Below, in pieces: positions 1 through 64,000 of a stretch of 64,000 nucleotides of DNA. Origin of the DNA: Siphonobacter curvatus (GTDB taxonomy: Bacteria; Bacteroidota; Bacteroidia; Cytophagales; Spirosomataceae). Made by a program: the position numbers and the translations under genes. The notes under the pieces are model-generated. The model saw only the letters and a program-made list of their open reading frames with translations. It searched no databases and was not told the DNA's origin. The stretch is taken from positions 744,001 through 808,000 of the forward strand of contig NZ_PTRA01000001.1 of the NCBI RefSeq assembly GCF_002943425.1. Direction: 5' to 3'. Positions within the stretch are counted from its first letter, which is position 1, and every line of letters starts with the position of its first letter.

Positions 1-3000
1 GGCCTGTTGTGGACTCAATGGGGTCTGGGCTTGACTCAGCAGCGGCGTAGCAAAAAGGAGCAGGAGTGCCGCTAGCCCCTTTGTTTTCGGTCGAAAACCT
101 TTTTCCAGATACATATACAAAATGGGAATGACAAAAAGCGTAAGCAGCGTGGAAGTAATCAATCCACCGATGACGACCGTAGCCAGGGGTTTCTGTACTT
201 CGCCCCCCGCACCCGTCGAAAGGGCCATGGGGAGGAAGCCGAGCGAGGCAACCGTAGCCGTCATCAGAATGGGGCGTAGCCGGGTATTCGTACCCTGAAG
301 AATCACTTCAGTCAAGTCTTCAATACCGGATTTTCGCAGGTAGTTAAATTCCCCAATCAGTACGATGCCATTCAGTACCGCCACGCCAAACAGAGCAATG
401 AAACCCACACCCGCCGAAATACTGAAGGGCATATCCCGCAGGACCAGAGCGAAAATGCCCCCAATGGCCGCCATCGGAATAGCCGTAAAAATCAGTAAAG
501 ACTGGCGGATGGACTGAAACGTAAAGTATAGCAACGTGAGAATGAGACCCAGGGCGACGGGTACGGCGATGGACAGACGACCCGTGGCTTTTTGCAGATT
601 TTCGAACTGCCCGCCGTAAGTGACGTAATAGCCCGTTGGGAATTTGACCTGCTGTTCGATTTTCGCCTGCAACTCCTCCACGACGCTTCGAACGTCCCGA
701 CCTCGGACGTTAAAACCAATGGTAATCCGGCGTTTGGCGTCTTCCCGCTGAATCTGATTAGGTCCCAGTTGCAGGGAAACATCCGCGACCTGTTGTAGAG
801 GAATGTGATTACCGCTGGCTGCCGTTACGAACAGATTCTGGACGTCTTCAATGCGTTGCCGGTTTTCGGGAGCGAAGCGTACGACCAGTTCAAAGCGTTT
901 TTCGCCTTCGTACACCAGTCCGGCCGATTCGCCCGCGAAGGCCATACTCACCGCCTGATTGACGGTAGCAATGTCCAGGCCAAACTTGGCGAGTTTATCC
1001 CGGTCGATACGGACGATGATCTGCGGTAAGCCGGAAATTTTTTCCTGATACAAATCCTTCGCTCCATCGACGCTCCGGACCAGACCCACCACCTGTTGTT
1101 GCAGGCGGGCCAGTTCGTCCAGGTTTTCACCGAAGATTTTGACACCCACATCCTGCCGCACGCCGGAAATCAATTCGTTGGATCGGAACTGAATGGGTTG
1201 GGAGATACCGAAGTTCACACCGGGAATGTCTTCCAGAGCTTCCGTCATCTGGTTGGCAAGGTCTTCACGGGTGCGGGCGGAGGTCCATTCTTCCTTGGGT
1301 TTAAGCTTAATTGTTAAATCACAGGCTTCCATCGGCATGGGATCGGTAGGGATTTCGGCCGCTCCGATTTTTCCAATGACCTGCGTGACTTCCGGAAAAC
1401 GTTTCATCAATAAATCCGAAGCCTGCGTAACCTTATCGACGGTTTGAGTGATTGAACTGCCCGTGAGTAACATGGTTTCAGCTACGAAATCGCCTTCTTC
1501 CAGGATGGGAATGAATTCGCCCCCCAGTCGCGTAAACGTCCAGATTGAGACGGCAAATACGCTTAGAGATACGAGTAATACGGCAATCCGATGACGTAAC
1601 GCTCCGCGAATCAGCGGGGTATATTTTCGGTGGAAGAAGGCCATCAGTCGGTCGGAAAGCGAAGGCTTATGCGTAATGTTCTTACTGAGCAGCAAGGCCG
1701 TCATCATGGGTACGTAGGTCAGCGAAAGCAGAAAAGCACCCAGAATGGCAAAGCTTACGACCTGAGCCATGGGTTTGAACATCTTGCCTTCAATGCCCGA
1801 AAGCGTCCAGAGGGGCAGGTACACGATCAGGATGATGATTTCCCCAAAAGCCGCCGAACTCCGGATTTTACGAGCCGATTCGTACACTTCTTCATCCATT
1901 TCGGCCTGTGTCAGTCGGCCGGGCTTACGCAAGCCAAAATGGTGCAACGTGGCTTCCACGATGATGACCGAGCCATCGACAATCAGTCCGAAATCAATGG
2001 CTCCGAGGCTCATCAAATTGCCCGATACGCCGAGCCATTTCATCAGTGAAAAGGCAAAAAGCATGGACAGGGGAATCACCGAAGCTGTGATGAGGCCCGC
2101 CCGCCAGTTACCCAGAAACAGAACCAGTACGAAAATGACGATGAGGGCTCCCTCGACTAGGTTTTGGGTGACGGTACCAATGGCTCGTTCAACGAGTTCA
2201 CTGCGTACCAGAAAAGGATCGATGACTACGCCTTCGGGTAAGGTTTTCTGAATCTGCTCGACCCGTTTTTCGACTCGCTTTACGACCTCGTTCGAGTTTT
2301 CGCCTTTTAACATCATCACCAAACCACCTACGGCTTCTCCTTCGCCATTTCGAGTCAGTGCCCCGTACCGATTGGCGTAACCGAAACGTACCTGAGCCAC
2401 GTCACGAATGAGAATGGGTGTACCGGCAGTAGTATTCCTGACGACGATCTTTTCAATATCTTCCAGCGTACCTACCAAGCCTTCCGACCGGATGAAAAGA
2501 GCCGTAGGTTTTTTATCGATATACGCCCCACCGGAGTTCTGGTTATTCTTTTCCAGAGCCGTGAAAATGTCGCTGATACTGAGGTTGTAACTGCGAAGTT
2601 TTTCGGGCTGAACCGCCACTTCGTACTGCTTTAGAAATCCGCCCCAGCTGTTGACTTCCGCAACGCCGGGTGTACCCAGCAGTTGCCGCCGTACGTACCA
2701 GTCCTGAATACTCCGCAGACTCATGGCGTCGTACTGCTTTTCGTAACCTTTCTTGGCGTGAAGGGTATACTGGTAAATTTCGCCGAGTCCGGTTGAGATG
2801 GGCGAAAGTTCCGGGTTGCCTACGTTTTCCGGAATCAGAGTTTTGGCCTCGGTAAGACGTTCACTTACCTGCTGTCGGGCCCAGTACAGGTCCGTTTCTT
2901 CGTGAAAAACAACCGTAACTACGGACAAACCAAAGCGGGAAATGGAGCGTACTTCCTCAATTTCCGGAATACTGGCCATAGTTTGTTCAATGGGAAAGGT

Positions 3001-3195
3001 AATGAGCCGTTCGACTTCGGGAGCCGCCAGCGAAGGCGTCAGGGTAATGATCTGCACCTGATTATTGGTAATGTCGGGAACGGCATCGATGGGCAAGCGA
3101 CTCAGGGAGTACGAACCCCAGCCAATCAGAGCCAGAATGACCACACCCACAATGAGTTTATGGTCAATCGAAAACCGAATGATTTTATCCAGCAT
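1..3195 (-). CDS. CusA/CzcA heavy-metal efflux RND pump with outer-membrane-factor extension (C-terminus beyond window)
   Basis: Inner-membrane proton-driven RND pump that exports metal ions through a tripartite envelope complex. The minus-strand reading frame is open from an ATG at 3195 (MLDKIIRFSIDHKLIVGVV) to the window edge, 1065 codons. The family's TM4 charged motif is visible as DFGLIVDGSVIIVEA. The last RND helix (TLLTLFVIPILYMYLE) is followed directly by a second hydrophobic signal-like segment (residues about 1032-1050) ending in LLSQAQ and then TPLSPQQA, which resembles the start of a CusC/TolC-type protein. The pump is therefore probably fused to its outer-membrane factor, an arrangement known in Bacteroidota. 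The metal specificity cannot be told. It lies 158 bp downstream of the Cys/His-rich protein gene and probably shares its transcript. Confidence 0.93.
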   Translation of the reverse strand, partial: MLDKIIRFSIDHKLIVGVVILALIGWGSYSLSRLPIDAVPDITNNQVQIITLTPSLAAPEVERLITFPIEQTMASIPEIEEVRSISRFGLSVVTVVFHEETDLYWARQQVSERLTEAKTLIPENVGNPELSPISTGLGEIYQYTLHAKKGYEKQYDAMSLRSIQDWYVRRQLLGTPGVAEVNSWGGFLKQYEVAVQPEKLRSYNLSISDIFTALEKNNQNSGGAYIDKKPTALFIRSEGLVGTLEDIEKIVVRNTTAGTPILIRDVAQVRFGYANRYGALTRNGEGEAVGGLVMMLKGENSNEVVKRVEKRVEQIQKTLPEGVVIDPFLVRSELVERAIGTVTQNLVEGALIVIFVLVLFLGNWRAGLITASVIPLSMLFAFSLMKWLGVSGNLMSLGAIDFGLIVDGSVIIVEATLHHFGLRKPGRLTQAEMDEEVYESARKIRSSAAFGEIIILIVYLPLWTLSGIEGKMFKPMAQVVSFAILGAFLLSLTYVPMMTALLLSKNITHKPSLSDRLMAFFHRKYTPLIRGALRHRIAVLLVSLSVFAVSIWTFTRLGGEFIPILEEGDFVAETMLLTGSSITQTVDKVTQASDLLMKRFPEVTQVIGKIGAAEIPTDPMPMEACDLTIKLKPKEEWTSARTREDLANQMTEALEDIPGVNFGISQPIQFRSNELISGVRQDVGVKIFGENLDELARLQQQVVGLVRSVDGAKDLYQEKISGLPQIIVRIDRDKLAKFGLDIATVNQAVSMAFAGESAGLVYEGEKRFELVVRFAPENRQRIEDVQNLFVTAASGNHIPLQQVADVSLQLGPNQIQREDAKRRITIGFNVRGRDVRSVVEELQAKIEQQVKFPTGYYVTYGGQFENLQKATGRLSIAVPVALGLILTLLYFTFQSIRQSLLIFTAIPMAAIGGIFALVLRDMPFSISAGVGFIALFGVAVLNGIVLIGEFNYLRKSGIEDLTEVILQGTNTRLRPILMTATVASLGFLPMALSTGAGGEVQKPLATVVIGGLITSTLLTLFVIPILYMYLEKGFRPKTKGLAALLLLFATPLLSQAQTPLSPQQA

Positions 3196-3353
3196 GGAAA
3201 GAAAATACTAAAGATGAACGGTAGAATGGGAGAAAAGAGGGGAGCAAGTACCGTACGCCTACCGAAGCATTCTTGATACCAAGCGACGTATGCGTGCGGA
3301 AAAATCATCCATTTCCTAGAAAAAACGGATCGTATGGACACACTGCTCCCGGC

Positions 3354-3683
3354 TTAGGCCTGCAGGGGCGGTTGCCAGATCGAAAACGCGTAGCCTTGCG
3401 GCTGGGCGAGGATGTACCAGAACGAAGGTTTGTCTGGCGAAAGGGAAAGGGAGGTACGGGTAAACTCGGGTACGGTCAGGAGCGTAGCTACAAAGCCACC
3501 GGTACAATGGCAGACGCAAAAGGGCGAACACAGGGCGTGTTCGTGCGAATCTTCATCGTGATCCTGCGTCTGTATACTTACTTGCGTCGTTGTTGAGGCG
3601 GTACGTACATGGTGATGCTCGGTACAAGGAGATACCGAAAGAATCAACGTGTACAAAGCCAGAAACAACGCAAGGATTCGCAT
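3354..3683 (-). CDS. Small secreted Cys/His-rich protein (DUF6660-like) upstream of the metal pump
   Basis: Protein of 109 aa. The N-terminus (MRILALFLALYTLILSVSPC) is a signal peptide or membrane anchor. The mature part is rich in metal-ligand residues: His23-25, His42, His47, His49 and a cluster at Cys52, Cys56, Cys58, His59, Cys60. The frame is open 43 codons further upstream, but the ATG at 3683 is preferred because it begins a proper signal sequence and sits 4 nt after a perfect promoter box. Position before the RND pump suggests a periplasmic metal-binding accessory. That role is inferred; I recall small proteins of this kind beside Cytophagales czc loci but know of no tested function. 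Confidence 0.72.
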   Translation of the reverse strand: MRILALFLALYTLILSVSPCTEHHHVRTASTTTQVSIQTQDHDEDSHEHALCSPFCVCHCTGGFVATLLTVPEFTRTSLSLSPDKPSFWYILAQPQGYAFSIWQPPLQA

Positions 3684-3687
3684 GCGG

Positions 3688-3695
3688 CAAAGATA
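3688..3695 (-). promoter_or_regulatory. -7 promoter box TATCTTTG, 4 nt before the start codon
   Basis: The minus strand reads TATCTTTG, matching the Bacteroidota -7 consensus TAnnTTTG, then CCGC, then ATG. The predicted transcription start coincides with the start codon, so the mRNA should be leaderless. No TTTG is present at the usual -33 spacing. Confidence 0.6.
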
Positions 3696-3804
3696 AAGAA
3701 TGGCTGAGGGAATATGTTCTTTGGGGGAGATGAATTTTGTGCCGGAGGGCGGGGAGTTGATAGATACTAGTGGTTGGTTGATAGTTAGTGGGATCTCGGT
3801 TTTA

Positions 3805-3841
3805 AAATACAAAGAGCTGGTAACGCAACCGTTGCCAGCTC
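3805..3841 (-). terminator. Rho-independent terminator of the T9SS cargo gene
   Basis: Minus-strand hairpin with arms GAGCTGGCAAC and GTTACCAGCTC (one wobble) and a 6-nt loop, followed by the T-rich TTTGTATTTT. It starts 25 bp after the stop codon of the upstream minus-strand gene. Confidence 0.75.
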
Positions 3842-3865
3842 TTGGGTTTGCTTACGAAGCTATCC

Positions 3866-4669
3866 TTATTCAATCACCACGCGTTTCACGGTGCCGTCTT
3901 CTCCTTGGGTAACCGTTACGAAGAAGGTGCCTTTTTCAGCTTTTTTCGTCAGCGTGATCTGACCTACAAAATCGCCCTCAAAATCTTTCACTACTTCTTT
4001 GGCTACTTCCCGGCCCTTTACGTCCGTGACCAGAATCGTTACGTCACCTTTAGCCGGAGACGTAAAACGTAAATTCAGGGTCTGATTGAAGGGCCGATTC
4101 GGGTATACGCTCAGGCTGCGTACGGTGCTGGACGAACTGCCCCCTTCCCAGGTCAGTACCTGCGGAGCCAGGTTCAGCTGTCGCTTCAATTGCGGAGCCC
4201 GGTACCGGAATTCGTTGCCGAACTTCTCCCCAAAATCTTTACCCCAGCGTTCCATATCGCGGCCAAAGCGTTCCATTTCCTGATCGAATTTCTGCCACTC
4301 ACCCCGGGCGAGTGGCTCGTCGTCACGATACGTGCGGGGAGCTTTGGGAGCCTTGGGTGGTTTAGGGGTACGGAAAGTCTGGACTTGATAGTCGCCCTTC
4401 TCCAATCGATTCAATACGTCGGCTTCGTCACCAATGATGATTCGGGTACGGCCGCCCGGAGATTGAATACTATTGAGCGAATCAACGAATCGATCGAGTT
4501 GTTCTTGGGTGTCAAACGTGCGGTCAATCTGATGACCGTAATTCCCATTCGACCGTTCGTAATGAAGCCGAAGTTTTTCTTTTTCTTTCTTGGAAGTACT
4601 TTTTTCCTGAGCGAAAGTCGTGCCCGCGGATACAAGGATCACAGCAACAAGTAAGGATGGCAAACGCAT
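3866..4669 (-). CDS. Secreted protein with type IX secretion C-terminal sorting domain
   Basis: Protein of 267 aa. Signal peptide at residues 1-20 (MRLPSLLVAVILVSAGTTFA). A charged middle part contains a Pro/Lys linker (PKPPKAPKAPRTY) and an amphipathic Glu/Arg/Phe-rich stretch near residues 125-150. The last ~80 residues form a T9SS type A sorting domain: a VYPNRPFNQTLNLRF start, a VTDVKGREV core strand and the terminal TVKRVVIE. It is therefore expected to cross the outer membrane through the gliding-type secretion system. The middle part matches no enzyme family I recognise. The gene is divergent from the histidine kinase, with 208 bp between them. Confidence 0.8.
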   Translation of the reverse strand: MRLPSLLVAVILVSAGTTFAQEKSTSKKEKEKLRLHYERSNGNYGHQIDRTFDTQEQLDRFVDSLNSIQSPGGRTRIIIGDEADVLNRLEKGDYQVQTFRTPKPPKAPKAPRTYRDDEPLARGEWQKFDQEMERFGRDMERWGKDFGEKFGNEFRYRAPQLKRQLNLAPQVLTWEGGSSSSTVRSLSVYPNRPFNQTLNLRFTSPAKGDVTILVTDVKGREVAKEVVKDFEGDFVGQITLTKKAEKGTFFVTVTQGEDGTVKRVVIE

Positions 4670-4877
4670 AAACGAGTTGGTTTGGTTTCGTGAGCTAAGG
4701 ACAGTTGAAGCGGAAGCAATGTTGCACGATCGGGCATGATTTGTTGGGACAAATGAGCCGGAGACTTGTTAAAAATGCTTAAACTGATAACTTTGGCATC
4801 TTCCGGGGAAGAATCTGGATCATACCTTCGTTAAACAGTCAGCATAAAACAGGTAGAGAGACCCGCGAAAAGTAAAA

Positions 4878-6743
4878 ATGACGCAACAAAAAATCCGTTG
4901 GTTGGTGGCTTTAATGTCGCTGGCTCTTATTGGGCTGGTGGTATTTCAGGTATTTGGGATTCGGGAAACGCTGAATGCCAAGGCCGATCAGTTTGACGGG
5001 ACCGTAACCGAGGCCATGGATGCCGTGGTTCATAAACTGGAAAAAGTGGAGGTAACCGTGTTGACCAATCGCCAGTTGGCCGCCGAACGCCGCAAGGAGC
5101 AGCTACAGCATCTGGCGATCCCGCAGAAAACCGTAAAAACGCCTCAAGTTGTAAAGAATAAAAAACAGCTCTCGCCGAGCAAGCCCGTCACTACTGCGGA
5201 TCCGGCAACCATTACCCGCAAGTATGCTTCCCAAACGCCCCTTGTGCAGCAATGGGAATTTTACGGTCGGGTAACGGCTCCGTCCGATGTACTGGGTCGT
5301 CCGAGTGGTCAACTGACGGAAGCGGAAATGCATTATATCGGTGAGTATTACCGCAATGATGGTCCAAACAATACGGCCGACCGTTCACGGGAAGAATTAG
5401 AGAAACGGTACGATGAAACCATGTTTCGCAACCTCCGCCGGGATGTAGAAACGGCCAAGCTTCGGAAAGACTCGGTCAGTCGTTTTCTGTCGAGTCGCGT
5501 AACGGGTTCGAAAAACAAAAATACGGCGACGAAACCAGCGAAGACGAAACCTCGAACCGTGGTGGTCAAAGAACCCAAAGGGTCCCTGCGGCGGGTAGAT
5601 AGTAGTAAATCGCGTCCGCTGACGGAGTACGAGAAAGCCGAACAGAAATCAAGAGTGATGCGGGAGGTATTCCTGGATTTGCTCACGAATGATCGTCCGC
5701 TGACGCAACGGGTGGATATGACTATACTGGACTCGTTGCTGAAGTATGAATTCCAGTTACGGGGCATCGATCTGCCATTTGAATATGGTTTGCGTTCGGA
5801 TGACAATCCACACGATTTTGTCTTCACCTCTTCGCCGGGGTACCGCGAAGATCGTCTGCTGGCGGGGTACAGTATGCAGCTCTTCCCTTCGGATTTACTG
5901 GCGACGGACAATATGCTGTTTGTCTATTTCCCGGAACGCCAAAGTTATCTGGCCGAGCAGGTCTGGACGACGCTGATTAGTTCCGTAATTCTGATTTTGG
6001 TGATGGGTGTGTGTTTCTATGTGGCCATGAGTACGATTGTTCGACAGAAAAAGCTTTCGGACATGAAAAATGACTTCATCAACAACATGACCCACGAGTT
6101 TAAAACACCCGTATCCACCATTTCGCTAGCTACTCAAATGCTGGAAGATGATGCCGTAGCTGCTTCGCCGACCATGTTGAAACGGTACTTAGGCATTATT
6201 CGGGATGAAAACCAGCGGCTGGGCTCACAGGTAGAAAAAGTCTTGCAGGCCGCCCGTTTTGATCGGGGAGAGGTGAAGATGAACCGTGAACAAACGGATA
6301 TGCACGAGCTGATCGAAACCGTTGTCCACAGCCTAAGTCCGCAGGTAGAAGCTCGTAACGGTATCCTAGAGACGCATTTACAGGCCAATCCTTCGATCAT
6401 TACGGGGGATGAAGTACATTTAACCAACCTGATTTTTAACTTGCTGGATAATGCCATCAAGTACTCAGGCGAAACTACGGATGTCAGCATTCGTACCGAA
6501 AACGTCACCGGTGCCTTGAAGATCACGGTCAGTGACAAAGGCATTGGCATGAACAAAGAGGCTTTACGGCATATTTTCGAGCAATTTTACCGGGTTCCAA
6601 CCGGAAACGTGCACGATGTGAAGGGCTTCGGATTGGGCCTGAGTTACGTAAAGAAAATTGTCGACGAACATAAAGGTAGCATCAAAGTAGACAGCACGCC
6701 GGGCAAGGGGAGTACCTTTGAAATAACCCTTCCGTATGTCTAA
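4878..6743 (+). CDS. Two-component sensor histidine kinase
   Basis: Membrane kinase of 621 aa that autophosphorylates and passes phosphate to the regulator encoded 43 bp downstream. It has an N-terminal TM (about 10-27), an unusually long charged extracytoplasmic segment (about 30-360) of unknown fold, and a second TM (about 364-386). The HisKA motif NNMTHEFKTPVST has His406 as phosphoacceptor. The HATPase domain shows the N box (NLIFNLLDNAIKYS), G1 box (VSDKGIGM) and G2 box (GFGLGLSYVKKIV). No HAMP or PAS domain is evident. The layout resembles the RprX type of Bacteroides. The signal is unknown. Confidence 0.93.
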   Translation: MTQQKIRWLVALMSLALIGLVVFQVFGIRETLNAKADQFDGTVTEAMDAVVHKLEKVEVTVLTNRQLAAERRKEQLQHLAIPQKTVKTPQVVKNKKQLSPSKPVTTADPATITRKYASQTPLVQQWEFYGRVTAPSDVLGRPSGQLTEAEMHYIGEYYRNDGPNNTADRSREELEKRYDETMFRNLRRDVETAKLRKDSVSRFLSSRVTGSKNKNTATKPAKTKPRTVVVKEPKGSLRRVDSSKSRPLTEYEKAEQKSRVMREVFLDLLTNDRPLTQRVDMTILDSLLKYEFQLRGIDLPFEYGLRSDDNPHDFVFTSSPGYREDRLLAGYSMQLFPSDLLATDNMLFVYFPERQSYLAEQVWTTLISSVILILVMGVCFYVAMSTIVRQKKLSDMKNDFINNMTHEFKTPVSTISLATQMLEDDAVAASPTMLKRYLGIIRDENQRLGSQVEKVLQAARFDRGEVKMNREQTDMHELIETVVHSLSPQVEARNGILETHLQANPSIITGDEVHLTNLIFNLLDNAIKYSGETTDVSIRTENVTGALKITVSDKGIGMNKEALRHIFEQFYRVPTGNVHDVKGFGLGLSYVKKIVDEHKGSIKVDSTPGKGSTFEITLPYV

Positions 6744-6786
6744 CCGACGCTCCGATTTTTAGCATTGAACGTAAAGAGCAACAGAA

Positions 6787-7473
6787 ATGAAAATCTTACT
6801 CGCCGAAGACGATCCGAATTTAGGAACGTTATTACAGGAATATTTAACCTTGAAAGGATACCCGGCCGACCTGGCCCGCGACGGCGATGAAGCCCTCAAT
6901 CAGTTTGTGAAGCAGTCGTATGATCTGTGCATTTTCGATGTCATGATGCCCAAGAAAGACGGCTTTACGCTGGCCAAGGAAGTTCGTCAGGCCAATGCGG
7001 ATATTCCCATTATTTTTCTGACGGCCAAAGCCATGAAGGAAGATACCCTGCAAGGTTTCCGACTCGGTGGGGATGATTATCTGACTAAGCCTTTCAATAT
7101 GGAAGAACTGGTGGCCCGGATGGAGGCCATTCTGCGGCGGAGTCAGCGAAATGAACAAAAAGAACAGAAGTCAAACCGCCTTTTTCAAATCGGTACTCTA
7201 ACGTTCGATGCTGAACGGCAAACGCTCACCCACGGCGACGATGTGCAGAAACTAACCAGCCGCGAAGCCGAGCTACTGAAAATTTTCTGTCAGCACCTGG
7301 GCCAGCCACTCAGCCGTAGTTACATTCTGAAAGCCATCTGGGGGGACGACAGCTACTTCAACGCCCGCAGCATGGACGTGTATCTGACTAAAATCCGGAA
7401 GTACTTGCGGTCCGACGAACGGATTCAACTCATCAATCTCCACGGAGAAGGATTTAAGATGATTGTGGATTAA
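6787..7473 (+). CDS. OmpR-family response regulator
   Basis: Protein of 228 aa: receiver domain (1-120) with acidic pair E6/D7, phosphoacceptor Asp51 (CIFDVMMPKKDG), Thr in IIFLTAKA and Lys in DDYLTKPF; then a winged-helix DNA-binding domain (about 130-228) with KLTSREAELLKIF and the recognition-helix region SRSYILKAIWG. It is cotranscribed with the kinase gene, forming a complete two-component system of RprXY type. Its targets cannot be read from this window. Confidence 0.94.
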   Translation: MKILLAEDDPNLGTLLQEYLTLKGYPADLARDGDEALNQFVKQSYDLCIFDVMMPKKDGFTLAKEVRQANADIPIIFLTAKAMKEDTLQGFRLGGDDYLTKPFNMEELVARMEAILRRSQRNEQKEQKSNRLFQIGTLTFDAERQTLTHGDDVQKLTSREAELLKIFCQHLGQPLSRSYILKAIWGDDSYFNARSMDVYLTKIRKYLRSDERIQLINLHGEGFKMIVD

Positions 7474-7495
7474 CCGATTAATTGTATCAATTATA

Positions 7496-7530
7496 GCCCG
7501 AAGGTTCTAACACTTTCGGGCCATTTTGTT
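7496..7530 (+). terminator. Rho-independent terminator after the two-component operon
   Basis: Hairpin with arms GCCCGAAGG and CTTTCGGGC (one G-T pair) and an 8-nt loop, followed by CATTTTGTTT. It begins 22 bp after the regulator stop codon. Confidence 0.75.
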
Positions 7531-7578
7531 TGAAGATGATTACGCTGGTCGAATTATGAATCCGGACTAGCGACGTAC

Positions 7579-7625
7579 GAACCCCAACGGGGTTCAATTT
7601 CACTAGCCTGGGGTTTTACTCCAGG
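7579..7625. repeat. REP-like double hairpin in intergenic DNA
   Basis: Two adjacent small inverted repeats: GAACCCC-AAC-GGGGTTC (7579-7595) and CCTGGGG-TTTTA-CTCCAGG (7607-7625). The unit lies between convergent genes and resembles dispersed hairpin repeats in other bacterial genomes. No second copy was seen in this window. Confidence 0.45.
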
Positions 7626-7670
7626 ATTCTTTCGGATGTGTAAGCCGTAACCATGAAACAGTGTTCCCGT

Positions 7671-9068
7671 TTAACCCACGGAATCCGTTACTTTCCCCCG
7701 CTGCCGAAACACCAGCGATCCGCCCCACATCCCTACGCCACTGGCCAGTAATCCGTACACAATCGGGTTCGTAACTGTATTTAGGTACGCAGCCAGCATC
7801 CAGCTAAGCAGCCCCAGACTCATGGAGAGTAGACAACCTGCGAGTGAAGCCCGTTTCCAGTATAGTCCCGCCGTCATGGGAATAAACAGCGATACCAGAC
7901 TAAAGGCCGAAGATTCGCTGACCAGCTCAAATACATCCTGTTGTTCCAGGGCCATCCAAACTGCCGCCGCGGTGACGCCCAGTACGGAAAGCCGAATGGA
8001 TAGTAGAAGTTGCTGATCGGTTAGCTTTGGAAAAAAAGGACGAATCAGGTTTTCACCTACCACCGCCGCCGGGGCCAGAATTGCCCCCGACGTGGTACTA
8101 AGCAGGGCCGAAATCAAAGCTCCAAAAAACAGAATCTGAACGGCCAGCGGAGCGTGCTGGAGTACCATGTTGGGAAGAATCAACTGCGGATCACCCTGCA
8201 ACAGTTCGGGATGGAGTCGTACAGCCATCAACGCAATGAGCAGTGGAAAAAACGCCACCGTCCAGTATAGAAACCCGGCTGTGACGGCGGATTTTACGGC
8301 CGTATTGGCATCTTTTGCTGCCATCACCCGCTGAAATACATCCTGCTGGGGAATTGACCCCAAACCAATTGTAATCCAGGCAATGACGTACTCGGTGGAT
8401 TCGTGCCAGGAAAAGCGGTGCGGAATAACGCGAAAGAACCCATCGGGTTGCCGGGCGAATAGGGTACTCACGCTATCAGTTTCCATCCATAAAATGACCA
8501 GCAGAATGACCAGTCCGGCGATCAGGATGATATTATGCAGAAAATCAGTAATGGATACCGACCACATCCCACCTGTCAGCGTATATACCATGACAAGGCC
8601 CGCTCCGGCCCAGATACCCGTGGACATGGGTACGTCAAAAACGGTTTGTCCGATGATACTCATGGAAACCAGCTGGGCGGCAATCCAGCCGAAATAGGAG
8701 GGAACAATCAATAAAGCCGAGAGTAGTTCGGCGGACTTTCCGTACCGTAGCCCGAAAAAATCGCAGAAGGTAATGATGTTCCAGCGGTAAAAGATCCGGG
8801 CGTAAAATAGTCCGACTAACACCAGACACAAGCCCGCTCCAAACGGATCTTCGATCACGCCCAGAAAGCCTTCCCGTACAAAACGTCCCGGTGCTCCCAT
8901 CATCGTTTCCGACCCGAACCAGGTGGCAAACGTCACCATCGAAGCCAGGGCAAAATTGAGTTTTCGTCCGGCCAACACAAAGTCTTCCGTATTCTTCACC
9001 CGTCGCGACGCCCAGAGGCCAACCCCCAGATTTAGGAGTAGATACACAACGATGGCAGCGATGAGCAT
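7671..9068 (-). CDS. Sodium:solute symporter family transporter
   Basis: Polytopic membrane protein of 465 aa, predicted to import an unidentified solute with Na+. Twelve to thirteen hydrophobic helices run through the protein. The N-terminal signature TEDFVLAGRKLNFALAS and TWFGSETMMGAPGRFVREG, and the later GLGSIPQQDVFQRVMAA, are typical of the SSS family. The ATG at 9068 gives a normal N-terminus. It is divergent from the ArsR gene, and the ArsR operator lies 81 bp upstream of this start, so shared control is possible but not shown. The substrate is unknown. Confidence 0.88.
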   Translation of the reverse strand: MLIAAIVVYLLLNLGVGLWASRRVKNTEDFVLAGRKLNFALASMVTFATWFGSETMMGAPGRFVREGFLGVIEDPFGAGLCLVLVGLFYARIFYRWNIITFCDFFGLRYGKSAELLSALLIVPSYFGWIAAQLVSMSIIGQTVFDVPMSTGIWAGAGLVMVYTLTGGMWSVSITDFLHNIILIAGLVILLVILWMETDSVSTLFARQPDGFFRVIPHRFSWHESTEYVIAWITIGLGSIPQQDVFQRVMAAKDANTAVKSAVTAGFLYWTVAFFPLLIALMAVRLHPELLQGDPQLILPNMVLQHAPLAVQILFFGALISALLSTTSGAILAPAAVVGENLIRPFFPKLTDQQLLLSIRLSVLGVTAAAVWMALEQQDVFELVSESSAFSLVSLFIPMTAGLYWKRASLAGCLLSMSLGLLSWMLAAYLNTVTNPIVYGLLASGVGMWGGSLVFRQRGKVTDSVG

Positions 9069-9148
9069 ACGAACTTGGTTAAGAATTGAAGGGATAAAAA
9101 TACGCGGATACCCGGAAAATCACGCCGGAGAAGTAGAATTTATAGGAT

Positions 9149-9174
9149 TATATGAAAATATGTTCATATATTTG
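9149..9174 (+). promoter_or_regulatory. ArsR operator overlapping a -7 promoter box
   Basis: Perfect palindrome TATATGAA-AATATG-TTCATATA (9149-9170), containing the TGAA-N6-TTCA core known for ArsR/SmtB-family operators. Its right arm overlaps a perfect TAnnTTTG box, TATATTTG (9167-9174). The ArsR start codon follows 21 nt later. Binding here would block the promoter, so autoregulation of the downstream cluster is the natural reading. Confidence 0.72.
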
Positions 9175-9195
9175 ATCGATCATTCAAGACTTCGT

Positions 9196-9504
9196 ATGAC
9201 GATCACTGAAAAAAATCAGAGTAAGGAGAAACTCGAAAAAGCGGCATTCATTCTAAAGACTGTCGCTCACCCGACCCGACTCGCCATTATCGATTTACTC
9301 GGCACCCAGGAACGGATGAGTGTAAACGAGCTGGCCCGTGTGCTGGAATGTGAGCAGTCGTTGCTTTCGCACCACTTAATCAATATGAAGTTGAAAGGCA
9401 TTTTACGGGCCGAGCAGGAAGGACAGAATCGCTATTATTCGTTAAAAGAACGGGACGTACTCAAGCTGATTGCCTGCATTGAGAACTGCGAATGCCGCAT
9501 GTAG
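9196..9504 (+). CDS. ArsR-family winged-helix repressor of the sulfur cluster
   Basis: DNA-binding repressor of 102 aa. The HTH core is VNELARVLECEQSLLSHHLINMK and the wing is AEQEGQNRYYSL. Cysteines are at 52 (just before the recognition helix) and at 94, 98 and 100 (C-terminal CIENCEC). This could support thiol- or metal-based sensing; BigR/SqrR sulfur sensors also use one Cys near the HTH and one in the last helix. The ATG at 9196 is chosen because an upstream start would include the operator and promoter in the coding region. It is 1 bp from the TauE gene. The inducer is inferred from neighbours, not shown. Confidence 0.85.
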   Translation: MTITEKNQSKEKLEKAAFILKTVAHPTRLAIIDLLGTQERMSVNELARVLECEQSLLSHHLINMKLKGILRAEQEGQNRYYSLKERDVLKLIACIENCECRM

Positions 9505-9505
9505 T

Positions 9506-10303
9506 ATGGAGATTATAGGTTTTGGTTTAGCTGTACTCATTGGCTTATTACTCAGTTTGTTAGGCGGTGGCGGTTCGATTCTGACGGTACCCGTGCTGGT
9601 CTACATTTTTAAGCTGCCTCCTTCGATTGCTACGGCCTATAGTTTGCTCATTGTCGGTTCAGCTTCGCTGCTGGGCTCGGTTGATTACCTGCGGCGAGGG
9701 CTCGCCAGCCCCAGAACGGCGGTGTTTTTCTCGTTTCCATCGTTTATGATGGTGTTTATTTCTCGGAAATACCTCGTTCCGGCCCTGCCCGAAGTCGTGA
9801 TAGAAAGCAATGGCTGGGTGGTAACGAAAAGTACACTGATGATGCTGCTCTTTGCGGTACTGATGGTGTTATCGGCACAGTCGATGATTCGCGGACGGAG
9901 GGAGCGGGTCGATACGGGTGAAGAAATCCGAAAGCGGCTAAATTATCCACTCATCTTCGTCGAAGGACTGCTGGTGGGTACGCTTACGGGGTTCGTGGGC
10001 GTCGGGGGTGGTTTTCTGATCATTCCGGTACTGGCCAACTTCGTACGACTGCCGATGAAGCTTGCCGTAGGTACTTCCCTGATGATCATTGCCATTAATT
10101 CTTGTATTGGATTTCTGGGTGATCTGGGTCAACATACCATGGATTGGAAATTTCTTGGGGAATTTACCAGTCTGACTTTACTGGGTGTGGTGGTGGGTAC
10201 GGGGCTTTCCCGACGCATTCCCGGCCAGGTACTCAAGCCGGCTTTTGGCTGGTTTACCTTACTGATGGGAACGGGTATTCTGTTAAAAGAGTTAGTGTTC
10301 TAA
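9506..10303 (+). CDS. TauE/SafE-family sulfite/organosulfur exporter
   Basis: Inner-membrane protein of 265 aa with about 8 helices in two homologous halves. The first half begins FGLAVLIGLLLSLLGGGGS and the second carries VGTLTGFVGVGGGFLIIPVL, the twin Gly-rich family motifs. The ATG at 9506 starts directly after the ArsR stop, so the two are translationally close; an earlier in-frame ATG overlapping arsR (9470) is less likely. Family members export sulfite, sulfoacetate or related anions. Beside a persulfide dioxygenase, which makes sulfite, sulfite export is a sensible role. Confidence 0.88.
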   Translation: MEIIGFGLAVLIGLLLSLLGGGGSILTVPVLVYIFKLPPSIATAYSLLIVGSASLLGSVDYLRRGLASPRTAVFFSFPSFMMVFISRKYLVPALPEVVIESNGWVVTKSTLMMLLFAVLMVLSAQSMIRGRRERVDTGEEIRKRLNYPLIFVEGLLVGTLTGFVGVGGGFLIIPVLANFVRLPMKLAVGTSLMIIAINSCIGFLGDLGQHTMDWKFLGEFTSLTLLGVVVGTGLSRRIPGQVLKPAFGWFTLLMGTGILLKELVF

Positions 10304-10345
10304 ACCCGGACTTTCGAAACAATTTAGTATAGATAGAAGACTTTT

Positions 10346-10651
10346 ATGAACGGAACATTTGAAGAAATCATCGCCTCGGACGAGCCTGTATTGCTCGAAT
10401 TTTATACCGACTGGTGCAAGCCCTGTAAGAAGATGGCTCCCGAACTGAATGCTGTAAAAGACATTTTCGGCGACGATCTGACCATTATTAAAATTGACGC
10501 CGAGAAGAATATGGGCCTGAAGAAACACCTCAAGGTAGATTCCGTACCGACCTTGATTCTGTACCAGAAAGGCAAACAACTCTGGCGGCAGGCAGGTGGT
10601 ATCTACGCCGACAAACTCGAACGAGTCATTCGGGAAAAGGTACGGTTTTAG
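10346..10651 (+). CDS. Thioredoxin-family protein (WCKPC)
   Basis: Cytoplasmic thioredoxin fold of 101 aa with active site W23-C24-K-P-C27 and the cis-Pro loop [11 protein letters not shown]. Lys replaces the classical Gly of WCGPC, which usually alters redox potential or partner choice. It lies 42 bp after the TauE gene. It is clearly paralogous to the next gene: both start MNG-x-F and both have a SVPTL-x-LYQ-x-G-x-QLWRQ stretch. In this cluster it may reduce persulfides or regenerate thiols for the dioxygenase-rhodanese. Confidence 0.9.
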
Positions 10652-10656
10652 TAAGA

Positions 10657-10794
10657 GCGTTTAGGGTTTTGAGTTGTATTCAAGAACGAAACTGCAAGAA
10701 GTCAGGGGTTTACTTCTTTGTGAAACCTGGTGCCTTTGTACCGTCGTGGCAAAACCTTAACGCACTTCCACGCAAAACTCTAAACCCTAAACTC
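10657..10794. repeat. Intergenic inverted-repeat bracket (GCGTTTAGGGTTTTGAG family)
   Basis: The left arm GCGTTTAGGGTTTTGAG (10657-10673) and the right arm CTCTAAACCCTAAACTC (10778-10794) are inverted relative to each other, 15 of 17 positions pairing. They bracket ~104 bp between the two thioredoxin genes. The same left arm occurs exactly at 19359-19375, again between a stop codon and the next start. Confidence 0.6.
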
Positions 10795-10809
10795 CAAACA
10801 CATCCATCC

Positions 10810-11115
10810 ATGAACGGAAACTTTCAACAACTCATTGCATCGGATAAACCCGTACTGATCGACTTTTTTGCCGAATGGTGTGGACCCTGTAAAATGATGG
10901 CTCCGTACCTGAAAGCAGTCAAGGAGAAACTAGGTGATCAGTTAACGGTCGTCAAAATTGACATTGATAAAAATCCGGCCTTGGCTCAACAACTACAGAT
11001 CCAGTCGGTACCAACGCTGGCCCTGTACCAGAATGGCCAGCAACTCTGGCGACAATCGGGCGTACTAACGGCTCAGCAAATGGAGCAGGTTATTCGTCAG
11101 AAAGCCAGTATGTAA
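10810..11115 (+). CDS. Thioredoxin (WCGPC)
   Basis: Thioredoxin of 101 aa with the classical active site W23-C24-G-P-C27 and the cis-Pro loop [11 protein letters not shown]. The frame is open to 10669, but the ATG at 10810 aligns with the paralogue's start and with the beginning of the fold. It is 57 bp from the persulfide dioxygenase gene. The pair probably arose by tandem duplication, with the upstream copy diverged at the active-site dipeptide (KP versus GP). A role in recycling enzyme or substrate persulfide is inferred from context. Confidence 0.92.
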
Positions 11116-11172
11116 AGGCATCGATTACGTAAAAGCTTTCCCCCATTTACTTCAACAACACGACGAATCGTT

Positions 11173-12570
11173 ATGATCATTGAGCAAATTTATACGGGCT
11201 GTCTAGCTCAGGGAGCGTATTACCTCCAGTCGGGCACCGAGGCCGCTATTATTGATCCCCTGCGGGAAGTGCAGACGTATCTGAACAAAGCCGCTCGTAA
11301 CGGAGCAACAATCAAGTACATCTTCGAAACCCACTTCCACGCGGATTTTGTATCGGGTCACGTGGATTTGTCAGCGAAAACGGGAGCCCCCATTGTCTAC
11401 GGTCCGAATGCTGCTCCTGCCTTTGAAGCCCTGATTGCCGAAGATGGTCAGGAGTTCTCATTGGGTGACTGCCGCATTCGCGTGTTGCATACGCCGGGTC
11501 ACACCCTCGAATCAACATGCTTTTTGTTACTGGACGAAAACGGGAAAGAAAACGCCATTTTCACGGGTGATACACTATTTATTGGCGATGTGGGTCGCCC
11601 GGACTTAGCCCAGAAAGCTGACCTCACGCAGGACGATCTGGCCGGTATGCTCTATGATTCCCTGCGTTCCAAGCTGCTGCCTCTGCCCAACGACGTCATC
11701 GTGTATCCGGCTCACGGAGCGGGTTCGGCTTGTGGCAAAAACATGAGTAAGGAAACCTTCGATACGCTGGGACATCAGAAAGAAGTGAACTATGCCTTGC
11801 AACCCCAAAGCAAGGAAGAATTCATTACGGCTGTGACGGACGGTCTAACGCCGCCGCCCGCGTACTTCCCCGAAAACGTTCGCCTGAATAAAGCGGGTAC
11901 GGAGCCAGTCGAAAAGGTACTCAAACGCGGTAACCACCCGCTTTCACCGGAAGCGTTTGAAGTCGTCGCGAACGAAACGGGAGCCCTGGTACTCGATACC
12001 CGCAAAGCTCAGGAGTTTGCCCAGGCGTTCATTCCCCGGAGCATCAACATTGGGATCGATGGCGACTTTGCTCCCTGGGTGGGCACGCTCATCACCGACA
12101 TCAATCAACCCCTGTTACTGGTCACAGCACCGGGTCGCGAAGAAGAAGTCATTACGCGGCTTTCGCGGGTGGGTTACGATCAGGTACTGGGCTTCCTGGA
12201 AGGGGGTATGGAAAGCTGGCGAACCGCAAACAAAGAAGTAGATCAGATTGAATCTGTAGCGGCGGAAACGTTTGCTACCAATTTTGATCCCGAAAAAACG
12301 ATAGTCAAAGACGTTCGTAAAGCTACTGAATTCGAAGGGGGCCACATTGCGGGTGCCGATAACGTTCCCCTGGCTTCCCTGAGCGAACAGATGGCTGAAT
12401 TTCCCAAAGACGAACCTTTTTACGTACACTGTGCGGGTGGGTATCGCTCCATGATTGCGGCTTCCATTCTCAAAGCTCGCGGCTATGATCAGGTACGGGA
12501 AGTAGCGGGTGGCTTTGGAGCAATCGCCAAAACCAATATACCGACGGCTAGCGGACAACTGGCTGAGTAA
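11173..12570 (+). CDS. CstB-like persulfide dioxygenase-rhodanese (MBL + two rhodanese domains)
   Basis: Protein of 465 aa in three domains. The metallo-beta-lactamase domain (1-250) has H54-x-H56-x-D58, HTPGHT (H110) and GDTLFIGDVGRPDL (D133), as in ETHE1-type persulfide dioxygenases that oxidise glutathione or protein persulfide to sulfite. A first rhodanese domain (about 265-355) lacks a Cys at its active loop (LLLVTAPGREEE). A second (about 372-455) has catalytic Cys420 in VHCAGGYRSM. This order, with an inactive first rhodanese, matches Staphylococcus CstB, which makes thiosulfate from persulfide and sulfite. It is the central enzyme of the cluster. Confidence 0.92.
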   Translation: MIIEQIYTGCLAQGAYYLQSGTEAAIIDPLREVQTYLNKAARNGATIKYIFETHFHADFVSGHVDLSAKTGAPIVYGPNAAPAFEALIAEDGQEFSLGDCRIRVLHTPGHTLESTCFLLLDENGKENAIFTGDTLFIGDVGRPDLAQKADLTQDDLAGMLYDSLRSKLLPLPNDVIVYPAHGAGSACGKNMSKETFDTLGHQKEVNYALQPQSKEEFITAVTDGLTPPPAYFPENVRLNKAGTEPVEKVLKRGNHPLSPEAFEVVANETGALVLDTRKAQEFAQAFIPRSINIGIDGDFAPWVGTLITDINQPLLLVTAPGREEEVITRLSRVGYDQVLGFLEGGMESWRTANKEVDQIESVAAETFATNFDPEKTIVKDVRKATEFEGGHIAGADNVPLASLSEQMAEFPKDEPFYVHCAGGYRSMIAASILKARGYDQVREVAGGFGAIAKTNIPTASGQLAE

Positions 12571-12659
12571 GATTTAGAAAAACTCGGTCACGCGTTCAGG
12601 AAAATCGTGGATGCGGACTGAGTTTCACCCGTTCAAAAGGATACCTTTCGAGCGGTTCC

Positions 12660-12679
12660 CATCCCTGCATACAGGGATG
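12660..12679. repeat. Short perfect inverted repeat before the first YeeE gene
   Basis: CATCCCTG-CATA-CAGGGATG, 8-bp arms and a 4-nt loop, 46 bp upstream of the YeeE start codon. It has no T-tract, so it is not a typical terminator. It may be an mRNA hairpin or a protein site; the function is unknown. Confidence 0.4.
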
Positions 12680-12724
12680 AAGCTTTCCTTTCAGATTAAA
12701 ACCTCTGTATTTTTTCGTCTCCTC

Positions 12725-13285
12725 ATGGAATGGCTTACGCAACCCTGGCCCTGGTACGTGGCGGGTCCGCTCATTGGACTGACCGTGCCGATTCTGCTCC
12801 TGTTAGGCAATAAAACCTTCGGTATTTCTTCGTCACTACGGCACATTTGTGCAGCCTGTCTGCCCGCTGGGATTCCCTTTTTTCAGTACGACTGGAAGAA
12901 GGAAAGCTGGAATCTCTTCTTTGTGGGCGGCGTATTCGTGGGTGGCCTGGTGGCGGGTACGTTCCTGTCCAATCCCGAGTTCATTCAGATTGCTCCGGCG
13001 ACGAAACAAGCCCTGGCTGCTCAACACGTAACGGACTTTCGTGGACTCATTCCTGAAGATTTATTTTCCTGGTCATCCCTGACGACCCTTCGCGGCTTCA
13101 TCCTGATGGTGGTAGGCGGTTTTCTGGTCGGTTTCGGTACCCGATGGGCGGGGGGCTGTACTTCCGGTCACGCTATCATGGGATTATCCAACCTGCAATG
13201 GCCCTCGCTGGTGGCAACGGTGTGTTTCATGATCGGCGGCTTCCTGATGACCTGGCTCGGCCTGCCCTGGATTTTGTCTTTGTAA
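12725..13285 (+). CDS. YeeE/YedE-family thiosulfate/sulfur transporter, half 1
   Basis: Membrane protein of 186 aa with about four or five helices and the family's Cys motif in [21 protein letters not shown] second Cys-containing stretch ([10 protein letters not shown]) lies near residue 45. The frame is open to 12611, but the ATG at 12725 ([18 protein letters not shown]) matches usual family starts. Fused YeeE proteins import thiosulfate through internal Cys relays; in Bacteroidota the protein is commonly split into two half-size genes, as here. Next to CstB it probably moves thiosulfate or a related sulfur species; the direction is not determinable. Confidence 0.86.
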
Positions 13286-13307
13286 CTCCTACTACGTTTT
13301 GAACACG

Positions 13308-13781
13308 ATGAAAACCGAATCGGAAGAATTTATCCCTGCCGTATCGAACGACCCCAAAGCCCGCCTTTCGCTGGGTTCGTTAGTACCGTATGCGATCGTT
13401 GGAATGTTTTTTGGCATTGTTTTTGTGAAAGCTGAGATCGTCTCCTGGTTTCGGATTCAGGAAATGTTCCGGCTGGAAAGCTTTCACATGTACGGCGTGA
13501 TCGGCTCGGCCGTACTGACGGGCATGGGGTCCGTATTTCTGTTGAAACGATTGAAAGTCAAAGCCTTAACGGGCGAGCCGATTCGAATCTCGGATAAGGT
13601 GTTTCAACCGGGACAAATCTACGGTGGATTGCTATTCGGTTTTGGCTGGGCCTTGACCGGAGCCTGTCCCGGTCCGTTGTTCGCCCAGATTGGAGCCGGT
13701 TATTCCGTCGTACTAATTACTTTGGTAGCGGCTCTGGCCGGAACGTGGACGTACGGTGCCCTACGACGTTATTTACCCTAA
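13308..13781 (+). CDS. YeeE/YedE-family transporter, half 2 (DUF6691 type)
   Basis: Membrane protein of 157 aa with about four helices and the second-half Cys motif GWALTGACPGPLFAQIGAGY. It begins 22 bp after the first half gene. The ATG at 13308 is used; a TTG three codons earlier is the only near alternative. With the preceding protein it should make one complete YeeE-like transporter. It closes the sulfur cluster, since the next gene is 222 bp away and unrelated. Confidence 0.86.
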   Translation: MKTESEEFIPAVSNDPKARLSLGSLVPYAIVGMFFGIVFVKAEIVSWFRIQEMFRLESFHMYGVIGSAVLTGMGSVFLLKRLKVKALTGEPIRISDKVFQPGQIYGGLLFGFGWALTGACPGPLFAQIGAGYSVVLITLVAALAGTWTYGALRRYLP

Positions 13782-14003
13782 ACTGACCAAAGTCATTACA
13801 CGCGGAAGCGATTTAGGGTAGACTTGTGAGGGAATCAGGAAGAATGGAAAGTTAGTAAGGTCAACAGAATTCGTTTACATGCACGCAATGGTTGGTGTGA
13901 GTAAGGTTTTCGACTCTCTCAGCCATCTAAATGGGACGAAAGAAGGACTTTTCTCACACAAAATAAATACATCATCACCTGACCCTATAATCACTTGTTA
14001 CCT

Positions 14004-14402
14004 ATGAAACGCAGCAAACTCGAAGCCGTAGCGGGCGGCTGTTGCCCCCGTTGCCGGGAAGGAAAAATGTTCAAGTACCCCTTGTGGAACGTGACCAAGT
14101 TTGACCAGATGCATAGGTACTGTCCCGAATGTGGCCTGCGGTTTGAACGCGAACCGGGCTTCTTCATCGGAGCCATGTACGTAAGCTATGGCTTGACTAC
14201 GGGAATCATTCTGGCAACGGCAGTCGTACTGTTTTATTTGTTCAACGACCCTTCGCCTTTCGTGTACATTGGCGTTTCCATTGCCCTGATTGTCATATCC
14301 GTACCCTTTACTTTTCGGGTCTCGCGAGTGCTGTACATTCATTTGTTCTCGGGTGTAGATTACGAAGAAAATCCCGACAAAATTCTGCACGCTGATTCCT
14401 AG
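14004..14402 (+). CDS. DUF983 family protein
   Basis: Small membrane protein of 132 aa. An N-terminal zinc-ribbon-like part carries CCPRCREGKMF and CPECGLRFEREPG, two CxxC pairs, and is followed by the family signature FFIGAMYVSYGLT. Two TM helices (about 60-78 and 86-105) follow. The function of DUF983 proteins is not established. The ATG at 14004 is chosen over a TTG three codons upstream. Its stop is 1 bp from the stop of the convergent flavoprotein gene. No promoter or other feature was seen in the 222 bp upstream. Confidence 0.85.
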   Translation: MKRSKLEAVAGGCCPRCREGKMFKYPLWNVTKFDQMHRYCPECGLRFEREPGFFIGAMYVSYGLTTGIILATAVVLFYLFNDPSPFVYIGVSIALIVISVPFTFRVSRVLYIHLFSGVDYEENPDKILHADS

Positions 14403-14403
14403 G

Positions 14404-15627
14404 CTACAGCCCCTGGCCGATGGATTGCCCGGCAATCCAGCCCGTAGTCCAGGCGGCCTGAAAATTATACCCACCCGTGATGCCGTCGATATCGAGTACC
14501 TCACCCGCGAAGTACAGACCGGGAATCACCTTGCTTTCCAGGGTTTGCGGATGAAGTTGATTCAGAGCGATACCGCCGCAGGTGACAAATTCTTCCTTAA
14601 AGGTCGTTTTACCCTGTACCTGAAACGTTCCGTTGGTCAGATTTTCCAGTAATCGGTTAAAAAGCTTACCGTTCAAATCAACCCAACGAACCTGGTCTTT
14701 GATCTCATTTTCAACGAGTAAGGCCCGCCAGAGGCGGTTGGGAATGCCGAACGGAGCAACCGTAGCGACGAACTTTCCAGCATTCAGCTTTTTGAACGCT
14801 TCCAGTGACGTACGAGCAGCTTCCGGTTTTTCATTCGTCCAGTTCACCAGACTCGTAAACTGGTAATTGGTTTCTGCCAATTCGCGGGCAGCCCAGGCCG
14901 AAAGTTTCAGTACGGCAGGACCGCTTAAGCCCCAGTGGGTAAGTAGCACGGGGCCTTCCTGTTGCAGTTTGGAACCCGCCAGTCGTACCAGAGTATCAGA
15001 AACGGAAAGACCGGGCAACTCGCGGGTAAAAGAATCGGGAATATTGAATGTAAACAACGAAGGCACGGGCGACAGAATGGAAAGCCCCAGTTCGCTTAAC
15101 CACTGATAGCCCGTAAGTTGCGGATGTCCGCCCGTCGTAACTAGTACCCGATCTACAGTGAAAAGGGTTTCATCCATTCCAACCAGTTCAAAACCAGTAG
15201 CTACGGGACGAATCTGGCGGATCGGTGTACTCAACTGAAGTTCAACACCTGCCTGTTGAGCCTGCTGTTGCAGACAGCGAACGATGGTTTCGGAGGAATC
15301 CGTAGTTGGGAAAATTCGGCCATCGGCTTCCGTTTTTAATTTCACCCCCCGCTTTTCGAACCATTCGATGGTATGCTGATTGGAAAAACGCGGAAAGAGG
15401 GATTTGAGAAACTTTGCTCCCCGGGGATACCCCTTGAGCAAGTCGGCAACCGTAGCGGCGGCATTCGTCACATTACAGCGACCCCCGCCCGAAATACGAA
15501 CTTTGGACAGCACATTCCGTCCTTTTTCAAACAAGACCACCCGGGCCTGCGGATACGTTTCCGCTGCGGCAATCGCTCCAAAAAAACCGGCGGCTCCTCC
15601 GCCAATCACTGCAATCGTTTTTTTCAC
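14404..15627 (-). CDS. HI0933/BaiN-family FAD-dependent oxidoreductase
   Basis: Flavoprotein of 407 aa. The N-terminal dinucleotide fold is VIGGGAAGFFGAIAAAE, followed by the family signature KVRISGGGRCNVTNA. C-terminal motifs are FVTCGGIALNQ and GLYFAGEVLDIDGITGGYNFQ. The substrate is unknown; named relatives such as BaiN act in bile acid metabolism, but this family is widespread and its general role is open. The start codon is GTG at 15627, only 4 nt from a perfect TACCTTTG box, so the mRNA is predicted to be leaderless. It is divergent from murE. Confidence 0.88.
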   Translation of the reverse strand: MKKTIAVIGGGAAGFFGAIAAAETYPQARVVLFEKGRNVLSKVRISGGGRCNVTNAAATVADLLKGYPRGAKFLKSLFPRFSNQHTIEWFEKRGVKLKTEADGRIFPTTDSSETIVRCLQQQAQQAGVELQLSTPIRQIRPVATGFELVGMDETLFTVDRVLVTTGGHPQLTGYQWLSELGLSILSPVPSLFTFNIPDSFTRELPGLSVSDTLVRLAGSKLQQEGPVLLTHWGLSGPAVLKLSAWAARELAETNYQFTSLVNWTNEKPEAARTSLEAFKKLNAGKFVATVAPFGIPNRLWRALLVENEIKDQVRWVDLNGKLFNRLLENLTNGTFQVQGKTTFKEEFVTCGGIALNQLHPQTLESKVIPGLYFAGEVLDIDGITGGYNFQAAWTTGWIAGQSIGQGL

Positions 15628-15631
15628 GCTA

Positions 15632-15639
15632 CAAAGGTA
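15632..15639 (-). promoter_or_regulatory. -7 promoter box TACCTTTG, 4 nt before a GTG start
   Basis: The minus strand reads TACCTTTG, then TAGC, then GTG of the flavoprotein gene. It matches TAnnTTTG exactly and predicts transcription starting at the start codon. No -33 TTTG was seen at 19-21 nt. Confidence 0.6.
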
Positions 15640-15759
15640 CGGCTTAATTTTCTGAGCATTAGCTAATTTCTCCGGCAGAATCAGAAAGCGGCGAGTCTCC
15701 TTTCCGGCATTGAATCGGAAATCACTTCATCGTTTGTATTCACTTTTCAATTGAGCCCG

Positions 15760-15767
15760 TATTTTTG
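15760..15767 (+). promoter_or_regulatory. Probable murE promoter (-7 box TATTTTTG)
   Basis: TATTTTTG matches TAnnTTTG. A TTTG at 15733-15736 lies 23 nt upstream, slightly more than the usual 19-21. The murE ATG follows 30 nt downstream. Confidence 0.5.
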
Positions 15768-15797
15768 GCACCTAAACGGGCCTAATGCCTATTCCGT

Positions 15798-17252
15798 ATG
15801 CTTCTAAAAGACATTCTCTATAAAGTTTCACTCGAGGCAGTGGCAGGGTCCACTGATCTGGAAATCAGTACCATCACCTTTGATTCCCGAAAAGTCGTTC
15901 CCGGTACGCTCTTTGTGGCCATTCCCGGTACCCAGGTCGATGGTCACGATTTTATACCGAAAGCCATTGAATTAGGAGCCACAGCTATTCTGTGCGAGCG
16001 TTTACCCGAAACGTTACAGGAAGGGGTTACTTATATCCAGTCGAAAGATGCATCTCGGGCCATGGGCTTTGCGGCATCGAATTTCTACGGACAACCTTCA
16101 TCGAAACTCAAACTCGTAGGGGTGACGGGTACCAACGGAAAAACGACGACCGTAACGCTGTTATTTCGATTATTTCGGGCCCTGGGTCACCGCTGCGGAC
16201 TAATTTCGACGGTGCAGAATCAGGTGGAAGACGAGATTATTCCATCTACGCATACCACGCCCGATTCACTGACGCTGAATGCCCTACTGGCTGACATGCT
16301 CAATAAAGGCTGTACGCATGTGTTTATGGAAGTTTCCTCGCACGCCGTAGTGCAGCAACGCATTGCGGGTGTTCAGTTTGCGGGAGGAATCTTCACGAAT
16401 ATTACCCACGATCACCTGGATTTTCACAAGACCTTCGACGCCTACATTAAAGCGAAAAAGGGCTTTTTTGATCAGCTACCGAAAACGGCCTTTGCTCTGG
16501 TAAACGCCGACGATCCCAGGGGCCGCATCATGGTGCAGAATACCGTAGCCCGTCGGGAAACGTACTCACTGGAAACGGGAGCGAGCTTTAAAGGCAAACT
16601 GCTGGCCGATTCAATTTACGGCCTGGAAATGGAAGTTGATAGCCGTCAGGTTCACTTTCAACTGATTGGAAATTTCAACGCCTACAATTTGCTGGGGGTA
16701 TATGGAGCGGCAGTTCTCATGGACGAGGATCCGGCAGAAGTACTGACGGAACTTTCGGCACTGCAACCGCCTCCGGGACGCTTCGAACAGGTGATTTCGC
16801 CTGAACATATCGTCGGTATTGTGGATTACGCCCATACGCCCGACGCCCTAAAAAACGTACTCGAAACCATCGCCGAACTGCGGCAGGGTAATGAACAGAT
16901 TATTACCGTGGTGGGTTGCGGCGGCAATCGGGATGCGACCAAACGACCCGAAATGGCCCGGATTGCTTGTCAGTTTTCGGATCACGTGATTCTGACTTCG
17001 GACAATCCTCGCAATGAAGAACCGGAGGCCATTCTGGAGGATATGAAGAAAGGCGTACCGAATGATACCCCAGCCGAAGTAACGGTACTGGTTGATCGCC
17101 GGGAAGCCATTGCCCGAGCCGTATCATTAGCTCAGTCCAAAGATGTCATTCTCGTAGCGGGGAAAGGGCACGAAACGTATCAGGACGTCAAAGGGGTAAA
17201 AAATCACTTTGACGATCGGGAAGAACTACGGGCCGCCTTTCAAAAAGGATAG
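15798..17252 (+). CDS. murE: UDP-N-acetylmuramoyl-L-alanyl-D-glutamate--2,6-diaminopimelate ligase
   Basis: Cytoplasmic Mur ligase of 484 aa that adds meso-diaminopimelate to UDP-MurNAc-L-Ala-D-Glu with ATP during peptidoglycan precursor synthesis. The ATP loop GTNGKTT is at 111-117, the central-domain motif HTTPDS follows, and the C-terminal domain carries DNPR at 402-405, the motif that selects meso-DAP over lysine. The length is normal. It stands alone here rather than in a dcw cluster. The start ATG follows a likely promoter by 30 nt. Confidence 0.96.
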   Translation: MLLKDILYKVSLEAVAGSTDLEISTITFDSRKVVPGTLFVAIPGTQVDGHDFIPKAIELGATAILCERLPETLQEGVTYIQSKDASRAMGFAASNFYGQPSSKLKLVGVTGTNGKTTTVTLLFRLFRALGHRCGLISTVQNQVEDEIIPSTHTTPDSLTLNALLADMLNKGCTHVFMEVSSHAVVQQRIAGVQFAGGIFTNITHDHLDFHKTFDAYIKAKKGFFDQLPKTAFALVNADDPRGRIMVQNTVARRETYSLETGASFKGKLLADSIYGLEMEVDSRQVHFQLIGNFNAYNLLGVYGAAVLMDEDPAEVLTELSALQPPPGRFEQVISPEHIVGIVDYAHTPDALKNVLETIAELRQGNEQIITVVGCGGNRDATKRPEMARIACQFSDHVILTSDNPRNEEPEAILEDMKKGVPNDTPAEVTVLVDRREAIARAVSLAQSKDVILVAGKGHETYQDVKGVKNHFDDREELRAAFQKG

Positions 17253-17304
17253 AATTCGCTCAGCTTTGGCGAAAGTGAAGGACAGAAACGGTAGGAATTT
17301 CATC

Positions 17305-17312
17305 TAGCTTTG
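17305..17312 (+). promoter_or_regulatory. -7 promoter box TAGCTTTG, 4 nt before a GTG start
   Basis: TAGCTTTG, then AGAC, then the GTG start of apbE. It is a perfect TAnnTTTG match with the same 4-nt spacing found at three other genes here. No -33 TTTG at normal spacing. Confidence 0.6.
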
Positions 17313-17316
17313 AGAC

Positions 17317-18315
17317 GTGAAAAAATTACTCCTGTTCGTTGGACTTGTACTGGCGACATTCAGCACGCAGGCTCAGGCTCGCAAGCTCATTTTTCAACAA
17401 CCCAAAATGGGTTCAATGTTTACGGTACAGGTCTGGACGGCTGATTCCGTAAATGCTGCTCAAGCCGCTACGCAGGCTTTTGCCGCCGTCGATTCGCTGA
17501 ATCTGATTTTCAGTGATTATCTGCCTGATTCGGAATTGAGTCGCCTGAGTCAGACGGCCGGGTCGGGCAAAGCCGTTCGGGTATCGCCGGCATTGTGGGA
17601 TATTCTCTGGACTTCCCGGATGGCCTGGGAGAAAAGCTCGAAAACCTTCGATGTAACCGTGGGCCAACTGACGCAACTCTGGCGACAATCACGTAAGAGC
17701 AAACAACTTCCTTCGCCGACCGTACGCCAGAAAGCCCTGGCGACTACGGGAACGCAGTACCTTCAGTTCGATGCGAAAAATCATACGATCCTGCTGAAAC
17801 GTCCGGGTACTAAACTGGATCTAGGGGCAATCGGGAAGGGGTACGCCGCCCAGCGAATGCTGGAAATCATGCAGAAGGCGGGTTTTGCGGAAAGCTTATG
17901 TGACGCCGCGGGTAATATGGCCATCGGGAAAAATCCGGAAGCTGGCTGGACGATTGGCATCGAACTGCCGAACCAGCAGGGCGAATTACTAGCGAGTTGG
18001 TTAGTACTGCAACAAATGGCTATTTCCACGTCGGGCGACGCGTACCAGGCCGTTCGCATTGGCGGTAAAAATTACTCACACATTGTTTCACCCAAAACGG
18101 GCCTGGGTGTCACTTATCAGCGACAGGTGACGGTACTATCCAAAGACGCCGCTCAGGCCGACTGGCTATCGACGGCCTGTTATCTGTTACCCGTACCACA
18201 GGCTCTGAAACTAGCGGAATCGGAACAGTCTGAAATCTTAATTCTGGATAATCAGCCTTCGGGTTTGAAAACCTTTACTTCCCCGGGATTTAAAAAATTT
18301 TTCAAAGAAGAGTAA
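17317..18315 (+). CDS. apbE: FAD:protein FMN transferase (ApbE)
   Basis: Exported flavinyltransferase of 332 aa that attaches FMN from FAD to Thr or Ser of target proteins, such as redox-driven pump subunits. Signal peptide at residues 1-20 (KKLLLFVGLVLATFSTQAQA). Family motifs: GSMFTVQVW near the N-terminus, LDLGAIGKGYAAQRM, AISTSGDAYQ and HIVSPKTGLG. The GTG start directly follows a leaderless-type promoter. No flavinylation target such as an Nqr or Rnf subunit is encoded in the window. Confidence 0.93.
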   Translation: MKKLLLFVGLVLATFSTQAQARKLIFQQPKMGSMFTVQVWTADSVNAAQAATQAFAAVDSLNLIFSDYLPDSELSRLSQTAGSGKAVRVSPALWDILWTSRMAWEKSSKTFDVTVGQLTQLWRQSRKSKQLPSPTVRQKALATTGTQYLQFDAKNHTILLKRPGTKLDLGAIGKGYAAQRMLEIMQKAGFAESLCDAAGNMAIGKNPEAGWTIGIELPNQQGELLASWLVLQQMAISTSGDAYQAVRIGGKNYSHIVSPKTGLGVTYQRQVTVLSKDAAQADWLSTACYLLPVPQALKLAESEQSEILILDNQPSGLKTFTSPGFKKFFKEE

Positions 18316-18381
18316 GTTTCCCCTGTATTTTTCTATTAGTACTAAAGACGTTTCTGTTGTTAACCTCTTAATCAACGCATT

Positions 18382-19359
18382 GTGACTTTCCGAAATACGC
18401 TTGGTACGCTTACCTTTTCTATACTTACATCGCTGGGGCTGGTTTCAGTAGCTCAGGCCCAGGCTCAGGAAGGCAAACCGTATGAACAGGATTTTGCCGG
18501 AATACCCGTTAAAATCAGTATGGTTCCCATTCCAGCGGGCGAGTTTCTAATGGGAAGTCCAGTAGCGGAGGCCGGACGCCAGGCCGATGAAGGGCCGCAG
18601 GTCAAAGTGAAAGTAGAACCCTTCTGGATGTCGGCCACGGAGATTACCCACGATCAGTTTTTCCCCTTCCGTTTCGATGAAAAAGATGTAAAGCCCAAGC
18701 CAGACGCCATCTCACGGCCCACGGCTCAGTATATTGACCTGACCTGGGGTATGGGCAAAGAAGGCGGTTTCCCGGCCAACTCCATGCAACCCTATACGGC
18801 CATCATGTACTGCAAATGGTTATGGAAAAAAACGGGCATCTTCTACCGTCTGCCTACCGAAGCCGAATGGGAATATGCCTGTCGGGCGGGTAGTAAAACG
18901 GCGTATCCCACGGGCGTGCAGGCCGCCACGTTGGCTCAGTTTGCCTGGTACGGAAGCAACAGTAAAGATGCTTATCATAAAGTAGGGCAGAAGAAACCCA
19001 ACGCGTACGGTTTGTACGACATGCTGGGAAATGTGTCGGAATGGACGATGGACATGTACGATGCCAAGTATTTTGAGAAATTAGCGGCCCGTCCTGAAAG
19101 CGGTTTTATCATTGAACGTACGGCACCGCGGGCGTATCACACGGCCCGTGGTGGTAGTTTTAAAAGCAAAGCTGCCGAGCTACGTAGTGCGGATCGTCTG
19201 GCTCAGGTTGAAGACTGGAATCAGCGGGATCCGCAAGTGCCCCGCTCAAAATGGTGGCTTACCGACGGCGATTTTGTAGGTTTCCGAATCGTCCGACCCG
19301 TCAAACAACCCAGCCCCGAAGAAGCGGAAGCATTTTTCAAGAAAATGCTGGGACAGTAG
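18382..19359 (+). CDS. Secreted formylglycine-generating-enzyme-like (SUMF1 fold) protein
   Basis: Protein of 325 aa with a signal peptide (1-27, ending VAQAQA) and an FGE-sulfatase domain: MVPIPAGEFLMGSP, YRLPTEAEWEYACRAG, NAYGLYDMLGNVSEW and ARGGSF. The fold is shared by true sulfatase-activating enzymes and many unrelated exported proteins; no sulfatase gene is nearby, so enzyme activity is doubtful. GTG start at 18382. It may be cotranscribed with the oxidoreductase 138 bp downstream, although an intergenic repeat separates them. Confidence 0.85.
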   Translation: MTFRNTLGTLTFSILTSLGLVSVAQAQAQEGKPYEQDFAGIPVKISMVPIPAGEFLMGSPVAEAGRQADEGPQVKVKVEPFWMSATEITHDQFFPFRFDEKDVKPKPDAISRPTAQYIDLTWGMGKEGGFPANSMQPYTAIMYCKWLWKKTGIFYRLPTEAEWEYACRAGSKTAYPTGVQAATLAQFAWYGSNSKDAYHKVGQKKPNAYGLYDMLGNVSEWTMDMYDAKYFEKLAARPESGFIIERTAPRAYHTARGGSFKSKAAELRSADRLAQVEDWNQRDPQVPRSKWWLTDGDFVGFRIVRPVKQPSPEEAEAFFKKMLGQ

Positions 19360-19462
19360 CGTTTAGGGTTTTGAGGTTAGCGTTTGGAGTTAACGTTGTT
19401 TAGTTAAAGAATTATAACAGCAATTTCCAGAAACGCTCAACCTTAAACTCAAAACCCTAAAC
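19359..19462. repeat. Intergenic inverted-repeat bracket, second copy
   Basis: GCGTTTAGGGTTTTGAG (19359-19375) is identical to 10657-10673. CTCAAAACCCTAAAC (19448-19462) is its inverted partner, and a degenerate further copy, CTCTAAACTCAAACCC, follows at about 19474. The block fills the gap between the FGE-like and oxidoreductase genes. Confidence 0.6.
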
Positions 19463-19497
19463 TTGCAACTCATTACTCTAAACTCAAACCCTTTTCT

Positions 19498-20820
19498 ATG
19501 AACAAAGATTTTCAATCTCGCCGGGATTTTGTGAAAGCTGGCTCGTTGCTGGCTGGTGGATTATTAGCCGTACCGCTTACGTCGAAGGCCGACGGTTTTT
19601 TCAATTCAAGCGTAGCCGATGAAATTAAGATCGCTCTGGTTGGTTGCGGGGGTCGCGGTTCGGGAGCGGCGGTACAGGCTTTGTCGACCAAACAAAACGT
19701 CAAGCTGGTAGCCGTAGCCGATGCCTTCGCGGATCGCATGGAAGGTGGCCTGAAAAATATTACGGAAGCCCTGACGGCTTCAGGTTCCGCCGACAAAATC
19801 GCGGTAGGGGATAATAAATTCGTGGGTTTCGATGCCTATACGAAAGCTATTCCCCTGGCCGATGTCGTTATTCTGGCTACGCCTCCGGGATTCCGTCCCA
19901 TTCATTTCGAAGAGGCCGTTCGGCAGGGTAAGCACATTTTCATGGAAAAACCCGTAGCAACGGATCCAGCGGGTGTGCAAAAAGTATTGGCTGCTGCTGT
20001 GGAAGCCAAAAAGAAAAAGCTAAACGTCGTGGTAGGGCTGCAACGTCACTATCAGAACTCGTACCGGGCTTTGCTGAAAAACAAGGCTATGATCGGTGAT
20101 ATTGTATCCGGAAACGTGTACTGGAACAACGACGGCGTGTGGGTGAATCCGCGTAAAGACGGACAAACCGAAATGGAATATCAGATGCGTAACTGGTACT
20201 ACTTCAACTGGTTATGCGGCGATCATATCAACGAGCAGCACATTCACAACATCGACGTATTCAACTGGTTCAAGGGATCGTATCCGGTTCGGGCCAAGGG
20301 TACGGGTGGCCGTGAAGTACGGAAAGGCAAGGACTACGGCGAAATTTTCGATCACCACCACGTTGAATTTGAATACGCGGATGGTACGATCCTGAACTCC
20401 GAGTGCCGTCACATGAAAGGCACCTGGGCCAAGGTGGACGAAACCATTCTGGGTACGAAAGGAAAAATCCTGTGTGGCGACGCGAAGATTGTCGACTACA
20501 AAGGCAAGCCCCTGTTCCAATTCAACAAGAAAACGGAAAACAACCCCTATCAGGCCGAGCACGATGAGTTGTTCGCGGCGGTCGCCAAAGGGGAATACAA
20601 ATTCGCCGATGCCGAAAATGGAGCTAAATCCACGATGACGGCCATTCTCGGACGTCTGGCCACGTATTCGGGTCAGGTGATGGAATGGGATACGGCTCTG
20701 ATGTCAGGTCTGAGTCTGCAACCCGCTGAGTATAGCTGGGACGCGAAAATGCCACTCAATCCGGATTCCAATGGTTTGTATCCAGTGGCTGTACCGGGCG
20801 TGACGCGGTTTTTTGTATAG
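19498..20820 (+). CDS. Tat-exported Gfo/Idh/MocA-family oxidoreductase
   Basis: NAD(P)-dependent oxidoreductase of 440 aa, probably acting on a sugar or cyclitol. Twin-arginine signal SRRDFVKAGSLLAGG at residues 7-21, so it is exported folded. The Rossmann motif VGCGGRGSGAAVQAL is followed by the family loop HIFMEKPVATD. The C-terminal half has the INEQHIHNIDVFNW stretch common in this Bacteroidota subgroup. The substrate is unknown. A strong terminator follows 18 bp after the stop. Confidence 0.9.
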   Translation: MNKDFQSRRDFVKAGSLLAGGLLAVPLTSKADGFFNSSVADEIKIALVGCGGRGSGAAVQALSTKQNVKLVAVADAFADRMEGGLKNITEALTASGSADKIAVGDNKFVGFDAYTKAIPLADVVILATPPGFRPIHFEEAVRQGKHIFMEKPVATDPAGVQKVLAAAVEAKKKKLNVVVGLQRHYQNSYRALLKNKAMIGDIVSGNVYWNNDGVWVNPRKDGQTEMEYQMRNWYYFNWLCGDHINEQHIHNIDVFNWFKGSYPVRAKGTGGREVRKGKDYGEIFDHHHVEFEYADGTILNSECRHMKGTWAKVDETILGTKGKILCGDAKIVDYKGKPLFQFNKKTENNPYQAEHDELFAAVAKGEYKFADAENGAKSTMTAILGRLATYSGQVMEWDTALMSGLSLQPAEYSWDAKMPLNPDSNGLYPVAVPGVTRFFV

Positions 20821-20838
20821 AAATTTTTCTCATTTTAG

Positions 20839-20871
20839 GGGTCTGGACTCGCAAGGGTCCAGACCTTTTTC
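20839..20871 (+). terminator. Rho-independent terminator after the Gfo/Idh gene
   Basis: Perfect 9-bp hairpin GGTCTGGAC/GTCCAGACC followed by TTTTTCT. It separates the oxidoreductase gene from the next membrane-protein gene and argues against the latter starting upstream. Confidence 0.88.
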
Positions 20872-20890
20872 TGTCTATACCCCTTTGCCG

Positions 20891-22840
20891 GTGAATTCTA
20901 AAGCGTTCTATTATCTCTTTCGTCATCCGTATGCTCAGTTAGGATGGTGGATTGGAGCAGGTGTTTCGGTAGTCCATGTCTTGTTCTATCAATTTGCTGA
21001 ACTGATCTGGGACCAGTGGACGCCGCCGAAGCCCGAAACCTTAACGCCTACGATTGCGTATGGTCTGACCGGTTTATACACCAATCAGACCGAGCCGGAT
21101 GGCATTGAAGCGTTTGTGTTACACGGCAGCATGTGGATATTAGTAGGATGGGGACTGGTAAAAACGGTATATCTGAAAAATTGGAGCGTGTGGCCTGCGG
21201 TGGGGCTGTGTGTACTATTTTTCTTTCGGGCGGGTTTTCATCCACCCGCCGATGGGTTTCTGTTTGGCACGGGTGTTCGGTATTACCCGGTGGTTTTGTT
21301 GGGACTCTCGGCTTTTGTAGCGGGAGTGGTTTGGCTTTCTAACCATTATAAACCCTGGCACGCCTGGTTGTGGTTGGCTGCTCTGGCAGTACCCTGTTTT
21401 ATCGCAGGAGCAGGTCCTTCCGATTGGGATTATTCTTTTGTTTTCGCTCCGGCGTATGCCTTAGTCAGTGGTATTTCGATTAAGGCTATCTATTTTCAAT
21501 ACGACTTACTGCTTTCCGGCCTGGCGGCTTTATTTTTCAAATGGCATATTGACCTGAATTACTTTCAGGTACTGGGTCAGGCTTCGGTATGGATTTTCTG
21601 TGTATTGATTTTCTGGTGGGGGAAGGAAGTCTTTCAAGACCTACGACTGGCTCTTTACCTGTTGGTGGTCGTATTTATCATGCGGCTTTTTCCGTACTAC
21701 ACGGATACCTACGCTGAATTTCAGATGAGTCCGCTTCGGCTGGACTGGTGGATTGTCGTAGCTCTGCTGGCCTGGAAAAAAGGAACGGATCACTGGAGCG
21801 TGGGATTGTTACTAGCGTTTCTTCTCGTACTCCACCGCAGCTTCGGCATTTTCTATTCCATTGCCTACGTCGAGTACATAGTTCTTGCGATGGGTAGCGA
21901 ACTACTGGCTCCGTCTGGTCAGAAAACGAAATTTCTCCCCCTGGTTCAAACCTATGTACGACGGTACGCCATCAATGTAATCCTGCTGGGAACAGGACTT
22001 ATCGTGACGTACCTCATCTTTGGTAACGTACTCTCACCGGGCATGAAAATCTACCAGAGCTTAAAAATCGGCTTCATGCGAGTAGCTCCGACTTCCTTTT
22101 TCTGGTACATCATTGGCATTATTGCCCTTACGGGAGCTACGTTGTTTCGATTCAAAGAAGAAGTCTCGCTCCAGTACCGGGAAGCCGTCTTTCTGCTGAT
22201 GGCACTGACGATCTGTAATCTCTTTTACTTTCTGGGTAGAAGTCACGAACATAACCTGCCGAATACTTCCGGTCCGGTATTCGTCTTACTATTCGTCTGG
22301 ATTGATTTACTGTGGCGAAGAAAAATGCCGATACGATCCATCCGTAGGGTGCTCTACTGGTTACCCGTAGGCATACTCTGGTTTTCGGGACTGGCGTATA
22401 TGGTGGGTATTAAAGATAAACTTTCGGGTATGGTTACTAATTTAAAACACCGACAAACGATGTATTCCTTTCAACATCCCAGTTCAGAAAAAAGAGCTAT
22501 GGTTCGTCAACTCACGAACCATAGCTCTAAAGTATATTTCTATGACCAAAGTCTGGGTAGAAATTTCTGGTATACGTTGGATGGTCAGTACCCGCCAGTG
22601 GGTTATTATCAGCCTTATTCGGCCTGGCCTCTGCTGACCGAACTGATTCCCTTCTTTCAGAACTTACTAGACGAGGGTTATTATCTGGTTACGGAAACAC
22701 CTTCGGAGGCGGCTGCCATCTTACCGCATCTTCGCTATACCAGTAAAGTAACGAAAGATGGTTTTATCGTTGTTCATGCTATTCCTCAACCGAATCGTTC
22801 TCTTTCCACCAGCGACTCCCCGAAAACGACCAGTCACTAA
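20891..22840 (+). CDS. Large polytopic membrane protein of unknown function
   Basis: Protein of 649 aa with a dozen or so hydrophobic helices over residues 1-520 and a C-terminal soluble part of ~130 residues. Features include WDQWTPPKPETLTPTIAYGL early, and a tail with KHRQTMYSFQHPSSEKRAMV and YYLVTETPSEAAAILPHL. The overall plan (many helices, then a small soluble domain) recalls membrane glycosyltransferases, but no diagnostic motif was recognised. The GTG at 20891 is chosen because the frame upstream runs through the terminator; no ATG is available nearby. The 3' end overlaps the convergent E1 gene by 62 bp. Confidence 0.7.
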   Translation: MNSKAFYYLFRHPYAQLGWWIGAGVSVVHVLFYQFAELIWDQWTPPKPETLTPTIAYGLTGLYTNQTEPDGIEAFVLHGSMWILVGWGLVKTVYLKNWSVWPAVGLCVLFFFRAGFHPPADGFLFGTGVRYYPVVLLGLSAFVAGVVWLSNHYKPWHAWLWLAALAVPCFIAGAGPSDWDYSFVFAPAYALVSGISIKAIYFQYDLLLSGLAALFFKWHIDLNYFQVLGQASVWIFCVLIFWWGKEVFQDLRLALYLLVVVFIMRLFPYYTDTYAEFQMSPLRLDWWIVVALLAWKKGTDHWSVGLLLAFLLVLHRSFGIFYSIAYVEYIVLAMGSELLAPSGQKTKFLPLVQTYVRRYAINVILLGTGLIVTYLIFGNVLSPGMKIYQSLKIGFMRVAPTSFFWYIIGIIALTGATLFRFKEEVSLQYREAVFLLMALTICNLFYFLGRSHEHNLPNTSGPVFVLLFVWIDLLWRRKMPIRSIRRVLYWLPVGILWFSGLAYMVGIKDKLSGMVTNLKHRQTMYSFQHPSSEKRAMVRQLTNHSSKVYFYDQSLGRNFWYTLDGQYPPVGYYQPYSAWPLLTELIPFFQNLLDEGYYLVTETPSEAAAILPHLRYTSKVTKDGFIVVHAIPQPNRSLSTSDSPKTTSH

Positions 22841-25247
22841 TTTCGTACCCAAGAGCTGGGTACCGACGTGGATCGCACTCGTGTAACATTTCGTAGGCTA
22901 CATCGAATACATCTTCCGTATTGGGTTTCGAGAAATAATCGCCGTCGGTGGTATAGGCCGGACGGTGCGGGTGAGCCGACATCGTACGTGGTTCCGAATC
23001 CAGGAAACGGAATACCTTCTGTTCATCCAGAATTTTGTGCAACATGAAGGCCGAGGCTCCACCGGGCATATCTTCGTCGGCAACCAGTAAGCGATTGGTT
23101 TTCTGCACCGATTCAGCGACCATATGTGGCAAATCGAAGGGGATGAGTGTTTGTACGTCAATCACCTCGGCTTCGATGCCCACCTGAGCCAGTTGCTCGG
23201 CGGCTTCCAGTACGATGCGGCACATCGAGCCATACGTTACAATCGTAAGGTCGCGGCCTTCGCGTAAAATTTCCGGATGACCCAGGGGCAGGCAGAAGTC
23301 ACCCAGATTCGTGGGAAGCCGTTCCTTGCTACGGTACATATTCAGCGGTTCAACCACCAGAGCCGGATCGTCACCGCGTAGCAGGGTATTGTAAAAGCCA
23401 GCAGCCTGCGTGAGATTGCGGGGTACAATCATGTGCATCCCGCGTAAGGCGTGCAACAGAACGGCCATCGGCGAACCCGAGTGCCAAACGCCTTCGAGTC
23501 GGTGACCCCGCGTACGAACAATGACGGGAGCTTTTTGTCCGCCCGCCGTACGGTAGTGCAGACAGGCCAGATCGTCGGATAGTGTAGCCAGCGTATAGAG
23601 CATGTAATCCACGTACTGCACTTCTACGATGGGTCTTAGGCCCCGCAAAGCAGTTCCAATGCCTTGACCAATGATCGTGCTTTCCCGGATGCCCGTATCC
23701 GTTATGCGAAGCTCGCCGAACTTGGCCTGTAAACCCGCCATACCCTGGTTAACATCCCCAATCTTGCCCACGTCTTCACCAATGGCGAAAATGCGGGGGT
23801 CTTGAGCAAACAGGGCTTCAAAGTTTTTGTTGAGTATTTCTCGACCATCCAGAAAAGGGGCGTCTTCGGCGTACTGCGGAGCTACTGGCGTAACCCGCAG
23901 CGGTGATTCGTCGGACTGGCTGTATAAAAAAGTATTAAATCGTACCCAATTCTCGTGCTTGGTACGGTTAATCCAATCGATCAACAGTGGTTTCGTTGGC
24001 GTTTCTTCAAAGCGTAAGGCTCGAATGGCTTGTTTAACCGCTTCGATTACGTCTGAACGCAGCGGATTCTGCGTTTTTTGTAAGGCCGAACGCAAGGCCA
24101 TCACTTCTTCACCGGAACGACTCTCGCGAGCGGCCTGAGCGAGCAACTCCATAGCCGCATCAAAATCAGGCTTTAGGGAAGCCAGATACGCCTGCCAAGC
24201 GGCATCCCGCCCTACTTTAGCCACTTTAGCGGCTTCGTTTTCAATCGCTGTAAGTTCTACTTCCGTAGCGTAGCCGTTTTCCAGAATCCATTGACGGAAC
24301 TGGCGGTTACAATCCATTTCCACTTCCCACTCAAGGCGTTCTTTGGATTTGTAGCGTTCGTGCGAGCCGGACGTAGAGTGCCCCTGCGGCTGCGTAACCT
24401 CCTGTACATGAACCAGACAGGGGACGTGTTGGGTACGAGCTAGTTCAGATGCTTTCTGATACGCTTCTACCAAACCTGGATAATCCCAGCCTTTTACCGT
24501 GATAATTTCCAAACCGGGTTTCTCTGCCGTACGCTGAAAACCAGCCAGAGCTTCAGAAATACTTTCTTTGGTGGTCTGGTAACGGATGGGCACGGAAATG
24601 CCATAGCCATCATCCCAAACTGAAAACACGACCGGAATCTGTAATACTCCTGCCGCATTGATGGCTTCGAAAAACATCCCTTCGGACGTAGAAGCATCAC
24701 CAATGGTAGCAAAACAGACTTCATTTCCCTGAATGGAAAAATCACTGAACTGCTGTAAGTCTGGATTCTGACGGTACAATTTGGAGGCATATCCCAGGCC
24801 AATCGAACGGGGAATTTGTCCGGCCGTGGGCGAAATATCGGAAGCGTTATTATACCGGGGCGTTTGCGGAAGCCAGTGGCCCTGTTCATCCAGGTGCCGC
24901 GTGGCGTAGTGGCCATTCATCATGCGACCACCCGTATTAGGTTCCGCTTCCAGATCGGTATGGGCGTAAATCTGAGCGAAATATTGTTGCCAGGTCAGTT
25001 CCCCCAAAGCTGCTACTACGGTTTGGTCCCGGTAATAGCCTGAACGCCAGTCGCCTTTGCGAAACGCCCGGGCCAGGGCAATCTGAGCCAATTCCTTACC
25101 ATCACCGGTGATGCCAAATTTTGCTTTGCCCATAAAAACTTCTTTACGAGCGAGCAAGCTGGCATGGCGACTTTCCCAGGCAATCCGGTAGTCGATGAGA
25201 ATTTGCTCTTTAGTAACTGCAACGCTGTCAAGGGTGGCTTGTTCCAT
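22779..25247 (-). CDS. Fused alpha/beta E1 component of a 2-oxoacid dehydrogenase
   Basis: Thiamine-diphosphate enzyme of 822 aa that decarboxylates a 2-oxoacid, probably branched-chain, and passes the acyl group to a lipoyl E2. The alpha-type half (1-~400) has the cofactor motif starting GDASTSEGMFFEAINAAG and a phosphorylation-loop-like SGSHERYKSKERLEWE. The beta-type half (~470-822) has AIGEDVGKIGDVNQG, DTGIRESTIIGQGIG and EVIDVQTLIPFD. Such single-chain E1 proteins are common in Bacteroidota. No E2 or E3 gene is adjacent. Its 3' end overlaps the convergent membrane-protein gene. Confidence 0.92.
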   Translation of the reverse strand: MEQATLDSVAVTKEQILIDYRIAWESRHASLLARKEVFMGKAKFGITGDGKELAQIALARAFRKGDWRSGYYRDQTVVAALGELTWQQYFAQIYAHTDLEAEPNTGGRMMNGHYATRHLDEQGHWLPQTPRYNNASDISPTAGQIPRSIGLGYASKLYRQNPDLQQFSDFSIQGNEVCFATIGDASTSEGMFFEAINAAGVLQIPVVFSVWDDGYGISVPIRYQTTKESISEALAGFQRTAEKPGLEIITVKGWDYPGLVEAYQKASELARTQHVPCLVHVQEVTQPQGHSTSGSHERYKSKERLEWEVEMDCNRQFRQWILENGYATEVELTAIENEAAKVAKVGRDAAWQAYLASLKPDFDAAMELLAQAARESRSGEEVMALRSALQKTQNPLRSDVIEAVKQAIRALRFEETPTKPLLIDWINRTKHENWVRFNTFLYSQSDESPLRVTPVAPQYAEDAPFLDGREILNKNFEALFAQDPRIFAIGEDVGKIGDVNQGMAGLQAKFGELRITDTGIRESTIIGQGIGTALRGLRPIVEVQYVDYMLYTLATLSDDLACLHYRTAGGQKAPVIVRTRGHRLEGVWHSGSPMAVLLHALRGMHMIVPRNLTQAAGFYNTLLRGDDPALVVEPLNMYRSKERLPTNLGDFCLPLGHPEILREGRDLTIVTYGSMCRIVLEAAEQLAQVGIEAEVIDVQTLIPFDLPHMVAESVQKTNRLLVADEDMPGGASAFMLHKILDEQKVFRFLDSEPRTMSAHPHRPAYTTDGDYFSKPNTEDVFDVAYEMLHECDPRRYPALGYEISDWSFSGSRWWKENDSVEE

Positions 25248-25474
25248 CGAAAAAAGCGGTTAATCGAGTGATACAACGCAGGCAACTCATTCTCTTTAAA
25301 AATGAATGCTTGCCTTCTTTACATCATGAACTGAGAAAGAAATTCCTTCAAAGACGGAATTTTTATCCGTGTGTACGATGTTTGTCAGGGTAAAAATAAA
25401 GCAAAAGCCACGAGCAATCCAAACGTGGGCGGGGCCGCTCAAATTCCATTAACATATCGTTAACAAGGTACTGT

Positions 25475-25505
25475 TTTGCTTATAAAAAGGTTCCCACTAC
25501 TTTTG
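25475..25505 (+). promoter_or_regulatory. Complete Bacteroidota-type promoter of the DUF1573 gene
   Basis: TTTG (25475-25478), exactly 19 nt, then TACTTTTG (25498-25505). Both elements and the spacing fit the Bacteroidota sigma-A consensus (TTTG, N19-21, TAnnTTTG), and this is the best full promoter in the window. The ATG follows 43 nt downstream. No promoter for the divergent E1 gene was recognised in the remaining gap from 25248. Confidence 0.8.
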
Positions 25506-25548
25506 CCCTCGTCAAATTTTCGAAACCAAACAAATCCTATACCAACCA

Positions 25549-25941
25549 ATGAAAAAGCAACTTTTCTTTTTACTGGCCTTTTTCCTGATTTCTGCTGGAG
25601 CCTTCGCTCAGGGTAAAATTAAAGTAGATTCGGAAACGAAAGATTTTGGTAAAATTGCTCAGGGTACGCCCGTTACACACGAATTTACGGTAACCAACAC
25701 GGGTAAAGCTCCGGTCGTTATCAGTAATGTAACGGCTTCTTGCGGTTGCACGACGCCGAAATGGTCACAGGCTCCCATTCTGCCTGGTAAAACCAGCAAA
25801 GTAAGTGCTACGTATAATGCAGCCTCTGTAGGTCCTTTCAACAAACAAATTACGGTATACAGCAATGCTGAAAATAGCACTGTGACGATGTTTTTGAAAG
25901 GCGAAGTGCAGCAAAAAGCCGCAGCTAAAGGGGTGAAGTAA
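25549..25941 (+). CDS. Secreted DUF1573 domain protein
   Basis: Protein of 130 aa: signal peptide (1-21, ending SAGAFAQ) and one immunoglobulin-like DUF1573 domain with KDFGKIAQGTPVTHEFTVTN and the hallmark NVTASCGCTTPKWSQ. The function of the family is unknown; many are abundant envelope proteins of Bacteroidota. It has its own strong promoter and terminator, so it is a monocistronic unit. Confidence 0.9.
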   Translation: MKKQLFFLLAFFLISAGAFAQGKIKVDSETKDFGKIAQGTPVTHEFTVTNTGKAPVVISNVTASCGCTTPKWSQAPILPGKTSKVSATYNAASVGPFNKQITVYSNAENSTVTMFLKGEVQQKAAAKGVK

Positions 25942-25967
25942 TCATTGCCCTACTTGATATTAGAAAA

Positions 25968-26000
25968 AGAGATTCCTGTTCGCAGGAATCTCTTTTTTTA
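25968..26000 (+). terminator. Rho-independent terminator of the DUF1573 gene
   Basis: Perfect 11-bp stem AGAGATTCCTG/CAGGAATCTCT with a TTCG tetraloop, followed by seven T. Confidence 0.92.
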
Positions 26001-26440
26001 TAGCCTTACAGGAGCATAGAGCGGTTCGACAACTACTGGGGAGATAAGTTTTCAATAAATAGACTGAAAATTTATTATTTTTATTAATTATTAATATGTT
26101 GATAATGAATCGATTATAAATAATTTTAACTTTTTTTAAAAAAAATCGTCTAAGAATAAATCCAAGCGATAGCCAAATCCCGTAACTATCTCTGGACAAC
26201 CGAAACTGCTCAGGCTATACCTTTTGTGTCGCTTGAGTAGTAAGTTAAAGGTGTGGGTTAATTCATTTCCGGTACAAAGGGCTTCTCCATAGAAGCCCTT
26301 TGTCTTTTCAGCCCACTTCATCCGATCACTCAAACCAACGATCATCAGCGACCCAAGGCACACGTTGAAAACTGCGGAGTTATTGAAAAATATCTATCAT
26401 CCTGTTAGTTTTGTTCCGAAAAATTTAAGTTCTGTCTCCT
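26001..26440. other. AT-rich gene-free region before the sigma factor gene
   Basis: No convincing reading frame. The part from about 26040 to 26160 is very AT-rich. A strong 13-bp hairpin (26274-26303) sits inside with no gene directly upstream. The region could hold the sigma-factor promoter and a small RNA, but no RNA family was recognised. Confidence 0.5.
26274..26303. terminator. Orphan perfect hairpin, terminator-like
   Basis: Stem ACAAAGGGCTTCT/AGAAGCCCTTTGT (13 bp, perfect) with a CCAT loop, followed on the plus strand by CTTTTC. It has no upstream coding gene to serve. It may end a small RNA or be a regulatory structure. Confidence 0.45.
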
Positions 26441-27028
26441 TTGGGAAAAAAACGCATTGTCGTCGCTGAAAAAGATCTGGTTGGCTTGCTCCGTGAGCGA
26501 GATCAACGTGGATTTACTATCCTGTATGATAATTATTCCTCGGCTTTATACGGGGTTATTTTGAAAATCGTCAAATCGGAAGAAACGGCTTCGGATGTTA
26601 TGCAGGAAGCCTTCGTAAAAATTTGGCGAAATATTGAATCTTATGAACGTTCGAAGGGCAGTTTATTCACCTGGATTTTGAACGTTGCCCGTAATACGGC
26701 TATTGATAAATTACGATCTCAGGACTATCAACAAAATACTCAAAACCAACCGCTTGAGTATTTCGTAAGTGTAGTTGAAGAAGAAAATCCAGTAGAGCAT
26801 CAGGTAGATGCCATTGGAGTTCGTAAAGTGGTCGATCAACTTCGTCCTGAATATCGTTCTATCATCGATTTGGTTTACTTTCAAGGCTACACGCAGGCAG
26901 AAGTCGCCGACGAACTTGAAATACCCCTGGGTACGGTGAAAACGAGGGTAAAAGCGGCCCTAGCTCAACTCCGAACATTGATTAGTATTCTCATTTTGTT
27001 GTTTTTCACCACCTACATTAATTCGTAA
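26441..27028 (+). CDS. ECF-type RNA polymerase sigma factor
   Basis: Sigma-70 family, ECF group, about 195 aa. Region 2: FTILYDNYSSALYGVILKIV, ASDVMQEAFVKIWRNI and RNTAIDKLRSQ. Region 4: YFQGYTQAEVADELEIPLGTVKTRVKAALAQL. The only start that covers region 2 fully appears to be TTG at 26441, so the exact N-terminus is uncertain. The C-terminus ends in an unusual hydrophobic tail (TLISILILLFFTTYINS). The stop is 4 bp before the anti-sigma gene, and the two form an operon. Confidence 0.88.
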   Translation: MGKKRIVVAEKDLVGLLRERDQRGFTILYDNYSSALYGVILKIVKSEETASDVMQEAFVKIWRNIESYERSKGSLFTWILNVARNTAIDKLRSQDYQQNTQNQPLEYFVSVVEEENPVEHQVDAIGVRKVVDQLRPEYRSIIDLVYFQGYTQAEVADELEIPLGTVKTRVKAALAQLRTLISILILLFFTTYINS

Positions 27029-27032
27029 AAAA

Positions 27033-27860
27033 TTGAATGAGCATGAAATAGTTTCGTCTGGCTTGCTGGAAAGCTATGTGCTGGGAATTACTTCAAAAGA
27101 AGAATCCACGTTAGTGGAGAGTCTTTTAACGAATCAACCTGAATACCAGGCTCAAGTAGAGGCCATACGGGATACCCTGGAAGCCTACGCTTGGCAAAAT
27201 GCTCAGGAACCTCCGGTATCGGTTCGAGAAAAAGTATTGGGAAGTATCCAGGAGTTGGCAGCAGGCCAGGGCGTTCCGGTGGCAGAGTCGCCTGCGAGCA
27301 CCCTGAGAATCCAACGTCCCGGCATTTCGGTTACCAGATCTTTGGTAACGTCCCGTAACTGGGTGGCTGCAGCTGTAGTCATCGTAGTACTAAGTGTAGT
27401 AGGTAACGTATTTTTATTCAAGCGATTGAAGGCTTCCGAGGAACAGTTAGCCTCGCTGGAATCACAAAATACACAGTTAGCCAATAATCTGGAAGCTCGT
27501 AAAGCCAGCTTTGAGAATGCCCGTCAGGAAATTGCTGTATTGCAGAATCCGGGTACGAAGCTCATCAAGTTGAAGGGCGAGCCTATTGCTCCGACGGCTT
27601 TTGCGATGCTGTACTCGAACGATTCGAAGCGGGAGACGTACATGGCTAATGTACAGTTACCCGCTGCTCCGCACGGTAAACAGTATCAGCTGTGGGCGAT
27701 TGTTGACGGCAAACCCGTAGACGCCGGGTTATTTGACAAAAATACCAGCTTACAGAAAGTGAAAAGTATTGACGGAGCTAACGCTTACGCCATTTCACTC
27801 GAACCCGAAGGCGGTAGCGGTATACCGACCGGACAGGTGTACGTGAAAGGGAACCTGTAA
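27033..27860 (+). CDS. Membrane anti-sigma factor (RskA-like)
   Basis: Protein of 275 aa that should hold the adjacent ECF sigma factor at the membrane. The cytoplasmic N-terminal part (1-~105) has the LLESYVLGITSKEE zinc-finger-like helix region without clear Cys/His ligands. A single TM lies near 110-130 (WVAAAVVIVVLSVVGNVFLF), then a coiled coil (LKASEEQLASLESQNTQL), then a C-terminal anti-sigma-K domain with QYQLWAIVDGKPVDAGLFD. The start is TTG at 27033; the nearby ATG at 27037 is out of frame. Confidence 0.86.
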   Translation: MNEHEIVSSGLLESYVLGITSKEESTLVESLLTNQPEYQAQVEAIRDTLEAYAWQNAQEPPVSVREKVLGSIQELAAGQGVPVAESPASTLRIQRPGISVTRSLVTSRNWVAAAVVIVVLSVVGNVFLFKRLKASEEQLASLESQNTQLANNLEARKASFENARQEIAVLQNPGTKLIKLKGEPIAPTAFAMLYSNDSKRETYMANVQLPAAPHGKQYQLWAIVDGKPVDAGLFDKNTSLQKVKSIDGANAYAISLEPEGGSGIPTGQVYVKGNL

Positions 27861-27885
27861 GAAAAGTTTAGTGAGTTAATCCAAT

Positions 27886-27921
27886 AAAAAGGTGACCTGA
27901 TTCGTCAGGTCACCTTTTTTA
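27886..27921 (+). terminator. Rho-independent terminator of the sigma/anti-sigma operon
   Basis: AAAAGGTGACCTGA, TTCG loop, TCAGGTCACCTTTTTT: a perfect stem with a T-tract. The A-tract on the left lets it also work for the convergent cupin gene. Confidence 0.92.
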
Positions 27922-27969
27922 TTGATTGATAGTTAGCGTGAGTTTGAAACGCTCAACTCATACGCTGTA

Positions 27970-28488
27970 TTATTTGCGTTGAAAATCATCCTGCACGCGA
28001 ACAATATCATCTTCGTCTGAAGGATTAGTAGCGTCCGTATGTTGCCAGATTTCGGCGACGATACCCCAGTTATCCAGACCAATCAGTCGGTGACGCTCAC
28101 CCTGTTGCAGCGTAATGACTTCGCCGGGTTCGTAGGTACGGGTTTCACCTTCTTCGTCAGTAGGGCTGGTCATCACGGCCACAGTACCCGCAACGACCCG
28201 CCAGATTTCGGCCCGCCGGAAGTGGTACTGCCAAGAAAGACGTTTTTCGGGACCTACGACCAGGATTTTAGGACTCAATTTAGCGAATCCTTCCAGATCC
28301 GTCATTTGAATCGTGGGGAAATACGTGCTAACAAATTCAGCCGTTTGAGCTTCATCAATAACGAAGAAACCACCCCAAGGACGGGTTTGGTCCTGTGTAG
28401 CAATGTTCAGCCCGTGGCTGCCCAGCTCGGTGGCAATTTTTTCGAAAAGTTCGGCCTTAGAAGTTTCAGCAGAAAAAGACAGATTCAT
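27970..28488 (-). CDS. Cupin protein, mannose-6-phosphate isomerase type II-like
   Basis: Single-domain cupin of 172 aa. Its conserved core is KILVVGPEKRLSWQYHFRRAEIW, then EPGEVITLQQGERHRLIG and WGIVAEIWQH, matching the C-terminal cupin of phosphomannose isomerase type II. Metal ligands would include the His/Glu of the YHFRRAE region and His of GERHRL. Its length and lack of a nucleotidyltransferase domain make it a stand-alone sugar-phosphate isomerase or related cupin; the substrate is not fixed. ATG at 28488. Confidence 0.8.
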   Translation of the reverse strand: MNLSFSAETSKAELFEKIATELGSHGLNIATQDQTRPWGGFFVIDEAQTAEFVSTYFPTIQMTDLEGFAKLSPKILVVGPEKRLSWQYHFRRAEIWRVVAGTVAVMTSPTDEEGETRTYEPGEVITLQQGERHRLIGLDNWGIVAEIWQHTDATNPSDEDDIVRVQDDFQRK

Positions 28489-28649
28489 GGTTTATTATTC
28501 GTGATTTACGGTGATTTTATCGAAAGAAGAACACGACCTCGGCCGCAAAGTACTAAAACTTTTAGGGTCCCCGCCATCGCATCAGACCAGAAATTTCTCG
28601 AAAAAGATATACCACAGGGTTCTGGCATTCTGATCCCGGGCAATTGCTG

Positions 28650-28657
28650 TATCTTTG
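28650..28657 (+). promoter_or_regulatory. -7 promoter box TATCTTTG, 4 nt before the dnaG start
   Basis: TATCTTTG, then ACTT, then ATG of dnaG. Perfect TAnnTTTG match; predicts a leaderless dnaG transcript. Only a weak TTCTG lies 17 nt upstream. Confidence 0.62.
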
Positions 28658-28661
28658 ACTT

Positions 28662-30701
28662 ATGCGAATACCACAGGAAACCGTCCAGCTCATTCAGGAA
28701 ACGGCCGACATTGTCGACGTCATCAACGATTACGTGACGCTTAAGAAACGCGGAGCCAACCTGATTGCCTGTTGCCCGTTTCACAATGAAAAAACGCCCT
28801 CGTTCAACGTTAATCCGGTACGGGGTATTTTCAAATGCTTCGGTTGCGGCAAAGCGGGTGATTCCGTGAAGTTTATCATGGAAATTGAAGGTATCGGTTA
28901 CCCCGAAGCCTTGCGGCATCTGGCCAAAAAATACGGCATTGAACTCAAGGAAACGGAGCAGACGCCCGAAGAAATTCAGTCGCAAAACGAACGGGAAAGT
29001 CTGTACATCGCCCTCGACTACGCCAAGAAATTCTACCAGGAGCAACTCCTGCAGTCCGACGAAGGCCAGTCTATTGGTCTAAGTTATTTTCAGGAACGGG
29101 GCTTCAATCGGCAGACCATCCAGCAATTCGAGCTGGGTTACGCTCTGGAAAGCTGGGATGCCTTTACGAAAAATGCCCTTCAGCAGAAATTCCGGATTGA
29201 AGTACTGGAAAAAGCCGGTTTGTCCATTCGGCGGGATTTGGATTCTCGGCCCGACGCTCGCGTTTTTGACCGCTTTCGGGCTCGGGTAATCTTTCCGATT
29301 CATAACGTTTCCGGCAAAGTGATTGCCTTTGGGGCCCGGATTCTGAAAGCCGATAAAAACCAGCCGAAGTACCTTAACTCGCCGGAAACGGAAGTCTATC
29401 ACAAGTCGAACGTTCTATACGGAATCTATCAGGCGAAAAATGCGATTCGTAACGAAGACGTCGCTTATCTGGTGGAAGGCTATACGGACGTAATTTCTTT
29501 GCACCAGTCGGGAATTACGAACGTGGTGGCTTCGTCGGGTACAGCTTTGACGGTCGAACAGATTCGACTGATTGGTCGCTTTTCACAGAACATTACGGTG
29601 CTGTACGACGGCGACGCGGCGGGGATCAAGGCCTCTTTACGCGGGCTGGATCTGATTCTGGAAGAAGGACTGAACGTGAAGCTTTGTACCTTTCCCGAAG
29701 GCGAAGATCCCGATAGTTACGTCCGCAAAATCGGCGGCGAAGCCTTCCGGCAGTACATCAAAACGCAGGCGGTCGACTTCATCCGTTTTAAAGCCGAAGT
29801 ACTGTTGCAGGACGCGGGGAATGATCCCTTCCGCAAGGCGGGTGTGATTAAGGAAATGGTCGAGAGCATTTCCAAAATTCCGGATGCCATTACGCGGCAG
29901 GTGTTCTTTCAGCAGACGGCCCGGCTAATGGATTTGCCCGAAGAAACGCTGGTGGCTGAAGCCAACAAACGCGTACGCGAGCGAATCAAGAACGATACCA
30001 AAGTCCGCGAAAAACAGGAACGAAAGTCCGAACCACCGCTGGACTTGCCACCAGGGGTAGGGGCTTTTTCGCCGGACGATGAGCCGGATTTTGCGGAGTT
30101 AATGGCGGCTGAACAAGGTCAGTCCGCCCCCGTTCCCGTATCCAAGCCGAAGCGTACGCCACTTTCGTACCAGGAAGAAGCCTTTTGCCGATTGCTGATT
30201 TTGTACGGAACGACGGTGATCGAAACGGAAACTCGGGAAGACGGACCGCACGACATTACGCTGATGGAGTACATGGTCAGTCAGACGTATGACCTGGATT
30301 TCCAGACGCCTCTGTACCAGCTATTCATGGATATTTTTCGGGCGGCAACCCAGCAGGAAGCTTATCCGGATACCAATTTCTTCCTGAGCCATTCCGATGC
30401 GATTATTCAGGAAGCCAGTATTGACTTTGTGTCGGAACGGCATCCGCTCAGCGAAAACTGGGAAAAAATGCACGAAATCTACATTCCGCACGAACGCGAT
30501 CAACTGGATAAAGTCGCTCACCGGTGTGTCCTTCGATTAAAAAAATCATTCAATGACCAGCGGATGCACGACATTAAACAACGGTTGACGGAAGTGACGC
30601 AGGCCAACGAGCAGGAAGAATTACTGATGCAATTCATGAAAATGAAACGGATTGACCAGGCTCTGGCGAAAGAACTGGGAATTGTAGTAACAGGCTATTG
30701 A
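28662..30701 (+). CDS. dnaG: DNA primase
   Basis: Primase of 679 aa that makes RNA primers at the replication fork. N-terminal CHC2 zinc ribbon (C38-x2-H41, then C59-x2-C62), the RNA polymerase core with FHNEKTPSFNVNP, and the Toprim domain with VEGYTDVISLHQSG and ITVLYDGDAAGIKA. The C-terminal helicase-binding part (~450-679) is acidic then helical. The length is slightly above E. coli DnaG. It stands apart from rpsU/rpoD. Start ATG at 28662, immediately after a promoter box. Confidence 0.97.
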   Translation: MRIPQETVQLIQETADIVDVINDYVTLKKRGANLIACCPFHNEKTPSFNVNPVRGIFKCFGCGKAGDSVKFIMEIEGIGYPEALRHLAKKYGIELKETEQTPEEIQSQNERESLYIALDYAKKFYQEQLLQSDEGQSIGLSYFQERGFNRQTIQQFELGYALESWDAFTKNALQQKFRIEVLEKAGLSIRRDLDSRPDARVFDRFRARVIFPIHNVSGKVIAFGARILKADKNQPKYLNSPETEVYHKSNVLYGIYQAKNAIRNEDVAYLVEGYTDVISLHQSGITNVVASSGTALTVEQIRLIGRFSQNITVLYDGDAAGIKASLRGLDLILEEGLNVKLCTFPEGEDPDSYVRKIGGEAFRQYIKTQAVDFIRFKAEVLLQDAGNDPFRKAGVIKEMVESISKIPDAITRQVFFQQTARLMDLPEETLVAEANKRVRERIKNDTKVREKQERKSEPPLDLPPGVGAFSPDDEPDFAELMAAEQGQSAPVPVSKPKRTPLSYQEEAFCRLLILYGTTVIETETREDGPHDITLMEYMVSQTYDLDFQTPLYQLFMDIFRAATQQEAYPDTNFFLSHSDAIIQEASIDFVSERHPLSENWEKMHEIYIPHERDQLDKVAHRCVLRLKKSFNDQRMHDIKQRLTEVTQANEQEELLMQFMKMKRIDQALAKELGIVVTGY

Positions 30702-30780
30702 TACCGTAGCCTAAGTACTGCGGAACGTTTTTCAGAAGCCAAAGGAATTCGGCGTAGCTTGGGGACTTTACGACCAGGCT

Positions 30781-31200
30781 ATGAAAAATCAAGTACTGAA
30801 TCAGCTTGCTCATCTGCAACGTAGGCAAACCATACTCTATGGATGCAGCCTAGGGGTTACGGCTCTGAATGGAACCGCAGTACTGTCGCAGGTAAAATTT
30901 CCCGCAATGCTGACTACTGATTTGATGCTAAATGCCAGTATGTTACTGTGGACGGGGTACGGAATCTATAGTTTGTATTATTCTCGAAAACTGGCTCTGG
31001 GAGTGACTATACTGGGACTGATTGCTCTCTGGATTAGCAATCATTGGGAAAAGCAGCTTATACCGATTAGTTGGGCAGTCGTGGGTGTATTTACTGGTAG
31101 CATTATCCAGCTAAGTATGGTTCGAAAGATAGGAGCCTTAATAAGCAGTCCACTTACATTAATACGACTGATTTTTAATCGAATAGGGGTAGAAGAATAA
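30781..31200 (+). CDS. Hypothetical four-helix membrane protein
   Basis: Protein of 139 aa with hydrophobic stretches near residues 20-35, 50-66, 71-87 and 93-115, and a basic C-terminal segment (VRKIGALISSPLTLIRLIFNR). It begins MKNQVLNQLAHLQRRQ. I recognise no family. It lies 80 bp after dnaG and 180 bp before nuoI on the same strand; a link with either is not evident. Base composition is more AT-rich than its neighbours. Confidence 0.6.
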   Translation: MKNQVLNQLAHLQRRQTILYGCSLGVTALNGTAVLSQVKFPAMLTTDLMLNASMLLWTGYGIYSLYYSRKLALGVTILGLIALWISNHWEKQLIPISWAVVGVFTGSIIQLSMVRKIGALISSPLTLIRLIFNRIGVEE

Positions 31201-31285
31201 GTTATAGATTGGGTTTTATTAAGAGCTGTTCTAGAAAAGTCTGAGCAACGACTGTCCAAAAGGGCGGTCGTTTGCGTTTGAAGTG

Positions 31286-31293
31286 TACTTTTG
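31286..31293 (+). promoter_or_regulatory. Probable nuoI promoter (-7 box TACTTTTG)
   Basis: TACTTTTG matches TAnnTTTG exactly and lies 87 nt before the nuoI ATG. TTTG copies upstream (31271, 31277) are too close to be the -33 element. Confidence 0.45.
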
Positions 31294-31380
31294 TAGATAG
31301 AGTAGATCGACTGTTTACATATTCCGGAACTCGTCCCAGGGGGAAGGAGTTTACTTGGTAGTAGATAAAAAAATCAGTAC

Positions 31381-33033
31381 ATGCAGGATCAGAGCTACTG
31401 GGGAACCATTAAACGCGGCATACAATCCAGCCTGAAAGGACTTCAAATTTCCCTGCGACATTTGAAAGATTCCACGCGGCGGCGTAAGCCCATTTATGTG
31501 GACGACCCGAATTATTTTGAACAAGACACGGGAATGGTAACCCTGCGGTATCCGTACGAAGCCATTCCAGTTCCCGATAATGGACGATACCGGCTCCATA
31601 ATGAAATGGACGACTGTATCGTCTGCGATAAGTGTGCGAAAGTTTGTCCGGTGGATTGCATCGAGATCGAACCCATTCGAGCCACGGGCGAGGTGGGGAA
31701 AGCCTCCGATGGATCAGCGATTCGCTTGTTTGCAGCCAAATTTGACATCGACATGGCCAAGTGCTGCTACTGCGGCCTGTGCACGACCGTCTGCCCGACG
31801 GAGTGCCTGACCATGACGAAAACGTACGATTATTCGGAGTTTGACATTCGGGACATGGTTTACCATTTCACGAATCTCACGCCCGAAAAAGCCGAAGAGA
31901 AGAAACAGCTTTACGAACAATTCGTGGCCGAAAAAGAAGCGGCCAAGACCAGTAAGCCCGTTGTAGCGAAAGAAAAAGAAACGCAGCCCGCAGCTCGTCC
32001 GACCTTTAAGCCTAGCTTGAAGAAAACGACCGAAGACGCAACTCCGGAAGTACAGGCGGAACGAAGTGAAGAGGCGAAACCCGCCCGTCCCGCGTTCAAA
32101 CCTGGATTCAAGAAAACGGCTGAACCTACGGAACCGGAAACAACTGAACCGAACGAGGCGAAACCGGCTCGACCTGCATTTAAGCCTGGGTTTAAAAAAA
32201 CTACGGAGGAACCAGCGGTACAGCCCGAAGCAACCGAAGAAGATCGACCCGCTCGTCCGGCATTCAAACCTGGATTCAAAAAGCCGACGACTGAACCTAC
32301 GCAATCGGAATCCGAATCAACAGAAGAGGCAAAACCTGCCCGCCCAGCGTTCAAGCCCGGATTTAAGAAAACGACCGTAGAAGCCAAGGCTCCGGAGGAG
32401 ATTCCGGAGAAAACGGAAACGCCGGCGGAACCCGAAGCGAAAACGCCGACGAGTTTTAAACCGAACTTTAAGCGAAAAGAAACCGAGCCGACGGTAGAAG
32501 AACCGATTCAGCTGGAACCTGCCGCATCGGTAGAAACCCCTGATGAACCGCCGATAGCCAAAAGCTTTAAGCCGGTATTCAAGAAAAAAACGGCGGAACC
32601 CGAAGAAACGAAGGTAGAAGAACCAATGCCTGAGGTACCCGCGGAACAGCCCGTAACGAAAAGTTTTAAACCCGTCTTCAAAAAGAAAACGGAAACCGAG
32701 CCGACGTCCGAAGCTCCCGCCGAAGAAGCTCCTGTACAAGAGAGCTTCAAGCCCGTGTTCAAAAAGACTGCTACGCCTGCAGCCGAGGTGCCAAAAGCCG
32801 TAGAAGAGCCCGCCGCACCGGAGCCTGAAGAACCCAAAGCGGAAGAGCCGGTACGGAAAAGCTTCAAGCCCGTCTTTAAAAAGAAGGCTGATGAACCCGC
32901 CGTTGCGGAACCCGTAAGTGAGGCTAGCCAGCCGGAACAAACGCCTGAAGTAAAGCCCGAAGAACCCGAAACGCCCAAACCCGGCGGCGGCAAATCATTC
33001 AAGCCCGTATTCAAACGACCCAATCAAGAATGA
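31381..33033 (+). CDS. nuoI: NADH-quinone oxidoreductase subunit I with long repetitive C-terminal tail
   Basis: Complex I subunit carrying clusters N6a and N6b. Residues 1-~190 are a normal NuoI: C79, C82, C85, C89P and C128, C131, C134, C138P form two 4Fe-4S sites. From ~200 to 550 follows a Pro/Glu/Lys-rich, probably disordered tail with eleven copies of [TAS]FKPx[FL]K[KR] separated by acidic linkers. Normal NuoI is ~160-220 aa, so the tail more than doubles the protein. The stop overlaps the nuoJ start (ATGA), and the frame is continuous, so the tail is genuinely part of this gene. Confidence 0.93.
   Translation: MQDQSYWGTIKRGIQSSLKGLQISLRHLKDSTRRRKPIYVDDPNYFEQDTGMVTLRYPYEAIPVPDNGRYRLHNEMDDCIVCDKCAKVCPVDCIEIEPIRATGEVGKASDGSAIRLFAAKFDIDMAKCCYCGLCTTVCPTECLTMTKTYDYSEFDIRDMVYHFTNLTPEKAEEKKQLYEQFVAEKEAAKTSKPVVAKEKETQPAARPTFKPSLKKTTEDATPEVQAERSEEAKPARPAFKPGFKKTAEPTEPETTEPNEAKPARPAFKPGFKKTTEEPAVQPEATEEDRPARPAFKPGFKKPTTEPTQSESESTEEAKPARPAFKPGFKKTTVEAKAPEEIPEKTETPAEPEAKTPTSFKPNFKRKETEPTVEEPIQLEPAASVETPDEPPIAKSFKPVFKKKTAEPEETKVEEPMPEVPAEQPVTKSFKPVFKKKTETEPTSEAPAEEAPVQESFKPVFKKTATPAAEVPKAVEEPAAPEPEEPKAEEPVRKSFKPVFKKKADEPAVAEPVSEASQPEQTPEVKPEEPETPKPGGGKSFKPVFKRPNQE
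31999..33030 (+). repeat. Tandem degenerate repeat coding for the NuoI tail
   Basis: Eleven units, each starting with [TAS]FKPx[FL]K[KR]. Units 2-5 have the form PARPAFKPGFKK and are spaced ~28-29 codons; units 7-11 have the form SFKPVFKK with longer, more variable acidic linkers. The change in type at unit 6 suggests two rounds of duplication. Minus-strand open frames here are mirror images of the repeat. Confidence 0.9.
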
Positions 33034-33569
33034 CCGCTTTTGTGTTTCTATTTTTTGTTATGCTGACCATCGCGTCGGCGGCGGTGGTGCTGATCAGTCG
33101 AAACGTACTGTATTCGGCGTTTAGCCTGATGGTCACGTTTCTGGGTATTGCGGCACTGTACGTATTCGCTGGAGCTGATTTTCTGGCCGTTACGCAGATT
33201 ATGGTGTACGTAGGAGGAATTCTGGTACTGCTGGTATTTGGCGTCATGTTAACCCGAAACAAAGCGGATCGGGGTACGGGTCAGGCCAACGTCATTCGAA
33301 CCGAACATAGTCGTACCTTCTGGGGCATACTGACGGCTGGAGGTATCTTCGCCATTCTGTCGACGATTTTGGCCAAAGCTCGCTTCGATACAGTCGAACG
33401 TAATCACTTTGAATTGATCGAGCGTAAAACAACGATTCAGGAGCTGGGAATTGGCTTACTTACGGATTATGCGTTGCCCTTTGAAGTCGCTGGTATTTTA
33501 CTGATGGTAGCCTTACTGGGAGCGGCGTACTTATCCGGCAAAGCAAAAAATTTCGGTACGAAAGAATAA
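33030..33569 (+). CDS. nuoJ: NADH-quinone oxidoreductase subunit J
   Basis: Membrane subunit of complex I, 179 aa with five hydrophobic helices. The conserved stretch ASAAVVLISRNVLYSAFSLM, FLAVTQIMVYVGGILVLLVFGVM (the pi-bulge helix TM3) and the final GAAYLSGK are typical. ATG overlaps the nuoI stop, indicating translational coupling. Confidence 0.93.
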   Translation: MTAFVFLFFVMLTIASAAVVLISRNVLYSAFSLMVTFLGIAALYVFAGADFLAVTQIMVYVGGILVLLVFGVMLTRNKADRGTGQANVIRTEHSRTFWGILTAGGIFAILSTILAKARFDTVERNHFELIERKTTIQELGIGLLTDYALPFEVAGILLMVALLGAAYLSGKAKNFGTKE

Positions 33570-33576
33570 CACCCGT

Positions 33577-33882
33577 ATGCAAATTCCACTTTCTTATTTC
33601 CTGCTAACGGCGGCCTTACTGTTCAGTATCGGCTTGGCCGTAGTCATTGTCAAGCGAAATGCCATTGTCGTACTGATGGGCATTGAACTGATGCTCAACG
33701 CGGCTAATCTTAATCTGGTGGCTTTCAGTCGCTTTGATACGGATTTGACCGGGCAGTTTTTCAGTCTCTTCGTAATCATTGTAGCAGCGGCCGAAATTGT
33801 GGTAGCTCTGGCAATCGTACTGAAAGTTTTTCAACACTTCCAAACGGTACAACTGGACGAAGTTTCCGAACTAAAAGATTAG
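33577..33882 (+). CDS. nuoK: NADH-quinone oxidoreductase subunit K
   Basis: Membrane subunit of 101 aa with three helices. The proton-channel glutamates lie in MGIELMLNAANLNLVAF and VAAAEIVVALAIVL. It starts 7 bp after nuoJ. It is followed by a bidirectional terminator, so the nuoIJK unit ends here and the remaining membrane subunits are transcribed separately. Confidence 0.94.
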   Translation: MQIPLSYFLLTAALLFSIGLAVVIVKRNAIVVLMGIELMLNAANLNLVAFSRFDTDLTGQFFSLFVIIVAAAEIVVALAIVLKVFQHFQTVQLDEVSELKD

Positions 33883-33937
33883 ACAAGCATGCAATAGCCC
33901 TTTCGAACGGATGCTATGCACCGAGGATTGAGGTAAT

Positions 33938-33973
33938 AAAAAAAGGCTGGTACTCATGGACCAGCCTTTTTTT
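33938..33973. terminator. Bidirectional terminator between nuoK and the DUF2911 gene
   Basis: AAAAAGGCTGGT/ACCAGCCTTTTT hairpin with T-tract on one side and A-tract on the other. The stop codon of the minus-strand DUF2911 gene (33972) lies at its edge. Confidence 0.9.
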
Positions 33974-34514
33974 ATTGGGTACGAATCGGAACCGCTACTT
34001 CCGTATGATCCCAGTGGAGTACCAGATCAGTACCGCCCGTTTGGGGCATAAAGCTTATTTCAAAAAGTTCTTGCACTTCTGGTACCTGATGGGAAGGCAC
34101 AGCGGCACGAAAGAGGTCTTTGGATGCATCGTATTCCGTACCCCACTGACCCGTTTCCTGATTGATGACTACTTGCCAGTCCTGCGGTCCGGGGATGGTC
34201 CAGAGCGTATATTCGCCCGCTTTTAGAGGGTGCCCGGCCAGCGTTACATTGTGATTGACGGTCAGTTTCGTGGCTTCGTTAGCTCCCGTCCGCCAGACTT
34301 TTCCGTAGGGAACCAGGGCACGCGTGGAAGAATCACCAAAAATGGTTCGTCCTTTTTTGGCAGGCTGGCAGTAGGTAACTTCCAGGCGAAGTCCGTTTTG
34401 GTTGAAACGAGCATGAGCCTCCTGACTTAAAGGCTTGGCGTACTGCTTGTACAGAAACGCCGAAAGTGCCGCCAGTCCACCTACGACAACCAGAGCAATG
34501 ATTACTTTTTTCAT
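33972..34514 (-). CDS. DUF2911 family protein
   Basis: Envelope protein of 180 aa with an N-terminal membrane helix (residues 3-21, VIIALVVVGGLAALSAFLY) and one DUF2911 domain: LEVTYCQPAKKGRTIFGD, PYGKVWRTGANEATKLTVN and LKAGEYTLWTIPG. The function of the family is unknown. A second member is encoded at 48.6-49.5 kb with the same motifs. It lies between nuoK and nuoL on the opposite strand. Confidence 0.88.
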   Translation of the reverse strand: MKKVIIALVVVGGLAALSAFLYKQYAKPLSQEAHARFNQNGLRLEVTYCQPAKKGRTIFGDSSTRALVPYGKVWRTGANEATKLTVNHNVTLAGHPLKAGEYTLWTIPGPQDWQVVINQETGQWGTEYDASKDLFRAAVPSHQVPEVQELFEISFMPQTGGTDLVLHWDHTEVAVPIRTQ

Positions 34515-34683
34515 AAGTTGTATGCAAAACGTTCAGTGAACGCTAAATGCTCAAGACTATTTCAGTACGAAGAGCCTTATACTTGAATTAGAGTAGATGG
34601 GGTGAAAAACATACTCATGGAAAGCCTAAAAAATTTCACCGCATGTACAGCTAAACCATAAAATCTAAGCGTAACAAAGGCCT

Positions 34684-35235
34684 TTAAATCGTTCCCAGTA
34701 CGCAACGTTCTCCAGCCAGCAAAGGTAAATCCTCTTCGACAGCCAGACTGGTTTTTGCGTTATTTAATTCATTCTGATAGGCTTTCCGGATTTCTTTTCG
34801 CTTTAAAGCTTCCAGAAAACGACGGGCATCTTCGCGGGTTTCCAGCAATAAAGGCGGCACTAGTGTAGGCTGATTAGTTTCTTCATCTTTGGCGACCATG
34901 GTAAAATAACTGGTATTCGTATGGACCTTTTCGCCCGTCTTGATGGATTCGGCAATGACCCGAATCCCTACGATCAAGGAGCTTTTTCCAACATAATTGA
35001 CCGAAGCCAGCAACGATACCAGTTGCCCCACTTCCACGGGCTGTAAAAACTCCACGTGATCAACGGCTACTGTAACTACGTACGTACTGGCATGTTTGGA
35101 TGCACAGGCGTAGGCCGCTTTATCCATTAATGACAAAAGAATACCGCCGTGGATCTTGCCGCCGAAATTGGCATAGCTCGGAATCATCAGTTCGGTAATG
35201 GTAGTCTGGGAATATGAAACAGATTTAGGCTCCAC
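34684..35235 (-). CDS. Acyl-CoA thioesterase, hotdog fold (YciA/BACH type)
   Basis: Hydrolase of 183 aa for acyl-CoA thioesters. The core NFGGKIHGGILLSLMDKAAYACASKHA carries the catalytic-region Gly-Gly and Asp of the family, and VDHVEFLQPVEVGQLVSL the second hotdog strand pair. The C-terminal ~40 residues (Arg/Glu-rich helix) follow the fold. The start is GTG at 35235 (GTG GAG CCT); no ATG fits before the fold. It is divergent from nuoL; the shared 192-bp gap holds a large palindrome. Confidence 0.88.
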   Translation of the reverse strand: MEPKSVSYSQTTITELMIPSYANFGGKIHGGILLSLMDKAAYACASKHASTYVVTVAVDHVEFLQPVEVGQLVSLLASVNYVGKSSLIVGIRVIAESIKTGEKVHTNTSYFTMVAKDEETNQPTLVPPLLLETREDARRFLEALKRKEIRKAYQNELNNAKTSLAVEEDLPLLAGERCVLGTI

Positions 35236-35258
35236 GTGCGAGTGCGTTAAGAAGTGAG

Positions 35259-35295
35259 TTGAAATTTATTTGGAAGAATTCTAAATAAATTTCAA
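35259..35295. promoter_or_regulatory. Large palindrome between the thioesterase and nuoL genes
   Basis: Perfect 13-bp arms TTGAAATTTATTT (35259-35271) and AAATAAATTTCAA (35283-35295) around an 11-nt centre. It has no T-tract and stands 23 bp before the thioesterase start, so an operator is more likely than a terminator. The binding protein is unknown. Confidence 0.5.
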
Positions 35296-35427
35296 AAACA
35301 AGTGCTTTTGTCTACTAATTCAATTGGTTTTCCCAAACGGAGAACGGATATTTGCCGACGAATTAACAAGATTTCTGCCATACTCTTTTCGTAGGTCTGA
35401 TCGAAATCGCTTCCCAAGTATTGTTAC

Positions 35428-37281
35428 ATGAACCCCGAACTACTGCTCTGGATCACCTTGCTTTTGCCGTTCGCTGGGTTTTTACTGCTTATACTTTCGG
35501 GGAAAAAAGCCAATACACCAGCGGGCTGGTTGGGGCTGGGATTATCCGCTTCAGGATTGGCCCTTTCCTATCTATTAACTGATCAGGACGTTACGGCCGT
35601 TGCTTATCCCTGGCTTACGGCGAAACTCAGTTTCGGTTTTCGCGTCGATGAGCTGACGTTACGGATGCTGCGACTGGTGCTGTTTATCGCCTCGCTCGTG
35701 CAGCTTTTTTCCATTGAATACATGCGGGAAGACGCCGCCCGCTTTCGGTATTTTGGCTTTCTACAGTTGTTTGTCGGTTCGATGTTGGGCATTGTACTGG
35801 CCCATAATTTACTCGTCTTATACGTCTTCTGGGAATTGGTAGGGCTAAGCTCGTACCTGCTGATTGGCTTCTGGTTCACGAAAAAAGAGGCCATTGCCGC
35901 TTCCAAAAAAGCTTTTTTGGTTAACCGAGTCGGGGACGTCGGGCTGGCTCTGGGCGTATTTGGTGTCTATCATCGCTTCGGCACCCTCGACTTTTCGACG
36001 TTCGCGGGGATGGCCGAAGGGTCCGATCCGTACCTGACGGCGATCGGACTGTTACTATTCTGCGGTACCATTGCTAAATCGGCTCAGTTTCCCCTGCACA
36101 TTTGGTTACCCGACGCCATGGAAGGGCCAACTCCCGTATCGGCCCTGATTCATGCGGCTACGATGGTTGCGGCTGGCGTATACCTGCTTGCTCGAATTTT
36201 CCCAATCCTGACGCCCGACGCCTTAGTCGTTATTGCCAGTATCGGAACCATTACGATGGTAATGGGAGCCGTGTACGCCCTCTCGCAAACCGATATTAAG
36301 AAAACGCTGGCCTATTCCACCATTTCCCAACTCGGTCTGATGGTACTGGCCTTGGGGGTAGGGGCTCCGCAGGCGGCTCTGTTTCATCTGTTTACGCACG
36401 CTTTCTTCAAAGCGGGTTTGTTTTTGTCTTCGGGTTCAGTCATTCACTCACTGCACCACGCGGGTCACGGATTCGACGCTCAGGACGTACGCCTGATGGG
36501 CGGCTTACGGAAACAGTTACCCGTAACCTTTCTGGCTTATACGGTTTGTGCGGCGGCTCTGGCGGGATTGCCCCTGACGGCGGGATTCCTTTCGAAGGAT
36601 GAAATTCTGCACGAAGCCTTTACACATACGGCTCATTCCTGGCAACTGATTTTTCCCATTTTGGCTCTTATCTCAGCGGGTTTAACGGCCTTTTACATGG
36701 CGAAACAGTGGCGGATCGTCTTTTTCGGGAATTGGCGAAACCCAATCCTATCGCTGGATCAGGTCCATGAATCGTCTTGGCTGCAGAAAGGTCCGCTCGT
36801 AGGGCTGGCGTTATTATCGCTGCCTTTTGCGTTTTCAATTAATCCGCTGGGCGAGCACTTTGCTCCGCTGGTAGCCCTGGGTTCGACCGCCGTGGCAGTA
36901 GGAGGCATTGCCCTGGCCTGGATTCGTTACCGTTCGGTACCCGATGCGGAATCGTTACGGGATACGCCGCTCACCACTCTAGATGCTGTTTATCAACGCT
37001 TTTTCGTACAACCCGTACTCAAGTTTGCCCAATTCTGTACCTGGCTGGATCGGGTTGTGGTGGATGGCATCGTGGATGGAATTGCTAAACTACAGGTCAT
37101 TCTGGCTCATCTGGTGGGCTGGTTTGATCGGAATGTCATTGATGGCCTGGTGGCAGCTCTGGCCTGGTTGAGCCGAACGATGGGGGATACGACCCGTCAG
37201 GTGCAGAGTGGAAAAATTCAGTCGTACATCGTAGCGATGGTCATGGGACTGGCGGCTTTGCTGATCTGGTGGACCTGGTAG
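35428..37281 (+). CDS. nuoL: NADH-quinone oxidoreductase subunit L
   Basis: Antiporter-like proton-pumping subunit of 617 aa with about 15-16 helices. Motifs include LLVLYVFWELVGLSSYLLIGFW with the conserved Glu, TIAKSAQFPLHIWLPDAMEG, PTPVSALIHAATMVAAGVYL and AYSTISQLGLMVLALGVG. The C-terminal region includes the amphipathic lateral helix and a last TM (VAMVMGLAALLIWW). ATG at 35428. It starts the nuoLMN unit, apart from nuoIJK. Confidence 0.95.
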   Translation: MNPELLLWITLLLPFAGFLLLILSGKKANTPAGWLGLGLSASGLALSYLLTDQDVTAVAYPWLTAKLSFGFRVDELTLRMLRLVLFIASLVQLFSIEYMREDAARFRYFGFLQLFVGSMLGIVLAHNLLVLYVFWELVGLSSYLLIGFWFTKKEAIAASKKAFLVNRVGDVGLALGVFGVYHRFGTLDFSTFAGMAEGSDPYLTAIGLLLFCGTIAKSAQFPLHIWLPDAMEGPTPVSALIHAATMVAAGVYLLARIFPILTPDALVVIASIGTITMVMGAVYALSQTDIKKTLAYSTISQLGLMVLALGVGAPQAALFHLFTHAFFKAGLFLSSGSVIHSLHHAGHGFDAQDVRLMGGLRKQLPVTFLAYTVCAAALAGLPLTAGFLSKDEILHEAFTHTAHSWQLIFPILALISAGLTAFYMAKQWRIVFFGNWRNPILSLDQVHESSWLQKGPLVGLALLSLPFAFSINPLGEHFAPLVALGSTAVAVGGIALAWIRYRSVPDAESLRDTPLTTLDAVYQRFFVQPVLKFAQFCTWLDRVVVDGIVDGIAKLQVILAHLVGWFDRNVIDGLVAALAWLSRTMGDTTRQVQSGKIQSYIVAMVMGLAALLIWWTW

Positions 37282-37339
37282 TACGAATGAAATTTTAGCC
37301 GGAAAAGGAGGATTACTTTTCCATTGTATACTTAGAAAA

Positions 37340-38995
37340 ATGCCGATACTGACTACCCTTATAGCTTTACCTTTTCTCGGAGCGGTGCTGTTGTTACTGC
37401 TACCCGAGACAGCCCGCACCGCCTGCCGCTGGCTTACGGTGCTGTTGTGTACCGTTCATCTTGCCTTGAGTAGCTGGCTGTGGTTTCAGTTCGATCCGCA
37501 ACTGGTGGGGTATCAGTTCGCCGAAAATCACGACTGGATTACGATGGCTCTGGGGCAGTTCGGTATTATTTCCATTGATTATTCCGTAGGAACGGATGGG
37601 TTGAGCTTACCGATGGTCTGGCTGACGAGTCTGGTGATGTTGGTGGGAGCGGTATCTTCCTTCGAAATCAAGGAAAAAGAACGGGCGTATTATGCTTTGT
37701 ACCTGTTACTGATGGGTAGTGTGGTAGGCTGTTTCGTTGCTCTCGACCTGTTCCTGTTCTTCCTGTTCTTCGAATTCATGCTGCTGCCGATGTACTTTCT
37801 TATCGGTATCTGGGGTGGCCCCCGGCGGGAATACGCCAGTTTGAAATTCTTCATTTATACGCTGGCCGGTTCTGTATTCATTCTACTGGTGATGATTGGT
37901 TTGTACCTCTCAGTGATTGATCCGGTGGAGACGGCTTTGAACATTGGACTGGTACAGGATCGGGCCCAGATTACGGGAGACGTACTGGCCGAGGTACAAT
38001 CACTGGTGAGCCAGTTACAGATTGATCCGGCTCAGCTCGTTCATACTTTCGAGATCCCGTACCTTACGAATCCTCGCAATTTTGTGCCCGAGTCCCTGCT
38101 GAGTACCATGGCCGGTCACGAAATCTTCGGTTTATCGGCCCGGTTGCTGGCTTTTCTGATGCTCTTCATTGGTTTTGCCGTGAAGCTTCCGATGGTGCCC
38201 CTGCATACCTGGTTGCCCGATGCCCACGTGGAAGCTCCCACGCCGATTTCGGTCGTACTGGCAGGGATTTTGCTGAAAATTGGCGGATACGGATTCTTCC
38301 GGATTGCCTACGAAATCTTCCCCGACGGAGCCATTTACTTTGCCGACTGGATTGCCGGGCTGGGCGTCTTGAGTATCGTTTACGGAGCCTTCAATGCCCT
38401 AAGTCAGAAAGATCTCAAACGGCTCATTGCCTATTCTTCCGTTTCGCACATGGGCTTTGTGTTACTGGGCTTAGCGGCCCTCACGCCCGAGGGAGCCAAT
38501 GCGGCCATCTATCAGCTGTTTTCGCACGGTATTCTTTCACCCATGCTGTTTCTGGTGGTGGGTGTGGTGTACGCCCGAACGCACGACCGGAACATTGACC
38601 ATTATCAGGGACTCGCCAGTACCATGCCTGCCTATACGGGTTTGACAGCCATCGCTTTTTTTGCTTCCCTGGGTTTACCCGGTTTCTCGGGTTTTATCGG
38701 AGAATTTTTTAGTCTGATGGGAGCCTTTAACTCGCTGTACATTCCCGTGTGGATGGTGGTAGCGGGGGGCTTTGGTTTGATTCTGGGAGCGGGCTATTTC
38801 CTCTGGACCTTCCAGCGGGTCTTTCTGGGCAAACGCTGGTCCACGCACGACGCCCAGTTGTTGACGGATCTCAATGTTCGGGAAAAACTCATGCTGATAC
38901 CTCTAGCACTGCTTTCTCTGTTTTTCGGAATACTCCCGGGCACCGTATTCGCCATTACCGAAGGTTACGTCCTGGAGTTCATGAAACACTTTTAA
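37340..38995 (+). CDS. nuoM: NADH-quinone oxidoreductase subunit M
   Basis: Antiporter-like subunit of 551 aa with about 14 helices. Motifs: LFLFFLFFEFMLLPMYFLIG with the key Glu, FAVKLPMVPLHTWLPDAHVE with the pumping Lys, APTPISVVLAGILLKIGGYG and AYSSVSHMGFVLLGLAAL. An insert near residues 200-255 (QDRAQITGDVLAEVQSL and following) lengthens it compared with E. coli NuoM (509 aa). It lies 58 bp after nuoL. Confidence 0.95.
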   Translation: MPILTTLIALPFLGAVLLLLLPETARTACRWLTVLLCTVHLALSSWLWFQFDPQLVGYQFAENHDWITMALGQFGIISIDYSVGTDGLSLPMVWLTSLVMLVGAVSSFEIKEKERAYYALYLLLMGSVVGCFVALDLFLFFLFFEFMLLPMYFLIGIWGGPRREYASLKFFIYTLAGSVFILLVMIGLYLSVIDPVETALNIGLVQDRAQITGDVLAEVQSLVSQLQIDPAQLVHTFEIPYLTNPRNFVPESLLSTMAGHEIFGLSARLLAFLMLFIGFAVKLPMVPLHTWLPDAHVEAPTPISVVLAGILLKIGGYGFFRIAYEIFPDGAIYFADWIAGLGVLSIVYGAFNALSQKDLKRLIAYSSVSHMGFVLLGLAALTPEGANAAIYQLFSHGILSPMLFLVVGVVYARTHDRNIDHYQGLASTMPAYTGLTAIAFFASLGLPGFSGFIGEFFSLMGAFNSLYIPVWMVVAGGFGLILGAGYFLWTFQRVFLGKRWSTHDAQLLTDLNVREKLMLIPLALLSLFFGILPGTVFAITEGYVLEFMKHF

Positions 38996-39065
38996 CGCAA
39001 TGAAAAGGACCTTGGTCCTTCGTCCATAACAGCCTGCCGCCTGGAGCGAACGGCCTATACGTACC

Positions 39066-40532
39066 ATGCTTCAAAAACTCGACCACATTCTGGCCAGTCT
39101 TTCCGGCTTCACTCCCGAAGTTTGGCTGGTAGTGGCTTTTGTGGGAATTATTACCTGGGATTTAATTGCTCCCGAAGTACACGCCGAAAGTCGGGGGGGA
39201 TTCTTTCACGGACTGACCTTTCTGGCCTTTGCTTTTCTGGGAGTATTGCTGGTGCAACAGTGGCAGATACAGCCGCGGGGCGTCCTGTTTGGATCCATGC
39301 TGCGGCTCGACGACCGGGCTATTTTCTTTAAGCTACTGGTGACGCTGACCGCTCTAATTACCATTTTACACAGTTGGGTGACGGGACGGCGGTGGTCGGG
39401 CGAATTTTTCTCCGTACTCGTCGGCACGGTATTCGGATTGCTGGTGCTGTCGATGGCTACGAATCTGCTGATGGTGTACCTTTCTCTGGAAGTCGTATCC
39501 ATTTCTAGTTACATCCTCACCGCCCTTCGCGGCGACCGGAAAAGCTCCGAGGGGGGTATGAAATACGTGCTGTTCGGGTCCGTCGCATCGGCCCTGATGC
39601 TGTACGGAATGAGTCTGTTGTATGGCCTGACCAGTACGCTTGATTTCACCAATCCGAGCTTTAGTCGGGCGTTGCTCGAAACCGATCCGCTGGTATCGGC
39701 GTCGGCCATTTTACTGGCGATCAGTGGGTTACTTTTCAAGGTTTCGGCGGTACCCTTTCAGGTCTGGAATCCCGACGTCTATGAAGCAGCTGACACACCC
39801 GTCGTTTCCTTTTTTTCGGTAGCACCGAAGGCGGTGGCTTTTCTGGTTTTGATGCGTTTATTTAGCGTACTGCCATTGAATTTCCAGCCCGTACTAGCCG
39901 TGCTTTCGCTGGCCACCATTACCGTAGGCAATTTCTCGGCCCTGTGGCAAACCGAAGCCAAGCGACTCATGGCGTATTCTTCCATTGCTCAGTCGGGGTT
40001 TGTTCTGGTGGGTTTAGTGGCTTTTTCGGAATTGGGTCAGCAAACGGCTACGTTCTACCTGGGGAGTTATGTCTTCGCCAGTATGGCCTGCTTTCTGCTG
40101 ATTGACATTTTATCGACGTCCCGTTCGAAAAATGAAGTACCCATTCAAAGTTTTAGTGGGGTAGGGCGGCAACAGCCGTTACCCGCTATTTTGCTCAGTA
40201 TCGCTTTTATTTCGCTGGTAGGCTTGCCGTTGACGGTTGGATTTTCGGCCAAGCTACTCATCTTTAGTTCGCTCTGGGAGGCGTATCAGCATACGAACGC
40301 ATCGCTCTTCCTGGTACTGTTCGTCTTTGGCTTGCTCAATACGGCGGTTTCCCTGGCTTTTTACGTGAAAATTCCTTACGCCCTATTCTTCAAAACAGCC
40401 GAACCGGGGCAACCCCTGGTATCGCTCCGCTGGCCGCAGGTGATCCTCGCTCTGGTGCTGGTAATTCCCATTATTGCCCTGTTCCTGCGTACGGATTGGC
40501 TGATGAACTGGATTGCGGGGTTTGTTAATTAG
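39066..40532 (+). CDS. nuoN: NADH-quinone oxidoreductase subunit N
   Basis: Antiporter-like subunit of 488 aa with about 14 helices. Motifs: NLLMVYLSLEVVSISSYIL with the conserved Glu, GLLFKVSAVPFQVWNPDVYE with the pumping Lys, APKAVAFLVLMRL and AYSSIAQSGFVLVGLVAF. It lies 70 bp after nuoM and ends the unit. Confidence 0.95.
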   Translation: MLQKLDHILASLSGFTPEVWLVVAFVGIITWDLIAPEVHAESRGGFFHGLTFLAFAFLGVLLVQQWQIQPRGVLFGSMLRLDDRAIFFKLLVTLTALITILHSWVTGRRWSGEFFSVLVGTVFGLLVLSMATNLLMVYLSLEVVSISSYILTALRGDRKSSEGGMKYVLFGSVASALMLYGMSLLYGLTSTLDFTNPSFSRALLETDPLVSASAILLAISGLLFKVSAVPFQVWNPDVYEAADTPVVSFFSVAPKAVAFLVLMRLFSVLPLNFQPVLAVLSLATITVGNFSALWQTEAKRLMAYSSIAQSGFVLVGLVAFSELGQQTATFYLGSYVFASMACFLLIDILSTSRSKNEVPIQSFSGVGRQQPLPAILLSIAFISLVGLPLTVGFSAKLLIFSSLWEAYQHTNASLFLVLFVFGLLNTAVSLAFYVKIPYALFFKTAEPGQPLVSLRWPQVILALVLVIPIIALFLRTDWLMNWIAGFVN

Positions 40533-40587
40533 AAAGGTCCGAAAGGAATATCGTACTTACTAAATTGTACAAGACATTACTAGAAAA

Positions 40588-40627
40588 TGAAACCGCAACC
40601 CTTAAAAGGCTGCGGTTTCATTTTTTT
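40588..40627. terminator. Bidirectional terminator after nuoN and the AEC transporter gene
   Basis: TGAAACCGCA/TGCGGTTTCA stem with a 13-nt loop, followed by TTTTTTT on the plus strand and by ATTTTCTA on the minus strand. It lies between convergent genes. Confidence 0.88.
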
Positions 40628-40642
40628 AGACGTGTGTATCTC

Positions 40643-41560
40643 CTAAAACAATACCAGACAAACTGCTGGCACCAGGACCAGCGAAGCGATGGAAGACAAG
40701 CCAACCAACAGAGCTGAATTTTCTTTTTCGGTATCCAGATTCGTGGCAAACACGACCAGATTGGCCGCAATGGGGAAACTGGCAAGCAGTAGCATTAGCT
40801 TACTCTGATCTTCGTCCAGTCGGCCAATTAAGCCCTTTTCCAGGAAAACTAAAGCTACCAGGATGATCGCTCCCGCGATGTAGCGTACGCTCAGGATCTT
40901 GGCAAAGGTAGCGTAAGGAATTTCTTTGAAATCAATCTTTTCCAGCGTAATGCCAATCAACAGCATCCCAGAGGCCGATACGACCCAGCTAACCACGTCG
41001 CCCACTACTTCCATACTTTCGGGTACTTCTACCTCAAGCACGTTCAGAATAATCGCCAGTACGCAGGCGTAAATGGCGGGAATTTTGAAAACATTCAGTA
41101 CAGATTCCTTCACGGGAATATCCTTGGTTCGTGACATCAAATAGTAACAAACCGTGTCACCATACAAGGCATTTCCTACGTATGCACTGATGATCAGCGG
41201 CATTTGTTCGTCTCCGAATAGGGCCATCACCACGGGTATGCCAAACCAGCCAATGTTATAGTACGAAAAGCTGCTTTTCAGCATGTTCGGATTCAGATCC
41301 TTCGCCAGAAAGCGGGTTGTTAGCAGGGCAGGAAGGTTCATCAGGCAGGCCAGAATGAAAACGATGGCCCCAATGACTGCCGTTTCGGCCAAGTCTGCTT
41401 TCAGCAGATTCTCAATGATGATGAGGGGAATCAGAGCATAGAGCATCACTTTCGAAATCCACTTGCTTTGGAGACCCCATTTACGGGTAGCAAAAAAGCC
41501 CAGGATGATGAACCCGTACAGTGGCAGTACCTTACGTAATAATTCCTGTAGTATCTCCAT
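40643..41560 (-). CDS. AEC-family transporter (auxin efflux carrier fold)
   Basis: Inner-membrane carrier of 305 aa with about ten helices in two halves. FIILGFFATRKWGLQSKWISKVML opens the first half, and GWFGIPVVMALFGDEQMPLIISAYVGN holds the crossover region. Bacterial relatives move organic acids such as malate; the substrate here is unknown. The start ATG shares one base with the stop of the upstream gene (TGATG), so translation is coupled to the FAD/NAD(P) protein. Confidence 0.87.
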   Translation of the reverse strand: MEILQELLRKVLPLYGFIILGFFATRKWGLQSKWISKVMLYALIPLIIIENLLKADLAETAVIGAIVFILACLMNLPALLTTRFLAKDLNPNMLKSSFSYYNIGWFGIPVVMALFGDEQMPLIISAYVGNALYGDTVCYYLMSRTKDIPVKESVLNVFKIPAIYACVLAIILNVLEVEVPESMEVVGDVVSWVVSASGMLLIGITLEKIDFKEIPYATFAKILSVRYIAGAIILVALVFLEKGLIGRLDEDQSKLMLLLASFPIAANLVVFATNLDTEKENSALLVGLSSIASLVLVPAVCLVLF

Positions 41561-43077
41561 CAGCTGATCTTTTCAAGCAGGTGATTGGTAAGCAAATCCG
41601 CCTGTTCCACATTAAACCAAAGGGAATTTACTTCGTGCTGGATGCCTGCTAAGGGTTGCCCGATGGCGTACAAATTTCCGGCAGTCTGATCGGCTACGAC
41701 CTGCATGGTACGCAGATCAACCACGATACCACCTGCTTCATAACTACGGATCAGGTCTTTTCCCAGCAATTGCTTGAGCAGGGGTTGATCAACCATTTCA
41801 TCAACTGTAACCGCCGGACCGGACGCATTGATGACAAAATCTGCGTACTCGGTCGATCCATCCTGCATTTGTAGCACAAATCGCTTGCCATCCCATTCCA
41901 GATCCTTACTGCTGCCCGTAATGCTTAGCTGACCTTGTTTGAGCAAAGCGGCGAGCTTCTCTCCGTTTTTAATGGGAATGGAGTGCCGGTTGATGTCGTA
42001 AAAGGGTTTTACCCACGATAAGAAAAGTAATTTCTGATCAGCGGAGAGTAATTGCCAGATGGGATAGATATCATCCCGCATGTCGTACAGAATATTCTGG
42101 TAGAGGTTACTGCCTTCATAGGCCTGCTGAAGATCTTCCTCCAGCAAGGGAAGCGTATCCTTTGCCGTACGTTTTTCAATCGACCATTCGGGTTTCAGGG
42201 GCTGATGCTCTTCCACCTCTTTCTTGAAAAGCCGGATCAGGTCCGTGACTCGCAAAGCCCTGCGTTTTTCACGAATACACTTCCGAATCGTGGGAAGCGT
42301 CAGGTATTTTCGGTCAAAAGGCACTTCCTGAGCGGCTTGTACACGGGGAAGTAACCCGGTTTTCGAAAAGAAACGAATCTTGCCCTTATGCTCATTGGAC
42401 ACCAGCGTAATGAGGGCATCAATGGCTGTCAGGCTACTCCCGATAATGGCTACGGAAGCCTCTTTGTCGCGTATGGTTTCCAAGACTTTTTTGGAGGGCC
42501 AGGGAGACATCAGAAACTGCGGTAAATCTTTAAATTCCTGAAAAGCAGAAGGAGCCGGATTACCCGTGGCCAGAATGGCGTAATCGCACAAAAAGATTTC
42601 TCCCTGCGTCGACTTCAATTCAAAACGATCATCGTCAAGCAATTGAGCATCAATGATTTCGTCCTGAACCTTTTCTATCTCAATATCATGCTCTGCTGCC
42701 AGATCGGTGTATTCCTGAAGCATGGCCTTCACATAACTACCAAAAAGCATGCGGGGCGGGTACGAGTCCGGACTAATTTCCAGATCGAGATACTCTTTTT
42801 CAATAGCGGCTTTGTTGGTATGCATCCAGTCAACAAAGTGCAGCCGTTCGCCGGGTACAATCCCCATGAGTCCCGCTTTGGTATTGAGTAAGTGCCCTTC
42901 CTGACCCGTACCATAGGCAAGGCCAGGACCAAATTCCGGTTTGCGTTCGAAAAGCAATAGGCGGAGGGGAGTAGTACAGCAGTTGACAACGTATTTAAGG
43001 ACAAGCTGGATCAAGCAGGTGGTTCCGCTGGCTCCCGCTCCAATAATGGCAATGGTTTGCCGGTAGTTCTGATTCAT
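41560..43077 (-). CDS. FAD/NAD(P)-binding protein (NAD_binding_9 type)
   Basis: Protein of 505 aa. The N-terminal Rossmann motif IAIIGAGASGTTCLIQLVLK is followed by ERKPEFGPGLAYGTGQEGHLLNTKAG, hallmark of the NAD_binding_9 family (HI0933 and ornithine-monooxygenase relatives are more distant). A second nucleotide-binding motif is VAIIGSSLTAIDALITL. Some relatives are involved in siderophore or amino-acid hydroxylation, others are uncharacterised. Coupled to the AEC transporter, it may produce or consume that carrier's substrate; this is inference. Confidence 0.82.
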   Translation of the reverse strand: MNQNYRQTIAIIGAGASGTTCLIQLVLKYVVNCCTTPLRLLLFERKPEFGPGLAYGTGQEGHLLNTKAGLMGIVPGERLHFVDWMHTNKAAIEKEYLDLEISPDSYPPRMLFGSYVKAMLQEYTDLAAEHDIEIEKVQDEIIDAQLLDDDRFELKSTQGEIFLCDYAILATGNPAPSAFQEFKDLPQFLMSPWPSKKVLETIRDKEASVAIIGSSLTAIDALITLVSNEHKGKIRFFSKTGLLPRVQAAQEVPFDRKYLTLPTIRKCIREKRRALRVTDLIRLFKKEVEEHQPLKPEWSIEKRTAKDTLPLLEEDLQQAYEGSNLYQNILYDMRDDIYPIWQLLSADQKLLFLSWVKPFYDINRHSIPIKNGEKLAALLKQGQLSITGSSKDLEWDGKRFVLQMQDGSTEYADFVINASGPAVTVDEMVDQPLLKQLLGKDLIRSYEAGGIVVDLRTMQVVADQTAGNLYAIGQPLAGIQHEVNSLWFNVEQADLLTNHLLEKIS

Positions 43078-43653
43078 TTGCGTGGGTTTTTCTCGACTCT
43101 TGATTTCCCGGGCTAAGGGTAGAATTCGAATGGGCTATCGGATCAAAAAGATGGTCAGTACTGCTTAGGTCGAAAAGCCCTTAAGCATACACGAGTATCG
43201 TGGTATTAAAAAAGCATTAAAAAAACATGCCCTGATTTTGAGGAGGTAGGGATACGTAGGCACTGAAGCGGATACGAAAGTCAACGTATAGAGATTCCGT
43301 GAATGCGTGACTTTTTGTTTATTAGGTGATTAATTGAACTCGCTATTCATTGATTTGTTACTAAGGCACAGTGGCTAGGGAAATATTTGGCAAATCGGCG
43401 GAATAAGTTCTATTTTTAGGAAGATGGCCCGATTATTTTGGATGAATTCACTGTTGATAAGTCTACGGCGGAAACCAAAAACGAGTACGTCAACGTAAGT
43501 ACTAGAGAAATTGAACAATTCCAAGTCCGATTCGGACGTTGATGCGAGTGTGAATTTTTTGTGAACTTTTGTTGAACCATTCCCGGCTTAAAGTTGTAAT
43601 TTCGGTTCAAGGAAATTTACTTCATTAAGCGAGCAGTCAAAACGACATCCTAA
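43078..43653. other. Gene-free divergent region between the FAD/NAD(P) and PurF-like genes
   Basis: No believable reading frame. It contains CACGA-GTA-TCGTG (a small palindrome near 43188-43200) and TAATTTCG (43597-43604), a near match to TAnnTTTG located 49 nt before the PurF-like ATG, with a TTTG 25 nt further upstream. Nothing else was recognised. Confidence 0.5.
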
Positions 43654-45564
43654 ATGTCCGACGAAATCAAACACGAGTGCGGGATCGCTCTTCTCCGCCT
43701 CCGCAAACCGCTCCAGTATTACATCGACAAGTACGGCACGCCCTTATATGCCGTAAACAAGATGGCCCTGCTCATGAACAAGCAGGCAAACCGGGGACAG
43801 GATGGGGCAGGCATAGCGAATATCAAACTCAATGTAGCTCCCGGGTATCGCTTCATCAGTCGGTACCGCTCCGTGGAGGCCAAGCCCATCGAAGACATCT
43901 TCGAGAAAATCAATAAAAAGTATCGTAAGGCCGAGAAAGAAGATTCGAAGAAGTACCTGAACGCCGAATGGTTACAGGAAAATTACGGCTTTACGGGAGA
44001 AGTCTGGATGGGACACCTGCGGTACGGTACGCACGGTAAAAATGAAATCGAAAACTGCCACCCGTTTCTGCGTCAGAACAACTGGCGGAGTCGGAATCTG
44101 GTCGTAGCCGGTAACTTCAATATGACCAACGTCGATGAATTGTTCGATAAGTTGGTTTCCCTGGGGCAACACCCCAAAGACAAGGTAGATACAGTAACGG
44201 TGATGGAAAAAATTGGCCACTTCCTGGATGAGGAAGTACAGCGTCAATTCGACCGTTTCAAACCTCTGTTTCCCGAAGATAATCAGCAACTGACTTCCCT
44301 GATTGAAGAAAACATTGACGTAGCTCGTATGTTACAGCGGTCCTGCCGTGATTTTGACGGGGGCTATACGATGTGTGGCATGTTGGGTTCAGGAGCGGCA
44401 TTCGTAGCTCGTGACCCGGCAGGGATTCGGCCGGCGTATTACTACGCTGATGATGAAGTCATTGTTGTGGCTTCTGAAAAGCCCGCGATTAAAATGTCGT
44501 TCAATTGTGATTACGACGAAATTGCGGAAATCGGACCGGGCAACGCTCTGATCATTGATACGAACGGCGAGTACCGCGAAGAACAATTCCGCGATCCGCT
44601 GGAGAAAAAATCCTGCTCGTTCGAGCGAATTTATTTCTCACGGGCTTCCGATCCGGACATTTATCGGGAACGTAAAAATCTGGGTAAGCTGGTGTTGCCC
44701 CAGATTCTAAAGGAAATTGATAACGATCTGGCCAATACGGTCTTTAGTTATATTCCCAATACAGCAGAAACGGCCTTTTTCGGTTTAGTTGAAGGGCTGG
44801 ATGAACATCTGGTTAAAGAGCGTAAGAAACACATTCGCGAAGGGGTTCTTTTCGAGGAAGACCTGGATCGTCTGCTTTCCTTCCGTCCGCGTACAGAGAA
44901 GATTATTTCCAAAGATGTTAAACTGCGTACGTTCATTACCAACGATACCCACCGGGACGAGATGGTATCGAACGTGTATGAGACGACTTTCGAAGTAATC
45001 AAAAAGAAAGAAGACACGATTGTACTGATTGATGATTCCATCGTACGGGGTACGACGTTAGAACGTTCGATTTTGCGGATGCTCGACCGGCTGGAACCCA
45101 AGAAAATCGTGATTGTCAGCTCTGCTCCGCAAATTCGTTACCCCGACTGCTACGGCATTGACATGTCGAAAATGAAGGATTTCGTAGCGTTCCGGGCCGT
45201 ATTGAAATTACTGGAAGAAGAAAACCGCGAAGAGCTGCTCGAAGAAACGCTGGCCCGTTGTAAAGACGCCTTGGAGAATGGTTACGCCACGCAGGAAAAC
45301 TACGTGAAAGCCCTCTACGAACCCTTTACGGACGAACAGATTTCCAAGAAAATTGCTGAAATCGTAACGCCGAAAAACTGTCAGGCGGAAGTTTCCATCA
45401 TTTACCAAACCGTGGACGACCTGCACAAAGCGTGTCCGAACCATACGGGTGACTGGTATTTCACCGGAAACTATCCAACACCGGGCGGAAATAAAGTGGT
45501 AAACCGGGCTTTTGTCAATTACATGATTGGTAAAGGCAACGAACGGGCTTACGGAGCTTTCTAA
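43654..45564 (+). CDS. purF: Amidophosphoribosyltransferase, long Bacteroidota form
   Basis: Enzyme of 636 aa making phosphoribosylamine from PRPP and glutamine, the first step of purine synthesis. An N-terminal glutaminase domain begins after an 8-residue leader at C9 (HECGIALL), the expected nucleophile after processing, with NKQANRGQDGAGIA nearby. The phosphoribosyltransferase domain has the PRPP motif TIVLIDDSIVRGTTLERS. It is ~130 residues longer than E. coli PurF, mainly through inserts and the C-terminal part. Some genomes have a short PurF as well, so this may be a second enzyme; the symbol is given on domain grounds. Confidence 0.85.
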   Translation: MSDEIKHECGIALLRLRKPLQYYIDKYGTPLYAVNKMALLMNKQANRGQDGAGIANIKLNVAPGYRFISRYRSVEAKPIEDIFEKINKKYRKAEKEDSKKYLNAEWLQENYGFTGEVWMGHLRYGTHGKNEIENCHPFLRQNNWRSRNLVVAGNFNMTNVDELFDKLVSLGQHPKDKVDTVTVMEKIGHFLDEEVQRQFDRFKPLFPEDNQQLTSLIEENIDVARMLQRSCRDFDGGYTMCGMLGSGAAFVARDPAGIRPAYYYADDEVIVVASEKPAIKMSFNCDYDEIAEIGPGNALIIDTNGEYREEQFRDPLEKKSCSFERIYFSRASDPDIYRERKNLGKLVLPQILKEIDNDLANTVFSYIPNTAETAFFGLVEGLDEHLVKERKKHIREGVLFEEDLDRLLSFRPRTEKIISKDVKLRTFITNDTHRDEMVSNVYETTFEVIKKKEDTIVLIDDSIVRGTTLERSILRMLDRLEPKKIVIVSSAPQIRYPDCYGIDMSKMKDFVAFRAVLKLLEEENREELLEETLARCKDALENGYATQENYVKALYEPFTDEQISKKIAEIVTPKNCQAEVSIIYQTVDDLHKACPNHTGDWYFTGNYPTPGGNKVVNRAFVNYMIGKGNERAYGAF

Positions 45565-45581
45565 TAGTTTTAACGTGTCAG

Positions 45582-45616
45582 AAAAAGACCAGCTTTCAAC
45601 GAAGGCTGGTCTTTTT
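45582..45616 (+). terminator. Rho-independent terminator of the PurF-like gene
   Basis: AAAAAGACCAGC/GCTGGTCTTTTT perfect stem with an 11-nt loop and terminal T-tract, 18 bp after the stop. Confidence 0.9.
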
Positions 45617-45848
45617 CTTGTGTTCCAAAAGTCTGAATTCGAGTACGCTGGTGTATAAAATAGACTAGCTCGTCTGGAATTTCGACGGGCCATAGTACTG
45701 CCATAAAGGGCTCGTTGTATCTTCGCAGCCTCAATGAGCAGATGAGGTATGATTTTTTATTAAACCATCTGACAACCTTTAGTCGCCGTGAAAATCCTCC
45801 AGAGTACGTTCTGAGTTTTCAGATCTGCTTTATAGACCATCCTATCGA

Positions 45849-46646
45849 ATGAATAAAACTGATACCCAAGATGGCAGTAAACGCCTAAGCCGGATCAATC
45901 GCTTTTTCTTGGATTTGCATGACGTCTTTCTGTTTGTTATTCGAATTTTTAAGGAAGCGTTTTTGCCTCCATACGAATTCAAGGAAATCGTTAAGCAATG
46001 TTTTGAGGTAGGCGTGAAGTCACTTCCCCTCATTTCGCTGACTGGTTTTATTACGGGTATCGTTTTTGTGAACCAGTCGCGTCCGTCACTTTCTGAATTC
46101 GGGGCTGTCTCCTGGCTCCCTTCGCTGATTGCCATTGCCATTGTGCGGGCTTTGGCTCCGCTGGTTACGTCGCTGATTGCGGCTGGAAAAGTCGGGTCAA
46201 ATATTGGTGCCGAGCTAGGTTCCATGAACGTAACCGAACAAATTGACGCGATGGAAGTTTCTGCTACGAATCCGTTCAAGTTTCTGGTCGTTAGCCGGGT
46301 TATTGCCACCACAACGATGATTCCGATTCTTACGGTCTATACAACGATTCTGGCCTTGCTCGGCGGTTTCATTAATATTCACCAGCACGAAGCCACCAGC
46401 TTTCAGACCTACTTTACGCAGGTTTTTAATACCATTACGTTTACGGATGTTTTTGCCTCGATTACCAAATCGTTCGTTTTTGGATTCACAATTGGAACGG
46501 TAGGCTGTTATAAAGGCTACCATTCTTCCAAAGGAACGGAAGGGGTTGGAAAGGCGGCCAATACGTCGGTAGTACTTTCCATGTTTCTGATTTTCATTGA
46601 AGAGCTGCTTTCGCTGCAAATTGTCATGGCACTACTCCCCGGATGA
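45849..46646 (+). CDS. mlaE: MlaE-type ABC transporter permease
   Basis: Inner-membrane permease of 265 aa of a lipid (phospholipid) transport system. About five helices; conserved LISLTGFITGIVFVNQSRPSL, the family core ALAPLVTSLIAAGKVGSNIGAELGSM, and EQIDAMEVSATNPFKFLVVSRV. It begins an operon with the ATPase (4-bp gap) and the MCE protein. A possible -7 box TATCTTCG is at 45718-45725. The system probably maintains outer-membrane lipid asymmetry, as Mla does in Gram-negatives; transport direction is not determinable. Confidence 0.92.
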   Translation: MNKTDTQDGSKRLSRINRFFLDLHDVFLFVIRIFKEAFLPPYEFKEIVKQCFEVGVKSLPLISLTGFITGIVFVNQSRPSLSEFGAVSWLPSLIAIAIVRALAPLVTSLIAAGKVGSNIGAELGSMNVTEQIDAMEVSATNPFKFLVVSRVIATTTMIPILTVYTTILALLGGFINIHQHEATSFQTYFTQVFNTITFTDVFASITKSFVFGFTIGTVGCYKGYHSSKGTEGVGKAANTSVVLSMFLIFIEELLSLQIVMALLPG

Positions 46647-46650
46647 TCTT

Positions 46651-47421
46651 ATGAAGAAACAGGCAAAAATAGATACGAGCAATAAAGTCATTGACATTCG
46701 CGGACTGAAGAAGTCTTTCGGCAGCCTGACGGTACTGCGAGGGGTTGATCTTGACATATACAAGGGTGAGAACTTAGTAGTACTGGGTCGGTCCGGTACG
46801 GGTAAGTCCGTTTTAATTAAAATCATTTCCGGGTTACTGAAAGCCGACGAAGGGTCGGTAAAAGTACTGGGCGAAGAAGTAGGGACGCTCAATTCCAAGG
46901 AACTGGACGCTTTACGTCTGAAGATTGGTTTTTCGTTTCAGAACAGTGCTCTCTACGATAGTATGACCGTCTATGAGAATCTGGAATTCCCCCTGATTCG
47001 CAACGTACGTAACCTAAGTAGAAAGGAAATCAATGCGGCCATTGAAGAAGCTCTGGAAGACGTAGGCCTGTCGCAGACGATTCATCAAATGCCTTCCCAG
47101 CTTTCGGGTGGTCAGCGTAAACGGATCGGTATCGCCCGTACCCTGATTCTGAAACCCGAAATCATGCTATACGATGAGCCCACGGCGGGTCTGGATCCGA
47201 TTACTTCCGCAGAGATTAACAATTTGATTAATCAGGTTCAGGCTCAGCACAATACGACTTCCATCATCATTACCCATGACCTGACCTGTGCGAAAACTAC
47301 GGGTGACCGCATCGCTATGTTACTAGACGGTCAGTTTCAGCGTCAGGGTACATTTGAAGAAGTATTTGCCTCGGATGAAGAACGGGTGAAACAGTTTTAT
47401 GAATATAATTTTATTGACTAA
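46651..47421 (+). CDS. mlaF: MlaF-type ABC transporter ATP-binding protein
   Basis: ATPase of 256 aa that powers the MlaE-type permease. Walker A is GRSGTGKS, signature LSGGQRKRIGIAR, Walker B IMLYDEPTAGLDP, and H-loop ITHDL. The ATG at 46651 is chosen over an upstream one at 46597 that would overlap the permease gene, because it fits the domain start (VIDIRGLKKSFG). Its stop overlaps the start of the next gene (TAATG). Confidence 0.94.
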   Translation: MKKQAKIDTSNKVIDIRGLKKSFGSLTVLRGVDLDIYKGENLVVLGRSGTGKSVLIKIISGLLKADEGSVKVLGEEVGTLNSKELDALRLKIGFSFQNSALYDSMTVYENLEFPLIRNVRNLSRKEINAAIEEALEDVGLSQTIHQMPSQLSGGQRKRIGIARTLILKPEIMLYDEPTAGLDPITSAEINNLINQVQAQHNTTSIIITHDLTCAKTTGDRIAMLLDGQFQRQGTFEEVFASDEERVKQFYEYNFID

Positions 47422-48446
47422 TGAGCACAGGAGAAAACAAACGATCGGTTCAGGTAGGAATTTTTGTATTCCTGGGCATCGTCATATTTGTGGTAGGCGT
47501 ACTGTTTTTGGGCGGACAGCAAAAACGCTTCATTAAAAGTATTGAAGTATCCGCCGTTTTTGACGATGTTGGAGGCTTGAAAACGGGTAACAACGTCTGG
47601 TTTTCGGGGGTGAAAGTCGGTACCGTAAAACAGGTACACTTCTACGGGAAATCGCAGGTAGAGGTGACCATGAATATAGAAAAAGAAGCCCAGCAGTACA
47701 TCCACAAGGATGCCCGGGCGGCCATCAGCTCCGAGGGCTTCATTGGTAATAAAATTGTAGTGATTGAAGGCGGCTCTCCGCAGCTGGCCATGGTGGATGA
47801 TGGCGACATTATTCAGGCGAAAACCGTACTGGGTACCGATCAGATCATGGAAACTTTGCAGGAAAACAACAAAAACCTGCTTAAGATCACGACTGACTTT
47901 AAAGGATTAGTATCAAAAATCGCTCGTGGAAAAGGTACCGTCGGAGCCGTACTGACCGATTCACTGCTGGCAGAACAGTTCCGTTCAACGATTAACAACC
48001 TGGAACGGGCTTCCGCCAATGCAAACCGCATGTCGGGCTCGCTTTCCAACTACGCTGCGAAACTCAATACCAAAGGAAGTCTGGCCCATGAGCTGGTAAC
48101 GGATACGAGCGTGTACGCCAACATCAAAACGTCCGTACGTCAGTTACAGCAGGCAACTTCGTCCGCTAAAGAAATTGCCGATCGGGCATCGGTAGCGACG
48201 AATAATGTCGTATCTGCCAGTAACCAGTTGAAAAGCACGGATAACACACTAGGACTTTTGCTGAACGATAAGAATACTTCAAACGATGTAAAATCGCTTT
48301 TGAAAAATCTGGAAAGCAGCAGCCGAAAGCTCGACCAGAATATGGAGGCTCTCAAACACAACTTCCTGTTCCGGGGCTACTTCCGTCGGGAAGAGAAGAA
48401 AGCAGCCAAAGCCGCGAAGGATTCGCTGAAAAATGCACAACCTTAG
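47421..48446 (+). CDS. mlaD: MlaD/MCE-family periplasmic lipid-binding protein
   Basis: Protein of 341 aa with a single N-terminal TM anchor (residues 11-30, VGIFVFLGIVIFVVGVLFLG) and one MCE domain (about 38-115: VSAVFDDVGGLKTGNNVWFSGVKVG ordering). A long helical C-terminal part follows (about 130-320) with Leu/Asn-rich heptads (STINNLERASANANRM, TSSAKEIADRASV), as in multi-helix MCE proteins that form a hexameric tube for lipids. It ends KDSLKNAQP. Translationally coupled with the ATPase gene. Confidence 0.92.
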   Translation: MSTGENKRSVQVGIFVFLGIVIFVVGVLFLGGQQKRFIKSIEVSAVFDDVGGLKTGNNVWFSGVKVGTVKQVHFYGKSQVEVTMNIEKEAQQYIHKDARAAISSEGFIGNKIVVIEGGSPQLAMVDDGDIIQAKTVLGTDQIMETLQENNKNLLKITTDFKGLVSKIARGKGTVGAVLTDSLLAEQFRSTINNLERASANANRMSGSLSNYAAKLNTKGSLAHELVTDTSVYANIKTSVRQLQQATSSAKEIADRASVATNNVVSASNQLKSTDNTLGLLLNDKNTSNDVKSLLKNLESSSRKLDQNMEALKHNFLFRGYFRREEKKAAKAAKDSLKNAQP

Positions 48447-48526
48447 TGCGTTTTGAGTTTTCAGTGGATGGTGGGTGAATGGTCTGAGGAGAATCAATAG
48501 AAAGTGAGTATAATACTTCTTTATAA

Positions 48527-48562
48527 CAAGAGATCCCGGATGGAAACATCCGGGATCTCTTG
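48527..48562. terminator. Long perfect hairpin after the Mla operon
   Basis: 16-bp perfect arms (CAAGAGATCCCGGATG and its complement) with a GAAA tetraloop. It sits between convergent genes; the T-tract is weak (TTGTTGGG), so it may terminate either strand inefficiently or act as an mRNA stabiliser. Confidence 0.6.
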
Positions 48563-48607
48563 TTGGGTAACAACAAGTAATTAATAACCAATACCTAAAC
48601 GTATCAA

Positions 48608-49534
48608 CTAGGCCTTTTTCTTCTTGCCAGAGACCTTCTTCTTCATCTCATCTACTGAGGGTAGTTTCGCCTGAATATCTTTCAAACCATTTTCGATCTG
48701 ACCTTTGAAGAACACGTTGAAGGCATTGTCCGGGTTGGCGTTACCCAGAGCCAGAGCTTTCTGAGCTACGGGCAGGGCTTCTTTGAAGTTAGAAAGCTTC
48801 ATCAGCAATTGAGCCTTCGTCCAGAGCTTCTGGTAGTTTTCACCCGCCGCCAAGGCTTTATCGATCAGCGTCAGGCCTTTCTGCAAATCTTTGCCCTGAC
48901 TCAGGTAATAGTTTGCTGCCCGTTGGTTTACGGCTGGATCTTCGGGTTTTTCAGCCAGCGATTTAGCTACCCCTGCTTCTACCAGAGCCGAGGTTTTTAC
49001 GGCTACTTTCGTAGCAACCATGGTTTGATCCCAGCCGAAGTTGAAATGGGCCGTACTGTCCGTCAAATCCGAAAACCAGATCGTGAACGATTCCAATTTT
49101 CCATGATTTTGCGGAGCTACATTCACGCGTAAAGCGTCATCTTCGGGTTTGTAGCTTTGTTCCGTAGCGTTCACGTCTTTGTTGAAAATAACCGTCCAGT
49201 TGCCCGAAGCCGCCGGAATGCTGAACAGCGAGTACGTACCCGCCGGTAAGTTCTGTCCTTCAAAACTAGCGTCTGTACTCAGTTTAACCGTGGTAGCGGC
49301 ATTGGCTCCCGTCCGCCAGACTTGTCCATAGGGGCGAACCGTTTGGGCATCAGCGGTAGTACCAAAGGCAGCACGGCCTTTCAGACCTGGACGTGAATAG
49401 TTTACCTGGAAGTCTGTAATGCCAACCGTTTGGGTAAGGCTAGCGGCCGGGCTAGGTGAAGGCGTACGCTGAGCATGGCTCTGAAAGCCAATGAGTAAGC
49501 CCAGAGATAAGGCTGCAAAAAGAGATGATTTCAT
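48608..49534 (-). CDS. Secreted DUF2911 protein with TPR-like C-terminus
   Basis: Protein of 308 aa: signal peptide (1-22, LSLGLLIGFQSHAQ), DUF2911 domain (about 40-180) with FQVNYSRPGLKGRAAFG, PYGQVWRTGANAATTVKLS and LPAGTYSLFSIPA, and a C-terminal helical part with tetratricopeptide-like spacing (DPAVNQRAANYYLSQGKDLQ, ENYQKLWTKAQLLMKLSNFKEAL). It ends in a Lys-rich tail (KKKVSGKKKKA). The ATG at 49534 is used; an upstream start would lack a signal peptide. Paralogue of the DUF2911 gene at 34 kb. Confidence 0.87.
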   Translation of the reverse strand: MKSSLFAALSLGLLIGFQSHAQRTPSPSPAASLTQTVGITDFQVNYSRPGLKGRAAFGTTADAQTVRPYGQVWRTGANAATTVKLSTDASFEGQNLPAGTYSLFSIPAASGNWTVIFNKDVNATEQSYKPEDDALRVNVAPQNHGKLESFTIWFSDLTDSTAHFNFGWDQTMVATKVAVKTSALVEAGVAKSLAEKPEDPAVNQRAANYYLSQGKDLQKGLTLIDKALAAGENYQKLWTKAQLLMKLSNFKEALPVAQKALALGNANPDNAFNVFFKGQIENGLKDIQAKLPSVDEMKKKVSGKKKKA

Positions 49535-49615
49535 GTGTGCAATGCAAAAAAACAATGGATTATCGCTAACAAAGTAGGCATATTTGCCCGGGGTTTCCAA
49601 GATTCCCTCCAGCTT

Positions 49616-50152
49616 ATGAATCGACAAAGATTACTACAGTTACTAAATGGTTACGAAGCCGACACGGCGGAAGAAGAACAGATGAAAACGGAATTGACCG
49701 CTTTTGTCCAGCAACACGGAGACTGTTTCGAGCGGACCTTACTCGTGGGTCACGTAACGGGATCGGCTTGGGTTTTAGATGAAACCCGCACCCAGGTTTT
49801 ACTGATGCACCATCGAAAACTCGATCGCTGGTTTCAGCCTGGCGGGCACTGCGATGGGAATCCAGACGTACAGGAAGTAGCTCAGCGAGAAGCCTGGGAA
49901 GAAACGGGAGTTACGGTAAAGCCTGTAAGCGAGACCATCTTCGATGTAGACATTCACACCATCCCCGCCCGGGGTCAGGAACCGGAGCATTTGCATTATG
50001 ATGTACGCTTTCTGTTTGAAGCCGATGCGACGCAGCCAATCGTCATCAATCAGGAGTCGAAAGACATTCGCTGGGTTCCGCTTGCAGACGTGACTACGCT
50101 TAATGAAGAAGAGTCTATTGCCCGGATGGTACGCAAAACCGGACGGTTCTAA
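49616..50152 (+). CDS. NUDIX hydrolase
   Basis: Hydrolase of 178 aa for nucleoside diphosphate-linked substrates. The Nudix box is GGHCDGNPDVQEV-AQ-REAWEETGV, with the REAWEE catalytic core present; the first Glu of the textbook box is replaced by Pro, as often in the subgroup with a GGHCDG start. An N-terminal helical extension (1-~45) precedes it. The ATG at 49616 is preferred to a frame start at 49535. The substrate is unknown. It directly precedes the CRISPR array but shows no link with it. Confidence 0.88.
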   Translation: MNRQRLLQLLNGYEADTAEEEQMKTELTAFVQQHGDCFERTLLVGHVTGSAWVLDETRTQVLLMHHRKLDRWFQPGGHCDGNPDVQEVAQREAWEETGVTVKPVSETIFDVDIHTIPARGQEPEHLHYDVRFLFEADATQPIVINQESKDIRWVPLADVTTLNEEESIARMVRKTGRF

Positions 50153-50166
50153 GAGGATGTTCACTA

Positions 50167-50196
50167 CAAGTCCAAGGGTTAGATGACTTGGACTTG
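50167..50196 (+). terminator. Possible terminator of the NUDIX gene
   Basis: CAAGTCCAAG/CTTGGACTTG, 10-bp perfect arms and a 10-nt loop, 15 bp after the stop and followed by the weak T-run TTAGTTAG. Confidence 0.5.
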
Positions 50197-50226
50197 TTAG
50201 TTAGAAATGGTTTTGGCAGGGGCTGG

Positions 50227-51966
50227 GGTGTAATTCCGATTAGGTACGATTAAGACATCGGAGTGGTCAGCGGCAGGCGACGGAAATCCAGCATTTCAAT
50301 TCCAACTAGGTACGATTAAGACATAAGAAACTTAATAATTAATGCCCGGTTGCTCCTAATTTCAATTCCAACTAGGTACGATTAAGACGTAGACGGAGGC
50401 CTGCACCTGAGCGTAGGAAATAACATTTCAATTCCAACTAGGTACGATTAAGACTTTGATCTGAAGGAAATTCAGGCACGAGGTCACGCATTTCAATTCC
50501 AACTAGGTACGATTAAGACTCGAACGTGGTGAAGGAATACGAGATTAAAATCAGTATTTCAATTCCAACTAGGTACGATTAAGACGATGGCAGGCGTTCC
50601 CAGCAGGAACAGACCCAGCAATTTCAATTCCAACTAGGTACGATTAAGACCGCTGCGGGCCTAAGCCGTATGGCCTTTTTTGTCAGATTTCAATTCCAAC
50701 TAGGTACGATTAAGACATTTAGAGAACGCACCTCAAAACGCTAAAAATCACTATTTCAATTCCAACTAGGTACGATTAAGACGTACCGATCAGAACGGCG
50801 GCCTGGGGGATTTCATAAATTTCAATTCCAACTAGGTACGATTAAGACACTTCAAGAACATGTTTAACGCAGCTGCCCTGTCTCATTTCAATTCCAACTA
50901 GGTACGATTAAGACACAACCAATGAGAGTATTAACGACCTCATTGAAGGAATTTCAATTCCAACTAGGTACGATTAAGACTGTGTCTTTCTACTTCGGGA
51001 ACGGATGGAATGACCTAATTTCAATTCCAACTAGGTACGATTAAGACATTTTTCGCGTAAAGCCAGTGAGCTTGGTAAGCTTTATTTCAATTCCAACTAG
51101 GTACGATTAAGACAGTCTACAGCAATACAGCGAACCGGCACCGATTCTAATTTCAATTCCAACTAGGTACGATTAAGACATCAGTCGTAGGACCTCAGGT
51201 CAAAGCAGTGGTATTATTTCAATTCCAACTAGGTACGATTAAGACAATACAAGGCATATAGTGACTGGCCTAGTGCGTCCAATTTCAATTCCAACTAGGT
51301 ACGATTAAGACAGCAATGACACGGATATACCTTCCAGTGTTTCGGGATTTCAATTCCAACTAGGTACGATTAAGACATTTACGACATGTTGGGCGACAAT
51401 GCTCCAGACTTTATTTCAATTCCAACTAGGTACGATTAAGACCCGGACAAACATTGACCCTTAGCTCAGCGGTAGAGATTTCAATTCCAACTAGGTACGA
51501 TTAAGACCGGAGTTAAAGACTGAATGGCCGACTGCCCTGTTTATTTCAATTCCAACTAGGTACGATTAAGACATCAGCGAAAGTGAAGTCGGCGTAATCG
51601 CTACACTATTTCAATTCCAACTAGGTACGATTAAGACAGGGTGCAAGGCTCATGCGTTTTGGTTGATTATCCGATTTCAATTCCAACTAGGTACGATTAA
51701 GACTATCGTCGCTATTGATTTCCAAATCCTCTATTTTTAATTTCAATTCCAACTAGGTACGATTAAGACGGATTACGCCAGTCTCACCCGTACGGTGTTC
51801 AAATTATTTCAATTCCAACTAGGTACGATTAAGACCCAGCTCCTGCACCGATTGCCTGGTATCGGTCAGGAATTTCAATTCCAACTAGGTACGATTAAGA
51901 CTCCGAAGTAGGTTTCAAGTTCTGAGTCACTGGCTCATTTCAATTCCAACTAGGTACGATTAAGAC
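50227..51966 (-). CRISPR. CRISPR array: 27 repeats, 26 spacers, no cas genes in the window
   Basis: Repeat of 30 bp, on the plus strand beginning ATTTCAATTCC and ending TACGATTAAGAC; spacers of 35-37 bp. All copies look identical except the first (50227-50256), which differs at seven or so positions. The reverse complement begins GTCTTAATCG and ends GGAATTGAAAT, the form typical of I-B and III repeats with an ATTGAAA(C/T) 5' handle. Together with the degenerate repeat on the left and AT-rich DNA on the right, this shows the array is most likely transcribed leftwards, with the leader beyond 51966 and the newest spacers on the right. Neighbours are a NUDIX gene and a cyclophilin gene, so cas genes lie elsewhere. 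Confidence 0.98.
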
Positions 51967-52231
51967 CCCCTTAATTTACAGCCCAAAAAACCCTTTTCTA
52001 ATCTCCTGTAATAGTTTTATTTCACTCTATATATGAAAATAGTCGTCGATCACCAATGATAGGAAAACCCTTGGTGATCGACGACTGTTAGTAATCAGTT
52101 ACTTATGAAAATCTTAGTGCAGAACTAAGCCGTTTTTATCTGGTATGGAGAACTCACCAAAGTGATCGACGACGATACTGCTTTTCGAAAGCTTCCGTTA
52201 ACGCGTATGCACGGATGAAAAGATTGCTTTT
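51967..52231 (-). other. Probable CRISPR leader region
   Basis: 265 bp between the last repeat and the cyclophilin stop codon, no reading frame. The first ~75 bp next to the array are strongly AT-rich, as leaders are. Further out are a 16-bp inverted repeat (52041-52086) and a partial third copy of its arm (52162-52173). No perfect TAnnTTTG box was found on the minus strand. Confidence 0.6.
52041..52086. repeat. Inverted repeat in the CRISPR leader region, with a third partial copy nearby
   Basis: AGTCGTCGATCACCAA (52041-52056) and TTGGTGATCGACGACT (52071-52086), perfect 16-bp arms, 14-nt centre. GTGATCGACGAC recurs at 52162-52173. On the minus strand the hairpin is followed by ATTTTC, so it could also terminate transcription from the cyclophilin gene. 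Confidence 0.75.
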
Positions 52232-52879
52232 TTAATCCAGCACTTTCATGGAGAACTTCACAATTTCGGTTGGCCGTTCGAAACCGCCGAGGGGCATTTG
52301 AGCGATCTTGTCGACAATGTCCAGGCCCTTGGTTACTTCACCGAAAACGGTATACTCCTGGTCAAAAATGATTTCGCCCCCTTGCTTCAGGTAAATGGAT
52401 TTCAGGGCCGGTGGGTACTTGGCTAGTTCTTCTTCGTTGTAAAAAATGCCCTTCGTAACGATAAAAAATTCCGTAGAAGAGGAGCGTTTCTCCGGATTAT
52501 TGTCCGAGTACCGAGCCATCGAAAGCGTACCCTTTTTGTGAATAAGATTAGGCCGGAATTCCGATGGAACCGTATAGTTCAACTGATCCCGCTGCTCGCC
52601 ACCCCCCTGAATACAGACGCCTTTAACCAATCGGTAAAACCCCCGGTCGTCGTAATAGCCGCTGTTGATCATGCGGATAAAATTGGCCCGGTGAAGCGGC
52701 GTTTCGTCGTACAGCTTGATCTCAATGTCCCCGAATCGGGTGTGTATACTAACACGGTTCTCCGGATGTTCCTTGCCATATTCGGTTAAGGTTTGTACAA
52801 CTTCATCCTGAGGAATTTCGCGGTTTTTACAGGCTGAAAAGACTACTAAGCCGAGGCAAAACAGAAGCAGATTTCGCAT
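52232..52879 (-). CDS. Lipoprotein peptidyl-prolyl isomerase (cyclophilin)
   Basis: Envelope prolyl isomerase of 215 aa assisting protein folding. Lipobox LVVFSAC with Cys17, so it is lipid-anchored. The cyclophilin domain (about 40-215) has IHTRFGDIEIKLYDETPLHRANFIRM, GFYRLVKGVCIQGG and the C-terminal EYTVFGEVTKGLDIVDKI. The usual active-site Arg/Phe region is modified (FYRLVKG versus FHRVI), as in many Bacteroidota copies. It begins 8 bp after adenine deaminase and is probably cotranscribed with it. Confidence 0.9.
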   Translation of the reverse strand: MRNLLLFCLGLVVFSACKNREIPQDEVVQTLTEYGKEHPENRVSIHTRFGDIEIKLYDETPLHRANFIRMINSGYYDDRGFYRLVKGVCIQGGGEQRDQLNYTVPSEFRPNLIHKKGTLSMARYSDNNPEKRSSSTEFFIVTKGIFYNEEELAKYPPALKSIYLKQGGEIIFDQEYTVFGEVTKGLDIVDKIAQMPLGGFERPTEIVKFSMKVLD

Positions 52880-52887
52880 GAAAACAA

Positions 52888-54525
52888 TCAGTTGAATACA
52901 TTGGTAAATTGAAAGGTATCGCCATTAAACAGTCCTTTGTCACTAAGCTTCAGGCTCGGAATGACCAACAAGGCCATAAAAGAAAGCGACATAAACGGCG
53001 ACGCCAGCGTACAGCCCAGTTGTTGCTTGGCAAAAGCATCCAGCGTCGCGTATTGCTCGGCCACCCAGTACCCATCTTCACCACTCAGAATGCCCGCGAC
53101 GGGCAAGGGCAGGACCAGAGCTTCCAGTTCGTCAACTGCGGCAATACCCCCTTTTCCCTGAATAATCAGATTAACGGCCTGGGCAATGGATTCGTCGTCA
53201 ACGCCCACGGCCACAATGTTATGCGAGTCGTGAGCAACGCAGGACGCCAGGGCTCCTTTTTTCAGACCGAAGTTCCGAATGAAGGCTACCGCCGGGGGTA
53301 CATCCGCGTAGCGATTAATCACGGCAATTTTCAGCACATCCCGTTCCGTATCTGTTCCAACTAAGTCATTCGTTACGGCTACCGTTTCGGTGAGGGCATT
53401 GGTAATCAACTGACCGTCCAGTACTTCAATGACGCGTACCTGAGCCTCATTACCCGAGAATGGTATCTGAAAATCAGTGGGTGATTTTTCCGTTGCCTGA
53501 AAGTGATTGATGGGCTCACTCAAATAACTGGGAATGCGGGACTGGCCCGCTTCGGCTACGCATTCGCCTTTGATGAACGTTTGTAGAATATTGAAATCCG
53601 TCAGGGAATCAACGACAATAAAATCGGCTGAATCACCTTCGCGTAACTGGCCGACGGGGAGTCGGTAGTGCTTGACGGGATTGAGGCAGGCCATTTGCAG
53701 GATTTCAAAGAGGCGATCCGGGTATAAAGCCAGGGCCCGTTTGACGAGTAAATTGATATGGCCCAGTACCAGTCCGTCGGGGTGTTTATCATCCGAGCAG
53801 AACATGAGGTTGGCGTAATGTTCCGGCAACAGCGGAATCAGAGCATCAAAATTCTTGGCCGCCGAACCTTCCCGAATCAGGATTTTCATGCCGTACTGCA
53901 ATTTATCGCGTGCTTCTTCAGCCGTAAAACATTCGTGATCCGTCTGGCAACCCGCCGCAATGTACTGCCGGGCCGCTTCGCCCCGTAGGCCGGGAGCGTG
54001 CCCATCGACGGGATAACCCAGTTCCTGAGCAATACTGATCTTGGCCCGCATATCCGGATCGCCGTTGATGACACCGGGAAAATTCATCACTTCCGCCAGA
54101 TAACCCACTTCCGGGTACTGACTCAGCAAGTACTCCACATCCCTGGGGGTTACAACGGCTCCGGCCGTTTCGAAGGGCGTGGCAGGTACGCAACTTGGTG
54201 CTCCAAAACAAAAGTGGAAAGGCACTTTTCGGGCACTGTCAATCATCCACTCCACGCCCGGTACACCCAGAACGTTGGCAATTTCGTGGGGATCTGAAAC
54301 GGTGCCGACGGTACCGTGCGGTACAGCCAGCCGGGCAAACTGGGCGGGACTGAGCATTGAACTCTCGACGTGCACGTGAGCATCCACAAAGCCCGGCATC
54401 AGGTACTGAAGCGGAGCCTGGGGATTATCCTGTACTTGGCTAATCACGCCGTTTTCAATCAAAACCGTAACCGGCCGAATCACTCGACCCGGAATATCAA
54501 CAAGCTGACCACTGATCTCTCTCAT
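52888..54525 (-). CDS. ade: Adenine deaminase
   Basis: Amidohydrolase of 545 aa converting adenine to hypoxanthine in purine salvage. Metal-binding motif PGFVDAHVHVESSML, SDPHEIANVLG, the second-metal stretch DGHAPGLRG, the FCSDDKHPDGL loop typical of adenine deaminases and the C-terminal GILSGEDGYWVA region. The ATG at 54525 gives the standard N-terminus. It is a separate purine gene from the PurF-like enzyme 9 kb away. Confidence 0.92.
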   Translation of the reverse strand: MREISGQLVDIPGRVIRPVTVLIENGVISQVQDNPQAPLQYLMPGFVDAHVHVESSMLSPAQFARLAVPHGTVGTVSDPHEIANVLGVPGVEWMIDSARKVPFHFCFGAPSCVPATPFETAGAVVTPRDVEYLLSQYPEVGYLAEVMNFPGVINGDPDMRAKISIAQELGYPVDGHAPGLRGEAARQYIAAGCQTDHECFTAEEARDKLQYGMKILIREGSAAKNFDALIPLLPEHYANLMFCSDDKHPDGLVLGHINLLVKRALALYPDRLFEILQMACLNPVKHYRLPVGQLREGDSADFIVVDSLTDFNILQTFIKGECVAEAGQSRIPSYLSEPINHFQATEKSPTDFQIPFSGNEAQVRVIEVLDGQLITNALTETVAVTNDLVGTDTERDVLKIAVINRYADVPPAVAFIRNFGLKKGALASCVAHDSHNIVAVGVDDESIAQAVNLIIQGKGGIAAVDELEALVLPLPVAGILSGEDGYWVAEQYATLDAFAKQQLGCTLASPFMSLSFMALLVIPSLKLSDKGLFNGDTFQFTNVFN

Positions 54526-54693
54526 ACATATATTTAATTTTCGGATGGAAGTTTATGGGGCGTGGGGGCAGAAGAAACCTAGTATTCTAATTCAAACTTG
54601 GCTCAAACCTGAAACCAAGAATCAAAGCCTCAAACATTAAACCTCCACCCGGGTTTACTCAAAAATAGCCCTCCAACGCTGGGTTAAACTTTC

Positions 54694-54701
54694 TACCTTT
54701 G
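54694..54701 (+). promoter_or_regulatory. Probable cmk promoter (-7 box TACCTTTG)
   Basis: Perfect TAnnTTTG match, 58 nt before the cmk ATG. No clear -33 TTTG. The 100 bp before it contain CTCAAACC-type short repeats (about 54590-54645). Confidence 0.55.
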
Positions 54702-54759
54702 CCAAAGTTCTATACAGAAAGAACTTCCCAGGTGCTTTTCGAAGCAATTTCTGATAAAA

Positions 54760-55446
54760 ATGCCAAAAATAATCATTGCCATCGACGGGTACTCCAGCTG
54801 TGGAAAAAGCTCGACTGCCAAATCTCTGGCGGCTCAGCTCGGGTACGGCTACATTGATACCGGAGCTATGTACCGGGCCGTGAGCCTGTATTTTCACCAA
54901 CACTACGTATCGCGAACGAACCCCCACGAAGTGGAAAAGGCGTTAGCGGATATTCACATTTCATTTCAGTTCAATCCGGAGAAACGATTGAATGAAACGT
55001 ATCTGAATGGCCTGTGTGTAGAGGAGGAAATCCGTAAGATGTACATTTCCCAGATGGTGAGCGAGGTGAGTGCTGTAGTGGAAGTACGTCGGGCGATGGT
55101 GGCCCTCCAACAGCGGATGGGCAAACATAAAGGGATTGTCATGGACGGGCGTGATATTGGCACCGTCGTGTTTCCGCAGGCGGAACTGAAAGTGTTCATG
55201 ACCGCCGATCCACTGATTCGAGCCCAGCGTCGGCAGGCGGAATTACTGGAAAAAGGCGATCTGGTGGACTTGAATGAAGTACTCGAAAACCTAACCAAAC
55301 GCGACCATATCGACATGAACCGCTCGGAAGGGCCGCTCCGTCAGGCCGAAGATGCCCGGGTGCTGGATAATTCCTACCTGACGTTTGATGAACAGGTAGC
55401 CCTGATTAAAGGCTGGGCCGACGAGAAAATCGCTCAGGCTTCATAA
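54760..55446 (+). CDS. cmk: Cytidylate kinase
   Basis: Kinase of 228 aa phosphorylating CMP and dCMP with ATP. P-loop GYSSCGKSSTAKSL near the N-terminus, YIDTGAMYRAVSLYF (CMP-binding), MDGRDIGTVVFPQAELKVF, and the lid region TKRDHIDMNRSEGPLRQAEDA with Arg residues. The length is standard. The ATG at 54760 starts directly at the fold (PKIIIAIDGYS). Confidence 0.95.
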   Translation: MPKIIIAIDGYSSCGKSSTAKSLAAQLGYGYIDTGAMYRAVSLYFHQHYVSRTNPHEVEKALADIHISFQFNPEKRLNETYLNGLCVEEEIRKMYISQMVSEVSAVVEVRRAMVALQQRMGKHKGIVMDGRDIGTVVFPQAELKVFMTADPLIRAQRRQAELLEKGDLVDLNEVLENLTKRDHIDMNRSEGPLRQAEDARVLDNSYLTFDEQVALIKGWADEKIAQAS

Positions 55447-55485
55447 GCGAAAGCAGTCCGCTCTTTTGGAGCGGACTGCTTTCGC
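55447..55485 (+). terminator. Rho-independent terminator of cmk
   Basis: 17-bp perfect stem (GCGAAAGCAGTCCGCTC and its complement) with a 5-nt loop, starting one base after the stop codon TAA; followed by TTTGAGG, a weak T-tract. Confidence 0.8.
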
Positions 55486-55597
55486 TTTGAGGGGTTTCTG
55501 GGGTGATAATCCCGCTGATGCGAGAGAATCTTTTCAAACCTCATACTCCCTCAAACCTTTCAAACCACAATACCCCCTCTACCACGAGAAAGAGTCC

Positions 55598-57508
55598 CTA
55601 TTTACCAATCGTGATTTCTTTCTCCTGATAGCCGCCCCGCGTAGAGAGAAGTTTAACTTTCGCTTTTACGCTTCCCTTCTGATTGAGTTTTACCTTGAAA
55701 GTCGCTTCCTTTTTCTCGCCCGGTCCGGTATAGCCCGCGTAGATGGTTTTGTCAAAGAGGGAAGGCTCCGTGATGATGACTTTAGCCTGAGCATCGCCTT
55801 TCAGAAGAGCCTTATCGAGGTCCAGCATGAGGCGGTCTTCCTGTACAATTTTGATGCGTTGAGCCTGTTCCAGTGCGACAGGTAATTTCCCGGAATTAGT
55901 CCAGTTTACTTTGACTTCGTATTCATCCGTACCCAGCGATTTAACCGTAACGTTGGTAAATTCAATTTGCGGCAGTTCGAAGGCCATACTCAGGTTGAAT
56001 TTAGCCTGCTTGGAAATCCAGTTTTCAAGTACCGTCGGCGGACCATTCTGAGCAAAGAATTTTGGGTGAAAACCGCCAATTTCTACGTCGCCCAGTTGCG
56101 GATGCGTAAACTTGGTCCAGGGCTTAAATCCTTTTTTGCCGTTGGCTTCATCGTCCCAGCGAAGGCCGTCGTATTCATCGTACTGCCCGTCGCCATCGTA
56201 ATCTTTCATGGCTCCGCCATTCCAAAGTTCATCTCCGTACCAGATCGAACCGTAGTAAAAATAGCCGAAATCCGGACCGTGCCCAAATAAGGGTTCGGGT
56301 TTGCTGGGGTCGCCCGTCATTCGGTTGGTTTTGCTCCGGGTGCTGTAGGTATGGTACACATCACCCGCCCAGGGATAGCCCGTATGAGCCAGGCCGAGAC
56401 TATCCATGTGGCGATAGATGGCTAGGTCAGCGGGAAACATACTTTCGGTATCTTTTGACGTCGAAGGTGGTCGCAGGTGCATGGGGACACGCGTGTCCAT
56501 AGAGTTGACGACCGAAATATGCGGATGCCCCAGCAGCCACAGTACCGTTGAGCGGGTTTCCACTTCGCTGAGCGGATAAGCTCCGGCACCACCCTGCGTG
56601 TAGCCGCGTCCGGTAAAGTCGCCACCCTGATCTGGACGCCAGTTTTCAGGGTAGTTCCGGTGATTGTCTAGGCCGCCCACGCCATCCTCGTTAAACTTGC
56701 CATCCCCGTCATTATCGATCCCTTCCGTATACACCAGCCAGTCACCCTTACCTTCCAGTACCCGTTTCATCAAGCGTGGATCCCGGGGGTCGATGACGTA
56801 ATTGGCTTTCTCCCGTTCATTCGTACTGGCTTTCTTCCGAATCTGATAAATCACGCCGTCACCATCCAGATCTTCCTCCGGATCTTCGTCCAGCAGGCCA
56901 TCCCTATCGTCATCTTTGGGGTGCACCGTGCTGCGGTTTCGTTGGGCCGTAAACAGGTACATGGTCGAACCGTCGGGGTTGTTTTCGGGTCGCAGGTAAA
57001 TGGTTTTGGTATCCAGTAGCTTGGTAATGGCCGCGTCTTTACCGTAGTTTTCGATCAAATGCTTCGCCATCCACAGTACCGATTCGCTACTGGTGACTTC
57101 GCCGCTGTGCCGTCCGCCTTCGAAATACGCTGCTGGCTTGTCGGTATGCTTGCCGGTTTTCTTATTGGTCAGGGTCATCTGTAGAATAGGCCGACCTTCG
57201 TAGCTCTTGGCTACCTCGTAGAGATCCACGAGGTTGGGATACTGGGCCGCCCAGGTCCGGCACCAGTGATAAATGACGTCCGGCGAATGATACGTGTTGA
57301 AATTCAGGGTTTTGCCGGGTTTGTATTCGACTTCCTTAAACTGATGTTTCTTGAAAAAGCTAACCCCATGACGTTCGCCTTTTACGGTGTAAAACTTACT
57401 GGCGGTATCCTGTTCCGGCCATTTTTCCTCCGTTCCATAGTACGACCGCTGGGCATAGGCAGTCGCTAATTGGGTAAGACATAAAAAGAAAGTAAGACGT
57501 TTTTTCAT
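55598..57508 (-). CDS. Secreted M14-family zinc carboxypeptidase
   Basis: Exopeptidase of 636 aa. Signal peptide at 1-19. The catalytic domain (about 70-480) has the zinc motif GGRHSGEVTSSE (HxxE), RPENNPDGSTMY and DNHRNYPENWRP, the substrate-anchoring Asn-Arg. A stretch DDDRDGLLDEDPEEDLDGDG, plus GIDNDGDGKFNEDG and DYDGDGQYDEYDG, are EF-hand-like calcium loops inserted in the domain. The C-terminal ~130 residues are a beta-sandwich-like domain. It resembles the large peptidases of Bacteroidota that take up extracellular protein. ATG at 57508. Confidence 0.88.
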   Translation of the reverse strand: MKKRLTFFLCLTQLATAYAQRSYYGTEEKWPEQDTASKFYTVKGERHGVSFFKKHQFKEVEYKPGKTLNFNTYHSPDVIYHWCRTWAAQYPNLVDLYEVAKSYEGRPILQMTLTNKKTGKHTDKPAAYFEGGRHSGEVTSSESVLWMAKHLIENYGKDAAITKLLDTKTIYLRPENNPDGSTMYLFTAQRNRSTVHPKDDDRDGLLDEDPEEDLDGDGVIYQIRKKASTNEREKANYVIDPRDPRLMKRVLEGKGDWLVYTEGIDNDGDGKFNEDGVGGLDNHRNYPENWRPDQGGDFTGRGYTQGGAGAYPLSEVETRSTVLWLLGHPHISVVNSMDTRVPMHLRPPSTSKDTESMFPADLAIYRHMDSLGLAHTGYPWAGDVYHTYSTRSKTNRMTGDPSKPEPLFGHGPDFGYFYYGSIWYGDELWNGGAMKDYDGDGQYDEYDGLRWDDEANGKKGFKPWTKFTHPQLGDVEIGGFHPKFFAQNGPPTVLENWISKQAKFNLSMAFELPQIEFTNVTVKSLGTDEYEVKVNWTNSGKLPVALEQAQRIKIVQEDRLMLDLDKALLKGDAQAKVIITEPSLFDKTIYAGYTGPGEKKEATFKVKLNQKGSVKAKVKLLSTRGGYQEKEITIGK

Positions 57509-57811
57509 GCGTGACGTGCGAATAGAAAGGATTAACGTTCAAAAGGAAGCGACCAAAAATTTTGCGGCTTGATTTTAGTGAAAGATTGCCGTTAGGCAAA
57601 ATGGATGCGACGAATAAAATTGAAAGATTATATGGGTAAATGCAGTAATGTTGAATTTCTGTATGGTAATGAGTTTCATTCGCCATATAATGTTTCAATA
57701 GCATACAAACTGGCTTTGAAAGGATCGACGTGTTTTTTCCAGGACTTCGAAAAACGCTGCAAAAGGGCCGTTCTTTTTATCGTATTTTGAAACTGTATTT
57801 GAATAGTAAGT
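57509..57811. other. Gene-free divergent region
   Basis: 303 bp between the M14 peptidase and the flavin oxidoreductase starts. Short open frames exist but none has a credible start or composition. TGTATTTG near 57792 is a weak match to the -7 box. Nothing else recognised. Confidence 0.5.
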
Positions 57812-58885
57812 ATGCAAACAGTTGATTACTTGATCGTGGGGCAGGGGATTGCCGGGTCGGTACTAGCCTGGACCCTCCGGCAGCGGGGCTACAGCGTACG
57901 CGTCATCGATGACCTGCGTCCGTCTTCTTCGCGGGTGGCCGCGGGGATCTGCAATCCCGTCACGGGCCGTAAGCTGTCCAAGACCTGGCTGGCGGATGAT
58001 TTGTTTCCCTATCTGCATCAGTTTTACCCCGCATTGGAGCAGGAATTACAGGCATCTTTTTTTTATCCGATTCCGGTTTATCGCCCGTATCAATCCATTG
58101 AAGAACAGAACTTCTTCATTGCCCAAACGGCCAATCCGGTCCTGGAAGGGTACATTCGTTTGGCAGAAAATAACGAAGCCTACGCAGGTCTAATCCATAA
58201 CGCGTTAGGCGGACTCGAAACCCTACAAGCGGCCTGGGTAGATTTGCCTACTTTATTATCGGCCATTCGTAAAATTTTAGTACAGGAAGATTCGTTGGTA
58301 GAGACCGAATTTCGGTGGGAGGAAGTCGTACCGGGTTTGGACTTCGTTACCTGGCGTACCTACGAAGCCCGTCAAATCATCAGTTGCGAGGGAGCATATG
58401 GTCGGTTCAATCCGTATTTCAGCTGGCTTCCCTGGGCCGTCGTGAAGGGAGAAATCCTGACGCTTCAGCTACCGGAAGAATCCGTACCGGGTATTGTCAA
58501 CCAAAGCGTCTGGATTCAGCCGCAGGGAGCGGGCGTATACCGAGCTGGAGCCACCTACGAATGGAACGACCTGACATGGGAGCCTTCGGAGAAAGGACGT
58601 ACGTACCTAACGGAGAAACTGAATAAGCTGCTTCAGGTATCCTACCAGATTCAGCAACAGGTAGCTGGCATTCGTCCGGCTACGCAAGGACGCAGGCCGT
58701 TTATTGGTCTTCATCCGGTGTATCGTAGTATTGGAATCTTTAATGGATTAGGCTCTAAAGGCACCTCAATGGCACCCTTTCTGGCTAAACAATTCGCTGA
58801 TTTTCTGGTTCATACGAAAGAACTGGACCCCGAAGCGAATATCCAGCGATTCCATTCGTTATATTTCAGCAAAATCAACGAATAA
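57812..58885 (+). CDS. FAD-dependent oxidoreductase (DAO family)
   Basis: Flavoprotein of 357 aa. N-terminal Rossmann motif DYLIVGQGIAGSVLAWTLRQRG, followed by SSRVAAGICNPVTGRKLSKTW, which resembles the FAD domain of MnmC and other glycine/D-amino-acid oxidases. A C-terminal stretch GIRPATQGRRPFIGLHP and FNGLGSKGTSMAPFLAKQF closes the FAD site. The amine substrate is unknown; MnmC-like tRNA modification is possible but the methyltransferase half is absent. It is 48 bp before the TolB-like gene. Confidence 0.85.
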   Translation: MQTVDYLIVGQGIAGSVLAWTLRQRGYSVRVIDDLRPSSSRVAAGICNPVTGRKLSKTWLADDLFPYLHQFYPALEQELQASFFYPIPVYRPYQSIEEQNFFIAQTANPVLEGYIRLAENNEAYAGLIHNALGGLETLQAAWVDLPTLLSAIRKILVQEDSLVETEFRWEEVVPGLDFVTWRTYEARQIISCEGAYGRFNPYFSWLPWAVVKGEILTLQLPEESVPGIVNQSVWIQPQGAGVYRAGATYEWNDLTWEPSEKGRTYLTEKLNKLLQVSYQIQQQVAGIRPATQGRRPFIGLHPVYRSIGIFNGLGSKGTSMAPFLAKQFADFLVHTKELDPEANIQRFHSLYFSKINE

Positions 58886-58933
58886 CTGTATGCTTCTGTG
58901 GGTGAGTATATAGAGTAGATCCAGCCCTACACC

Positions 58934-61900
58934 ATGAATTGGACCAATACTATTAAAGTTTCTTTATTGAGTGGAATCCTGCTGGGAGCGGCTACTAGCC
59001 AGGCCCAGGTATTCATGCCTTCCATGGAGGAATTCGGGAAGAATCGAATCCAGCGGGAACGCTTTGAATGGCAGGTTTACACTACACCTAACTTTGAAGT
59101 ATACTTTCACGGAAACAGCCGCTCGCTGGCGACGTATACGGCACAAATGGCCGAGTCGGAATTCGATCGAATCACCGATATTCTGAGTTATACGCCCTAC
59201 AGCCGTACCAAGATATTTCTGTACGACTCGCCCAGCGATCTCAAGCAAAGTAACATCGGGGTCTCGCTAAATTCTGAAGCAGCCATTCGGGAGGAAAACC
59301 TTTCCAAGTCCCGCGTACAAATCGCCTTCACGGCCGATCATATTGCCTTTCGGCAGAAGTTAGCCAAAGAAGTATCTTCGGTGTTTGTGTACGATATGCT
59401 CTACGGCGGCAGTTTGAAAGACGCATTGCAAAGTCAGCTGCTGCTGTCATTGCCCGAATGGTTTATCTCGGGAATTACGGCTTACGTAGCCGAAGGCTGG
59501 AGCCGCGAGCTTGACGATTACATGCGGGATGTGGCTCTGAATAAGAAATTCAAGAAACCCGCTCACCTCAGCGGACCCGAAGCAACCCGCGTCGGACAGT
59601 CGATCTGGAACTTTATCGCGGAGCGTTACGGTCGGGACAATATCTCGAACATTCTCAACCTGACCCGGATCATCCGGACGGAGCAAACCAGTATCTCCAG
59701 CACCCTTGGCATTTCCTATAACCGTTTTCTGAGCGACTGGCGGGACTATTATACGCAGATGGCGACGTCTTCCGCTGCGGCTTTCAAGAGTCCTTCAGGT
59801 AGTACGCTGGCCAGTTATCCGCTCTTTACGGGTCACAAAATTGAACAGGTAAAACTAAGCCCCAATCGGCAGTGGATTGCCTATTCGGTCATGGATAACG
59901 GACAGTACCACGTGTATCTGACCGACACGCAGGGGCAGCAGAAAACGCAGCTATTGAAAGGTGGCGACCGTTTTCTAACGCGGGAACTTCCCGTATCGGC
60001 ACCCTTGCTGGCCTGGCAGGATAACGGTACGCTGAACGTACTCGAACAAAAAGATGACCGTACCCTTTTACATCAGTTTGTGGAAAGCGAGAAGAAAGGC
60101 TTACGCCTGAAAGCTCGCCGGACGGTACGCGGATTTACTCAAATTGCCGGGTTCGATATTTCGCAGGACGGCTCGGTATTGGCCATCAGCGGCGACCGCA
60201 AAGGACAGAATGATCTGTTTTTGTATAATCTAAGTCGGAACTCCGTATTACAACTCACCAACGATTTATACGATGATCTAACGCCTGCCTTCGTAGGCCG
60301 TTCGACGACCCGCGTACTTTTTGCTTCCAACCGGACCAACGATACACTTTCAACGGCAGCTCCCAAAATGCTGCCCAATCGCTTTAATCTGTACCTGCAC
60401 GACGGTAATCCACGGAGTCAGGTCTTGGAACGGCTGGCGGATCAGGCCCTGCAACCCATGGCCTCCAATGGCGAACGCATGTTTTACCTGAGTGATCAGC
60501 AGGGGATTCAGAATCTGTTCACGTATGATACAACCTCGCGGCAAGCTCGGCCCCTGAGTCAGTTTGTCGAAAGCATGACGGCCTACGATTATCACCCGAG
60601 TAGTGGAGCACTGGCGTACGTAAGCATAGAAAACGGTCGGCAGGCTGTGAAATTCTTGCCCAAACTTGCTCCCGTAGAAGCCAGTGAAACAGCCGCTACC
60701 GGACGGAGTATCCGCATGAATGGTGGCGTAGCTCGTACGAATCAGACCGCCAGTGGTGCCACCGATCCGACCAAAGCCCCCGTAGGGGTGGGGACGCCTT
60801 CGCGACTCAATTCCCTTCGTCCGGGTGAGATCGATACGGATAATTATCAATTTGATCTGGAAGGACTGAAAGTAACCGAACGCCGTACGGATAAGCCTTC
60901 GTCTTCACCCCGGGTCATTACAAACTCCCGTAGCCGAACCACTGTAGTACGCCGCGATGCTACGCGTTTGAAAGGCCCAACTTCGTATAAGGATGTGTTT
61001 GTGGTGAATAATACCGATAACCAGTTTTTGGTTTTGCCGTATCTGGTGAATCAAAGTGGCTTTGGTTGGCAGAACACGATTACAGTCAACGATTTACTCG
61101 AAAATAACATCATCAAAGGCGGCCTGTTTATTACGCCGACCTTCCGAACCAGCGAGATTTTTGCCGAATATCAGTACCTGGTTCATCGGATTGACTTTAG
61201 TGCCCGCTTTGACCGTCGAGCCTTTACTGATGGTTTCCCCGCTTCGGGACTCTTTACCAAGTACCGTTATAACCGACTCACGCTCACGGCTTCGTACCCC
61301 TTTACGGAGGCGTTGCGAGTATCGGCTTCTCCCATGTATACTCGCCTGAACCGCGTGGATGGTTCGCAGGGCGGCATTGGTTTACCCGACGCGGTGTCCA
61401 GCTTTGTCGGATTACAGGGTGAAGTGGTGTACGACAATACGCGGAGCAGCGGTATGAATCTGCTTGAGGGTACGCGGGTGAAACTGCGGGCTCAGCAACA
61501 GCAGGGGATGCGGTCAAACGCCGAAAGCTTCTTTAAGATTACGCTCGATGCTCGTAACTATACCAAAATCTACCGGGACCTTACCTTAGCCACTCGTATA
61601 TCGTTTGGTCACTCGGGTGGACAGGCTCCGAAGCAAAGTATACTCGGTGGAATCGATAACTGGATTCCTTTCGGTACCGTACGGGAAGTGCGTAACGCCG
61701 AAAACCCCCTGAATCCGCTTAATATGGATTACCGTAATGTATTCTTTACGGATTTTGTTACGCCTTTGCGGGGTTTCCGGATGAATAAATTGTCGGGCGA
61801 AAGCTACGCATTGTTCAATGCTGAATTACGCTGGCCGGTATTTAAAGTACTAAGCCGTGGACCGCTTACCTCTACGTTCCTGCAAAACTTCCAATTGACT

Positions 61901-62164
61901 GCCTTCACGGATATTGGTACTGCCTGGACGGGAAGTGGACCATTTAGTCGGCAAAATAGTTTGAATACCGAGATTATTAATCCACAGGGAAGTCCCTGGT
62001 ACGCTACCGTCAACAACTTCAAAAATCCGTATCTAATTGGATATGGGGTAGGCGTGCGGACGCTGTTCCTGGGATACTACGTAAAAGGCGACTTGGCCTG
62101 GGGAGTTGAAGATACGGCCGTGCAAACGCCTATTTTCCACGTTTCACTAGGCTACGACTTTTAA
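58934..62164 (+). CDS. TolB-like/peptidase-like outer-membrane beta-barrel protein
   Basis: Protein of 1076 aa with a signal peptide (1-24, GAATSQA). Residues ~30-280 look like a gluzincin-type peptidase domain without an HExxH motif (DALQSQLLLSLPEWFISGITAYVAEGW, FIAERYGRDNISNI), so probably not catalytic. A beta-propeller region (~290-600) has TolB-like repeats (SPNRQWIAYSVMDNGQYHVYLTDTQ ordering, GRSTTRVLFASNRTND). The C-terminal ~350 residues show alternating beta-strands and end HVSLGYDF with a terminal Phe, as in Omp85/OMP barrels. I recall related large Cytophagales proteins but no proven function. An outer-membrane role is inferred. Confidence 0.75.
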   Translation: MNWTNTIKVSLLSGILLGAATSQAQVFMPSMEEFGKNRIQRERFEWQVYTTPNFEVYFHGNSRSLATYTAQMAESEFDRITDILSYTPYSRTKIFLYDSPSDLKQSNIGVSLNSEAAIREENLSKSRVQIAFTADHIAFRQKLAKEVSSVFVYDMLYGGSLKDALQSQLLLSLPEWFISGITAYVAEGWSRELDDYMRDVALNKKFKKPAHLSGPEATRVGQSIWNFIAERYGRDNISNILNLTRIIRTEQTSISSTLGISYNRFLSDWRDYYTQMATSSAAAFKSPSGSTLASYPLFTGHKIEQVKLSPNRQWIAYSVMDNGQYHVYLTDTQGQQKTQLLKGGDRFLTRELPVSAPLLAWQDNGTLNVLEQKDDRTLLHQFVESEKKGLRLKARRTVRGFTQIAGFDISQDGSVLAISGDRKGQNDLFLYNLSRNSVLQLTNDLYDDLTPAFVGRSTTRVLFASNRTNDTLSTAAPKMLPNRFNLYLHDGNPRSQVLERLADQALQPMASNGERMFYLSDQQGIQNLFTYDTTSRQARPLSQFVESMTAYDYHPSSGALAYVSIENGRQAVKFLPKLAPVEASETAATGRSIRMNGGVARTNQTASGATDPTKAPVGVGTPSRLNSLRPGEIDTDNYQFDLEGLKVTERRTDKPSSSPRVITNSRSRTTVVRRDATRLKGPTSYKDVFVVNNTDNQFLVLPYLVNQSGFGWQNTITVNDLLENNIIKGGLFITPTFRTSEIFAEYQYLVHRIDFSARFDRRAFTDGFPASGLFTKYRYNRLTLTASYPFTEALRVSASPMYTRLNRVDGSQGGIGLPDAVSSFVGLQGEVVYDNTRSSGMNLLEGTRVKLRAQQQQGMRSNAESFFKITLDARNYTKIYRDLTLATRISFGHSGGQAPKQSILGGIDNWIPFGTVREVRNAENPLNPLNMDYRNVFFTDFVTPLRGFRMNKLSGESYALFNAELRWPVFKVLSRGPLTSTFLQNFQLTAFTDIGTAWTGSGPFSRQNSLNTEIINPQGSPWYATVNNFKNPYLIGYGVGVRTLFLGYYVKGDLAWGVEDTAVQTPIFHVSLGYDF

Positions 62165-62180
62165 TAACTTTTGACACTGA

Positions 62181-62215
62181 CAAAAAAGCAGCTCTCTATC
62201 GGGGCTGCTTTTTTG
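62181..62215 (+). terminator. Rho-independent terminator of the TolB-like gene
   Basis: CAAAAAAGCAGC/GCTGCTTTTTTG stem with an 11-nt loop and T-tract, 17 bp after the stop. Confidence 0.9.
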
Positions 62216-62331
62216 TTAGGATCAGGTGGGTGATTGAAGCCCCGACTTATGAATGACTACCTACTGAAACAAGTCAGTTTAAGTACTGGCACAGCTTTTA
62301 CGGCTTATGAATTAATCCCAACCCTGAATTT

Positions 62332-63546
62332 ATGACGCTTACGTTTCCGCTGATCTGCTTGTTGCTCGGCTTTTTCCTGTTTTTTGGTATCATCCTAACC
62401 AAATCATCGCATCGTTTAGGGGTACCTAGCTTAGTGATATACTTAGCTTTGGGGATTTTTTTAGGAAACGGCGGCCCCTTCGATTTTATCTACGATTACC
62501 CTGAATTTACCCATTCCTTCAGCAATTTGGCCCTGGCCATTATCCTGTTCATTGGCGGCCTGGAAACTGACTTTCGGCATATTAAACCCGTTCTGGGTCG
62601 AGGACTGGTCTTGTCCACCGTGGGCGTTCTGCTGACGGCGGGTTCTGTGGCGTTGTTTCTCCACGTCGCTTTTGGCATTCGGTACCTGGAAGGATTTCTG
62701 ATTGGTTCCGTCTTATCCTCCACGGATGCCGCCGCTGTATTCTCCATTCTGAATTCGAAAGGCCTGCGACTGAAAGAGAACATCTCAGAAACTCTGGAGC
62801 TGGAATCCGGTACGAATGATCCCATGGCCTTTTTCCTGACCACCATGTTTACCAGTATGCTTCACGAGCCGGAGATTCATATTGGACCCTGGCTCTGGTT
62901 ATTCGTCAAGGAAATGTCCATTGGTTTCCTGGCGGGTGGTGCCTTGGGTTTAGCCACGAGTTTGATTTTACAGCGACTACAATTAGTGAATCGGGGTATG
63001 TATCCGGTACTGATTCTGGCGACGATTCTGATTGGGATTGGTGCCCTCATGATGTGGCACGGTAATGTACTGCTGGGTATGTACGTAACCGGTATGGTGA
63101 TCAGTAGTCACCGCGAAAAATGGCTGGGCCGTAAGGAGACCTACCTTTTCTTTGAAAGCATTTCCTGGCTGATGGAGATCAGTCTCTTCGTCTTACTGGG
63201 CTTACAGGTATTTCCACGTAACATGGTGGCTTATCTGCCCCAGGCCCTCATCGTTTGTCTCTTCCTGATCCTGATTGCCCGACCGCTCAGCGTCTTCGTA
63301 TCACTCGCCCCGTTCAAAGCCAGTTTGCAGAAAAAAGTATTTGTAAGCTGGGTAGGGTTACGGGGAGCGACGCCCATTGTGTTTAGTCTGATTCCGCTCA
63401 TTGCCCGGGTACGGGTGGCCGACGTCATTTTCAATATCGTCTTCGCCGTAGTGTTAATCTCTGTACTGCTTCAGGGAACAACGCTGGGCTGGCTGGCGAA
63501 TAAATTAGGGCTCAATGAAGACCAGCCCGCCTCCAGCCAGATGTAG
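62332..63546 (+). CDS. Potassium/proton antiporter, CPA1 family (short form)
   Basis: Cation/H+ exchanger of 404 aa with about 12 helices. Family motifs: LALAIILFIGGLETDFRHI, GSVLSSTDAAAVFSIL and LELESGTNDPMAFFLTT (ND ion-binding pair), GLRGATPIVFSL. It resembles NhaP2/CvrA, but the C-terminal TrkA-C/CorC-type regulatory domains of those ~570-aa proteins are missing; it ends shortly after the last helix. The ATG at 62332 begins the first helix. Confidence 0.9.
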   Translation: MTLTFPLICLLLGFFLFFGIILTKSSHRLGVPSLVIYLALGIFLGNGGPFDFIYDYPEFTHSFSNLALAIILFIGGLETDFRHIKPVLGRGLVLSTVGVLLTAGSVALFLHVAFGIRYLEGFLIGSVLSSTDAAAVFSILNSKGLRLKENISETLELESGTNDPMAFFLTTMFTSMLHEPEIHIGPWLWLFVKEMSIGFLAGGALGLATSLILQRLQLVNRGMYPVLILATILIGIGALMMWHGNVLLGMYVTGMVISSHREKWLGRKETYLFFESISWLMEISLFVLLGLQVFPRNMVAYLPQALIVCLFLILIARPLSVFVSLAPFKASLQKKVFVSWVGLRGATPIVFSLIPLIARVRVADVIFNIVFAVVLISVLLQGTTLGWLANKLGLNEDQPASSQM

Positions 63547-63674
63547 TAAGGACCATCTTTAATCCATTGTATTAATTATTAGATTCGTAATAAGTGGCCA
63601 GTTACATCGTCATTTTTTAACAATTTGATGATTTGGGTTAACATTCTGGTAATATTCTTCTTGACGGGTAGAAA

Positions 63675-63682
63675 TACTTTTG
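63675..63682 (+). promoter_or_regulatory. -7 promoter box TACTTTTG with long leader
   Basis: Perfect TAnnTTTG match 161 nt before the ATG of the last gene. No -33 TTTG at normal spacing. The rest of 63547-63843 holds no recognised element. Confidence 0.5.
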
Positions 63683-63843
63683 CACCACCTTTCGACGAGT
63701 AGTCAAGTGAAGAGTGCTTCTGCTGAATCCGTCCATCGTCGTTAAGGAATCTATTCCCAACCTTCCTGAGGTAACGTATGTAATCAGTCACGCCCCAAGT
63801 GTGACGGAAGAATCCTGTTGTTTTTACACTAACCATTACCGGA

Positions 63844-64000
63844 ATGAAACACCCTGTACCACCGGGTTTTTTACCAGGCCTAAATCTCAAACAGTGCATT
63901 ATTCTTGCCTGTTTGAGCGTAGGTGCTACGCCGTTGGCGAACGCAACGCCGATTCCTGCCCCTCTGCATACTACCACTCGGCAAGCAATCATCATTAGAG
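63844..64000 (+). CDS. Start of a secreted or outer-membrane protein (cut by window end)
   Basis: The frame from ATG at 63844 is open to the window end, 52 codons. It encodes a long signal peptide: a polar start MKHPVPPGFLPGLNLK, hydrophobic QCIILACLSVGATPLANA, then TPIPAPLHTTTRQAIII. The extended n-region is like those of SusC/RagA-type TonB-dependent receptors of Cytophagales, but too little is present to assign a family. A 161-nt leader separates it from its promoter box. Confidence 0.55.
   Translation, partial: MKHPVPPGFLPGLNLKQCIILACLSVGATPLANATPIPAPLHTTTRQAIIIR

Follow-up and report, generated by a model that had tools for sequence, protein, structure and literature searches.

A repeated-motif tail on a second, divergent NuoI of Siphonobacter curvatus and its possible role as a docking line on an 11-subunit complex I

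The window analyzed here, a 64,000 nt stretch of the Siphonobacter curvatus genome (GCF_002943425.1, contig NZ_PTRA01000001.1, positions 744,001-808,000 of the forward strand), carries a complex I gene, nuoI2, whose product continues past its iron-sulfur core into a long tail of short, repeated motifs. The features at this locus, in window coordinates, are as follows.

31381..33033, + strand: nuoI2, a second, tailed NuoI of 550 aa (open reading frame; Fer4 domains; NuoI models below their cut-offs)
31381..31965, + strand: NuoI core with two 4Fe-4S motifs at residues 79-90 and 128-139 (invariant Cys columns; Pfam)
within 31381..31965, + strand: predicted helix, core residues 168-191 (low-confidence model)
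31966..33030, + strand: low-complexity tail of 355 aa with eleven motifs, a net charge of -8 and neither Cys nor Trp (composition; coil in the low-confidence model)
32005..32022, + strand: motif 1, FKPSLK
32095..32112, + strand: motif 2, FKPGFK
32179..32196, + strand: motif 3, FKPGFK
32263..32280, + strand: motif 4, FKPGFK
32350..32367, + strand: motif 5, FKPGFK
32455..32472, + strand: motif 6, FKPNFK
32566..32583, + strand: motif 7, FKPVFK
32665..32682, + strand: motif 8, FKPVFK
32746..32763, + strand: motif 9, FKPVFK
32863..32880, + strand: motif 10, FKPVFK
32998..33015, + strand: motif 11, FKPVFK, which begins 11 residues from the C-terminal end; relatives widely retain a terminal copy
33030..33569, + strand: nuoJ2 (open reading frame, Pfam)
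33577..33882, + strand: nuoK2 (open reading frame, Pfam)
35428..37281, + strand: nuoL2 (open reading frame, Pfam)
37340..38995, + strand: nuoM2 (open reading frame, Pfam)
39066..40532, + strand: nuoN2 (open reading frame, Pfam)

In the list of open reading frames, nuoI2 extends from an ATG at 31381 to a TGA stop at 33031-33033, and the nuoJ2 ATG at 33030 shares the sequence ATGA with that stop, bearing out the initial annotation, according to which the frame stays open through the tail up to nuoJ. Two reverse-strand genes (33972-34514 and 34684-35235) separate nuoK2 from nuoL2. Both CxxCxxCxxxCP 4Fe-4S motifs of the NuoI family are present in NuoI2 and were invariant among 32 aligned proteins. 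The best-scoring NCBIfam NuoI model, TIGR01971, gave 81.4 bits against a curated cut-off of 113.05; the further NuoI models also fell below their cut-offs (among the 25 of 38 models listed), and a Pfam scan returned the Fe-S domains and no further match. We call the protein a divergent NuoI because of the gene order I-J-K-L-M-N and its matches to solved NdhI and NuoI proteins. Antisense open reading frames of 158-207 aa opposite the tail were taken to be mirror frames of the repeats.

Long open frames proved to be the usual state among relatives, as a search of the family matched 191 of 200 genomes at E <= 1e-20 with open frames of 241-832 aa among the matches listed. Three other Siphonobacter have open frames of 552-625 aa, and a fourth has one of 475 aa with N in the sequence. 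In genome G060 (the same contig as locus L048), whose core is 100% identical to that of the window, a single-base insertion in the tail stops the frame at 382 aa; the remaining internal indels of this tail are multiples of 3, and the motifs continue in the following frame. The insertion lies in a draft genome and may be an assembly error or a real truncation. A sequencing or frame artifact as the origin of the tail was ruled out by the long open frames in relatives together with the frame-preserving indels. Runs of N occur within the repeat tails at three loci (L008, L030, and L137); such arrays seem hard to assemble, so copy numbers in draft genomes may be off.

The 355 residues that follow residue 195 contain FKPx[FL]K eleven times, starting at residues 209, 239, 267, 295, 324, 359, 396, 429, 456, 495, and 540, with copies 27-45 residues apart. 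The initial annotation had likewise counted eleven copies. Shuffling these residues 10,000 times gave 0.005 motifs on average and never more than 1. Each of the 21 phenylalanines of the tail falls inside a motif segment, and the charges sum to +37 over the motif segments and -45 over the linkers, in keeping with the earlier description of an acidic chain with repeated basic-aromatic motifs. The two motif sub-types proposed there are also evident, FKPGFKK occurring first and FKPVFKK later, and both recur in other Siphonobacter. AlphaFold returned the entire tail as coil; since the model is of low confidence throughout, core included (mean pLDDT 51.9), it is on composition that the predicted disorder of the tail rests, and we regard the tail as probably disordered.

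Tandem Repeats Finder reported 0 rows for the tail DNA, that is, no DNA array, and synonymous codons differ between motif copies. We conclude that the motifs are old, protein-level repeats; recent DNA duplication as the source of the tail is not supported. Scanning the genome with a back-translated motif pattern gave 22 forward matches, 11 of them the nuoI2 tail and 11 at scattered single places, and 10 reverse matches (a control pattern gave 15 forward and 5 reverse); the scan thus found scattered single matches and no second motif array elsewhere in the genome.

We compared nonsynonymous divergence in motifs, linkers, and the 4Fe-4S core. Between the window and three other Siphonobacter, dN was 0.028-0.045 in motifs, 0.031-0.036 in the core, and 0.34-0.46 in linkers; among those three, the corresponding values were 0-0.028, 0.007-0.014, and 0.19-0.20. 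Against these congeners the motifs therefore evolve about as slowly as the core and the linkers roughly tenfold faster, a contrast that is somewhat exaggerated because one member of each pair served to define the motifs and alignment favors motif-to-motif pairing. Linker dN/dS was about 0.15 among the three other Siphonobacter (synonymous change being saturated or nearly so in many pairs), suggesting that linkers are looser than motifs but not free. Between the window and G060, the closest strain, dN was 0.013 in motifs (one change), 0 in the core, and 0.052 in linkers, and the contrast in dN/dS was weak (0.22 in motifs, on that one change, vs. 0.28 in linkers) because there are few changes.

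The genome holds a second NuoI, and this one is canonical. Like NuoI2, the canonical NuoI (Nqo9) of the 14-subunit complex I belongs to the NuoI family and has two 4Fe-4S motifs, but here it is a protein of 172 aa with no tail, 28% identical to the tailed NuoI across 86 residues. The initial annotation had treated the tail as an extension of a normal NuoI, a view that does not hold: nuoI2 encodes the second, divergent NuoI. The canonical gene sits in an A-B-C-D-E-F-G-H-I-J cluster (L128), with K-L-M-N elsewhere (L131). In this cluster NuoG (L128 11438-12538) is just 366 aa long, with Pfam Fe-S domains at residues 2-213 and no Pfam match for a large C-terminal domain.

NuoI2 is encoded in the order I2-J2-K2-(two reverse genes)-L2-M2-N2, and the remaining genes of the second set were found as A2-B2-C2 at L133, D2 at L132, and H2 at L134, with Pfam in agreement. 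The genome thus has two NuoD, two NuoB, two NuoH, and two L/M/N sets, and A, B, C, D, H, and I-N are all represented in the second set. There is a single NuoF genome-wide, in the canonical A-J cluster; by this count of NuoF the second set would lack a NuoEFG module of its own. We conclude that the second set is an 11-subunit complex I without its own NuoF. Judging by gene content, NuoI2 is then the likely point at which electrons enter a "headless" complex I; the second complex may also make use of the canonical NuoEFG. A single match to NuoF was found in 188 family genomes and two matches in 9, 197 of 200 having one or the other. Two outgroup genomes (L200 and L212) have a single run A-B-C-D-H-I-J-K-L-M-N without E, F, or G, and H-I-J-K-L-M-N lie close together in six more regions (L193, L196, L204, L206, L208, and L209). 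The second complex I, kept as an eleven-gene run at L200 and L212, is scattered over four distant chromosomal places in S. curvatus.

Rhodobacter sphaeroides is a known case of a bacterium with two isozymes of complex I (PMC4859585). An 11-subunit complex I with the same subunit set, lacking NuoEFG, appears in partial texts on Desulfitobacterium (PMC11238625), where its donor is presented as an open question and a "docking platform" is proposed, and on Bacteroides fragilis (PMC7002350), where the donor is said to be unknown; those portions make no mention of a repeated-motif NuoI tail. The Siphonobacter set differs from these in occupying four chromosomal places and in standing beside a 14-subunit complex I. 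The ferredoxin-dependent NDH-1 of cyanobacteria and chloroplasts likewise lacks NuoEFG, and its subunits are the best solved relatives of I2, D2, and H2; for the canonical I1 and D1 the best solved relatives come from Thermus complex I. The best solved relatives of B2 are mitochondrial, not NDH-1, so that it is the likeness of I2, D2, and H2, and not that of B2, that would favor a ferredoxin-dependent, NDH-1-like second complex.

We then examined how widely the tail occurs. At E <= 1e-20, nuoI2 had matches in 234 of the 390 order-level genomes and in 136 of the 296 in a phylum sample, many of the latter distant and possibly other NuoI types. From these searches we assembled 148 loci (the best 30 family matches, the best 80 of 264 from another search, and 38 order-level places hand-picked for diversity), corresponding to 123 distinct proteins, of which 117 were usable after exclusion of L004 (broken frame), L068 (contig end), and L008, L026, L030, and L137 (N in the sequence). 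A tail of at least 20 residues was present in 111 of the 117, ranging from 22 to 588 aa and devoid of Cys, with a net charge of median +2 (range -9 to +41). The search for FKPxFK tails in NuoI of Cytophagales suggested initially was thus positive, and related motifs recur across families of the order. When counted as [FMILV][KR]Px[FMILVYA][KR], the generic motif occurred 0-17 times per tail (median 5; n=111). It lay within the last 25 residues of 95 of the 111 tails (vs. 0.6% of shuffles) and was absent from the end in 16, figures that describe selected loci and give no population estimate. Copy number differs between species, as the comparison proposed with the initial annotation showed: it was 10 to 13, on a loose motif, among four full-length Siphonobacter proteins. 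Runella motifs have drifted to FxPKKP, and two such tails (L023 and L076) have no generic motif. Because several short tails of 22-49 aa (L140, L142, L143, L153, and L156) have one motif near the end, the sequences suggest that a single terminal hook came first and multiplied later.

The tail was absent from all six proteins read from one family, f12, and these are all the tail-less proteins among the 117. In two f12 genomes, G329 (among the six proteins read) and G479, the gene lies in an H-I-J-K-L-M-N run, indicating that the complex as such can do without the tail. The f12 proteins form a well-supported clade in a core tree with a backbone too poorly supported to separate loss from ancestral absence. 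As outgroups, 18 places were fetched, and the search pattern gave 14 proteins (four f36 places gave none), which were compared by eye. NuoI proteins of f34, f47, and f68 (L176, L177, L178, L179, L189, and L190) carry two or three LSPMMAAKLAAKK-like basic repeats, a different motif; two PAFAP-like copies are present in f39; proteins of f23 and f31 are nearly or wholly tail-less; and tails in f51, f53, and f59 are without such basic repeats.

The initial annotation had proposed that the motifs are multivalent binding sites, which stands as the best general reading, although the specific ligands that it named, lipid head groups and supercomplex partners, are not separated from a soluble partner. 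Tentatively, and from sequence comparison, we favor the reading that the tail is a multivalent docking line for the electron donor, or for another partner, of the headless complex I. Electrons would enter this complex at NuoI2, a 4Fe-4S subunit, in the lack of an NADH-oxidizing head of its own. The flexible tail would carry many short basic, aromatic or hydrophobic hooks, [FMILV]-[KR]-P-x-[FMILV]-K, with acidic linkers between them; the hooks would bind an acidic soluble partner reversibly and in parallel and so keep it near the exposed Fe-S clusters. We infer both the binding and the donor as partner, the likeliest candidates being a carrier resembling ferredoxin or flavodoxin, or a soluble Fe-S flavoprotein that oxidizes NAD(P)H, and a chain of positive hooks would raise the local concentration of an acidic donor.

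One argument for this reading is that, in the headless cyanobacterial NDH-1L, a positive patch of NdhI and NdhH binds acidic ferredoxin, and positive hooks on the same subunit would fit such a role. In the structure, the hairpin loop of NdhI and a C-terminal fragment of NdhH bind the ferredoxin (PMC6992706), with no motif tail taking part; PMC9414918 places the site at NdhO, NdhV, and NdhS. NdhI matches the core of NuoI2 only. Further points in favor are the missing NuoF, the tail-less canonical NuoI, the slow change of the motifs, the motif near the C-terminus of most tails examined, and the separate basic repeats of f34, f47, and f68. Against the reading stand the mitochondrial likeness of B2, the tail-less f12 proteins, the constraint on linkers, the slight net acidity of the tail, the drifted Runella motifs, and the tails with no generic motif at their end.

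Alternatively, the motifs could tether the complex to the membrane or within a supercomplex by binding lipid head groups or other respiratory complexes. Lys or Arg combined with Phe, Met, or Ile suits interfacial binding, and multivalency and variable length fit as well, but we consider a tether unlikely: since the canonical NuoI encoded alongside lacks a tail, a tether would have to answer a need peculiar to the headless complex, and the proline-bearing hexamers would be unlike amphipathic helices, to judge from the coil in the low-confidence model. Self-association is a somewhat poorer candidate, in which the positive motifs of one tail would attract the negative linkers of another in a sticker-and-spacer manner and cluster complexes or help their assembly. 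Charge blocks, summing to +37 over motif segments and -45 over linkers, are what it would call for; tails with a single motif in 22-49 aa, though, would hardly cluster. Poorer again is near-neutral growth of repeats in a tolerated C-terminal region with no specific function. Such growth could account for the wide spread of the tail, from 0 to 17 motifs and 22 to 588 aa, and for the six f12 proteins without one; it sits badly with a motif dN about as low as that of the Fe-S core against three congeners, with related motifs recurring across Cytophagales families, and with copies that are unlike at the DNA level. Binding of RNA, ribosomes, or the nucleoid, for which the Lys-rich motifs alone speak, is very improbable given the strongly acidic linkers, the slightly negative tail as a whole, and the lack of any Pfam match beyond the Fe-S domains, and the earlier suggestion of RNA as a ligand thus found no specific support.

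If the tail is indeed a docking line, its donor may be a flavodoxin or a soluble flavoprotein, or else a ferredoxin that takes its electrons from NAD(P)H. POR_N, the 2-oxoacid:ferredoxin oxidoreductase domain, was matched in 0 of the 6 Siphonobacter genomes, which weakens the case for donor ferredoxin from 2-oxoacid oxidoreductases; it was matched in 40 of 200 family genomes. Comparison of 20 regions with nuo proteins, seven neighbor proteins being read, identified no partner gene by neighborhood. In f15, f19, and f12 a gene of about 630 aa lies beyond nuoN2 (L193, L196, L204, and L206), the L206 copy being 517 aa at the end of its stretch. These genes look like one family, presumably amidophosphoribosyltransferase (purF), and on that reading the gene was rejected as a partner of the tail.

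Among known systems, the closest architecture is that of RsxC/RnfC, where an array of basic motifs likewise follows at the C-terminus of an Fe-S protein belonging to a membrane redox complex. The E. coli RsxC array has six units, and copy number varies in Erwinia, with 0-5 copies in RsxC of Erwinia amylovora and no function given in the portion of PMC10587187 available. RsxC belongs to an unrelated complex, and its units are Ala-rich, ~30-40 aa long, and near identical, in contrast to FKPxFK motifs with diverged linkers; by eye, the motif and the host protein both differ between NuoI2 and the RsxC-type unit DPRKAAVEAAIARAKARK. Among the papers listed in searches of the open-licence PMC literature, none was on a NuoI tail of these bacteria.

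A broader proposal, of which we are doubtful, is that the entry subunit of headless complexes acquired donor-capture lines with different motifs at least twice in evolution, as FKPx[FMIL]K in Cytophagales and as LSPMMAAKLAAKK-like repeats in f34, f47, and f68, with RsxC as a third case. If true, this would be a general means, as yet undescribed, by which membrane redox pumps catch soluble electron carriers. For the Siphonobacter complex itself, a repeated, selected motif on the likely entry subunit is a ready bait with which the donor might be caught, and the tail-less canonical NuoI offers a within-cell control for donor capture. The tail would then offer a clear example, in a bacterium, of short motifs arrayed multivalently on a core respiratory enzyme.
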